The notes under the pieces were generated by a model. The model did no database searches and was not told the DNA's origin. It saw nothing but the letters and a program-made list of their open reading frames with translations. A stretch of DNA of 44,354 nt from Candidatus Yanofskybacteria bacterium RIFCSPHIGHO2_01_FULL_43_32 (lineage in GTDB: Bacteria; Patescibacteriota; Minisyncoccia; 2-02-FULL-40-12; GWA2-44-9): contig MGJF01000006.1 of assembly GCA_001794125.1 (NCBI GenBank), positions 1-44,354 of the forward strand, read 5' to 3'. A program made the position numbers and the translations under genes. Shown here in pieces: positions 1 through 44,354 of this stretch. The first letter of the stretch is position 1, and each line of letters starts with the position of its first letter.

Positions 1-9
1 GGAGGGGTG

Positions 10-42
10 GCTGACGGGACTTGTCCCGTCAGCCCTTTTTTG
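10..42 (+). terminator. Intrinsic terminator of upstream gene
   Basis: gctgacggga-cttg-tcccgtcagc hairpin followed by cccttttttg. Confidence 0.8.
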
Positions 43-100
43 TTTCTGTGGCAACAGAACAAACTTGCTTAAATTTGAAAAACTTGATACTCTATAGGCC

Positions 101-499
101 ATGCTAAAAATCAGATTATCAAGGATAGGAAAGCGGGGACAGGCCTATTTTAGGGTTGTTGTCGTTGAGCATACCAAAAAACCAAGGGGCGAGTATTTGG
201 AACTTTTGGGTACATATAATCCTCATGAAAAAGTTCTTAAGGTTAAGAAAGACAGAATTGATTATTGGATATCAAAAGGCGCTCAAGCATCACCGACAGT
301 CAATAACCTGCTTGTAAATCATAAGGTCTGGGACAAACCCAAGGTCCAAAGCTGGAAACCAAAGGCAAAACCTAAAGCAGAGGCTCCGGTGTCAAAGGCA
401 GCGGCTCCGAAAACGGAAGCTCCCAAAGAAGAACTAAAGGAAGAGCCGGTTCCAGTAGAAGTACAACTAGAAGTACAACCAGAACCAGTCGTAAATTAA
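101..499 (+). CDS. rpsP: 30S ribosomal protein S16 with Lys/Ala/Pro/Glu-rich C-terminal extension
   Basis: MLKIRLSRIGKRGQAYFRVVVVEHTKKPRGEYLELLGTYNP is a typical S16 N-terminus. Confidence 0.95.
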   Translation: MLKIRLSRIGKRGQAYFRVVVVEHTKKPRGEYLELLGTYNPHEKVLKVKKDRIDYWISKGAQASPTVNNLLVNHKVWDKPKVQSWKPKAKPKAEAPVSKAAAPKTEAPKEELKEEPVPVEVQLEVQPEPVVN

Positions 500-525
500 A
501 GAGTCCCGATGTCGGAACTCTTTTT
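499..525 (+). terminator. Intrinsic terminator after rpsP
   Basis: agagtcccgatgtcggaactcttttt hairpin plus T-run. Confidence 0.75.
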
Positions 526-564
526 GCGCTTGCCAATTTGAATACGGTTCAATAGGATAATCAG

Positions 565-1212
565 GTGAAGACAATTCAGGTTGATCTGAACAAGAATTAC
601 TCCAATGTTATCCGTGAGGCGGTGAATGTTTTAAATTACGGCGGAACTATTGTTTATCCCACGGACACTTTATACGGACTGGGGGCAAACGTTCTGAATG
701 AAATTGCCGTCAAAAAAGTTTTCAGGATAAAAGAGAGAAGTTTTTCCAAACCCCTGCCGATGATTGTGAGAAATCATGTGTGGGTTAAAGAACTGGCAGA
801 AGTAAAACCGCGTCACGAGGAAATAATGAAAAAGGTCTGGCCGGGCAAGGTAACGGTTGTTTTGTTTAAAAAAGAAATTGTCCCCGGCATCCTTACGGCC
901 GAATTCAATTCCGTCGGGATAAGGATTCCCGACTATGTATTTACTGATAAGCTTTTAGGCAAATTCGGCTATCCCTTGACCTCAACTTCGGCTAATATTT
1001 CCGGACAGGAACCGACAAATGATATTAATAAGATTGTCGAAATTTTTTCCAAATCAACTGAAAAGCCGGACCTGATAATTGATGCCGGAATTCTGCCCAA
1101 GTCGGAACCGTCCATGATTATCGACCTGACAGGCGATAAGCCTAAAGTTCTCCGAATAAGCCCGACAAAACCGGAAAAATTGTTAGAGCTGCTTGAATTG
1201 GGTGGGAAATAA
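565..1212 (+). CDS. tsaC: L-threonylcarbamoyladenylate synthase (Sua5/YciO/YrdC family)
   Basis: GGTIVYPTDTLYGLGANV, KPLPMIV, STSANISGQEPT motifs; GTG start. Confidence 0.9.
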   Translation: MKTIQVDLNKNYSNVIREAVNVLNYGGTIVYPTDTLYGLGANVLNEIAVKKVFRIKERSFSKPLPMIVRNHVWVKELAEVKPRHEEIMKKVWPGKVTVVLFKKEIVPGILTAEFNSVGIRIPDYVFTDKLLGKFGYPLTSTSANISGQEPTNDINKIVEIFSKSTEKPDLIIDAGILPKSEPSMIIDLTGDKPKVLRISPTKPEKLLELLELGGK

Positions 1213-1226
1213 TTTACAATTAAACA

Positions 1227-1691
1227 ATGAAACTGGTAACTCTTTGTTTGTTGATTAAAGACAATAAGGTGCTTCTCGCCATGAAGAAGAGGGGTTTTGG
1301 GACGGGTAAAATAAACGGTATTGGCGGCAAAGTAGAAGAAGGCGAGACCATTGAAGCGGCTGCCTCAAGAGAGGTGGGTGAGGAGATTGGTGTAGTTATA
1401 GATCCGGCCAAAATGGAAAAGGTGGGCAATGTTAAGTTCTATTTTCGGGACAAGCCTGAATGGGATCAGGATATGCACGTATTTCTGGTCAAAGACTGGC
1501 AAGGTGAACCGAAAGAGTCAGAAGAGATGATTCCCAAATGGTACTCACACGGTGACATACCTTTCGACGTCATGTGGGCCGATGACAAACACTGGTTGCC
1601 GATTGTTTTAGCGGGCAAGAAGGTCGAAGGTAAGTTTCATTTCATAAACGAAGGCGCACAAATCGATGGATTTGATATTAGAGAGGTTTAA
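1227..1691 (+). CDS. NUDIX hydrolase (MTH1/8-oxo-dGTPase-like)
   Basis: NUDIX box GKVEEGETIEAAASREVGEEIGV. Confidence 0.9.
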   Translation: MKLVTLCLLIKDNKVLLAMKKRGFGTGKINGIGGKVEEGETIEAAASREVGEEIGVVIDPAKMEKVGNVKFYFRDKPEWDQDMHVFLVKDWQGEPKESEEMIPKWYSHGDIPFDVMWADDKHWLPIVLAGKKVEGKFHFINEGAQIDGFDIREV

Positions 1692-2286
1692 TGTAGGGGG
1701 ATTCAGGCTGATAAACAATCTGGCCGGACATAATGTGTGGCTGGATTGGTTTATGATTTTTGCAGCCGACAAGATGGGTTATCTTTTGATTGTGTCCGTG
1801 CTTATTTTATTCTGGAAAAAGGACTATTTTAAAAGGATTGTTTTTGTTTCTCTGGGCTCGGCAATTGTCGCCAGGTTTATGTTCGTATCCATGTTCAGAT
1901 ATTTAATTTATTCACCTCGTCCCTTTTTAGTTCTTGAGCGCGTGAACGTATTAATGAATCATCAATTTGAATCATCATTCCCTTCCGGCCACGCCTCATT
2001 TTACTTTGCCTTGGCGATGGGTGTTTACTTAAGTAATAAAAACCCCGCACCAAGCTTTTCCACTGACCGCCAATATGATAGGGGGTGGAGTTGGTGCGGG
2101 GCAAGAGCTGGTTGGATTTATTTCATCTTAGCCGGACTAATGGGGTTTGCCCGTATTTTCGTAAGCGTTCACTGGCCCTTGGATATCTTGGCGGGAGCTG
2201 TGTTGGGTGTTACTACGGCGGTAACGGTCAGTTATTTATTTAATTGGTTAAAACAAAAAATGTCCCGGAGGACATTTATGGGCTAA
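1666..2286 (+). CDS. PAP2 family phosphatase (undecaprenyl-diphosphatase-like) with in-frame palindromic insert
   Basis: YSPRPF, SFPSGHASF, SVHWPLDILAG signature motifs. Confidence 0.88.
   Translation: MDLILERFNVGGFRLINNLAGHNVWLDWFMIFAADKMGYLLIVSVLILFWKKDYFKRIVFVSLGSAIVARFMFVSMFRYLIYSPRPFLVLERVNVLMNHQFESSFPSGHASFYFALAMGVYLSNKNPAPSFSTDRQYDRGWSWCGARAGWIYFILAGLMGFARIFVSVHWPLDILAGAVLGVTTAVTVSYLFNWLKQKMSRRTFMG
2043..2101. repeat. Inverted repeat embedded in PAP2 coding sequence
   Basis: CCCCGCACCAA (2043-2053) and TTGGTGCGGGG (2091-2101), perfect 11-bp arms. Confidence 0.85.
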
Positions 2287-2519
2287 CTGCCCCAATTTCT
2301 TTTTTCCCAATCATCCAGCAGTTCGCCCAGATATTTTCTGACCGGCCTGTCTACCGTAAATGCGGCCAGCAATTTTTGTTCTATCGCGCTAAAGATCCGG
2401 TTCTCTTTGCCTCTTCTTTCCAACTCTTCTTTAAGAAGTTTTGTCTTTTCTTTACCGAGTGTCCCCAACAGGAATTTGTAAATCCAAACATCCAACTTGC
2501 CCTGATTAATTGGAGCCAT
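2283..2519 (-). CDS. Hypothetical protein, 78 aa
   Basis: ORF with SD ggaggaaac-ATG giving MAPINQGKLDVWIYKFLLG... Confidence 0.6.
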   Translation of the reverse strand: MAPINQGKLDVWIYKFLLGTLGKEKTKLLKEELERRGKENRIFSAIEQKLLAAFTVDRPVRKYLGELLDDWEKRNWGS

Positions 2520-2592
2520 GTTTCCTCCTCCGGTAAAAAACCGGAATAACAATACCACAGCTTATCAACTTAAGCAAGAGAAATTTATTTTG

Positions 2593-2676
2593 TGCCCGAG
2601 GTGGGAGTTGAACCCACAAGTCCGTAAGGACGTACGATTTTGAGTCGTATGCGTATGCCAATTCCGCCACTCGGGC
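2593..2676 (-). tRNA. tRNA-Leu (anticodon CAA)
   Basis: Cloverleaf with long variable arm; anticodon loop CTCAAAA; T-loop GGTTCAACTCC; acceptor GCCCGAG/CTCGGGC. Confidence 0.93.
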
Positions 2677-2750
2677 AATACTGACATATCTTATCATAAT
2701 TTAACTCACTTTTCAATTGCATTTTTAGATAAAAATATTAGAATAAGATT

Positions 2751-3512
2751 ATGGCTCGCATCATCAGTATTTGTAATCAAAAAGGCGGAGTTGGGAAAAC
2801 CACCACCTCGACGAATTTGTCGGCCTATTTAGCTGCTCAAGGAAAATATGTTCTTCTTGTTGACCTGGACTCGCAGGCAAATGCTACTGTTGGTCTGGGT
2901 GTGCATATCGCCGAAAACGGATCCAATGTTTATCATTCTTTGATAAGCGACCTTAATCCAAGTTTAGTAATCAAAAAAACATCCTTGTTCGGATTTGATA
3001 TTTTGCCGGCGGCCCAAAGCTTGGCCGGAGCGACCGTGGAGCTTGTTTCAATGGAATCGCGGGAACTACGCTTGAAAAAAGTTCTTGACTCACTAAGGAA
3101 CAATTATGATTATATTATCATTGACTGTCCGCCTTCTCTTGGGCTCTTGACGGTAAACGCTTTGGCCGCATCAGAGAGAGTTGTTATTCCCGTTCAATGC
3201 GAGTATTACGCCCTTGAAGGTTTGGGCCAGCTTTTGAAAACAATTGAACTGGTAAGAGGCGGGCTTAACGCGGATTTGCAAGTGTTGGGAGTGTTGCTTA
3301 CAATGTATGATAGAAGGAATCAGTTATCAAACCAGGTCTTGAACGAGGTTTCCAAAAATTTTCCGGGCAGGGTCTTCAACGCCGTTATTCCGAGAACAGT
3401 GTCTTTGGCCGAATCGCCGAGCTTCGGAAAAACAATTTTACAGTTTGATCCCGATTCAAAAGCCGCCAGAGCTTACAGGCAGTTGGCGGAAGAGGTAATT
3501 AGGCTAAATTAG
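2751..3512 (+). CDS. parA: ParA/Soj chromosome partitioning ATPase
   Basis: NQKGGVGKTTTSTNL deviant Walker A, LLVDLDSQANAT, IIDCPPSLGLLT. Confidence 0.95.
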   Translation: MARIISICNQKGGVGKTTTSTNLSAYLAAQGKYVLLVDLDSQANATVGLGVHIAENGSNVYHSLISDLNPSLVIKKTSLFGFDILPAAQSLAGATVELVSMESRELRLKKVLDSLRNNYDYIIIDCPPSLGLLTVNALAASERVVIPVQCEYYALEGLGQLLKTIELVRGGLNADLQVLGVLLTMYDRRNQLSNQVLNEVSKNFPGRVFNAVIPRTVSLAESPSFGKTILQFDPDSKAARAYRQLAEEVIRLN

Positions 3513-3520
3513 GTCATAAT

Positions 3521-4414
3521 ATGAAAAAATTATTTGGTTTAGGAAAAGGGCTGGGATCTTTAATCCCATCCAATATGGAATCTACTAACACCAATAAAAA
3601 GGAAAATGTTTTTTATGTTGAAATTAATAAGATTAAAGCCAACCCCGACCAGCCCCGGCGTGATTTTGACGAAGAAGGAATAAAAGAGCTTTCAAAGTCA
3701 GTAAGAAAATACGGCGTTCTTCAGCCGTTGCTTGTTACTAAAGTTGAGACGGAGACCCCAAAGGGACTGGACGTTTCTTACCAGCTTATTGCCGGAGAAA
3801 GAAGATTGAGGGCGTCCCAAGTTGCCGGATTGCCCCAAGTGCCGGTTATTATAAGAGACGAGTTTGAACACAAGCAGGACAGGCTTGAGGTTGCTTTGAT
3901 AGAAAACGTCCAGAGGAAAGACCTTAATCCCGTTGAAGAAGCGGAAGCCTATGACCGGCTGGCCAAAGAATTCGGGCTGACCCAAAAAGAAATTGCCGAT
4001 AAGGTTTCCAAATCAAGAGAAGTAGTTGCCAATGCTGTAAGGTTATTGAATCTGCCCAAGGACATTAGGGATGCGGTGAGAACCGATAGATTATCGCGCG
4101 CCCACGCCAAGGCATTGCTTGCTTTTAGCGACGAGACCAAGCAAAGGGAAGTTTACAACCAAATTTTGGCCGGTGGGGTTTCTTCAAAAGAGGTTGAAAG
4201 TATGGCATCATCGGCCAAACCGAAAACTTCTCGACAAGCTAAGGGCAAGAAAAATAGTAAATTCATTGAACTTGAAAAGAATCTCGGGGAAACTTTGAGC
4301 GCTCCCGTTCTCATCCAAAGCGCGAATCCGCCGGCTGGCGGAGGAGGTAAAATAGTTATTAGATTTGCTACTCTGGAGGACCTCAACAAAATCGCGAAGT
4401 CAATTATTGACTAA
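3521..4414 (+). CDS. parB: ParB/Spo0J partition protein
   Basis: NPDQPRRDFDEEGIKELSKSV, GERRLRAS, ALIENVQRKDLNPVEEA. Confidence 0.95.
   Translation: MKKLFGLGKGLGSLIPSNMESTNTNKKENVFYVEINKIKANPDQPRRDFDEEGIKELSKSVRKYGVLQPLLVTKVETETPKGLDVSYQLIAGERRLRASQVAGLPQVPVIIRDEFEHKQDRLEVALIENVQRKDLNPVEEAEAYDRLAKEFGLTQKEIADKVSKSREVVANAVRLLNLPKDIRDAVRTDRLSRAHAKALLAFSDETKQREVYNQILAGGVSSKEVESMASSAKPKTSRQAKGKKNSKFIELEKNLGETLSAPVLIQSANPPAGGGGKIVIRFATLEDLNKIAKSIID
4327..4342. repeat. Palindrome inside parB
   Basis: TCCGCC-GGCT-GGCGGA, encodes NPPAGGGG. Confidence 0.7.
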
Positions 4415-4473
4415 CTGCTCAACCCTGCCCATTTCCGACCTGTTGGATTACGGCCTCCGGCCTTCTTCGGACA

Positions 4474-4595
4474 AATGCTTAAATTAAATCTCAATTTGCT
4501 TAACAAATTTTAGCATCCGTTCCTCCCCGCCAGCTGGCGGGGATTTTCCGGCTAAAATTTGTTTAATAAGCAAATTATCAATCAATTTAAGCATT
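4474..4595. repeat. Long inverted repeat downstream of parB with GC-rich palindromic tip
   Basis: aatgcttaaattaaatctcaatttgcttaacaaattttagc pairs with gctaaaatttgtttaataagcaaattatcaatcaatttaagcatt; the loop holds CCCCGCCAGCTGGCGGGG (4525-4542). Confidence 0.9.
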
Positions 4596-4696
4596 GTGTT
4601 CCCCTCGAAACCAAACGGTCTTAAAATGGCCGGGGTTTCGCTCTTTGTCTGTATCTCCTCGTGGACGTTAGAACCTTTTGATGGTTAAATTAAGAT

Positions 4697-4930
4697 ATGG
4701 ATATTATTAAATTTTTTAGATCTCTAAATCCAGATGATTGGTCCAAAAAAGTAACAGAAAGATGGACTGTCAAAGATGTACTATCTCACTTAATCGGTTG
4801 GGACAGAGAAGTTGTTATTGAATTAAGAAATACATTTCAAAAAGAAACGGAGCCTTCGAAATGCCGAGAGACAAGAAAGATTTGCCGCCGGAGCAAATCT
4901 ATTCTGGTTCGAGGAAGGCATGTGTCCTGA
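4697..4930 (+). pseudogene. Truncated DinB/maleylpyruvate isomerase-like domain protein
   Basis: MDIIKFFRSLNPDDWSKKVTERWTVKDVLSHLIGWDREVV resembles a DinB_2-type N-terminus; the ORF then runs into a structured non-coding repeat. Confidence 0.45.
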
Positions 4931-4935
4931 GCGAT
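4851..4935 (+). repeat. Partial member of the CGCYGGA-loop structured element family (R0)
   Basis: GATTTGC-CGCCGGA-GCAAATC hairpin (4879-4899) enclosed by GCCTTC...GAAGGC, followed by TGTCCTGAGCGA. Confidence 0.45.
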
Positions 4936-4957
4936 AATTGTGAAATGGAGGCGGAGC

Positions 4958-6730
4958 TTACTTCTTGCGGTCTGACCAGGAAGCGCTTAACAGACGGACG
5001 CTATGTCCGTTTTTTGTTTTTAAGTTGGAACAGTCGGCAACGTGAACGGAGACGCCGCGGTTGACGGTCATGTAGCCTTTTATTTTGTGTTCAACGGTGG
5101 GGTTGCAGCACTTAGCCAGTTTGTACAAAAGCCCTTTATGCCCCTGAATTATAGGTTCACCTGCCTTAGGAACTACCACCTCAACCTTTTTTGTTTGTTT
5201 TATTTTTTCTTTCTTGTCCTCCGAAGCTTTAGCGAAGGAGGATTCTTTTTGCTCCAGCTCATTAAAGAATGATTTTATTTTTTTTCTTGCTTCGGCTGTC
5301 TTAACAATTTTCAGCCAGTCAAAAGACGGTTTTTTGTCCTTGCCTTTTATAATTTCCACCACATCCCCGTTTTTTAGTTCATGATGGAGGGGGACTATTT
5401 TGCCGTTTATTTTGGCGCCGCGAGTCATATTGCCTAAATCAGTATGAATGGCATAAGCGAAATCAATAGGCGTGGCGCCGTCAGGAAGGTCTTTGACCTC
5501 GCCCTTCGGCGTAAAAGCAAATATTCTGTGCTTGAAAAAATCTATTTTTAAATTGGATAGTCCCTCGCCGGGAGCTACTTCCTTTAGGAAGTTTTTGAGC
5601 TGATTGACCCACTGAACCTCTTTGACATTGGCCATAATGCCTTTTTTCTTGCCTCCTTCGCTGTAAGCCCAATGGGCGGCGATACCGTTTTCGGCGTATT
5701 CGTGCATGTTTGCGGTCCTTATTTGTATCTCAACGACCCTGCCTTTCTCGCAGAAAATTGTTGTGTGGAGGGACTGGTAGCCGTTCGGCTTGGGTAGGGC
5801 GATATAGTCCTTTATCAGGCCCGGGAGGGGTTTATAAAATTTATGGATTACTCCGAGCGCTTCATAACACGACTTTATATCAGGAACTATGATGCGCATT
5901 GCCACCAAATCGAATATTTTATCTACATCCATTTCTTTTCGGAGCATCTTGCCATACAAACTGTAATAATGTTTGGCTCGTGAGTTCATCTCTAAAATTG
6001 GAATACCGGCATCTGTCAGGTGCCTTTTTATGACCGGTTTGGTCCTGTCCGTGTATTTTATCCGGTCGGCATATTTTTCTTTTACCCCTTTTATGAGCCG
6101 GGAATATTCAAGGGGATAGATATAAGGAAAGGCCATATCTTCAAGTTGGCCCTTCAAACGTCCCATGCCTAAGCGGGCGGCAATCGGGGCGTAGATCTCT
6201 AATGTTTCAAGGGCAATTTTTCTTTGGCTGGCCGCGTCTTTATGTTTCAATGTTTCCATGTTGTGATAACGGTCGGCTAACTTGATTAGAATTACCCTGA
6301 TATCTTCAGCCATGGCGAAGAACATCTTTTTAAGAGAGTTTAAGTGGTCGGTATTGCCTTTCTTTTCGTTAGTCCGCCATCCGCCCAAACTGGCGGAGGC
6401 GGATTCGGTGTATTCGATTTTGCTTAGTTTGGTCACGCCTTCAACGAGAAAGGCGATATCTTTGCCGAATTCTTTCTCTAAATCTTTGTAGGTGACCAAA
6501 GTGTCTTCAATTGTATCATGCAGAATTCCGGCGATGATTGTGGCTGAATCCATTCCCAGCTCCGACAAAAAGTAAGCCACATGAAGAGGGTGGCTTAAAT
6601 ATTCTTCTCCTGATAACCGCTTCTGTCCCGCATGAGCCGATTTTGCCAATTCAAAAGCCTTCTCTATGAGTTTCCTGTCGGACTCCTTATAAGCCGGATT
6701 CCCAAGTATTTTTTCCAAAATTGACGTCAT
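4958..6730 (-). CDS. relA/spoT: RelA/SpoT-family (p)ppGpp synthetase/hydrolase (HD, synthetase, TGS)
   Basis: HAGQKRLSGEEYLSHPLHVAY, GILHDTIEDT, LADRYHNMETL, ALPKPNGYQSLHTT, TGS FTPKGEVKDLPDGATPIDFAYAIH. Confidence 0.95.
   Translation of the reverse strand: MTSILEKILGNPAYKESDRKLIEKAFELAKSAHAGQKRLSGEEYLSHPLHVAYFLSELGMDSATIIAGILHDTIEDTLVTYKDLEKEFGKDIAFLVEGVTKLSKIEYTESASASLGGWRTNEKKGNTDHLNSLKKMFFAMAEDIRVILIKLADRYHNMETLKHKDAASQRKIALETLEIYAPIAARLGMGRLKGQLEDMAFPYIYPLEYSRLIKGVKEKYADRIKYTDRTKPVIKRHLTDAGIPILEMNSRAKHYYSLYGKMLRKEMDVDKIFDLVAMRIIVPDIKSCYEALGVIHKFYKPLPGLIKDYIALPKPNGYQSLHTTIFCEKGRVVEIQIRTANMHEYAENGIAAHWAYSEGGKKKGIMANVKEVQWVNQLKNFLKEVAPGEGLSNLKIDFFKHRIFAFTPKGEVKDLPDGATPIDFAYAIHTDLGNMTRGAKINGKIVPLHHELKNGDVVEIIKGKDKKPSFDWLKIVKTAEARKKIKSFFNELEQKESSFAKASEDKKEKIKQTKKVEVVVPKAGEPIIQGHKGLLYKLAKCCNPTVEHKIKGYMTVNRGVSVHVADCSNLKTKNGHSVRLLSASWSDRKK
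5217..5242. repeat. Imperfect palindrome inside spoT encoding SSFAKASEDK
   Basis: TCCTCCGAAGCTTTAGCGAAGGAGGA. Confidence 0.75.
6373..6403. repeat. Imperfect palindrome inside spoT encoding ESASASLGGWRT
   Basis: TCCGCCATCCGCC-caaact-GGCGGAGGCGGA. Confidence 0.75.
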
Positions 6731-6765
6731 AATGTAAGTAATGTAGTCTTTTCTGTCTTAATTTT

Positions 6766-6791
6766 CAACGGCTCACATATGTGAGCCGTTG
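6766..6791. terminator. Perfect palindrome between spoT and topA, likely terminator
   Basis: CAACGGCTCACATATGTGAGCCGTTG. Confidence 0.65.
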
Positions 6792-6820
6792 TTGTTTGAT
6801 GGTTTGTTCGGGTGTGTGAA

Positions 6821-8998
6821 CTATTCTTTCTTTTTTCTTCCTCGCCTTCCCGCCTTCTTTTCTTCTTTAAATATCTCAAGAGCGCGGGGGAGGGCGATGG
6901 TGTAAACATCATCACCGGAGATTTTTTTAAGCGAGCGGAAGTCGCCGTCATGCACGACATACGGGCCGAAGCGTCCGATGTTGGCGACAATGTCTTTTCC
7001 TGTTTCGGGATGGACGCCGAGGATGCGGGGCAAACTCAAATATTTGAGCGCATCTTTTAGGGTAACTGTTGAGGGGTCTTTGTCTTTCGGGATGCTTGAG
7101 CGCGGCGGTTTAGGGTTTTCTTTAGTTTTTTCTCCCAACTGAACATACGGACCGAAACGGCCTTCCATAACAAAGATAGGCAGGCCGGTTTTTTCGTCTG
7201 TTCCGACAGGTTTGTTTGGTTCAACTACCGAGCCGTCAATCCGGCGCGCGCCGGCGCAATCCGGGTAGCGTTCACAACTCATAAATTTTCCGCCCCGGCC
7301 GAGCTTGATTATCATGGAGCTGCCGCAAACAGGACATTTGAATTCTTTGGGCGCGGGGCCTAAGTTGGTCAGCTTATCTATTTTTTCTTTTGCTTTGACG
7401 TCTTTGTGAAACGGCGTATAGAAATCCTGAAGGGTTTTAACGTACTCTCTTTTTCCGGCGGCGATATCATCAAGCTCATCTTCCATTTCGGCGGTGAAAG
7501 TGTCGTTGATGTAACTCGTGAAATTTTCTTCAAGAAATGAACTGACGACCTCGCCGGTGTCGGTGGGCTTCAACGCCCGGCCCTCTTTCTCCACATATTT
7601 GCGGTCATACAAGGTTTTAATTATAGAAGCGTAAGTGGAAGGTCTTCCAATGCCGCGTTTTTCCAACTCTTTCACAAGGCCGGCTTCTGAATAACGGGGG
7701 AGAGGCTCCGTGTGTTTTTCTTCGCTCACGATATCTTTAAGGGTCAAGGCTTCATTTGTGTCAATTTTGGGCAATTCTACATCTTCGCCTCGTGCGCGTG
7801 TGTCGCAGGCAAGCCAGCCGTCGAACATGACCCGTGAGCCGGTGGCGGAAAAGTCGGGCAATTCAGCTTCCTTAGTAGCCGCGGTAATCTTTGTGCGCAC
7901 AAGCTTGGCATCGGCCATTTGCGAGGCAATCGTCCGCTCCCGGATAAGGCGGTAGAGTTTTTTCTGATCTTCGTTGTGTCCGGCATTTTCGCGGTAAGCG
8001 TCAGTCGGGCGGATTGCCTCGTGCGCCTCCTGGGCATTCTTGCTTTTAGTCTTGTAAGCGCGCGGTTCCGCATATTGTTTGCTATAGGTTTTTTCAATAA
8101 GGCCTAAAATTTGTCCCTGCGCGGAAGCGGCTAAGTTAACGCTGTCGGTGCGCATATATGTAATAAAACCTTGCTCATAAAGTTTTTGGGCGATACCCAT
8201 TGTCCGGGACGGCGCAAAACCGAGACGTGAACTTGCCGCTTGCTGGAGAGTTGAGGTCGTGAACGGCGGCCGGGGCGAGCGTTTAATTTCGCTTTCAGTA
8301 ATATCTTTGACAAACCAGGATCCGACCCTGCTTTTTTTAAGAATATCCTCGGCAATTTTAACGTCTTCGGGCTGTTCTTCGCAGGTGACTCGGAAAACTG
8401 TTTTGTTGTTTCCGAACACATCGGCGGTAATAATATAATATGTTTCACTCTTGAAAGAACGGATCTCGCGTTCACGCTCAACGATAATACGAAGCGCCGG
8501 CGACTGGACTCGTCCGGCGGACAGCCCATAGCGAACTTTTTTCCAAATCAGGCCGGAAAGATCATAGCCCACAAGGCGGTCAAGAACCCGGCGCGCCTCC
8601 TGCGCTTTTACAAGTTCCGGATCAATTTTGCGCGGGTGTCCCAACGCTTCTTTTATTGCTTCCTTGGTGATCTCGTGGAAGACGATTCGTTTGGGATTTT
8701 TTAAACCGAGCACTTCCGATATGTGCCACGCGATGGATTCTCCTTCCCGGTCCGGGTCGGTGGCGAGGTAAATTTCGTCGGATTTTTCGGCAATATTTTT
8801 CAGGTCTTCCAGAATATCTTTTTTGCCGGGAGATATCTCATAGTGTGGAATGAATCCGCCCTTGATGTCTATGGCCTTTTTGTTGCTTTTCGGCAAATCC
8901 CGCACATGACCGACGGAAGCGCGGACGGAAAAACCACCCCCTAAAAACTTGGAGATGGTTTTGGATTTGGTTGGCGACTCAACAATAACTAAATTCAT
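6821..8998 (-). CDS. topA: DNA topoisomerase I
   Basis: MNLVIVESPTKSKTISKFLGGGFSVRASVGHVRDLP, ATDPDREGESIAWH, FITYMRTDS, C-terminal CPVCGSSMIIKLGRGGKFMSC zinc motif. Confidence 0.97.
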   Translation of the reverse strand: MNLVIVESPTKSKTISKFLGGGFSVRASVGHVRDLPKSNKKAIDIKGGFIPHYEISPGKKDILEDLKNIAEKSDEIYLATDPDREGESIAWHISEVLGLKNPKRIVFHEITKEAIKEALGHPRKIDPELVKAQEARRVLDRLVGYDLSGLIWKKVRYGLSAGRVQSPALRIIVEREREIRSFKSETYYIITADVFGNNKTVFRVTCEEQPEDVKIAEDILKKSRVGSWFVKDITESEIKRSPRPPFTTSTLQQAASSRLGFAPSRTMGIAQKLYEQGFITYMRTDSVNLAASAQGQILGLIEKTYSKQYAEPRAYKTKSKNAQEAHEAIRPTDAYRENAGHNEDQKKLYRLIRERTIASQMADAKLVRTKITAATKEAELPDFSATGSRVMFDGWLACDTRARGEDVELPKIDTNEALTLKDIVSEEKHTEPLPRYSEAGLVKELEKRGIGRPSTYASIIKTLYDRKYVEKEGRALKPTDTGEVVSSFLEENFTSYINDTFTAEMEDELDDIAAGKREYVKTLQDFYTPFHKDVKAKEKIDKLTNLGPAPKEFKCPVCGSSMIIKLGRGGKFMSCERYPDCAGARRIDGSVVEPNKPVGTDEKTGLPIFVMEGRFGPYVQLGEKTKENPKPPRSSIPKDKDPSTVTLKDALKYLSLPRILGVHPETGKDIVANIGRFGPYVVHDGDFRSLKKISGDDVYTIALPRALEIFKEEKKAGRRGRKKKE

Positions 8999-8999
8999 T

Positions 9000-9881
9000 T
9001 TAAATTTTTCTGTATTTTCCGTTGCCCAGATGTTTTATGATGCCGCGTATTTCGAGCATGGATAAAGATACGGAGATTGCCGACGTTTCCATGCCGGACC
9101 TTCTTATTATATCGTCCACAAACAGAATGCCGTGTTCATCAAGCAGATTGACAATTTTTTTCTCCGTCGGGTTTTGGGTTAAGACCATCTTTTTATTTTC
9201 GGAAAATAATTGTAAATTTTCGTGATACTCATTAATGATATCATAAGCGTTCACAACAAGCTTGGCCCCGTTCTGAATTAAAGCGTTGGGACCGGCGGAT
9301 TTTGGGGACAGAACGCTTCCCGGCACCGCAAAAACATCGCGATTCTGGTCGAGAGCGCACTTAGCGGTGATAAGCGCTCCGCTTTTTTCATCTGCCTCTA
9401 TAACCAAAACCCCCAAAGACAATCCGCTGATTATTCTGTCTCTTGCGGCAAAATTGGACGCGAAAATAGTTTCCCTTTCCGAATATTCAGAAACCAAAAG
9501 GCCGTCGTTTTTGAGTATGCTTTGAGCTAAGGCAAAGTTGGTTCTGGGTCCGATATTTTTGTCGCCAACTCCGCCTCCGAGGACAGCTATAGTCTTGCCT
9601 CCGCAATCCAATGTTGCTTGGTGTGCTACCGCATCTATTCCGAGAGCCAAGCCGCTCACAATGGTAAAACCGTTGTTGGCAAGATCTCTGACTATTTGTT
9701 GGGCAGTTTCCTTTCCGTAGCTTGTCAGCTTTCTGGTTCCTACGACGGCAAAGCAGCTGCTGTTCAGCAGAGAAATGTTTCCCCGGCAATAAAGTTGCTT
9801 GGGGGAATCATGTATTTGAGACAAAAGCTTGGAGAAACTTTCTTTCCCGAAATCAACTTGTACAATTGGCCAATTCATCAA
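9000..9881 (-). CDS. dprA: DNA-processing protein DprA/Smf
   Basis: AVVGTRKLTSYGKETA, VSGLALGIDAVAHQATLDCGGKTIAVLGGG, SEYSERETIFASNFAARDRIISGLS. Confidence 0.95.
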   Translation of the reverse strand: MMNWPIVQVDFGKESFSKLLSQIHDSPKQLYCRGNISLLNSSCFAVVGTRKLTSYGKETAQQIVRDLANNGFTIVSGLALGIDAVAHQATLDCGGKTIAVLGGGVGDKNIGPRTNFALAQSILKNDGLLVSEYSERETIFASNFAARDRIISGLSLGVLVIEADEKSGALITAKCALDQNRDVFAVPGSVLSPKSAGPNALIQNGAKLVVNAYDIINEYHENLQLFSENKKMVLTQNPTEKKIVNLLDEHGILFVDDIIRRSGMETSAISVSLSMLEIRGIIKHLGNGKYRKI

Positions 9882-9970
9882 TATTCAGATTAAGCGAGTT
9901 TGAGTAATCGGTCAAATAATGTTATTTTATCATCTATGTTTCAGTCGTTAAGATTTAGAAATTTTATATT

Positions 9971-10696
9971 ATGTATTTATCCGTAATTATTCCCGCCTAT
10001 AACGAAGAAAAACACATCAGGAAAACCGTTGAATCGATTTATCAATATCTTTCCGGCAAAAACCTGGAGCATGAGATTTTGGTTGTTACCGACGGCTCAA
10101 GGGACAAGACTGACGATATTGTCGGTTCAATGCTTTCCGCCGTTCCGGCACTTCAGTTGTTGAGCTATGAACGGAACAGGGGAAAAGGATTTGCCGTTCG
10201 TCAGGGCATGCTCAAGGCCAAGGGAGAATACCGGCTTTTTACCGATGCCGATAACGCAACCTCCATAGACCACATTGAAAAAATGATGCCCCACTTTAAC
10301 CGGGGTTATGATGTTGTTATCGGCTCAATAGCCATAAAAGGCAGTACTGTTGCCGGCGGTTCGGAACCGGTTTGGAGAAGACTGTTCGGGAAAATGGGCA
10401 ACTTGTTCATACAAGCGGTAGCCGTGCCGGGTATCAGCGACACTCAAAGAGGTTTTAAAATAATTACCGCAGAAGCGGCCAATAAAATTTTCCCCAAGAC
10501 GACCATCGACCGCTGGGGGTTTGACATTGAAATGCTGGCTTTGGCGAGGAAGTTCGGGTATAAAATAAAAGAAGTTCCCGTTATGTGGAAGAATGATCCC
10601 AATTCTCACGTTAAACTGAATGCTTACTTTCAAGTTTTGATGGAAACGGTTAAAATTAGATGGAACTTAATGACGGGAAAATACAATGCTAAATGA
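9971..10696 (+). CDS. Glycosyltransferase family 2 (dolichyl-phosphate glucosyltransferase-like)
   Basis: LSVIIPAYNEEKHIRKTVES, TDGSRDKT, RNRGKGFAVRQGML, FTDADNAT. Confidence 0.9.
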   Translation: MYLSVIIPAYNEEKHIRKTVESIYQYLSGKNLEHEILVVTDGSRDKTDDIVGSMLSAVPALQLLSYERNRGKGFAVRQGMLKAKGEYRLFTDADNATSIDHIEKMMPHFNRGYDVVIGSIAIKGSTVAGGSEPVWRRLFGKMGNLFIQAVAVPGISDTQRGFKIITAEAANKIFPKTTIDRWGFDIEMLALARKFGYKIKEVPVMWKNDPNSHVKLNAYFQVLMETVKIRWNLMTGKYNAK

Positions 10697-11669
10697 ATTC
10701 AGACGGAACCTTGTGTCGGGAGAATGGGTTTTATTTGCCACGGGCCGGGCAAAACATCCTCCGTCACCGGAAGAAGACAGGCAATATACGGCAAAGGAAA
10801 CCTGTCCCTTTGAGGATTTAAAGAAATCCGGAAATACACCGGTTTGGTTTTACCCCGACGAGAATAACTGGCGCATAGCCGTATATGAAAATAAATTTCC
10901 CGCGGTCGGTCAGGGTATGCATGTGGACAGCCAGACTCAGGGGCCTTTTGAAATTCAAGAATCAGTAGGGACTCACAACCTTTTCATTTATAAAGATCAC
11001 GAAAGGCGTCTTAGCGATTTTTCCGTTGACGAAATCGTTGAGGTGATAAGAATTTATAAGCGCAGATACAAGGAAATTCAGGACGCGGAAAGTATGGCGC
11101 GCTATATTCTGATTTTTCACAATTCCGGCAAAGAGGCTGGGGCAAGCGTTTATCATCCGCATAGCCAGATAATTTCAACTCCCATACTGCCTCCGGACGT
11201 TGCAAAGAGTGTCAGCGGATCATACAGGTTTTTTGAAGAACACAAAAAAAACGTATATGACGTGCTTTTAAAATGGGAAATGGAATCCGGGGACAGAATT
11301 ATCTGCCAGAACGATAAGTTTGTCGCCTTCTGTCCGTTTGTTTCCAAGTATCCTTATGAGGTAAGAATTTTCATGAAAAACGCCCAACCCCATTTTGAAC
11401 AATTGCCGGATGATTTTGATGATGAATTGGCCGAGGTGCTTCTTACGGCGCTTAAAAAAATCAAGAAGGCTTTGAATGACCCCGATTTTAACATGCTTAT
11501 CCACACGGCTCCGACAGAACCGACGCATACCCATGATTACTACTGTTGGCATATTGAGATCTTGCCGAAGACAAAAATTACCGGAGGATTTGAGCTTGGA
11601 ACCGGTGTAGATATTAACGTCGTTGATCCGGATGAAGCGGCTGAAAAATTAAGAAACGCCGAGGTCTAA
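10686..11669 (+). CDS. Galactose-1-phosphate uridylyltransferase family (HIT-like)
   Basis: LNEFRRNLVSGEWVLFATGRAKHP, FHNSGKEAGASVYHPHSQI. Confidence 0.85.
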   Translation: MLNEFRRNLVSGEWVLFATGRAKHPPSPEEDRQYTAKETCPFEDLKKSGNTPVWFYPDENNWRIAVYENKFPAVGQGMHVDSQTQGPFEIQESVGTHNLFIYKDHERRLSDFSVDEIVEVIRIYKRRYKEIQDAESMARYILIFHNSGKEAGASVYHPHSQIISTPILPPDVAKSVSGSYRFFEEHKKNVYDVLLKWEMESGDRIICQNDKFVAFCPFVSKYPYEVRIFMKNAQPHFEQLPDDFDDELAEVLLTALKKIKKALNDPDFNMLIHTAPTEPTHTHDYYCWHIEILPKTKITGGFELGTGVDINVVDPDEAAEKLRNAEV

Positions 11670-11678
11670 TCAATCTTT

Positions 11679-12293
11679 ATGATTAATATTATTACTCAAA
11701 TAAGCGAATTCGCATTGAATATTATTGGAAGAACCGGTTATGCCGGCGTTTTTCTTTTGTCGGCTCTTGAAAGCGCTGCGATACCGATACCTTCCGAGGT
11801 GGTTGTTCCGTTTTCGGGATTTTTGGCCGTGTCAGGAAGATTCAATATCTGGCTGATTATTTTAGCGGCTACGGCTGCCAACCTTGCGGGATCTGTAATT
11901 TTATTCTGGATAGGCCGAAGCGGAGGCAGGTGGTTTCTGGAACGCTACGGTAAATATGTTTTGATTCACAAGCGTGATCTGGAGAAGGGAGACCGGTGGT
12001 TTTCTCGTTATGGAAATAAGGCGATTTTTTGGTCAAGAATGCTTCCTGTCGTCAGGACATTTATTTCATTGCCGGCCGGAGTTTCCGGAATTAATTTTTC
12101 AAAATTCTGCTTCCTTACTTTTTTGGGGTCTTTGCCCTGGAATGCCGCTTTAGCTGTAATCGGCTATAAAGCCGGCGAGAACTGGAATATTTTACACGCT
12201 TATTTTAGGAAAGCCGATATGTTTATTGCGGCATCAGTTGTATTAGCTGTCGGATGGTATGTATGGAAACACCTAAAAAATAAAAATGCCTAA
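11679..12293 (+). CDS. DedA family membrane protein
   Basis: SALESAAIPIPSEVVVPFSGFLA, FWSRMLPVVRTFISLPAGVSGINFSKF. Confidence 0.9.
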   Translation: MINIITQISEFALNIIGRTGYAGVFLLSALESAAIPIPSEVVVPFSGFLAVSGRFNIWLIILAATAANLAGSVILFWIGRSGGRWFLERYGKYVLIHKRDLEKGDRWFSRYGNKAIFWSRMLPVVRTFISLPAGVSGINFSKFCFLTFLGSLPWNAALAVIGYKAGENWNILHAYFRKADMFIAASVVLAVGWYVWKHLKNKNA

Positions 12294-12336
12294 AAAATTT
12301 ATTGTCGCTAACTGTCCCGATTTTAATCAAAATTAA
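12286..12336 (+). pseudogene. Remnant or duplicated start of a tpiA-like gene overlapping the dedA stop
   Basis: ATG CCT AAA AAA TTT ATT GTC GCT AAC = MPKKFIVAN, compare MDKKYIVANW at the intact tpiA start (12650). Confidence 0.6.
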
Positions 12337-12591
12337 TTTTTCCATGTACCACACTTACATTCTTAAATCTTTAAAAACAAAGAAGTTTTACATAGGATAT
12401 TCAGAAAATCTTGAGGAAAGAATTAAATTACATAATCAGGGTGCCGTTAAAGCAACAAAAAATAAAGGACCCTGGAAGATGGTGTACTCGGAGAAGTTTT
12501 ATAATTCCAGGGAAGCAGTTCATAGAGAAAAGCAAATTAAATCCTGGAAGAATAGGAATTCTGTGGAAAAATTAATTTTGAAGTAAAATCG
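12318..12591. mobile_element. Candidate GIY-YIG element bounded by terminal inverted repeats
   Basis: Left CGATTTTAATCAAAATTAATTTTTCC (12318-12343), right GGAAAAATTAATTTTGAAGTAAAATCG (12565-12591); 17-bp perfect core. Confidence 0.65.
12344..12586 (+). CDS. GIY-YIG nuclease family protein (YhbQ/UPF0213-like)
   Basis: MYHTYILKSLKTKKFYIGYSENLEERIKLHNQGAVKATKNKGPWKMVYSEKF...SREAVHREKQIKSW. Confidence 0.92.
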   Translation: MYHTYILKSLKTKKFYIGYSENLEERIKLHNQGAVKATKNKGPWKMVYSEKFYNSREAVHREKQIKSWKNRNSVEKLILK

Positions 12592-12634
12592 AGGATCCTC
12601 GATTTGTCAACTACGCTTTGCGTAGGACAAATCG
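12588..12634. repeat. Two adjacent palindromes between the GIY-YIG ORF and tpiA
   Basis: ATCGAGGATCCTCGAT (12588-12603) and CGATTTGTC-aa-CTACGC-ttt-GCGTAG-GACAAATCG (12600-12634). Confidence 0.85.
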
Positions 12635-12649
12635 GGAGAAAATATATCC

Positions 12650-13426
12650 ATGGACAAAAAATACATAGTTGCGAATTGGAAAATGAATCCACAAACCTGG
12701 GCCGAAGCCGAGCAGATTTTGGATTTTGTTGACGATTATCTGGGCTCTCTCGGTGAGTCAAAAGAATTTTCTTTGATTTTTTGCCCGCCGTTTGTTTTTT
12801 TGGAAGAAGCGGGCAAGGTTTTAAAAACATCACACTTTGAACACGAGGCATTCTTGGGCGCGCAGGACATTTTTTGGGAAGATACGGGGGCTGACACCGG
12901 AGAAATTTCCGGGCCGATGCTGAATAAACTCGGAGCGGAATATGTTATCGTCGGCCACTCCGAAAGAAGATGGAAATTGGGCGAGCCGGACGAGACGGTG
13001 AATAAAAAACTTAAAGCCATTCTCCGTAACGCAATGGTGCCCATCGTGTGCGTGGGGGAGAGGGTTAGAGACGGTAATTTTAAAGAATTTTTGAAAGAAC
13101 AAGTGGAAAAAACTTTTGCCGGATTGACTCCTGACGATATCGGAAAATGCATTATCGCTTATGAACCCGTCTGGGCCATCAGTTCAAATCCGGGAGCGCG
13201 TCCCGATACCCCGGAAAGTGCCATTGAATCAATTCACATGATCAGAGAAGTTTTAATTGGAAATTGGAAATTGGAAATTGGAAATTTGCCGAAGGTATTA
13301 TATGGCGGTTCCGTAACTTCTAAAAACGCAGCCGACTTTATCGGACAAAAAGAAATAGACGGGATTCTGGTCGGAGGCGCCAGCGTGAACAAAGATGAGT
13401 TTGTTAAGATTTTAAGCCAAATTTGA
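12650..13426 (+). CDS. tpiA: Triosephosphate isomerase
   Basis: YIVANWKMNP, GAQDIFWEDTGADTGEISGPMLNKLGAEYVIVGHSERR, IAYEPVWAI, LYGGSVTSKNA. Confidence 0.97.
   Translation: MDKKYIVANWKMNPQTWAEAEQILDFVDDYLGSLGESKEFSLIFCPPFVFLEEAGKVLKTSHFEHEAFLGAQDIFWEDTGADTGEISGPMLNKLGAEYVIVGHSERRWKLGEPDETVNKKLKAILRNAMVPIVCVGERVRDGNFKEFLKEQVEKTFAGLTPDDIGKCIIAYEPVWAISSNPGARPDTPESAIESIHMIREVLIGNWKLEIGNLPKVLYGGSVTSKNAADFIGQKEIDGILVGGASVNKDEFVKILSQI
13256..13290. repeat. Heptamer tandem repeat (ATTGGAA)n inside tpiA
   Basis: aattggaaattggaaattggaaattggaaattt, encodes IGNWKLEIGN. Confidence 0.85.
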
Positions 13427-13447
13427 GTTCTGACTTCTGTCTCTGGT

Positions 13448-13476
13448 TTGACGAAATACCCATTTTGTGATATAAT
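13448..13476 (+). promoter_or_regulatory. Near-consensus sigma70-type promoter
   Basis: TTGACG - 17 nt - TATAAT. Confidence 0.75.
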
Positions 13477-13552
13477 GCAACCATAGTCAGGGTACGGCAA
13501 GACATTCAGCTTTGCCCAACCCCCAAACAACCGAATAACCAAGGAGTAAGCC

Positions 13553-14095
13553 ATGAAGATCAACTTTGCGAAGCTGTTTGTCCTCATCGCCGTCAGCATG
13601 TTCGTCGGAGCCTGCGACAAGATCAAGTCGCCGAGCGGACCGACCGACCCGCCTCCGGATCCTGTGGACATCACCGGCGACTGGACCGGCACGGCCACTC
13701 TTGTCAGCTGTGTCCACGATGTGCCGGAGGATTCTCATCCGCCGATGGCCGATTTCCCCTGCAGGAAGTCCGGAACCGTGTCTGCTGTCGATCTTCACAT
13801 AGCCAGCGGCAGCGCCAGGCACTTCCTCACTCTGGACGTTTTTGGGCAGAGGACAGAGGAAATGTTTCTTTCCGTAAGCGGAGACGGAGAGATCAGGTTC
13901 AACACCACTATCCTGGTGATGATTAGGGGCAATAATTGGGGTTTCAACCGTAACGCCAGGGTGGAGGGCACGGCAAGAGTTTCCGGCTCATCCCTCTCGG
14001 GGAGCTTCACTGTCGTGTTCACTCCTCTGGCTGGTTCAGACGAAAAGGGGACTGTCACCGAAAGGCGGGAGTTCTCCGCGACTCGTCGCAGCTAA
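13553..14095 (+). CDS. Putative lipoprotein, hypothetical, GC-rich
   Basis: MKINFAKLFVLIAVSMFVGAC lipobox-like signal; SD aaggagtaagccATG; own promoter and terminator. Confidence 0.75.
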   Translation: MKINFAKLFVLIAVSMFVGACDKIKSPSGPTDPPPDPVDITGDWTGTATLVSCVHDVPEDSHPPMADFPCRKSGTVSAVDLHIASGSARHFLTLDVFGQRTEEMFLSVSGDGEIRFNTTILVMIRGNNWGFNRNARVEGTARVSGSSLSGSFTVVFTPLAGSDEKGTVTERREFSATRRS

Positions 14096-14110
14096 TCTTC
14101 GCCGGCCTTC

Positions 14111-14152
14111 AAGCCCGATACCGTTTTTCACCGGTATCGGGCTTGTTTTTTT
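14111..14152 (+). terminator. Strong intrinsic terminator
   Basis: AAGCCCGATACCG-tttttca-CCGGTATCGGGCTT followed by gttttttttt. Confidence 0.92.
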
Positions 14153-14311
14153 TTACTTAATCCTCTAACCGGGGTCGAACTTTGGTGAAAGGGCTTGAAT
14201 CGGCGATTTTCTTTCAGAAAATCTGAAGCCTGATACCAATTCTGATAAGGTTTTTATTAAAACTCTCGCTTAAATTAAAGAAAACGGCTAAATTGTGGTA
14301 ATATTGAATTT

Positions 14312-15424
14312 ATGAAAACAATTCGGGGAATAACCGATTTAAAAGACAAAAAAATTTTATTAAGAGCTGATTTTGACATTCCGGTTTCCGACGGGGGGCA
14401 GATAGAAGAATCATTTCGTATCAAAAGACAGAAAGAAACACTTGATTATTTGGTCGGCCATGGCGCCAAAGTAGTTATGGTTGCCCATATTTCCGACCAA
14501 TCCGTCAGCCAGTCATTTGCCGGGCTTGTTCCGCAACTCCACATGCTTCTGGGTTACGAAATTAATTTTCTCAAAACTGTGGCGGAGATTGGAGCATATT
14601 TGGAAAATTACCTGCCTGCCGGCAGGCAGGTGCCACCGGCGCTGTTAGATAATATCCGCCAGAATCCTGGTGAAGAAAAAAATGACCCGGAATTTGCGAA
14701 GCAGTTAGCACAGGGCTTCGATTTGTATATCAACAACGCCTTTGCTGTCTGTCATCGTAATCATGCATCAGTTTCGGCGGTTGCAGGATTATTGCCAAGT
14801 TATGCCGGATTTTTGGTTGAGGAAGAAATTGCCAAGCTTCAGAGTGTTATTGATTCTCCAAAAAACGGAAAACTTCTGATAATGGGCGGCGCCAAAGCAT
14901 CAACAAAGATACCGGTAATAAAAAACTTTTTGGATAAAGCGGATAAAATACTGATAGGCGGAGTAATCGCCAACGATATTTTGAAAACAAAAGGGCAAGA
15001 GGTGGAGGATTCTGTCGTCGACGAAAATGCCCCAGAACTGCTGGCGGGTTTAGATTTAAATAATCCGCAGCTGATAATGCCTAAGGATTTCAATATTTCC
15101 GGCAAAAAGATTTTGGATATCGGCCCGGAAGCAATAAAGGAATTCTCCGGAATAATCAAAAATTCTAAAATGATAATTTGGAACGGACCGATGGGTTTGT
15201 TTGAAAATGATGACTTTGCCGAAGGTACGCGGGCTATTGCCAAAGCTGTTGCGGAATCTTCCGCCAAAAAGATTATTGGCGGCGGAGACACCGTTTCTGC
15301 GGTTGATAAATTCGGATTTGGTGGCAGGTTTGATTTTGTCTCAACCGGAGGAGGAGCGATGTTGGCGTTTTTAGCAGGCGAAAAGTTGCCTGGCATAGAA
15401 GTGCTGGGATATTATGGCGGTTAA
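14312..15424 (+). CDS. pgk: Phosphoglycerate kinase
   Basis: KKILLRADFDIPV, GGAKASTKIPVIKNFLDKADKILIGGVIAND, WNGPMGLFENDDFAEGT, GGGDTVSAVDKFG. Confidence 0.97.
   Translation: MKTIRGITDLKDKKILLRADFDIPVSDGGQIEESFRIKRQKETLDYLVGHGAKVVMVAHISDQSVSQSFAGLVPQLHMLLGYEINFLKTVAEIGAYLENYLPAGRQVPPALLDNIRQNPGEEKNDPEFAKQLAQGFDLYINNAFAVCHRNHASVSAVAGLLPSYAGFLVEEEIAKLQSVIDSPKNGKLLIMGGAKASTKIPVIKNFLDKADKILIGGVIANDILKTKGQEVEDSVVDENAPELLAGLDLNNPQLIMPKDFNISGKKILDIGPEAIKEFSGIIKNSKMIIWNGPMGLFENDDFAEGTRAIAKAVAESSAKKIIGGGDTVSAVDKFGFGGRFDFVSTGGGAMLAFLAGEKLPGIEVLGYYGG
14610..14631. repeat. Perfect 22-bp palindrome inside pgk encoding YLPAGRQV
   Basis: ACCTGCCTGCCGGCAGGCAGGT. Confidence 0.9.
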
Positions 15425-15430
15425 ATTTTT

Positions 15431-16285
15431 ATGAAAGATATCGTTATAATTTATCATGGTGAATGTACGGACGGATTTGGAGGAGCCTGGTCGGCGTGGA
15501 AAAAATTTGGCGAAACAGCCGATTATTTTGGTATTAACCATGGCGACAATCCACCCGAAGGTCTTACGGGCAAGGAGATTTATTTTATTGATTTTGTTTT
15601 TCCCATGCCAGTGATGGAAAACTTAAAACGAAGCAATAAGAAAATAACAATTATTGACCATCACAAAACAGCCATGGACACGATAGAACTTGCCGACAGT
15701 AAATCATTTGACATAGATCATTCGGGAGCTGTCTTAGCTTGGCAATATTTTCATCCGGACAAAGAACCCCCAAATCTGCTTAAATTCATAGAAGATAGAG
15801 ATATCTGGCGTTGGGCGAGGGATGGTTCCAAAGAAATCCTTACTTACTTTGATCTTTTTGACCTAAATTTTAATGTTTGGGACAATATTATAGAAAAATT
15901 TGATAATGACGAAATCACAAGAAAAGAATTTCATCAGAACGGAGAACTGCTTATGCGCCAATGGAATAATTTATGCGATAAGGTAATAGCTGAAGACGCG
16001 ATACTGGTTGATTTTGAGGGACATCGGATCTATTCTGTTAACGTTTCTTCTGTGTTTAGCAGTGACTTGGGTAATTTACTTAGTAAAAAATTGCCTCCTA
16101 TGGCAATAGCATGGCATCAAAGCAATGACGGTAATTTCAGGGTTTCATTAAGATCCGACGGAACTTTGGATGTTTCGGAAATCGCCAAGAAATACGGCGG
16201 AGGAGGCCACAAGGCGGCAGCAGGATTTAGAATTATGGCAGGCCAATCTTTTCCCTGGAAAATAATTAAAGAAAATGAAAAATAA
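15431..16285 (+). CDS. DHH/DHHA1 family phosphoesterase
   Basis: IIYHGECTDGFGGAWSAW, IDHHKTAMD, GGGGHKAAAGF. Confidence 0.88.
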   Translation: MKDIVIIYHGECTDGFGGAWSAWKKFGETADYFGINHGDNPPEGLTGKEIYFIDFVFPMPVMENLKRSNKKITIIDHHKTAMDTIELADSKSFDIDHSGAVLAWQYFHPDKEPPNLLKFIEDRDIWRWARDGSKEILTYFDLFDLNFNVWDNIIEKFDNDEITRKEFHQNGELLMRQWNNLCDKVIAEDAILVDFEGHRIYSVNVSSVFSSDLGNLLSKKLPPMAIAWHQSNDGNFRVSLRSDGTLDVSEIAKKYGGGGHKAAAGFRIMAGQSFPWKIIKENEK

Positions 16286-16706
16286 AATAACAATTCATAC
16301 TGACGGGGGAGCAAGAGGCAATCCTGGCCCGGCGGCTATTGGTGTGGTCGTAGAGGGGCCGACGGGAAAGAAGGAGTACGGTGAATATATCGGCGAGACC
16401 ACCAACAATGAAGCAGAATATCGGGCGGTGATTTTTGCCCTTAAGAAAGCCAAGCAATTAATCGGTTCGGATAAATGTCGTGAGGGTGTGGTCGAGTTTT
16501 TTCTGGACAGCGAACTTGTGGTAAAACAACTGAACAAAGAGTATAAACTTAAAGATAAAAATATTCAGAACTTTTTTATTGAAATCTGGAATCTTACTTT
16601 TGACTTCGGCGGAGTCTCCTTCCGTTATGTTCCCAGAGAAGAAAACCGGGAAGCGGACAGAATAGTTAATCAAGTGCTGGATAGGGAAGGGAACAAACTA
16701 TTGTAA
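16275..16706 (+). CDS. rnhA: Ribonuclease HI family protein
   Basis: ITIHTDGGARGNPGPAAIGVV, TNNEAEYRAVIFAL, FFLDSELVVKQLN, EENREADRIVN. Confidence 0.93.
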   Translation: MKNKITIHTDGGARGNPGPAAIGVVVEGPTGKKEYGEYIGETTNNEAEYRAVIFALKKAKQLIGSDKCREGVVEFFLDSELVVKQLNKEYKLKDKNIQNFFIEIWNLTFDFGGVSFRYVPREENREADRIVNQVLDREGNKLL

Positions 16707-16707
16707 A

Positions 16708-16735
16708 TCAAAAATCCCCGAACGGGGATTTTTGA
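16708..16735. terminator. Bidirectional terminator between rnhA and rnpB
   Basis: TCAAAAATCCCC-gaac-GGGGATTTTTGA. Confidence 0.8.
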
Positions 16736-16736
16736 T

Positions 16737-17093
16737 ACCTTGCAAACAATAAGCCGAATTCTGTCGAGAATAGTCATTTATCTAGGCCTGCCATTGCTGA
16801 CAGGCTCAAGCGGCCTACTTGTACTCGCCGATGGGGCGAGTTTGGCCTTGCGCTCCAGTAAGGATTTAGCCGTTTCACTCCCAACCTTTAACCCCGGCTG
16901 GGACTAAGCTATAACTCCTGATGAATCAAGAATTTTGGGTTTAGCTTCCTTGTCCTTTCGGACGAAGACGTCTCTGTTCGCACCTCTTGCATCACTGCAG
17001 ACGGGGATTACCCGCTACCGTTTTAAATCACTTTCGTGAAGTAAGTGTTCGGACTTTCCTCCCATTTAAGGGCGACTATTTAGTTTGCAAGGT
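16737..17093 (-). ncRNA. rnpB: RNase P RNA (bacterial type)
   Basis: P1 stem ACCTTGCAAAC/GTTTGCAAGGT at both ends; reverse complement has GAGGAAAGTCC near the 5' end and ATAAGCCGAATTCTG-type 3' conserved segment. Confidence 0.9.
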
Positions 17094-17219
17094 ATATATA
17101 GTATATCAAAAAATTGGGCCAAAGTCAAAAAATTGAAATTTAGGGCTAATTGTGCTACTTTTCGCCAACAGAGATTCCGCTACGATTTACTCCGTAAATC
17201 TGCGAAACCTTATCCGAAA

Positions 17220-18605
17220 ATGAAAAAGGCGGATTTATTTTTCAATGTTCTGCGCCTGCCGATGGATTTCCTGATGCTTTTGGCGGCGGGGGCAACTACA
17301 TATGTATTCAGAACTGAAATTTTACGGACTTTCAAACCCGTGTTTTTTGAGTTTAATCTCCCCCTTGACAGGTATCTTTATTTGGTGGTTTTTGTTTCGA
17401 TTTTGTTTATTGTTTTATATACGATTTCCGGGCTTTATTCAATGAAAGTAAGGATGGGCATCACGGAAGAGTTTTTAAAGGTATTGGTATCGTCTTCCGC
17501 GACGGTGATGACCGTTATTGTGTATATTTTCTTAAGACAGGAACTTTTTAATTCAAGATTCTTGGTCTTGGGAGGGTGGTTTTTCGCGGTCTTATTTGTT
17601 TTTATGGGAAGGATGTTGGTAAGGTATCTCCAGGTGTTTTTTGTGTCTAAATATGATTTTGGCGTTCACAAGATAATGATTGTGGGTAATGAACAGGCCG
17701 CTGCCAACATTATAGATGACATAACTAAAAAGCCGTCTTCCGGTTATAGAATAGTAAAACATCTTTTAAAACTTGAAATTGAGGAGATTAGATCTTCAGC
17801 CAGAAGCCCCGGGGTGGACGAGGTTGTTTTGACCAACCATGATTATCCGGCCGATAAAATAGTGGAACTTATTGATTTTTGCAACGAGAATCATCTTGTC
17901 TTCAAATTTGTTCCCAATCTAAGCCAGACGCTGACCGCTAATTACGAAGTGGATGTTATAAACGGGATGCCGTTAATAGAGCTAAAGAGAACCGCTCTTG
18001 ACGGGTGGGGCAAGGTCATTAAGAGGGTTCTGGATGTATTTGCCGGAAGCTTGGGATTGATAATTTTTTCACCTTTGATGGGTATTGTCTCCTTTGCGAT
18101 TAAATGGGAAACGGAAGGTCCTGTTTTTGCCAGATTGAAACGGGTCAGCAAAAATAAAGAATTTGACCTCCTAAAATTCAGGGGAATGATAAAGAATGCC
18201 GAGGAGTTAAAACCTTATCTTGCGGTTTTCAATGAAAGACGGGATGGGCCGCTTTTTAAAATAAAAAACGACCCGAGAATTACCGGAGTGGGGCGTTTTA
18301 TAAGAAGATACCGCCTTGATGAAATACCCCAATTTTGGAATATTTTAAAAGGCGACATGAGTTTGGTCGGCCCCCGGCCTCATCAACCCGATGAGATTAA
18401 AAAATACGAAAAACACCACAAAAGAGTTCTTGCCATTAAGGCCGGCGCTACGGGTCTGGCTCAAGTTTCAGGTTCATCGGACTTGCCTTTTGATCAGGAG
18501 GTGGCTCTGGATACTTTTTATATTGAGAACTGGTCTTTGTTTGCTGATTTTAAAATAATTTTGAAAACCCTGGTTAAGATTTTTACAGACAGATCTGCCA
18601 CATAA
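17220..18605 (+). CDS. Undecaprenyl-phosphate sugar phosphotransferase (WbaP/CpsE-like)
   Basis: KRVLDVFAGSLGLIIFSPLMGIV, FKIKNDPRITGVGRFIRRYRLDEIPQFWNILKGDMSLVGPRPHQP; start moved from 17085 because upstream overlaps rnpB. Confidence 0.93.
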   Translation: MKKADLFFNVLRLPMDFLMLLAAGATTYVFRTEILRTFKPVFFEFNLPLDRYLYLVVFVSILFIVLYTISGLYSMKVRMGITEEFLKVLVSSSATVMTVIVYIFLRQELFNSRFLVLGGWFFAVLFVFMGRMLVRYLQVFFVSKYDFGVHKIMIVGNEQAAANIIDDITKKPSSGYRIVKHLLKLEIEEIRSSARSPGVDEVVLTNHDYPADKIVELIDFCNENHLVFKFVPNLSQTLTANYEVDVINGMPLIELKRTALDGWGKVIKRVLDVFAGSLGLIIFSPLMGIVSFAIKWETEGPVFARLKRVSKNKEFDLLKFRGMIKNAEELKPYLAVFNERRDGPLFKIKNDPRITGVGRFIRRYRLDEIPQFWNILKGDMSLVGPRPHQPDEIKKYEKHHKRVLAIKAGATGLAQVSGSSDLPFDQEVALDTFYIENWSLFADFKIILKTLVKIFTDRSAT

Positions 18606-18614
18606 CAAGTTTTA

Positions 18615-19715
18615 ATGAAAATAGCTTTTGTTCACGAGTACCTGAATCAGTTCGGGGGAGCCGAAAGAATGCTTCAAGTTTTGTGCGCTTTATATCCGAG
18701 AGCTCCTATCTACACGCTTTTATACGACAGAGACGCAACAGGAGGCGTATTTGACGGACGAGTCATAAAAACGTCCTTTTTGCAGAATCTACCTTTTACC
18801 AAAAAGCATCACAGAATTTTCCCTCTTCTGATGCCCTTAGCCGTAGAGCAGTTCGATTTTTCCGACTACGACCTGGTTCTTTCCGTATCAGCTTCGTTTG
18901 CGAAGGGGATCATTTCCAAACCCCGCACCAAACATATTTGCTACTGCCTCACCCCGCCCAGATTTTTATGGGACAACAGCCAAAAATTTGTTGAAGAGTT
19001 CGGCTATCCTAAATTGGTAAAGAAATTTCTTCCTCCGTTTATAACGTATTTAAGAATTTGGGACAAAGAAGCGGCTTTAAGAGTCGATGAATTTTGGTCT
19101 ATATCCGGTTTTATCCAAGATCGCGTCAAAAAATACTATTCAAAAGATTCCAAGGTGATTTATCCTCCCGTGAATGCGGGTAATTTCCGTGTATCCGATA
19201 AAATAAGCGACTATTTTTTCATGGCCGGCCGGCTGGTTTCGTATAAAAGATTTGATTTGGCCGTTAAAGTATTCAACAAGAACGGATTGCCTCTAAAAAT
19301 CGCGGGCATTGGACCGGAATTTAAGAAATTAAAGAGTATTGCCGGAAAAAATATAGAATTTCTCGGCTTGGTTTCCGATGAAAAACTTGCCAATCTTTAT
19401 TCGCGCGCGCAAGCATGCATTTTCCCGCAAGAAGAGGATTTTGGGATTGTTCCCTTGGAATCAATGGCATCGGGCAGGCCCGTTATCGCTTACCGGGCGG
19501 GAGGAGTGGCGGAAACGGTAGCGGAAAACGAAACGGGGATATTTTTTAATGAACAAAATCCGGAATCGCTTCAGGCGGCCATAGAAAAATTCCACGATCT
19601 GGATTTTAAGCCGGAAGATTGCCGGAAACAGGCAGAAAAATTTGATGTCGGAATCTTCAGAGACAAATTTTCTAAATTAATAGGTGAAGCGGAAACGGGC
19701 AGTAAGAAAATATGA
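18615..19715 (+). CDS. Glycosyltransferase family 4 (WbaZ-like)
   Basis: FVHEYLNQFGGAERMLQVL, CIFPQEEDFGIVPLESMASGRPVIAYRAGG. Confidence 0.92.
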   Translation: MKIAFVHEYLNQFGGAERMLQVLCALYPRAPIYTLLYDRDATGGVFDGRVIKTSFLQNLPFTKKHHRIFPLLMPLAVEQFDFSDYDLVLSVSASFAKGIISKPRTKHICYCLTPPRFLWDNSQKFVEEFGYPKLVKKFLPPFITYLRIWDKEAALRVDEFWSISGFIQDRVKKYYSKDSKVIYPPVNAGNFRVSDKISDYFFMAGRLVSYKRFDLAVKVFNKNGLPLKIAGIGPEFKKLKSIAGKNIEFLGLVSDEKLANLYSRAQACIFPQEEDFGIVPLESMASGRPVIAYRAGGVAETVAENETGIFFNEQNPESLQAAIEKFHDLDFKPEDCRKQAEKFDVGIFRDKFSKLIGEAETGSKKI

Positions 19716-20851
19716 CCATCGGCATAGATATCAGGGTTTTGGGATCGGACACGAAAAGCGGGGTTCAGGAGTACACGGAGAACTTGCTTGCCCGCCTGCT
19801 CCCGCTAAACAAGAATATAAAATTTAAATTGTTTCACTCTTCGTTCAGAAATGATTTAAAAAAATACGAATGGATGAAACTTCCGAATGTTGAAGTGTTC
19901 AGTTTCCGTATGCCCAACAAATTATTATTCGGTTTGGCGGGATTTTTTAACCGTCCCCGCATAGACAGGCTTATCGGGGGAGCGGATGTGTTTTTCTCGC
20001 CCCATTTTCTTTTGGCTCCTTTATCCCCGGACTGCAAAAGAGTTACCACTTTTCACGATCTTTCTTATCTTTGTTTTAAAGAATTTTTTTCATGGAAAAG
20101 AAATGTCTGGCATAAGTTTCAGATACGGCTTTCAGGCAAGCCGGAATTGTCAGACAGGATTATTGCCGTATCCCAGTCGACAAAAAAAGACCTGACAGAA
20201 AAATATGGTCTTCCTTCCGGCAAGATTGCAATAATTTATTCCGGGATTTCTGATCTAATGTTTAGGCCGGCAAAAGAGAACTTAGAATCATTCAGAAGAG
20301 AGAATAACCTCCCCGATCAATTTATCTTGTTTCTCGGTAAACTTGAGCCGCGTAAAAACATCGTTGGTTTGATAAAAGCTTTTAATTTTTTGAAAAGTTC
20401 CAATGAGTTTGAAAATCTGAATTTGGTCATTGCCGGCGAGCCGGGGTGGCTTTACAAAAATATTTACCGCGAAGCGGATGCCTCTCCACATAAAGACAGA
20501 ATAATTTTTAAAAATTATATCAAAGACGAGGACAGAAAATTTTATTATTCTCTTGCCTCCGTGTTTGTCTACCCTTCTTTTTTTGAAGGATTCGGTTTTC
20601 CGCCTTTGGAAGCAATGGCTTGCGGAACTCCCGTCGTGGCCTCTTTTAATTCGTCTTTGCCGGAAGTGGTCGGAGAGGGGGGCGTTCTTGTTGATCCGCA
20701 CGGGGTTGTGGATATCTCAATGGCTGTCAAAAGCATTCTTGTTGATTCCGGATTAAAGAAACTATTGGTCAAAAAAGGACTTGAAAGAGTCCAAAATTTT
20801 ACTTGGAATAAATGCGCCCAAGAAACTCTCGAGGTGCTTATTAGTGTCTAA
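19712..20851 (+). CDS. Glycosyltransferase family 4/1
   Basis: GIDIRVLGSDTKSGVQEYTENLL, FLGKLEPRKNIVGLIKAF, FVYPSFFEGFGFPPLEAMACGTPVV. Confidence 0.93.
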   Translation: MTIGIDIRVLGSDTKSGVQEYTENLLARLLPLNKNIKFKLFHSSFRNDLKKYEWMKLPNVEVFSFRMPNKLLFGLAGFFNRPRIDRLIGGADVFFSPHFLLAPLSPDCKRVTTFHDLSYLCFKEFFSWKRNVWHKFQIRLSGKPELSDRIIAVSQSTKKDLTEKYGLPSGKIAIIYSGISDLMFRPAKENLESFRRENNLPDQFILFLGKLEPRKNIVGLIKAFNFLKSSNEFENLNLVIAGEPGWLYKNIYREADASPHKDRIIFKNYIKDEDRKFYYSLASVFVYPSFFEGFGFPPLEAMACGTPVVASFNSSLPEVVGEGGVLVDPHGVVDISMAVKSILVDSGLKKLLVKKGLERVQNFTWNKCAQETLEVLISV

Positions 20852-21308
20852 AACGTCCCATACTTTATTAATGTTTATGTAGTATAAATAACAAATGTTG
20901 AAGTTCAAATGTCAAATTAAATCCAAAGTCCGAAAGATTAATTATGGGGCGGCCTTTTCACTCTCTTGCGGCTATTGTATAATTAACATGGAGCTTTTGT
21001 TTCATTCATGACATGCCCGGTTGTTTCGGGGTCCAAACCCGGAACTTCTTTATCGGCGCCTCCGTTTCCAGCGGAAATAGCGTCTATTAACTTAGGTCGT
21101 GAATTGGCGGCGATGGTTCCCTCAATTTTGTCCACTTCGAAGCAACAAAATCGAGAGTCCTTGTTTTCTAAATCCAGCCATGGCGGGGAAGAAACCGGGA
21201 CATCTGTTCTTTTACTTCCTTCGCGAATTATTCCTTCGATTGCGGGGGGAAACATAGTTCTTTGTAAAAACGAGGGTTCCTTAAGCGCAGATCGCGGAGA
21301 AGGTTCAC

Positions 21309-21449
21309 GGTTGGGCGGGGACCCAAACGAAGTTTGGGACGCCCTAGAACCGGGAATCTCTGTCCCGGAAAGGATAAACCCCTCACCTTTCGGAAAGGTG
21401 AGGGGTAAATGCCATCCGGACACAATGTTAACAGTCTCGGGTGGCATTT
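21309..21449. repeat. Array of four consecutive hairpins
   Basis: GGTTGGGC..CCCAAAC-gaa-GTTTGGG..GCCC..AACC (21309-21350); CCGGGA-atctctg-TCCCGG; CCCCTCACCTTTC-g-GAAAGGTGAGGGG (21379-21405); AAATGCCATCC...GGGTGGCATTT (21407-21449). Confidence 0.88.
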
Positions 21450-21490
21450 ATTTTCACATAATTTTTTGTTCAGGTTGTAATTAGATATTA

Positions 21491-23995
21491 ATGACCAAGG
21501 GAAAATATAAAGTAACGACCGCAATGTTCGATATCAGGCCCGTAGATGATTCGGGGAACATTGATTTTTCAAAAATTTCCAGCCTCCGGTCGGTCCTTAA
21601 TTTAGGAAGGAGGTTTAGGATAAACAAAAACGGAGGACTGGCGTCCGCAATTAAATATCCGATATTCAAAAAAAAGAAAGCAGCGGATGATAAAAAAACT
21701 CAATCTCCAATCGAAGAATTTGAGTCGTTTTTAAATAAAGAGTCGGATGCCAGAATGGAACTGGCAATTATCGGAGCCGAATTTCGCGGAGAAAAATATT
21801 CCAAACCCAGATATAAACCGATAACCGCAACCAAATTTAATGAAACTGAAAGAGGAGAGATTGTTCCGATTTTAGCAACAACGGCTGAGTTGGCTGAAGA
21901 AAATTATAAAAACACCCTCGCTCAAATAAATCTGCGCATACCCGCAAGAGTCCAAGCGGGTCTTGTGGGCGAGCCTAAAAAAATAGACGCCTTCAGTCTG
22001 GGGCTTCTTACCCTGAAAACGCCGCAAGAAACTCAAGCAACAAACGAGCTTGATATGTGGGTGGAAGATTTTTCTAAAAAGTCTTCCGATGTTTTATCAA
22101 AAAAATTCAAACTCCCAAAGATAAAAATATTCAAGTTTAGCCGGGTCTTGTTTTTGACCGTGGGTCTCGGCCTGATATCGTTCACGGTTTTTGGCCATTA
22201 CGGCATAAGCATCAGAAATCAGCTGATTGTAGAGAGCAACTCGGCAGTCGCAAATCTTGAGAGCGCGGGGGAGAATATAAAAAACATGGATTTTGTTTCC
22301 GCTTCGGGTAATTTTGCGCAGGCTTATCGGGAATTTTCTAAGGCGGGAGACAATATGAATTTTATGGGAGCCGGTATAAGTTCTTTGCTTTCCGATCTGC
22401 CGGGAGCGGGGAAGCTGAAATCTGCAAAAAATCTGGTTGAAGCCGGCAAGCTGATGGCTAATGCCGGACAGGCCATGTCCGATGCCATGGGCGAAATAGC
22501 TAAAACCAATTTAATCTTAAATCCCCTAAGTCCGACATCGGGGAGCGATATTTCAATAGGACAGATATCCTCGTCTTTAAAAAAGGCCCTGACGCTTTCC
22601 AAGAAAAATTTAGGAAAGGCCAAACAGCTTCTTGCCGACATTGACGATTCAAGCATACCCGAAGACAAAAAAGAGAGTTTTGAAGAATTTAAATCAAAAC
22701 TTCCTCTTTTTGAAAAACTCGTCAATGACTCGGTGGACTATTCTAAGTTTTTGGAGGATTTTATCGGAACGAAAGGAACCAAAAAATATTTGATATTGTT
22801 TCAGAACCCTTCGGAATTGAGGCCCACCGGCGGATTTCCGGGAACTTACGGAGTGGTTTCATTCAAGGACGGGAAACTTCAGGATTTTAAGGTTGACGAT
22901 GTTTACAATCTGGACGGCCAGCTTCAGGAACTTATCATTCCGCCGGTCCAGCTTCAGCATATCACTCCGAATTGGGGCATGAGAGATGCAAATTGGTTTG
23001 TTGATTTTCCGGCATCGGCGAGAAAAATAACATCTTTTTTCAAAAAAGAATCCGGTTCTGATGTTGACGGAGTGATTACTTTCAGCCCCAAAATTGTGGC
23101 TAAGATATTAGATATTGTCGGTCCCGTTGAAATGCCGGAATACGGTCTTATTCTCGATTCAAAAAATCTGTTTCCCGCTCTTCAGGACGAAGTAGAGTAT
23201 AAAGGAGACCGCAAACAGCCCAAGAAGATAATTATGGACCTCGCGCCTCGTATGCTGGAAAAGCTATACTTGGCTGATTCTGGCAAATGGCTGGATGTGT
23301 TTAACTTATTGGTATCCAGTATGGAACAAAAAGATATTATCATGTATTTCAGGGATCTTAATCTGGAGAGTTTTTCGGCGGACAAGGGTTTTTCCGGTCA
23401 AGTTAACAATACCAACTCTGATTATCTTATGGTCACTTTCAGTAATGTGAAAGGGTCAAAAACAGACATGGTAACGGACTCATCCCTGAAAGTGCAAACT
23501 ACAAACGAAAGCGGGGATATAAAACATAAGGTTTCAATAACCCGCACGCACAAGGGAGGTAATAGCGAGTACGGATTCTATAACAAGCAAAACCCGACCT
23601 ATGTCAGAGTTTTGGTTCCGGATAACGCTGAATTTTCCGGTCTGACCGGCAATTCAAGACCAAATTTTAAGCCTTTGATTGACTATGCCAATTCGGGGTT
23701 CAAAAAAGACGAGGATCTGGCTAAATTCGAGGAAGAAAGTTACACCGACAAAGAAACCGGCGTGACCATCTATAAAGAAGCGGGCAAAACCGAATATGGT
23801 TTCTGGATGATAATAAATCCGGGCGAGACGAAAACGGTGGACTTGGAATACACGGTTCCCTCATCCGGCGAGAATTATCAATTCTATGTTCAAAAACAGC
23901 CCGGTTTGGATATCAATGATTTTAAATTTTATCTGGATAATAAACTCTACTTTGGTGGACGGTTGGATAAGGATATGGTAATTAGTCCGAGATGA
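21491..23995 (+). CDS. DUF4012 domain-containing membrane protein
   Basis: KYLILFQNPSELRPTGGFPGTYGVVSFKDGKLQDFKVDDVYNLDGQ; internal TM segment. Confidence 0.88.
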   Translation: MTKGKYKVTTAMFDIRPVDDSGNIDFSKISSLRSVLNLGRRFRINKNGGLASAIKYPIFKKKKAADDKKTQSPIEEFESFLNKESDARMELAIIGAEFRGEKYSKPRYKPITATKFNETERGEIVPILATTAELAEENYKNTLAQINLRIPARVQAGLVGEPKKIDAFSLGLLTLKTPQETQATNELDMWVEDFSKKSSDVLSKKFKLPKIKIFKFSRVLFLTVGLGLISFTVFGHYGISIRNQLIVESNSAVANLESAGENIKNMDFVSASGNFAQAYREFSKAGDNMNFMGAGISSLLSDLPGAGKLKSAKNLVEAGKLMANAGQAMSDAMGEIAKTNLILNPLSPTSGSDISIGQISSSLKKALTLSKKNLGKAKQLLADIDDSSIPEDKKESFEEFKSKLPLFEKLVNDSVDYSKFLEDFIGTKGTKKYLILFQNPSELRPTGGFPGTYGVVSFKDGKLQDFKVDDVYNLDGQLQELIIPPVQLQHITPNWGMRDANWFVDFPASARKITSFFKKESGSDVDGVITFSPKIVAKILDIVGPVEMPEYGLILDSKNLFPALQDEVEYKGDRKQPKKIIMDLAPRMLEKLYLADSGKWLDVFNLLVSSMEQKDIIMYFRDLNLESFSADKGFSGQVNNTNSDYLMVTFSNVKGSKTDMVTDSSLKVQTTNESGDIKHKVSITRTHKGGNSEYGFYNKQNPTYVRVLVPDNAEFSGLTGNSRPNFKPLIDYANSGFKKDEDLAKFEEESYTDKETGVTIYKEAGKTEYGFWMIINPGETKTVDLEYTVPSSGENYQFYVQKQPGLDINDFKFYLDNKLYFGGRLDKDMVISPR

Positions 23996-24002
23996 CCGCT
24001 CC

Positions 24003-24198
24003 GCCTCATCACTTCTCATCACGGTTCCTCGTCTCATCATCCGCTTCAGTATGATTGGTATGTATTTACCAAAATAACAGGTAACCCACGCTTGCCTCCT
24101 CGCTTGAAGCTCGGCGCCCGACCTATTATTTTGGAATACATATTCAATCAACTTCAGCTCCTGATTCGCCTCGTCAAAGTGATTCGAAATGATGAGGC
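24003..24198. repeat. Nested inverted-repeat (foldback) element, E6
   Basis: Outer GCCTCATCA/TGATGAGGC; inner TGATTGGTATGTATTTACCAAAATAACAGGT (24052-24082) / ACCTATTATTTTGGAATACATATTCAATCA (24121-24150); tip CGCTTGCCTCCTCGCTTGAAGCTCGG. Confidence 0.85.
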
Positions 24199-24259
24199 TG
24201 CGCTGATTTTGTCAAGATTCTTTATGGACGCCATGACTAACGGTTGGTAAAATGATTTC

Positions 24260-24772
24260 ATGATTAAATTACTAAGATTATACATAATGTGCGGTCTAGC
24301 GTTTTCCGGAAAAAGCACCATGGCGAGAAAACTCACTGATCATACAGAAAGCAAGTTGATTGCCTTTGATAAATTGTGGGTAGAGAAAGATAAAGATAAA
24401 TCAGTGCCAAAAAATTCAGAAGGGTGGAGGTATATCAGGGATACGGCTCAAAAAGAAATTCTCGCTTCTCTTAAGGCGGGCATTTCTGTAGTTTATGATG
24501 ACAACAATCCAAGAAAGGAACACAGAGAAGAATTGAGAAGGGTGGCAAGAGAAGCAGGAGCCGAGGCCGTAGTTGTTTATTTGGACACTCCTCTGAGTGT
24601 TATCAGAAATAGAGAAGAAACCAACAGAACCTCACAGAATAGACATGATGTGGAACCAGAGAATTTTGATAAAGTAATGCAAGATTTTGAAGTTCCGACA
24701 GCAGATGAAAATACTGCAGTTTTTACACCAGAAACTAACATTGAAGATTTTTTTAAAAAGCTTATCTACTAA
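24260..24772 (+). CDS. P-loop kinase / zeta-toxin-like AAA ATP-binding protein
   Basis: MCGLAFSGKSTMARKL Walker A; VVYDDNNPRKEHREELRRVAREAGAEAVVVYLDTPLSVI. Confidence 0.82.
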   Translation: MIKLLRLYIMCGLAFSGKSTMARKLTDHTESKLIAFDKLWVEKDKDKSVPKNSEGWRYIRDTAQKEILASLKAGISVVYDDNNPRKEHREELRRVAREAGAEAVVVYLDTPLSVIRNREETNRTSQNRHDVEPENFDKVMQDFEVPTADENTAVFTPETNIEDFFKKLIY

Positions 24773-24773
24773 C

Positions 24774-24968
24774 AAGCGCAGCCCTATCGCTTTTGTGCCA
24801 CTTTGATAAATCGGCTGACTTTTAAAGCGACCAGCCATATACCCACAGAGAGAACTTGCGCAGGCGTTTCGGCTTGGTTCTTCGAAACGCCGAGCATGTA
24901 GATAGTCAGCGATCGCTGGAATCGCTGAACTATCGGTCGAGTCGGGGGTATGTGGCTGGGAGCGAATC
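24774..24968. repeat. Structured element R1 (33-bp 5' box plus three-way-junction foldback)
   Basis: Box AAGCGCAGCCCTATCGCTTTTGTGCCACTTTGA; P1 24831-24844/24946-24959; P2 GGCGTTTCG/CGAAACGCC; P3 GATAGTCAGCGAT-cgctgga-ATCGCTGAACTATC. Confidence 0.8.
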
Positions 24969-25012
24969 AGAAAAATGATGGGGTGGAGCTAATGTTATAA
25001 TATATTGTATCT

Positions 25013-26563
25013 ATGATACTGACCCGACAATCTAAGACATTGCTGGGGGCGAGCGTGATGCTCGCCTTTTTGGGTTTGTTCTCCCGTGTTCTGGGAGTCT
25101 TGAGAGATAGGATTTTAGCTTCTCATTTCGGGGCTTCGGATCTGTTGGACGTTTACTATGTTTCTTTTAATATCCCTGATTTTATTTTCAATCTTCTGGT
25201 TGTTGGAGCGGTGGCTTCGGCTTTCATTCCTGTTTTCGTAGAATATCAAGCGAAAAAAGATGGCGGAGAATGGAACCTTGCCAATAATTTTCTTAACACT
25301 CTGATTACCGTTATGACTGTTACGGCCGGAGTCATGTTTATTTTCACTCCGGGCCTTATTAATATTATTGCCCCGGGGTTTTCTTCCGAGAAAAAAGAAC
25401 TGGCAGTTCTTTTTACGAGGATTATGCTTTTCAGTCCGATAATTTTTTCAATAAGCGTTGTTATCGGTTCGATTCTCCAAGTTTTTCACCGGTTTTTGGC
25501 ATATGCCCTTGCTCCGATAATGTACAATCTGGGGATAATTTTCGGCGCCATATTTTTTGTGCCCAAATTCGGTCCGCTTGGTTTGGCCGAGGGCGTAGTG
25601 TTGGGCGCTTTGTTCCACCTTCTTGTTCAGTTGCCGGCATTGAAAGGCACTGGTTTTAAGTGGAAAAAAGTATGGAATTTTGGTGATTCGGGGATGAGAA
25701 AAATACTTAAACTGATGGTTCCGAGAACTATCGGCGTAGCGGTCATTCAAATAAATTTTATAATTCTCAATGCCTTATCGAGCAGGATCTCTCCCGGAAG
25801 CGTGACCGTCATTAATCTTGCCAATAATTTCCAATACCTCCCCATTTCGTTGGTGGGCATATCTACCGCTGTTGCTTCGTTTCCGACTCTTTCCCGTCAA
25901 GCACTTGAAGGGGATAAAACGGAATTTACGGAAAGAATAAGCAGAACCCTGCGCCGGATATTATTCATTGTGTTACCGCTCTCATTTCTGATGATATATT
26001 TGAGAACGGATCTGATAAGAATTGTGCTTGGTTCCGGATTGTTCAGATCCGGAGATATCGAACTGACCGGAAACGTTTTGGGATTTTTTATGGTCGGTGT
26101 CTTTGCCCAAAGCATCATTCCTTTTTTGGCCAGGTCTTTTTACGCTATGCAAAATACCCGTATTCCTGTTGTGGCCAGCATTGCCGGAGTAGCGGCTAAC
26201 ATTTTCTTTGCCTGGTATTTTTCCCCGAGTCTTAATATTTTTGCCCTGCCCATGGCTTTCTCGCTGGCCGGCATCCTGAACGCGGTAATCCTGTCGGCTT
26301 TCTTAAAATATAATTTACGGACTCTTTCTTTGAAAGAACTCGGCGTTTATTCAGTGAAGCTGTTATATATCTGCGCGGTAATGATTCTTGTCATAATCTT
26401 AACCGATATATTCGTAAATTTTGACGTAAATTTCACGGGAAGCTTGTATCAGATAATCACACTATCGCTTGTCGGAATCTTGACTTTTGCTGTTTTTTCA
26501 AGTATCTTAGACATTAAAGAAGCAGAAATTTGGAAGGCCTGGAGGAAGTTTGTGTCAGGATAG
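25013..26563 (+). CDS. murJ: MurJ/MviN lipid II flippase
   Basis: LGLFSRVLGVLRDRILASHFGASDLLDVYYVSFNIPDFIFNLLVVGAVASAFIPVF. Confidence 0.94.
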   Translation: MILTRQSKTLLGASVMLAFLGLFSRVLGVLRDRILASHFGASDLLDVYYVSFNIPDFIFNLLVVGAVASAFIPVFVEYQAKKDGGEWNLANNFLNTLITVMTVTAGVMFIFTPGLINIIAPGFSSEKKELAVLFTRIMLFSPIIFSISVVIGSILQVFHRFLAYALAPIMYNLGIIFGAIFFVPKFGPLGLAEGVVLGALFHLLVQLPALKGTGFKWKKVWNFGDSGMRKILKLMVPRTIGVAVIQINFIILNALSSRISPGSVTVINLANNFQYLPISLVGISTAVASFPTLSRQALEGDKTEFTERISRTLRRILFIVLPLSFLMIYLRTDLIRIVLGSGLFRSGDIELTGNVLGFFMVGVFAQSIIPFLARSFYAMQNTRIPVVASIAGVAANIFFAWYFSPSLNIFALPMAFSLAGILNAVILSAFLKYNLRTLSLKELGVYSVKLLYICAVMILVIILTDIFVNFDVNFTGSLYQIITLSLVGILTFAVFSSILDIKEAEIWKAWRKFVSG

Positions 26564-26617
26564 CTCAAGTTTTCCGAGTGTCGGAAGTAGGCATTCGGTT
26601 TTTGTTTAGAACCTAAA

Positions 26618-28408
26618 ATGAATATAAGAAACTTCTGCATAATTGCCCATATTGATCACGGAAAGTCGACTCTTGCCGACCGTTTTTTAGAATTGACCAA
26701 AACGGTGGAGAAAAGAAAAATGCATGAGCAGTATTTGGACACGATGGAACTGGAAAGAGAAAGGGGAATCACCATCAAGCTCCAGCCGGTTAAAATGTCT
26801 TACGAATCGGGAGGGCAAAAATACATTTTGAACCTGATAGACACTCCCGGGCATGTTGATTTTTCTTACGAAGTGTCACGTTCTTTGGCCGCCGTTGAGG
26901 GGGCGATACTGCTCGTAGACGCCTCTAAAGGGGTCCAAGCTCAAACCTTGGCCAATCTGCATTTAGCCCAACAGCAGGGCCTGAAAATAATTCCCGTTTT
27001 AAATAAGATTGATTTGCCCAACGCAAGGACTGAACAGGTAAAAGAAGAGTTGTCATATCTGCTGGCCGTTGAACCCGAAGATATTTTGGAGGTTTCCGCC
27101 AAAAACGGGACTAATGTAGAAAAAGTTCTGGAAAGAATCATCAAAATTGTTCCGCCTCCTAAAATTTCTGACAGCGCCAACCTTAAAGCTCTTATCTTTG
27201 ATTCCACATTTGATGCCTATAAGGGCGTCATTGCCTATATCAGAGTTTTTGAGGGTTCAATAAAAAAGGGAGACAAAATATCGGCTTTTGCCGCCAAGGC
27301 AAAAGCCGATGTTCTGGAAGCGGGCTATTTCTCGCCCAACCTTATCGCCTCGGATGGCGGCATGTCTTCGGGAGAGATTGGCTATATCGCGACCGGATTG
27401 AAAGATCCGGGGCAAATTAGAGTCGGAGACACGATTACCAATTACCATTTACCGATTTCCAATTTTCAATCCTTGCCGGGATACAAAGAGCCGCGCCCGA
27501 TGGTTTTTGCGAGCTTTTTTCCGGAAAACAATGATGACTACGATATTTTAAAAGACGCTTTAGGCAAGCTTAAATTGACCGATGCTTCTTTGGTTTATGA
27601 ACCGGAATCATCGGCGGGATTGGGCCGGGGATTCCGCCTCGGTTTTTTGGGCATGCTTCATGTGGAGATAATATCCGAGCGGCTGAAAAGGGAATTCGGA
27701 CTTTCGTTGATAATTTCTTCTCCTTCCGTGGAATATGCCGTGAAAATGCAAAATGGCGAAGAGTTTAAAATACGCTCGGCCTCAATGCTTCCCGATTTTT
27801 CCGGAATAAAAGAAATTTCCGAGCCGATAGTTTACCTTGAGGTGCTTACGCCGACTCTTTATATGGGCAGCGTTATGGAATTGATATCTACTCTTAGAAA
27901 TGTGTATAAAGGAACGGATTATCTGGGCAAGGAAACGGCTTTATTGAAATATGAAATGCCCTTGTCGGAAGTTATAACCGATTTTTATGACAAACTTAAA
28001 AGCGTTTCTTCCGGCTATGCCTCTATGAGCTATGAACCAAAAAATATGCAGGAAGGCGATCTGGTCCGGCTTGATATTCTGATTGCCAAAGATCTTGTGG
28101 AACCATTTTCAAGAATAGTTCCAAAAGAAAAAGCTTACCAGGAGGGCCGGGCTATGGTTACAAAATTGAAAGAAGTGGTTCCGCCGCAGATGTTCGAGGT
28201 TTCCATCCAGGCGGCAATCGGCGGCAAGGTCATTGCCGCCGAATCAATCCGGGCAAAACGAAAAGACGTTACCCAGCACATGTACGGCGGAGATATAACC
28301 CGCAGGATGAAATTGTGGAAAAAACAAAAACGGGGCAAAGAGCGCATGAAAGAAACCGGCCGAGTCAACCTGCCCCAGGATGTTTTCTTGAAGATGCTTA
28401 AACGCTGA
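26618..28408 (+). CDS. lepA: Elongation factor 4
   Basis: MNIRNFCIIAHIDHGKSTLADRFLE, RERGITIKLQPV, GLGRGFRLGFLGMLHVEI, C-terminal GGKVIAAESIRAKRKDVTQHMYGGDITRRMK. Confidence 0.97.
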   Translation: MNIRNFCIIAHIDHGKSTLADRFLELTKTVEKRKMHEQYLDTMELERERGITIKLQPVKMSYESGGQKYILNLIDTPGHVDFSYEVSRSLAAVEGAILLVDASKGVQAQTLANLHLAQQQGLKIIPVLNKIDLPNARTEQVKEELSYLLAVEPEDILEVSAKNGTNVEKVLERIIKIVPPPKISDSANLKALIFDSTFDAYKGVIAYIRVFEGSIKKGDKISAFAAKAKADVLEAGYFSPNLIASDGGMSSGEIGYIATGLKDPGQIRVGDTITNYHLPISNFQSLPGYKEPRPMVFASFFPENNDDYDILKDALGKLKLTDASLVYEPESSAGLGRGFRLGFLGMLHVEIISERLKREFGLSLIISSPSVEYAVKMQNGEEFKIRSASMLPDFSGIKEISEPIVYLEVLTPTLYMGSVMELISTLRNVYKGTDYLGKETALLKYEMPLSEVITDFYDKLKSVSSGYASMSYEPKNMQEGDLVRLDILIAKDLVEPFSRIVPKEKAYQEGRAMVTKLKEVVPPQMFEVSIQAAIGGKVIAAESIRAKRKDVTQHMYGGDITRRMKLWKKQKRGKERMKETGRVNLPQDVFLKMLKR

Positions 28409-28440
28409 TAGTTCACACAACCTCCATGCATGACTGCGGG

Positions 28441-28481
28441 GTGCCCTTTTCTAAAATCTTGCTAATTTTAGAAAAGGGCAC
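28441..28481. terminator. Perfect 17-bp-arm hairpin downstream of lepA, likely terminator or foldback element
   Basis: GTGCCCTTTTCTAAAAT-cttgcta-ATTTTAGAAAAGGGCAC. Confidence 0.65.
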
Positions 28482-28588
28482 GCCCTCCGCCGGTTGCTCC
28501 AGTATCTAAATGACGATTGGCAATAAGAAGTCAAACTATTTTAAAAACAGAAAACCCATTGAGTATCTTTACAAGTTTTTGAATTTCC

Positions 28589-28872
28589 AAGCCCAGCCCC
28601 ATCGCTTTTATGTCACTTTGACGAGACAAACATGAACGAAAGTAAGAACACAGCCCGGCATCTTATTGAAGCCCGTCCGAACAGGCGGGCTTGGTGTCCA
28701 TGCCATAGTTCGCGAGAGAAGCTATTCAAGGTTTGGGCTTTCCGTCAGATGAGTTAAGCTATGCTAAATACAAAGCATAATACGGCAGGCTGGACCCGCC
28801 GTCGTGAGGACAAGTGGAGATTGCCGCTGGAGCAATCGAAACGGGCTGAAATAAGGTGTCGGGCGGAGCGAG
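28589..28872. repeat. Structured element R2 (homologous to R1)
   Basis: Box AAGCCCAGCCCCATCGCTTTTATGTCACTTTGA (28589-28621), 29/33 identical to R1; P1 CCCGGCATCTTATT (28654-28667) / AATAAGGTGTCGGG (28850-28863); hairpin GATTGC-cgctgga-GCAATC. Confidence 0.8.
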
Positions 28873-28996
28873 ATTTGATATACTTAATAAAATGCCGGGA
28901 TAAGGAGGAATCCGACCATTGATATAACGACTAATAAAGAAATAAGTACCCAGATGATTCTAATTGTTTTTCTGCTTAGCATGGGTTTATAGTATC

Positions 28997-29368
28997 ATGA
29001 AATTACTAAACTCAAAAATTTTTACCGCTCTGATTGTTATCATTGCTTTGTGGCTTGCCCTTTCTTCGGTGAAGCTGGCTTCACAAAGAGCCGCAGTCGA
29101 TAAAGACGTTAGTGGTGTCGAAACCAAGATAAGGGAAGTTCAGGATGATACCGACTATCTCAATAAATTTTTGGCCTACTTTCAAACTCCGGCTTTCCTT
29201 GAAAAAGAAGCCCGTTTGAAGTTAAATTATAAAGCCCAAGGAGAGGAAGTGGTTTTTATATATAAAGACAAGAATTTCAAAAAAGAGCCCGATTCGACAA
29301 ACCTGGAAGAATTATTGGCAGGAATGCCCAATTATAAAAAGTGGGGGCTCTATTTGTTGGGGTATTAA
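28997..29368 (+). CDS. Septum formation initiator family (FtsB/DivIC-like) protein
   Basis: Short TM N-terminus, coiled coil, AFLEKEARLKLNYKAQGEEVVFIY. Confidence 0.78.
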   Translation: MKLLNSKIFTALIVIIALWLALSSVKLASQRAAVDKDVSGVETKIREVQDDTDYLNKFLAYFQTPAFLEKEARLKLNYKAQGEEVVFIYKDKNFKKEPDSTNLEELLAGMPNYKKWGLYLLGY

Positions 29369-29400
29369 AGAATATCTCGCCTTTGCGAGCTATCGGGCCT

Positions 29401-29426
29401 GCCCGCCGAAGCTCGCTCCGGCGGGC
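29401..29426. repeat. GC-rich palindrome immediately upstream of tRNA-Gly
   Basis: GCCCGCCG-aagctcgctc-CGGCGGGC. Confidence 0.85.
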
Positions 29427-29430
29427 GAAA

Positions 29431-29501
29431 GCGGGATTCGTATAGTGGCAATACGCGACCTTCCCAAGGTTGAGACACGGGTCCGATTCCCGTATCCCGC
29501 T
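29431..29501 (+). tRNA. tRNA-Gly (anticodon CCC)
   Basis: GCGGGAT acceptor / ATCCCGC; anticodon loop TTCCCAA; T-arm GGGTCCGATTCCC. Confidence 0.92.
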
Positions 29502-29527
29502 CAAAACGCTTTGCGGTTTTGATTGTG

Positions 29528-29555
29528 TTTACACTATCTTTAAGCGGAGTATAAT
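29528..29555 (+). promoter_or_regulatory. Putative sigma70-type promoter
   Basis: TTTACA - 16 nt - TATAAT upstream of the 29580 ORF. Confidence 0.5.
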
Positions 29556-29579
29556 TAAAAGATAAATTAACTTTAAATA

Positions 29580-30866
29580 ATGAAAATCACAATAACCTTA
29601 TTTTTAATCAGTTTAACGATATTTCCCGTTATGGGGCTTGCTCAAACTTCAAATACTCAAACCCCGCTTCCCGCAGACGTTATTTCTCCGAAAACAACCG
29701 CCGTCTCGCCGATACCCATAAAATGCGGAGTGAATACTTTTATCGTTAACAATGAGTGCGGCATTGGCGCATTCAAAAATGTCCACGTTCAATGTTATGA
29801 CGGTTATGAAACCGCTTTGGGGAGCGATGAGACTTCGTGCAAATCTTCTGAAACGTGGCAACAATACGCAAAAGAAGTATGCGCAAACCGTTGTTCAACC
29901 GGAAAAGAGCCAAATATTATTCCAAAACCGACGACAACTTCGCGGCCGGCGCCGCTGTCTCCGCCGACGGCAATAAATAAACCGGTTGCCGTGTCGGTAA
30001 ACCGTTGCGATGAAGTGGCGCGGTGGGAAAATAAAATCATCTATTATAAAAAACTTAGCGGTTTAAGCGATGCCGATCTGAAGAAAAACGGTTTTTCGCG
30101 GGAAGAAATTGAAAAAATCCTGCAAGACCTTTTACTCGGCCTCGATAAAATAAAAGCGCAGTGCGGTAATCAAACGGGAACAATTGCCGCGCCGGGAAGC
30201 GCGACAACGGGTTCGGTGTCTGTTGCGGAAACAATAAAGCCCGTGGTTGTTGAATCAGGACAAGAAATCAGCGTTTATTATAAAGCCAAGCTTGAAAAAG
30301 CCGCTTCCGCAAAAGGGGAAGAAAAACAAACAGAAGAACTTAAAACATTAAAAGATGAAATAGACGGGCTTATTGCCAACCTTATAAAAAGCAGAAAAGA
30401 ACTGGAAACAAGCGAATTGAACGCTTTGGTAAAAGAAGTAAAAGTAAGCCGGGGAGAAATTAAAGCCGATAATATAACAGTTGAAACTACGGATAAAAAA
30501 ATGCTTGTCAATATTGGAGACAGGCCGGTGAGCATTGAACCCACGGCAAGCCAAGTACTCATTCGGGATAAGGGATTGGAAGTGAAAACAGGTGAAGTTG
30601 TGATTAAAGAAAATGTATTGAATGTGGGCGGCGTTGAGGTGAAGATGTCCGCAAGCGAAGTTGCGGAAAAGCTTAATTTTGCGCCGAAAACAGTTGAATT
30701 AAAAGAAGAAAACGCGAAAGCGGTTTATAGCATGAAAATTGAAGAACGACGCAAGCTGTTCGGGTTTATTCCGTTAAATATCCGGAAGACCATAGCCGCA
30801 GACGCCGGAAACGGCCAAATATTGACGGAACGTCTTCCTTGGTATAATTTCCTGACGACAAAGTAA
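29580..30866 (+). CDS. Hypothetical secreted protein, Cys-rich N-terminal region
   Basis: Signal peptide MKITITLFLISLTIFPVMGLAQ; cluster of Cys residues; long charged helical region. Confidence 0.75.
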   Translation: MKITITLFLISLTIFPVMGLAQTSNTQTPLPADVISPKTTAVSPIPIKCGVNTFIVNNECGIGAFKNVHVQCYDGYETALGSDETSCKSSETWQQYAKEVCANRCSTGKEPNIIPKPTTTSRPAPLSPPTAINKPVAVSVNRCDEVARWENKIIYYKKLSGLSDADLKKNGFSREEIEKILQDLLLGLDKIKAQCGNQTGTIAAPGSATTGSVSVAETIKPVVVESGQEISVYYKAKLEKAASAKGEEKQTEELKTLKDEIDGLIANLIKSRKELETSELNALVKEVKVSRGEIKADNITVETTDKKMLVNIGDRPVSIEPTASQVLIRDKGLEVKTGEVVIKENVLNVGGVEVKMSASEVAEKLNFAPKTVELKEENAKAVYSMKIEERRKLFGFIPLNIRKTIAADAGNGQILTERLPWYNFLTTK

Positions 30867-30941
30867 CGGATTATTCCGGGATTTGGTTTTAAAACGCGTT
30901 GTAAAAAGCGCGTTTTTTTGTTATTATATTTATGGTTTTAT

Positions 30942-31017
30942 GCCGGAGTAGCTCAGTTGGTAGAGCAGCACTTTCGTAAAGTGAAGGTCGCGAGTTCGAC
31001 TCTCGCCTCCGGCTCCA
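30942..31017 (+). tRNA. tRNA-Thr (anticodon CGU), CCA encoded
   Basis: GCCGGAG/CTCCGGC acceptor, anticodon loop TTCGTAA, T-arm GAGTTCGACTC, TCCA 3' end. Confidence 0.94.
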
Positions 31018-31025
31018 GTAATAAA

Positions 31026-31047
31026 ATAGAGTCCAAACGGACTCTAT
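31026..31047. terminator. Hairpin terminator downstream of ftsH and tRNA-Thr
   Basis: ATAGAGTCC-aaac-GGACTCTAT. Confidence 0.75.
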
Positions 31048-31050
31048 GGA

Positions 31051-32838
31051 CTATATACCGACGATTTTCCTGATTTCTTCTCCTTCCAGAACCTCTCTTT
31101 CTATTAATGTAGCGGCTAAGCGCTCAACGACTTCTTTGCGTTCCGCAACGGCCGTTCCGGCTGTTTTATAGGCCTTATCAACCAACGACTTTATCGCTTG
31201 GTCTATTTGCTGTGCCGTCGCTTCAGAACAGTTATATGATTTTTCAGTAAGCTGTTTGCCTAAGAACGGATTTTCCGATTTTGATGCTACAAAGTTCAAC
31301 GGACCTAGTTCGGACATTCCCCACTCACAGACCATTTGATAGGCAATCTCGGTTGCTCTTTCAATATCATTTTTGGCGCCGGTTGTCTGCTGGCCGAGGA
31401 TGATTTCTTCGGCGCATCGTCCGCCCATCAGTATGGCCAACTGACTCTCCAAGTATTCTCTTGAATAATTATGCCGGTCTTCCGCCGGAAGCTGTTGGGT
31501 CAGACCTAAAGCCATGCCTCTGGGTATCACGGTCACTTTGTGAAGCGGATCTGCTTTAGGCACAAACAAAGAAACCAACGCATGACCGGCTTCGTGAACG
31601 GCGGTTGTCCTTTTTTCCTCGTCTGAAATAACAAGCGACTTGCGTTCAGTTCCCATTATTATTTTATCTTTGGCAAACTCGAGGTCCTGCCGGTCAATTG
31701 CCTGTCTATTGTGTCTTGCGGCATTAAGGGCCGCCTCGTTGACCAGATTGGCTAGATCGGCGCCGCATAATCCCGGTGTTCCTTTGGCTATGTCGAACAG
31801 GTTTGTTCCTTCAGCCAAGGGCACCTTTTTGGCGTGTATCTTGAGGATATTTTCCCGGCCTTTTACGTCGGGCCTGTCTACCACCACCGTTCTGTCGAAT
31901 CGCCCGGGTCTTAAAAGAGCCGGATCAAGCACGTCAGGACGGTTTGTTGCCGCGATGAGAATTACCCCTTCATTAGCTTCAAATCCATCCATTTCCACCA
32001 AGAGTTGATTCAATGTTTGTTCTCTTTCATCGTGTCCGCCGCCGATACCCGCGCCCCTATGCCGGCCGACGGCGTCTATTTCGTCTATGAATATGATACA
32101 GGGCGCGTTCTTCTTGCCCTGCTCGAAAAGGTCTCTTACTCTGGATGCTCCCACGCCGACGAACATTTCCACGAAGTCGGAACCGGAAATGAAAAAGAAC
32201 GGCACGGCCGCCTCGCCGGCGACCGCTTTGGCAAGAAGAGTTTTGCCGGATCCGGGCGGGCCCGCTAACAGAACCCCTTTGGGCAAGCGTCCTCCCAATT
32301 TTTGAAATTTCTGCGGGTCTTTAAGAAATTCGACCGTCTCTTGCAGTTCTGATTTTGCTTCTTCAACGCCCGCGACGTCTTTGAACGTCACTTTCTTTTC
32401 GCTTTGAGCAAGTTTGACACCGGACTTGCCAAACGATGTCATGTTCTTTTCTCCACCCCGCATACGATTTATAAAGAACAGCCAAAAAACGACAATAAGC
32501 AGAATAGGCCCCCACATAAACAGCATACTTATCCAAGGACTGACTGTTTCCTCTTCGGCGTTGACCGCTATGCCTTTTTGAATCAGTTGATTGACTAACC
32601 CCTCATACTGGTTTGGCGCGTATGTTTGGAATCGGCCGCCTGAAGCTGTTTGACCAGAAATATTGTTTCCGGTGATGGTCACGCTGACGATCTTACCCCC
32701 GTCCGCTTGACGGATAAATTCGCTGAAACCAACCTTTTGGCCGGATTGCGAGGGATTATTCCAAACAAACAGAAAAGAAATAACAAATAAACCCAAAAAT
32801 AACCAGCCAAATGTTCTGAATAAAGACTTCTTTTTCAC
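31051..32838 (-). CDS. ftsH: ATP-dependent zinc metalloprotease FtsH
   Basis: [44 protein letters not shown] zinc motif. Confidence 0.97.
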
Positions 32839-32925
32839 AGACCCCTCTATTTATCAAGGATCAACTTTATAATGACTTAACCATAAATGTTTGAAAAAGC
32901 CAAGTATGGCTGTTATAATGGATAG

Positions 32926-33663
32926 GTGGATTATGCGAAAAACAAGGCTCTTTTATATGTGTATTCTGGAGCCGGAGGCGTGGACGCTCAAGATTGGGCG
33001 TCAATGCTTTTAAGAATGTATCAGCGATATGCCCAGAATAAGGACTGGGGATTTATAGTTCTTAGTCAATCTTTTGGAGAACAGAAAGGCATTAAGAATG
33101 CGGTTTGCGAGATAACCGGCGAGAATACATATGACATTTTAAAGGGAGAGTCGGGTGTTCACCGTCTTGTAAGAATATCGCCGTTTTCAGCCAAGGGATT
33201 ACGGCATACTTCATTTGCTTTGATTGAAGTTTTGCCGGAGATGGTAAGTCGCGACCTGAAGATAAATCCGAATGACTTGAGGATAGACACTTTCCGTTCG
33301 TCAGGGCCGGGCGGACAGAACGTGAACAAATTGGAGACCGCCGTAAGAATAACTCATATCCCCACCGGAATTATGGTTGCCGTCCAGTCGGAAAGGTCCC
33401 AGGGCCAGAATAAAGAAAAAGCCATGCAGGTGCTTATTTCTCGCCTTGCCCGGAAAATGGAGGAGGCGAAAACAAAAGAACTTTCCGAATTGAAGTCCGA
33501 AAGGCGCGAGATAGAGTGGGGAAGCCAGATCAGGTCTTATGTTCTGAATCCCTATCAAATGGTTAAAGACCATAGGACCGGAATCAAGTCATCCCAGCCG
33601 GATAAAATTCTGGACGGCGATTTGGATAAATTCATTAAAACTGAAAAAGATGATCGAGTTTAA
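32926..33663 (+). CDS. prfB: Peptide chain release factor 2, short (domain 1 appears to be missing)
   Basis: YSGAGGVDAQDWASMLLRMYQRYAQ, RISPF tripeptide region, SSGPGGQNVNKLETAVRITH; GTG start; 245 aa. Confidence 0.9.
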   Translation: MDYAKNKALLYVYSGAGGVDAQDWASMLLRMYQRYAQNKDWGFIVLSQSFGEQKGIKNAVCEITGENTYDILKGESGVHRLVRISPFSAKGLRHTSFALIEVLPEMVSRDLKINPNDLRIDTFRSSGPGGQNVNKLETAVRITHIPTGIMVAVQSERSQGQNKEKAMQVLISRLARKMEEAKTKELSELKSERREIEWGSQIRSYVLNPYQMVKDHRTGIKSSQPDKILDGDLDKFIKTEKDDRV

Positions 33664-34339
33664 AGATGTTTCTACAATTTATGACAACGATGAGAGCATA
33701 GAGATACTGAACGGTGTAAATTTGCATATTAAAGACGGAGAATTTGTTTCTATCATCGGACCGGCCGGAGCGGGCAAATCAACCTTGCTCCGTCTTTTGA
33801 CCCGCGAGATATCTCCGCACAGAGGAGAGGTTATTTTGGACGGAGTCAATCTGGCCGAGGTTCCTTCCAAAGCCATTCCACTGCTTCGCAGGAAGATAGG
33901 GACCGTGTATCAGGATTTCAAGCTTCTTTCCGCCAAAACCGCTTTTGAGAATGTGGCCTTTGCCATGGAGGTATGCGGCGCCGACAGAGGAGAAATAGAG
34001 AGCGATGTTCCCAAGATTTTGGGGATAGTCGGTTTGGGAGACAAACTCAAAAGCTTCCCTCATCAACTGTCAGGAGGCGAAAAACAGAGATTGGCGATTG
34101 CCAGAGCTTTGATACACAGGCCGAGGATAATATTGGCTGACGAGCCGACAGGAAATCTGGACTTGGTGAACAGTTACGATGTGGTAAAATTATTAATGAA
34201 GATAAACGAACTGGGCACGACGGTCATATTAGCCACTCACAACAGAGAAGTGGTAAATGCCATCGGCAAGCGTGTTATAAGCATAGAAAAGGGTAAAATA
34301 GTCCGGGATCAAGTGGAAAACGGTAAGTATGTAATTTAA
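33650..34339 (+). CDS. ftsE: Cell division ATP-binding protein FtsE
   Basis: GPAGAGKSTLLRLLTREISPHRGEV, LSGGEKQRLAIARAL, ADEPTGNLD; overlaps prfB, adjoins ftsX. Confidence 0.95.
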   Translation: MIEFKDVSTIYDNDESIEILNGVNLHIKDGEFVSIIGPAGAGKSTLLRLLTREISPHRGEVILDGVNLAEVPSKAIPLLRRKIGTVYQDFKLLSAKTAFENVAFAMEVCGADRGEIESDVPKILGIVGLGDKLKSFPHQLSGGEKQRLAIARALIHRPRIILADEPTGNLDLVNSYDVVKLLMKINELGTTVILATHNREVVNAIGKRVISIEKGKIVRDQVENGKYVI

Positions 34340-35256
34340 TGGAAAATTTCCAAGAAACAGCAAAAAGAGTTTTTAACGTAGGATGGACCAATTTCAAAAG
34401 GAACACCTATTTGAGCATGGGCACTACGGGAGTTATGATTTTGGTTCTGTTTTTATTTTCCGGATTGATGTCTCTAAATTATCTCGCATCGCAAATCGTA
34501 TCGGGCCTGGAGGAAAAAGTGGATGTAAGCGTCTATTTTAAGAATGACGCGTCCGAAGAGGAAATAAACAAAGTTAAAAGCGACCTTGAGTTACTGGGTA
34601 CCGTAAAGAAGGTTGAATATGTTTCAAAAGACCAAGCTTTGAATGAATTTAAAGAAAGGCACGCCGGAGACACCCTGATTCAGGATTCTTTGGCGGAATT
34701 GGACGACAATCCCTTGCAGGCCTCATTGAACGTAAAAGCAGACGATTCCTCGCAGTATGCTTCTATTGTTACCTTTCTTGAAGGAAATAAATTCAGAAGT
34801 TTGGTTGATAAGATAAATTTTTATGAGAACGAGCAGGTCATCAAGAGAGTCCTGGCTATCTCGGGAGGTCTCCGGAACTGGGGGTTTTTACTTACAATGG
34901 TTTTGGCGTTGATTGCCGTTCTGGTAACTTTCAATACGGTCCGGCTCACTATTTACAGCCAAAAGCAGGAGATAGAGATAATGCGTTTGGTCGGCGGTTC
35001 CAATTGGCATATCAAAGCGCCATATCTCGTTGAAGGCGGAATGTATGGAGCTTTGGCGGCGGGAATCGTGGCGGTAATATTCTATCCCGCGATTTTTTTC
35101 ATTTCGCCCAAAGTTGAAAGTCTGATGCCCGGGGTCAGTTTGATAAGCTATTTTGTTTCAAATATTTTTCAGTTTGTGCCCCTCATATTTTTTATCGGAA
35201 TTTTGCTCGGCGTGACATCGAGCTTTGTGGCCATCCGCCGATTTCTCAAAATCTAA
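34339..35256 (+). CDS. ftsX: Cell division permease FtsX
   Basis: DVSVYFKNDASEEEINKVKSDL, four-TM layout, follows ftsE with ATG overlap. Confidence 0.93.
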   Translation: MENFQETAKRVFNVGWTNFKRNTYLSMGTTGVMILVLFLFSGLMSLNYLASQIVSGLEEKVDVSVYFKNDASEEEINKVKSDLELLGTVKKVEYVSKDQALNEFKERHAGDTLIQDSLAELDDNPLQASLNVKADDSSQYASIVTFLEGNKFRSLVDKINFYENEQVIKRVLAISGGLRNWGFLLTMVLALIAVLVTFNTVRLTIYSQKQEIEIMRLVGGSNWHIKAPYLVEGGMYGALAAGIVAVIFYPAIFFISPKVESLMPGVSLISYFVSNIFQFVPLIFFIGILLGVTSSFVAIRRFLKI

Positions 35257-35427
35257 TTATAACTTTTGCGTGCGCCTGGCCTATTTAATTAAGGCCTACG
35301 GCGCACCCTTCGGGCTTGACCGATTTCTTCGTTAAATCCTCCGCTTGCTCCTCACCATACGTTAAGTATGGCTCCTCGCAATGCTCGGATTTGCCTTGAA
35401 CTCGGTACAAGCGCAGAAAGTTCTAAT
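35256..35427. repeat. Foldback element E5 starting at the ftsX stop codon
   Basis: Outer ATTATAACTTTTGCG / CGCAGAAAGTTCTAAT; inside, GTGCGCC..GGCGCAC hairpin plus GCTTGACCGA/TCGGTACAAGC, AAATCC/GGATTT and CCATAC-gttaa-GTATGG. Confidence 0.8.
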
Positions 35428-35553
35428 TCGATACGGATCTGGCCAAGCCGGTTGAGTTCTAAACCCTACTCGTAAAACCATTGAAAAAATGATTTTTTTG
35501 TTGTAGAGTTTAGGTGTTTTTAAAAACACTTTTTGATTAATTCTTGCCTGAAC

Positions 35554-35624
35554 TGCGGGGTCGTCTAACGGTAGGACATCGCCCTCTGGAGGCGAGTATC
35601 TTGGTTCGAATCCAGGCCCCGCAG
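35554..35624 (+). tRNA. tRNA-Gln (anticodon CUG)
   Basis: TGCGGGG/CCCCGCA acceptor, anticodon loop CTCTGGA, T-arm TGGTTCGAATCCA. Confidence 0.92.
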
Positions 35625-35673
35625 TTCAGTTCGGAATTTATCAATGTGAGAATCCAGGCCCCGCAGTTCAGTT
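35608..35673. repeat. 24-bp direct repeat of the tRNA-Gln 3' end
   Basis: gaatccaggccccgcagttcagtt at 35608-35631 and 35650-35673. Confidence 0.95.
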
Positions 35674-35863
35674 AGAAATTTGAGATTGAGAGAGTTCATT
35701 TTCTTCAGGTATAGCAACATTATTTTCATGTTCTGACCCCCTTTTCATCAGAGCCAGTAGAAGTGAAGTAAAGATACCTTCTACCGTTAAGAACGGTTCG
35801 TAAGTATTAATAAAGAGTTTCTGGTCTTTCAGGGCTGATAAAACATAAACAGTTTAAACAAGC

Positions 35864-36043
35864 ATGAAAAAACCACTCGGCATATTTTTTATCGTTGTCG
35901 GCCTCTTGATTTTAATCACCCCATTTACACCCGGGTCTATCTTGCTGATTATCGGAATTGATATGGTCTTTGGCAATCGCTGGCCGTGGTGGAAAAAAAC
36001 AAAGAATGATTTGCGTAAGTTCTGGAGAGGATTCTTGAAATGA
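35864..36043 (+). CDS. Hypothetical 59-aa membrane protein
   Basis: MKKPLGIFFIVVGLLILITPFTPGSILLIIGIDMVFGNRWPWWKKTKNDLRKFWRGFLK; ATGA overlap with the next ORF. Confidence 0.6.
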   Translation: MKKPLGIFFIVVGLLILITPFTPGSILLIIGIDMVFGNRWPWWKKTKNDLRKFWRGFLK

Positions 36044-36273
36044 AAAAACTCAAAATATTTCTCTATCATCTGCTGGTCTTTATTCTCGGTTCGGCCGGTA
36101 TCGTTGTCTATGTTTTCTCTCGTTTGGCTTCTCCTTCAAGCGGAGCGGGTTTGGGCGGGATAATTGTCATGCCGGCAATAATTACCGTTTATATAGCAGC
36201 TTTTGGATTCCTTTGCACTATTTCTTTTGTCACATGGCTTTTAATCGTATATTTCCGTAGCCGGAATAAATAG
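36040..36273 (+). CDS. Hypothetical membrane protein
   Basis: 77 aa, two predicted TM stretches, translationally coupled to the upstream ORF. Confidence 0.6.
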   Translation: MKKLKIFLYHLLVFILGSAGIVVYVFSRLASPSSGAGLGGIIVMPAIITVYIAAFGFLCTISFVTWLLIVYFRSRNK

Positions 36274-36539
36274 ACAAATTAGACATCAAAAATACTCACA
36301 GTGATTGGTAAACTTTTTATGCTCAATCAGCCGAATTCTCCTAAAATTGTGACCGGAAACGACTGAAAAATATAATAATTACAGCAAAAATATCGGGGCT
36401 ATTTTCGGACCATCTCCAAAATAAGGCAGACAAGGCCTAAAAACAGGCAATTCAGACAAAACCTCAAATAATGGCTGTGGATAAGGGTATTTTCAAGGTC
36501 TATTGAACTGTGTTAATGTATTAGTGGTAAACAAGTAGC

Positions 36540-37241
36540 ATGGTTCATATCAAAAATAACAATCCTAAAGATTTTGCAATTGAGCTCCGAAAAGGAGGAT
36601 ATTCGTATTCAGAGATCAAGAAATTTTGTCCGGTACCGAAATCCACTCTTTCCTACTGGTTTCGAGACATAAAATTGTCGGAACCACAGCTGACAAGATT
36701 AAAAAAAAAGCGGATTGAAGCGGCCCAAAAAGGTTCCAAGGCAAGAATTTTAAAAACTTCCAAAGCGATTGAAGAAATCCAAAAAACATCGGCAAAAGAT
36801 GTCGGTAAAATCTCCAAAAGAGAATTATGGCTGATGGGGGTTATTTTATATTGGAGAGAAAGGTTGTTAAATAAAAATGACAGCGACCTTAAAAAGGGAA
36901 TCCGGTTCACAAGCTCTGATCCGTATCTGATAAAATTATTTCTGAAGTGGCTTAGCGATATCGGGGGGATTAAAAACGAAGAAATCAATTTTGATATTTT
37001 TATGCCGGAAGATAAAAAACGTTCGCTCAACGAATTCGTAGACTACTGGGCCGGTGTTACCGGTTTTACGAAAGGCAACTTTTCGCGCTATTACTTACAG
37101 AAAGTTAAGGCAAAAAAGCCCAAAAGAAATAGTAAAAAATCTGTCCACGGGTTATTAAGGGTTAGAGTTAAAGCAAGTTCAATGTTGGCCAGACAAATCT
37201 CGGGATGGATAAATGGAATTAATGAAATATTGCTGGGATAA
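36540..37241 (+). CDS. HTH domain protein with possible LAGLIDADG-like C-terminal region
   Basis: ELRKGGYSYSEIKKFCPVPKSTLSYWFRDI HTH-like; ELWLMGVILYWRE...IRFTSSDPYLIKLFLKWL resembles CPR HTH/LAGLIDADG-like proteins. Confidence 0.6.
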   Translation: MVHIKNNNPKDFAIELRKGGYSYSEIKKFCPVPKSTLSYWFRDIKLSEPQLTRLKKKRIEAAQKGSKARILKTSKAIEEIQKTSAKDVGKISKRELWLMGVILYWRERLLNKNDSDLKKGIRFTSSDPYLIKLFLKWLSDIGGIKNEEINFDIFMPEDKKRSLNEFVDYWAGVTGFTKGNFSRYYLQKVKAKKPKRNSKKSVHGLLRVRVKASSMLARQISGWINGINEILLG

Positions 37242-37429
37242 GATAAAAAAGCCGGATTTAGGTCAAAAATACCAATGAGGGATTAACTTGATTGAGATTA
37301 TTAAACAATTATAAACATTAATAAATTTCCTTAATAAAGCTTCGCCCCTTATAATATAAAGTATAATAAATAATGGGGCCCTGATTGAAATAAGTTGAAA
37401 TAAATATTTAAGTATATTACAATAATAAT

Positions 37430-37984
37430 ATGAATAAATTTACATGGATAATTTTAGGAGTGATTGCGGTTCTGGTTTTATATTCGTGGTCTTTATACAA
37501 CGGCTTGGTTAAGGCGGATGAAAACATTACGGGCCAATGGGCTCAAGTTGAAACTCAATACCAAAGACGATTTGATCTAATACCGAATCTGATTAATTCG
37601 GTGAAGGGAATTATGAATCAGGAGAAGCAGATATTCGGTGATCTGGCCGATGCCAGAACCCGATACGCCGGAGCCGAAAACGTAGACGATAAAGTCAAAG
37701 CCGCTAATAACATGGAGAGTTCTTTCGGCAGGCTGGTTGTTGTTATGGAAAACTATCCCCAGCTTCGTTCGTCGGAAACTGTCCTTACTTTAATGGCTCA
37801 GCTTGAAGGCGCGGAAAACAGAATAAGCGTGGAAAGAAGCAGGTTCAATGATGCAATAAAATCTTTCAATACAACAATAAAAAGATTTCCGGTAAATATT
37901 TTTGTCCGTTTTTACGGATTTAACGAAAGGCCTTATTTTGAATCTCAACCCGGAACAGAAAAGGTTCCAGGGGTTAACTTTTAA
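37430..37984 (+). CDS. lemA: LemA family protein
   Basis: YNGLVKADENITGQWAQVETQYQRRFDLIPNLINSVKG, AENRISVERSRFNDAIKSFNT. Confidence 0.95.
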   Translation: MNKFTWIILGVIAVLVLYSWSLYNGLVKADENITGQWAQVETQYQRRFDLIPNLINSVKGIMNQEKQIFGDLADARTRYAGAENVDDKVKAANNMESSFGRLVVVMENYPQLRSSETVLTLMAQLEGAENRISVERSRFNDAIKSFNTTIKRFPVNIFVRFYGFNERPYFESQPGTEKVPGVNF

Positions 37985-38001
37985 CCAGTTCTCAATTTTG
38001 T

Positions 38002-38877
38002 ATGTTCCGGATGCTTAAACTATTAAGCGGTGTCTTTCTTTTAATTCCTTTCGTTGTTTTCGCTTATCAGAATCCCGGCATTCCAACCGGTTTTGTTAAT
38101 GATTTTGCGGAGATGCTCACGGCAGAGCAAAGGCAATCGTTAGAAAAGAAGATTAATGATTTTGAAAAAACTACCGGCAACGAGCTGTCGGTGGTTACCG
38201 TTTCCGGTCTTGGCGGAGACACTATTGAAAATTTTGCGGTAAAGCTTTTCGAGGACTGGGGAATCGGAAAGAAGAATAAGGACAATGGTGTTCTGCTTCT
38301 TATCGCTCGCGATGAAAGACAGTTCAGGATTGAAGTCGGGTATGGTTTGGAAGGAGCCCTTACCGACGCCCGAAGTTTTTGGATAACCCAAAACATTTTG
38401 AGACCCGCTTTTCAGAAAGGAGATTATTACGGAGGCATCAGCGACGGAGTGGGCAGTATCATCTCAATAACAAAAGGAGAATTCAAGCCGGATACAAACT
38501 CAACCGGCAACGGCAAATTCAATGTTAATTCTGTTTTCTTGCTTCTTTGGGTGTTGTGGATATTTTTTGTGTGGATAGGAAGTATTTTGGCCCGTTCCAA
38601 ATCTTGGTGGGGCGGGGGAATTGCCGGCGGAGTAATCGCTTTGATTGTCGGCCTTGTTTTTACCTCGGTATCGGGTTTTGTTTCGGCTTTAATTTTAATA
38701 CCTTTGGGCCTCTGGCTCGATTATACTGTTTCCAGAAGATATACTGTCATTAAAGAAGCCAGCCAGCCGTTACCTTGGTGGATAGGAGGCCGGGGCGGTT
38801 CGGGATTCGGCGGCGGAGGATTCGGCGGTTTCGGAGGCGGCCGTTCCGGCGGAGGCGGTTCATCCGGAAGCTGGTAA
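38002..38877 (+). CDS. TPM domain protein (YgcG family), Gly-rich tail
   Basis: GFVNDFAEMLTAEQRQSLEKKINDFEKTTGNELSVVTV, RQFRIEVGYGLEGALTD, GGGGFGGFGGGRSGGGGSSGSW. Confidence 0.92.
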   Translation: MFRMLKLLSGVFLLIPFVVFAYQNPGIPTGFVNDFAEMLTAEQRQSLEKKINDFEKTTGNELSVVTVSGLGGDTIENFAVKLFEDWGIGKKNKDNGVLLLIARDERQFRIEVGYGLEGALTDARSFWITQNILRPAFQKGDYYGGISDGVGSIISITKGEFKPDTNSTGNGKFNVNSVFLLLWVLWIFFVWIGSILARSKSWWGGGIAGGVIALIVGLVFTSVSGFVSALILIPLGLWLDYTVSRRYTVIKEASQPLPWWIGGRGGSGFGGGGFGGFGGGRSGGGGSSGSW

Positions 38878-38953
38878 TTTAACGGAACCGGCATGACAGA
38901 ACCGCTTGACAGGGTTTTGTTTACAAAAAATTTTATATCCGCCGCAACACATC

Positions 38954-39225
38954 AGACCCCACCTCAATAATATCTTTCTGACGCGTTGCGAGATGTTTAA
39001 TCAATCCCGCAAGGCGGGACGAGGAAGCTGTAGCTGTCGCTACTGCGACGAGGATAAACGAAGCGGGGTGATAAAATCTCCGCAACCCGAGGGGATACGG
39101 CCAATCTTGTCCATCACTCTGCGGCGCTCCTCCTCGGAGTAGAATAACTACACCTTCGTCGTCGCTTCTTGTGCTGACCAAGATTGACCAGTATCGCGGC
39201 GAAAGATATTATTGAGGTGGGGTCT
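38954..39225. mobile_element. Composite foldback element C1 (272 bp)
   Basis: Perfect 25-bp TIRs AGACCCCACCTCAATAATATCTTTC (38954-38978) / GAAAGATATTATTGAGGTGGGGTCT (39201-39225) enclosing hairpins E0 (38985-39086) and E1 (39099-39189) with homologous cores on opposite strands. Confidence 0.85.
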
Positions 39226-39257
39226 TAAGTTCTTTAAATTTAAATCAGGACACGGAC

Positions 39258-39746
39258 ATGAACCAAAAACATCTGCAGCGTCTCATTGGGGCGATGTATG
39301 CCGTTCAGGATTTTCCCGTTCTTGATGCATACGGCAGCAAAATTTTTGGAAGACCTGTCCGGGGAACATGGAAACTATTCCGGCACATCGTCAGAACCGC
39401 GGTTGCCGATGTCTGGCAATGGAGTTCTTGTAAAGAATTGGCAAGCTACCCAAAAGAAGCGGAGGTTCCCGTTTTTGAAGAATTTGCCACTCTCATGCTC
39501 CATGAAGCAACGCACGGCTGGTGTTATTTCCTGAAAAACGATCCGTCGCCGCAGGATTATCCGACCGGCATTGATGAGGAGCGGGTTTGTTGGGATGTCA
39601 GTAAGCTGGCATGCGAAATGCTTGGCATCCCTTATCAGAAGGAGCTGGCTGACCTGTCTTATCAATTCTATCATTCCATGCGGGCCGGCGACACGGAAGA
39701 GGTTGAAAGTATTTTGGAAAAATTGCCGTCCCACCTCCGGTCATAG
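39258..39746 (+). CDS. Hypothetical protein with HEATH zinc-peptidase-like motif
   Basis: EFATLMLHEATHGWCYFL (HExxH) followed by DEERVCWDVSKLACEML. Confidence 0.65.
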   Translation: MNQKHLQRLIGAMYAVQDFPVLDAYGSKIFGRPVRGTWKLFRHIVRTAVADVWQWSSCKELASYPKEAEVPVFEEFATLMLHEATHGWCYFLKNDPSPQDYPTGIDEERVCWDVSKLACEMLGIPYQKELADLSYQFYHSMRAGDTEEVESILEKLPSHLRS

Positions 39747-39796
39747 GATGGGATTATTGTCTTATTTTACCAAACCCGGCGGCGGTTTCCGGCCGT

Positions 39797-39828
39797 AATA
39801 AAATCCTCTTAAGGGGATTTTATTTTTG
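39797..39828 (+). terminator. Intrinsic terminator
   Basis: AATAAAATCC-tcttaagg-GGATTTTATTTTT. Confidence 0.8.
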
Positions 39829-39902
39829 TAAATTCCATGTTGGCCGCAGAATCATCACTTGCGCCCATTCTTTGTTTTTATTAGAATGTAGTTAATAATT
39901 AC

Positions 39903-40154
39903 ATGAAACACATCAGTGAATTTATCGATAAACATGTTGACTTTAATTTTGCTTTGGCAATTATCGCGATTTTGGGAACCGCAGGATCTTTATACCTGCA
40001 ATTCAGCGAGGCCAATACTGAATTTGATACTCTCAACGCTTCAATGCATACTGTAATCAGGGGTCAGGAAAGAGGGGTTTTGAGGGAAAACGCATCCATC
40101 AATAACGAACTTGATGAACTGGGAAAATCATTGGACATGTTGATTTTAAAATAA
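39903..40154 (+). CDS. Hypothetical small membrane/coiled-coil protein
   Basis: 83-aa ORF, single TM followed by helix. Confidence 0.5.
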   Translation: MKHISEFIDKHVDFNFALAIIAILGTAGSLYLQFSEANTEFDTLNASMHTVIRGQERGVLRENASINNELDELGKSLDMLILK

Positions 40155-40175
40155 AAATAGTTGATGATTAGAAAC

Positions 40176-40973
40176 ATGAATAAGCTCATTATTTCTTCGA
40201 TATTGGCCGGCGTTTTGTTTGTCGGTTCTTTGGCTTTGGCTGAAGACAATGTCCCCATAGCAACAAATGTTCCCAAGTCGTCATCCGTGAGAGCCAAAAT
40301 GCAGGAACAAAAAGACCGGCTCAAACAGGAAGTTAAAAACGCAAGAACCCAGCTTAAAAACACGACAGAGGCCGTGAGGGAAGATATTAAAAAAAGCAGA
40401 GAAGAATTTAACGATTCGGTCAAAGCAAAAAGAGCGGAATTGGACGACAAAATAAAGGTTAAAAGAGAAGAGCTTAAAACTCGCCTGCAAAAAATAAAAG
40501 ATGAGCGAAAAAAGCAAACCGTAGAAAACATTGACCGGCGGATGGATGCTTTAAATGATAAAATAGTGCGGCACCTTTCCGGTGTGCTGGACAAACTCGG
40601 AGAAATGCTGGTTAGGATAAGCGAAAGAGCCGATAAAGCGTCTGTCGAAAGAGGACTTGATGTTTCGGCGGTTCGTTCGGCGATAGATAAGGCCAATACC
40701 GCCATTGCTTCTGCCCGTTCAGCCGTAGAAACCCAATCCGGAAAAACATATACAATTAATATTACCGTCGAAAACGCTTTGAAAGCTGATGTCGGCAAAG
40801 CCCGCCAAGCTCTCGGCGCCGATTTGGCTAAAGCAAGAGATGCGGTTAAAAACGCCCATTCAGCGGTCAAAGACGCGGCAGTGGCATTGGCTCAGCTTGT
40901 CGTGAAACCGAAGGTTTCACCATCGCCGTCTGTATCGCCCTTGGTTTCACCGACTCCGACCCCAACTCAATAG
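40176..40973 (+). CDS. Hypothetical secreted coiled-coil protein
   Basis: MNKLIISSILAGVLFVGSLALAED signal peptide; Lys/Glu/Arg heptads; PSPSVSPLVSPTPTPTQ tail. Confidence 0.75.
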   Translation: MNKLIISSILAGVLFVGSLALAEDNVPIATNVPKSSSVRAKMQEQKDRLKQEVKNARTQLKNTTEAVREDIKKSREEFNDSVKAKRAELDDKIKVKREELKTRLQKIKDERKKQTVENIDRRMDALNDKIVRHLSGVLDKLGEMLVRISERADKASVERGLDVSAVRSAIDKANTAIASARSAVETQSGKTYTINITVENALKADVGKARQALGADLAKARDAVKNAHSAVKDAAVALAQLVVKPKVSPSPSVSPLVSPTPTPTQ

Positions 40974-40992
40974 ATTTTTAAATTAAACAAAC

Positions 40993-41247
40993 ATGGAAAA
41001 CACGCAAAACAATATGGCGAGCTATCCTTCGGGAGATAATAAAAAAACAGTTTTAATTACTGTTATAGTTGGAGCAGTGGTATTGGGCGCTTTAGTGTGG
41101 TGGATTAAGCAGGTTCCACAACAAGCTCAAACAAGTCCGACGCCTGATGCCGAAACTGCCGCAATTAATCAGGATATTAACAGTATTGACGTGGGAGATT
41201 TGAATTCTGAATTTAATTCGATAGACCAAGAATTGCAGGGACTTTAA
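40993..41247 (+). CDS. Hypothetical single-TM protein
   Basis: VLITVIVGAVVLGALVWWIKQVP TM, acidic C-terminus. Confidence 0.65.
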   Translation: MENTQNNMASYPSGDNKKTVLITVIVGAVVLGALVWWIKQVPQQAQTSPTPDAETAAINQDINSIDVGDLNSEFNSIDQELQGL

Positions 41248-41260
41248 GATTAAAATGATG

Positions 41261-41288
41261 AGGCGCCGTCCTTTGGACGGCGCCTTTT
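41261..41288. terminator. Intrinsic terminator
   Basis: AGGCGCCGTCC-ttt-GGACGGCGCCTTTT. Confidence 0.9.
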
Positions 41289-41304
41289 GCGTCGGATCGA
41301 CCGG

Positions 41305-41493
41305 TCAGAACCAGCCGTGTATCCGACACTCGGCCAGTGGATCGAAGAGTCCTCGCCGGCGAGTGTGCGTGTTGTCTCTGCAGTTAGGGCACAATGGATA
41401 CATGCGCATGTCATATTTGGCAATAATTGCCAAAATGAACAGGCATGCCAACGAGAACGTGAGATACTCGATAACGAATTTAATGAACTCCAT
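41305..41493 (-). CDS. Small membrane protein with CxxC motif
   Basis: SD aaaaggaggtggggATG; MEFIKFVIEYLTFSLACLFILAIIAKYDMRMYPLCPNCRDNTHTRRRGLFDP. Confidence 0.55.
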   Translation of the reverse strand: MEFIKFVIEYLTFSLACLFILAIIAKYDMRMYPLCPNCRDNTHTRRRGLFDPLAECRIHGWF

Positions 41494-41589
41494 CCCCACC
41501 TCCTTTTGGTATTATATACCTAAAATACCAAAAAGTCAAGTTTCCGTTGAAGTCTTTTTTGATTTGAAAAAAACTGATAATCTAAGGGA

Positions 41590-42057
41590 ATGGCCATTAA
41601 GCCTAAAAAAGCCATAAAACCCAACAGACCGTCCTGGGACGAATATTTTCTTGAAATAGCAAAAGTAGTTGCCCAGCGTTCGACTTGCGACCGCGCCAAT
41701 GTCGGAGCGGTGATCGCAAGAAACAAGGTAATTTTATCCACCGGATATAACGGCGCCCCGCGAGGTTTGCCCCACTGCGATGATGTTGGCCATGAGATTG
41801 TTGACGGCCATTGCGTAAGAACTATTCATGCTGAAGCAAATGCCATCGCTCAAGCGGCCCGCAATGGAGCGGCCATTGAAGGGGCAACCATATATCTGAC
41901 GATCTCTCCCTGCTATGACTGTTTTAAGATGATGATTAACGGAGGCATAAAAGAAGTGATTTACAAAGAATTTTATATGTCCCGCTACGGTCTTTCCAAA
42001 GCGGTTTTAGATTTATCCAAAAAAACCGGAGTTAAGATTACAGCATATAAAAAATGA
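41590..42057 (+). CDS. comEB: dCMP deaminase / ComEB-like cytidine deaminase
   Basis: HAEANAIAQAARNG and PCYDCFKMMINGGI zinc motifs, RSTCDRANVGAVI. Confidence 0.94.
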   Translation: MAIKPKKAIKPNRPSWDEYFLEIAKVVAQRSTCDRANVGAVIARNKVILSTGYNGAPRGLPHCDDVGHEIVDGHCVRTIHAEANAIAQAARNGAAIEGATIYLTISPCYDCFKMMINGGIKEVIYKEFYMSRYGLSKAVLDLSKKTGVKITAYKK

Positions 42058-42371
42058 TCATAGATGATTTTAAGAAAGTTGAATTGAAGATTGCTAATGT
42101 GATTTCGGCCGAGAGAGTGGAAGGTTCGGAGAAACTTCTTAAATTAGAAGTTGGTCTTGGAGAAGAAAAACGCCAGATAATCGCCGGTATAGGCAAGGTC
42201 TATGAACCGGAAACCTTAATCGGCAAACAAATAGTCGTTGTTGCCAATCTTGAACCCCGCTTTTTGATGGGACTTGAAAGCCGGGGCATGGTTTTGGCCG
42301 CAAATGCCGAATCTGGTCCGGTGCTTCTGGTTCCCGACAGAGAAATTGTTCCCGGTACGGAAATAAGGTAA
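42054..42371 (+). CDS. tRNA-binding (EMAPII/Trbp111/MetG C-terminal-like) protein
   Basis: DFKKVELKIANVISAERVEGSEKLLKLEVGLGEEKRQIIAGIGKVY...GMVLAA. Confidence 0.9.
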   Translation: MIIDDFKKVELKIANVISAERVEGSEKLLKLEVGLGEEKRQIIAGIGKVYEPETLIGKQIVVVANLEPRFLMGLESRGMVLAANAESGPVLLVPDREIVPGTEIR

Positions 42372-42383
42372 AATTTATTTAAC

Positions 42384-43364
42384 ATGTCAGACCAAATCAA
42401 CAAAAATTTACCTCGCGACGTTTTTCTTTATTTGCTGTCCATTATTACCTTAGTCGCCAGCACGATCAGTTTTGGGGTGTTGGTTTTTCAATATATAAAT
42501 ATTTATTTCCCGGATATCATTTATGATTATTATGTATCCGCCTCCTCATATTTTTCTCCTATCAGACAATCTTTGGCGACCCTGATAGTTATTTTCCCGG
42601 TTTACTTTTTTGTTTTAAGATTTCTCGCCAAAGACGTTGATGAAAATCCGGAGAAGAGGGATTTGAAGATAAGAAAATGGCTTTTGTATTTCACGGTTTT
42701 TGTGGCGGCCTTGGTTATAATAGGGGATCTGGTTGCTTTAATAAATACTTATCTGAACGGAGAATTGACCACGCGGTTTATATTAAAAGTTTTGACGATA
42801 TTCTTTATAGCCGGTTCCGTATTTTCCTATTATTTTTCTGAATTACGGGAATTGAGGACTAAAGGCAAAAAGAGTTTGAACTGGATAAGTGTATATAAAT
42901 GGGTCGTGGTTGCCGTAGTAATTTTAGCCGTCGGGTTCGGATTTTACGTTGCTGGCTCGCCGGCGAACCAGAGGATGATTAGATTTGATGAAAGAAGGGT
43001 TAACGACCTTTCGGCGCTCCAGAACCAGATTATTAATTATTGGCAAAAGAAGAATGAATTGCCGCAGAATCTTAGCCAAATGGCAAACGATATTTTGGGG
43101 ATAGTGATTCCGGGAGACCCCAAGACAGGCACGCCTTACGAATATAGGGTTCTGGGTAATTTAAAATTTGAGCTTTGCGCCACATTTGAAAATTCAAACC
43201 TTGATCAAAAAGCCGCTGGACCAAAAACCGCTCTCAGAGAACAGTTGATATATCCATATTCCGGAGGCGAAATGCAGACATGGCAGCACAATGCCGAAAG
43301 AACGTGTTTTAACAGGACTATAGACCCAGACCTCTTTAAGGTTGAAATTTCCAAACCTCTTTGA
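42384..43364 (+). CDS. DUF5671 domain-containing membrane protein
   Basis: LPRDVFLYLLSIITLVASTISFGVLVFQYINIYFPD; multiple TM. Confidence 0.8.
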   Translation: MSDQINKNLPRDVFLYLLSIITLVASTISFGVLVFQYINIYFPDIIYDYYVSASSYFSPIRQSLATLIVIFPVYFFVLRFLAKDVDENPEKRDLKIRKWLLYFTVFVAALVIIGDLVALINTYLNGELTTRFILKVLTIFFIAGSVFSYYFSELRELRTKGKKSLNWISVYKWVVVAVVILAVGFGFYVAGSPANQRMIRFDERRVNDLSALQNQIINYWQKKNELPQNLSQMANDILGIVIPGDPKTGTPYEYRVLGNLKFELCATFENSNLDQKAAGPKTALREQLIYPYSGGEMQTWQHNAERTCFNRTIDPDLFKVEISKPL

Positions 43365-43373
43365 TAGAATTAA

Positions 43374-43643
43374 GGTCAGATAATTAACCCATTTTATCAA
43401 TTTAGCGGAGCGGATTTTAGCCAAATCCGAGACGCGAGTCTGCAGATGTAGATGATTCTACTTCAAGGACGAGCAACAAAGGATTTGGTCTAAAATCAGC
43501 CCGCCCGCTGCGGGAAACAAGGAATAGACCGATTCCATTGTCTCTCCTCCTCAATATAGAACAATCTATATCTTCGTCGTCGTTCCTCGGACTCGGTCTA
43601 TTCTTTAGCTTCTAAAATGATAAAATGGATTAAATATCTGACC
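43374..43643. mobile_element. Composite foldback element C2 (270 bp)
   Basis: 32-nt TIRs, 29/32 complementary: GGTCAGATAATTAACCCATTTTATCAATTTAG (43374-43405) and CTAAAATGATAAAATGGATTAAATATCTGACC (43612-43643), enclosing E2 (43413-43497) and E3 (43522-43603). Confidence 0.85.
43387..43478 (+). repeat. 92-bp perfect direct repeat, copy 1
   Basis: acccattttatcaatttagcggagcgg...caaggacgagcaaca, identical to 44263-44354. Confidence 0.97.
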
Positions 43644-43646
43644 AAC

Positions 43647-44171
43647 ATGAATACAAAAACAGTTTTCGCGTTTACGTTAATAGTAATTTGTTTCGGTGTT
43701 GTGGCGTTTGTTTTTTACAGAAAAAGCAACGATGCCGACGATGTGTCAAAGCTTGGTTTAAATCCGGCGGCCAGCGCTACGCCGTTGCCGACCCCGACAC
43801 CGACACCTAAGGGTAATAATATAATAAAAATGGACAATGGATTAGAAATTCAAGACTTGAAAGTGGGCACCGGCCCGGAAGCCAAGGCGGGAGACACCAT
43901 ATCGGTAAATTATACCGGTTTTTTGGAAAACGGCACTGTCTTTGACGCATCTGTCAAACATGGCGGACCGGCGACTTTCCAAATCGGAGTCGGCCAGCTT
44001 ATCAAAGGCTGGGATATCGGTATTCCGGGGATGAAAGTTGGCGGCAAGCGCAAACTCATCGTACCCCCTTCGCTCGGCTATGGTTCTCAAAATGTGGGCA
44101 ACGGATTAATTCCTCCCAACTCAACGTTAACTTTTGAAGTTGAACTCTTGGCGATTCAGACGCCTAAATAG
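43647..44171 (+). CDS. FKBP-type peptidyl-prolyl cis-trans isomerase, membrane-anchored
   Basis: LEIQDLKVGTGPEAKAGDTISVNYTGFLENGTVFDAS...IPGMKVGGKRKLIVPPSLGYGSQ; start moved from 43617 because that ATG lies in the C2 right TIR. Confidence 0.93.
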   Translation: MNTKTVFAFTLIVICFGVVAFVFYRKSNDADDVSKLGLNPAASATPLPTPTPTPKGNNIIKMDNGLEIQDLKVGTGPEAKAGDTISVNYTGFLENGTVFDASVKHGGPATFQIGVGQLIKGWDIGIPGMKVGGKRKLIVPPSLGYGSQNVGNGLIPPNSTLTFEVELLAIQTPK

Positions 44172-44262
44172 TTTTCTTGAACTTGGATTAGCTTATTTTT
44201 AAAAGTTATCTTTTATAATTTTTTGTTATAATTAAACAATGGAAGAATGGGTAAGACAATAT

Positions 44263-44354
44263 ACCCATTTTATCAATTTAGCGGAGCGGATTTTAGCCAA
44301 ATCCGAGACGCGAGTCTGCAGATGTAGATGATTCTACTTCAAGGACGAGCAACA
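44263..44354 (+). repeat. 92-bp perfect direct repeat, copy 2 (cut by window end)
   Basis: Identical to 43387-43478 up to the last base of the window. Confidence 0.97.

Follow-up and report, generated by a model that had tools for sequence, protein, structure and literature searches.

Head-to-head G.A-zipper arms in a dispersed, gene-less and probably mobile DNA element of CPR bacteria

A 272-base stretch of the genome of Candidatus Yanofskybacteria bacterium RIFCSPHIGHO2_01_FULL_43_32, at positions 38954-39225 of the 44,354-nucleotide stretch of DNA analysed here (the window), is probably one copy, termed C1, of a non-autonomous, gene-less mobile DNA element in which two head-to-head G.A-zipper arms are enclosed by an outer stem. 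The best reading of the element is a REPIN/MITE-like palindrome moved in trans by an enzyme.

Anatomy and folding of copy C1

The outer stem of C1 is built from a left arm on the plus strand (AGACCCCACCTCAATAATATCTTTC, 38954-38978) and a right arm on the minus strand (GAAAGATATTATTGAGGTGGGGTCT, 39201-39225), which are complementary over 25 bp without a mismatch, as an earlier note on this DNA had described, and rank top among the inverted repeats of the 44-kb window. On the left, the stem extends imperfectly through TGACGCGTTGCG up to position 38990 (plus strand). Inside lie two hairpin units that are matched by R1, a covariance model of the arm: arm A (38992-39087, plus strand, 56.9 bits) and arm B (39093-39191, minus strand, 70.6 bits). 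Each comprises a stem and a G.A-zipper hairpin, the G.A-type sequence being on the plus strand in arm A, whose core reads GACGAGGAAGCTGTAGCTGTCGCTACTGCGACGAGGA, and on the minus strand in arm B. A short linker hairpin between them (CCCGAGGGG, 39085-39094) is assigned by its placement and pairing in the folds of homologues, where it is of the CCCTTCGGG type. Because C1 aligns along its entire length to its own reverse complement with 68% identity, the inner hairpins are homologous and inverted, in agreement with the earlier description and with the R1 matches on opposite strands.

Folded as RNA, a 282-nt C1 segment reached -131.5 kcal/mol, compared with -82.5 +/- 4.8 for shuffled sequences (z -10.2), and its minus strand gave z -9.7, so that the folding check proposed in the earlier note returned z values of about -10 on either strand. 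With DNA parameters z was -8.6, and none of the shuffles matched the folding energy of C1. The three-way junction that had been predicted is the fold of many homologues, in which the outer stem is followed by arm A, the short CCCTTCGGG-type hairpin and arm B, but it is not the minimum-energy fold of the C1 plus strand, where arm A pairs with arm B. No convincing ORF was found within C1, and the earlier statement that it holds no mobilising ORF is correct. Likewise, Rfam searches with C1 and its homologues returned only chance matches at E values up to 10, consistent with the remark that it matched no nameable family.

A conserved arm with one functional strand

Complete two-arm copies measure about 266-308 nt (mostly 266-277 nt); their outer stem, 31-35 bp long, encloses arm A, the short CCCTTCGGG-like hairpin and arm B, in this order. 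A one-arm form of ~165 nt occurs in other genomes. The arm is a conserved unit of ~98 nt that begins with a stem of ~17 bp, variable in sequence, and continues into the core 5'-AGGCGCGACGACGAAGG-N-GTAG-loop-CTAC-N-CCGAGGAGGAGCAACGAAG-3'. From the stem to the apical hairpin runs a zipper in which single Watson-Crick pairs alternate with 5'-GA-3'/5'-GA-3' steps, i.e., tandem G.A mismatches. The apical hairpin carries a conserved GTA/TAC, its GTA(G) being paired with (C)TAC inside the apical stem. The arms, and not the terminal inverted repeat (TIR), are thus the conserved core of the element, and the strand-specific tandem G.A motif had been missed by the earlier note.

Across 150 arms from many genomes, 94.0% of the cells were paired (62.4% when shuffled), the covariation score was 0.812 (0.08-0.11 with slid partners) and two-sided changes occurred at all 16 pairs, counts that are biased upward by the fitting of this alignment to the model. 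In unfitted MAFFT alignments, 12 of 16 and 23 of 30 pairs had changes on both sides. Of the 150 arms, 114 and 127 retain the GA/GA steps, and the flanking pairs swap between C-G and G-C. Since the complementary strand would carry TC/TC in place of these steps, only one strand of each arm is functional. The two-arm copies examined all have a head-to-head layout, with their functional strands on opposite DNA strands and facing each other. A non-exhaustive look at the R1 matches revealed no arm pair that encloses a gene. An autonomous version with a gene between its arms was also considered for the single-arm matches of genomes G216 and G280, and was rejected, as these proved to be either copies with a low-scoring second arm or true one-arm forms.

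Copies in the source genome and beyond

The 762-kb source genome, that of a CPR bacterium, holds six copies, among them the two further ones that had been proposed in the window, both of which are real. The second complete copy, C2 (43374-43643, plus strand), carries R1 matches at 43408-43505 (+) and 43512-43609 (-) within an outer stem formed by GGTCAGATAATTAACCC and GGATTAAATATCTGACC, and lies between a DUF5671 gene and an FKBP gene with a likely start at 43647. E5 (44251-44354, plus strand), also matched by R1, is the left half of a third copy that is cut by the contig end; its right half opens contig C12, directly followed by the start of a GH1 beta-glucosidase gene. The remaining copies lie on contig C2 near 250.4 kb, on contig C3 after a tRNA-Ile gene, and on contig C11 inside the 16S rRNA gene.

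The earlier note had made its proposal depend on homologues existing elsewhere and on their falling outside known Rfam and IS families; homologues were found in many genomes, and none of them matches Rfam. With blastn, relatives of the element were detected in 12 of 59 related genomes, and with R1 in 33 of the 289 genomes of the source organism's class. An exact-pattern scan of 85,462 species additionally retrieved an Omnitrophota bin, a Myxococcales bin and a Deltaproteobacteria bin (10, 11 and 4 arm matches, respectively), the first of which contains three identical copies at three different sites. One CPR bin reached 47 arm matches. Contamination could explain the presence of the element in single bins. 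In the class of the Myxococcales bin (Myxococcota), the occurrence in three of 52 genomes and the GC-rich arms argue against this explanation. One myxococcotal copy (L271, in G354) shows a G.A zipper expanded as a GAGGAGC microsatellite relative to its twin L268. A phage or plasmid origin was rejected, as the viral contigs, plasmids and phages searched yielded no convincing match; two phage matches, at E 0.09 and E 0.3, were weak and were disregarded.

Several other features were recorded along the way. The window encodes a class A RNase P RNA (16735-17091, minus strand, 120.7 bits) and a tRNA-Gln (35553-35625) whose 3' part, comprising the T-arm and acceptor region, is tandemly duplicated at 35597-35680 as two 42-nt copies that are 83% alike, a duplication that resembles the trace left by elements integrating into tRNA genes. 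Additionally, a short palindrome, CCTGCCTGCCGGCAGGCAGG or a close variant of it, occurs at a coding end and inside one element copy (L105 near 1310-1330, at the end of a GH1 gene, and L098), and appears to be a further small palindrome dispersed in CPR genomes.

Insertion sites and evidence for mobility

None of the 22 copies with enough flanking sequence lies inside an ORF, and several adjoin stop codons, start codons or tRNAs. Empty orthologous sites, sought as the earlier note had suggested, were found, and they show no target duplication. Helix 10 of the 16S rRNA is occupied in the source genome and empty in G001, of the same genus; helix 17 is occupied in G013 and G015 and empty in G021, which belongs to the same genus as G013. 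At the FKBP site, G001 has an empty 12-nt spacer between stop and start codons and G000 has 9 + 3 nt around C2, so that insertion took place with neither duplication nor loss. Comparison of G001 with G000 at the L255/L263 site likewise revealed a clean insertion, and target-site duplications were absent from this site, from the FKBP site and from the three Omnitrophota sites. Between pilT and pilC, G001 carries a copy and G000 has only GGTTAAATATCTGACC, nearly equal to one outer-stem arm, which may be either an excision scar or the original half-site. Collectively, these comparisons of sequences indicate that the element is mobile, given the identical copies elsewhere, the empty orthologous sites and the fact that helices 10 and 17 of the 16S rRNA have both received insertions.

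A different account of these copies is that they constitute a structured RNA (a 3'-UTR, terminator or processing signal, or an expansion segment) kept for its RNA function, with old dispersal and incidental mobility. The strong covariation and the strand-specific G.A steps fit such an RNA, as do the proximity of copies to gene ends and tRNAs and the orientation of the three 16S copies, all of which have arm A first in the rRNA sense. However, one arm on each strand has the wrong polarity, the neighbouring genes are variously tandem, convergent and divergent, the orthologous site is empty in most relatives and the spread is sporadic (33/289 and 3/52 genomes), and we regard this account as unlikely. 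For a mobile DNA element, an additional RNA role is possible. The earlier wording, 'MITE-like or a structured RNA', is supported: the empty orthologous sites, together with dispersed copies that are identical, support mobility, and covariation supports conservation of the structure.

Other insertions were observed in 16S rRNA genes. Helix 10 of L113 (G280:C51) holds an insertion of ~310 nt that encodes a GIY-YIG nuclease (PF01541, E 9e-14) and has 19-nt complementary ends, possibly a coding counterpart in the same 16S target. Helix 17 of L114 (G051:C47) holds an unrelated insertion of ~250 nt that contains a small ORF and whose ends are complementary to each other, and helix 17 of L106 (G037) a 49-nt helix extension, CCCTCACTTGG...CCAAGCGAGGG, which is like an outer stem devoid of arms and possibly an excision remnant. 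The insertions of several hundred nucleotides in L121/L129 (G011:C8:6357-7083) and L021 (3' half of the G013 16S rRNA gene) are probably introns with or without ORFs.

Origin of the outer stem

The outer-stem sequence splits into subfamilies, and in G051, in C2 and its twin and in the Omnitrophota copies the stem travels with the element. In G216, the cores are 92-98% identical and the outer stems about 64-91%, the latter still being nearly fully paired. A copy in G001 that follows a GH1 gene has GAGCTAATGCTATGGATATT as its left stem arm; together with the preceding base, this sequence encodes R-A-N-A-M-D-I, which matches the C-terminal consensus of GH1 proteins in relatives, YAKIC[KR]xNxLDI, and the right stem arm is a near-exact inverted copy of the left. 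The right arm of E5 includes ATGTCTTACAT, which is the native start of the GH1 gene and is found at the empty site of G001 as well, and the left arm is its inverted copy, with four compensated differences from the donor-like C2 stem despite nearly identical E5 and C2 cores. At these two sites one arm is native host coding sequence and the other its inverted copy, and therefore the target can supply the outer stem, a claim that rests on two sites, the stem having arrived with the element at two others. Consequently, the outer 'TIR' of the earlier note is perfect in C1 but not always intrinsic to the element. Either snap-back copying from the folded element or a stem-like target corrected by template switching would produce such stems. 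The idea that the outer stem is always a pre-existing host hairpin was discarded, because the empty helix 10 and 17 loops are short and the empty FKBP and L255 sites lack a stem.

The outer stems of subfamilies III and IV are reminiscent of a tRNA T-loop with its acceptor strand (e.g., GTTCGAATCC + 7 nt); tRNA-like ends were dismissed as a general rule, being confined to these two. The resemblance would suit a SINE-like element copied from RNA, whose reverse-transcribed transcript would be primed by foldback, giving the inverted outer stem, and whose T-arm-like ends would recruit the copying enzyme. Host-derived inverted stems also fit such snap-back synthesis. Other subfamilies, C1 among them, are devoid of tRNA-like ends, and a SINE-like origin is very improbable.

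Relation to known repeats and the question of the mover

REPINs and BIMEs, the RAYT-associated head-to-head REP dimers, share with the element the two inverted hairpins, the intergenic and dispersed location, the occurrence as singlets and doublets and the absence of coding capacity. Unlike them, the element has an outer stem of 31-35 bp and arms of ~98 nt with a tandem G.A zipper, whereas REPs are palindromes of 20-40 nt. Moreover, in GTAG REPs one end of the hairpin carries a GTAG tag that is unpaired (PMC3733652), whereas the GTA(G) of the element is paired in the apical stem. Y1/RAYT enzymes with their REPINs are the obvious analogue of the element's mover (PMC3733652, PMC3116915), and the element could accordingly be a REPIN/BIME-type repeat moved by a host Y1 (RAYT/TIRYT) transposase. 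The paired head-to-head hairpins, the GTAG/CTAC and CGTC motifs and the intergenic placement are in line with this proposal, and Y1 shows a modest enrichment, being present in 23 of 31 further carriers compared with 31 of 59 relatives overall. However, Pfam searches, which can miss genes of incomplete bins, detected no Y1_Tnp in the highest-copy CPR bin (G314) or in G258, G037, G003, G011 and G044; ten Y1 loci searched with R1 gave no real match (best E 0.16); and RAYT genes are flanked by REPs, whereas the Y1 genes of the source genome are not flanked by the element. The GTA within a paired stem, rather than in an unpaired foot, and an arm about three times the size of a REP also speak against it. 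The Y1/RAYT analogy is weakened, Y1/RAYT as a necessary mobiliser is not supported given the carriers that lack it and the Y1 loci that lack the element, and movement by a host Y1 transposase is decidedly unlikely.

Bacterial MITEs (e.g., Correia/NEMIS, RUP and ERIC; 70-300 bp with 15-30-bp TIRs) are similar in size, TIR length, lack of an ORF, gene-adjacent insertion and strong foldback to the element, with its ~270 or ~165 bp, stems of 31-35 bp and no ORF. In contrast to MITEs, the element shows no target-site duplication at its resolved sites, no parent IS was found for it, and its conserved part is the internal arms and not the TIR, which can be host-derived. The CGTC-tagged REPs of Neisseria and Rickettsia (dRS3 and RPE-4/6) likewise have CGTC/CCTC-like motifs, head-to-head dimers and no known transposase, but are simple stem-loops of 20-40 nt with neither G.A zipper nor outer stem. 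Insertions described in CPR 16S rRNA genes (introns, ORF-bearing) occupy the same variable helices, whereas the copies reported here are non-coding, dispersed genome-wide and match no intron family. Finally, TIGR arrays are made of dual-spacer repeat units in tandem, next to a Nop-domain gene (PMC12045711), and the element differs from them in that its copies are isolated and dispersed and form no tandem arrays. The element works like a REPIN or a MITE, yet has neither the size and tag that define REPs nor the target duplication expected of MITEs.

Proposed mechanism and implications

Because the G.A zipper of each arm is confined to one strand and the two arms point towards each other, either DNA strand would present a single correctly folded arm. 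Recognition through the G.A hairpins is the best-supported mechanism and is most simply pictured as acting on single-stranded DNA, since this would explain the one competent arm per strand of a two-arm copy. A trans-acting enzyme might bind both ends in the form of single-stranded DNA hairpins while the DNA is replicated or extruded as a cruciform, by analogy with the binding of REPs by TnpA-REP/RAYT-type enzymes. On insertion, a host 3' end would become joined to the element, which, once folded, may prime the snap-back copying of the neighbouring ~10-25 nt of host DNA; one arm of the new outer stem would then be host sequence and the other an inverted copy of that sequence. Thanks to its long stem, the element could lengthen a helix or occupy the space between genes, with neither being broken. 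No autonomous version or linked transposase was found.

The element family is apparently undescribed: no description was found in the open-access papers searched for CPR inverted repeats, MITEs, palindromes and rRNA insertions. The mechanism of insertion stands a fair chance of being new. More tentatively, the element may represent a distinct class of mobile DNA, present in several phyla, with ends that would be recognised in the form of single-stranded, G.A-zippered hairpins and with outer repeats that would be re-made on insertion by snap-back copying of the host flank.

What emerges is apparently a widespread dispersed element of CPR bacteria, the structure of which is strongly conserved across phyla. 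It offers a testable insertion signature, namely, an inverted copy of host sequence in place of a direct duplication. Copies of the element can account for some of the non-coding insertions in CPR 16S rRNA genes, which have consequences for rRNA surveys, and for some assembly breaks, since several contigs, this window included, end inside copies. Furthermore, it points to an enzyme that would recognise tandem G.A hairpins.
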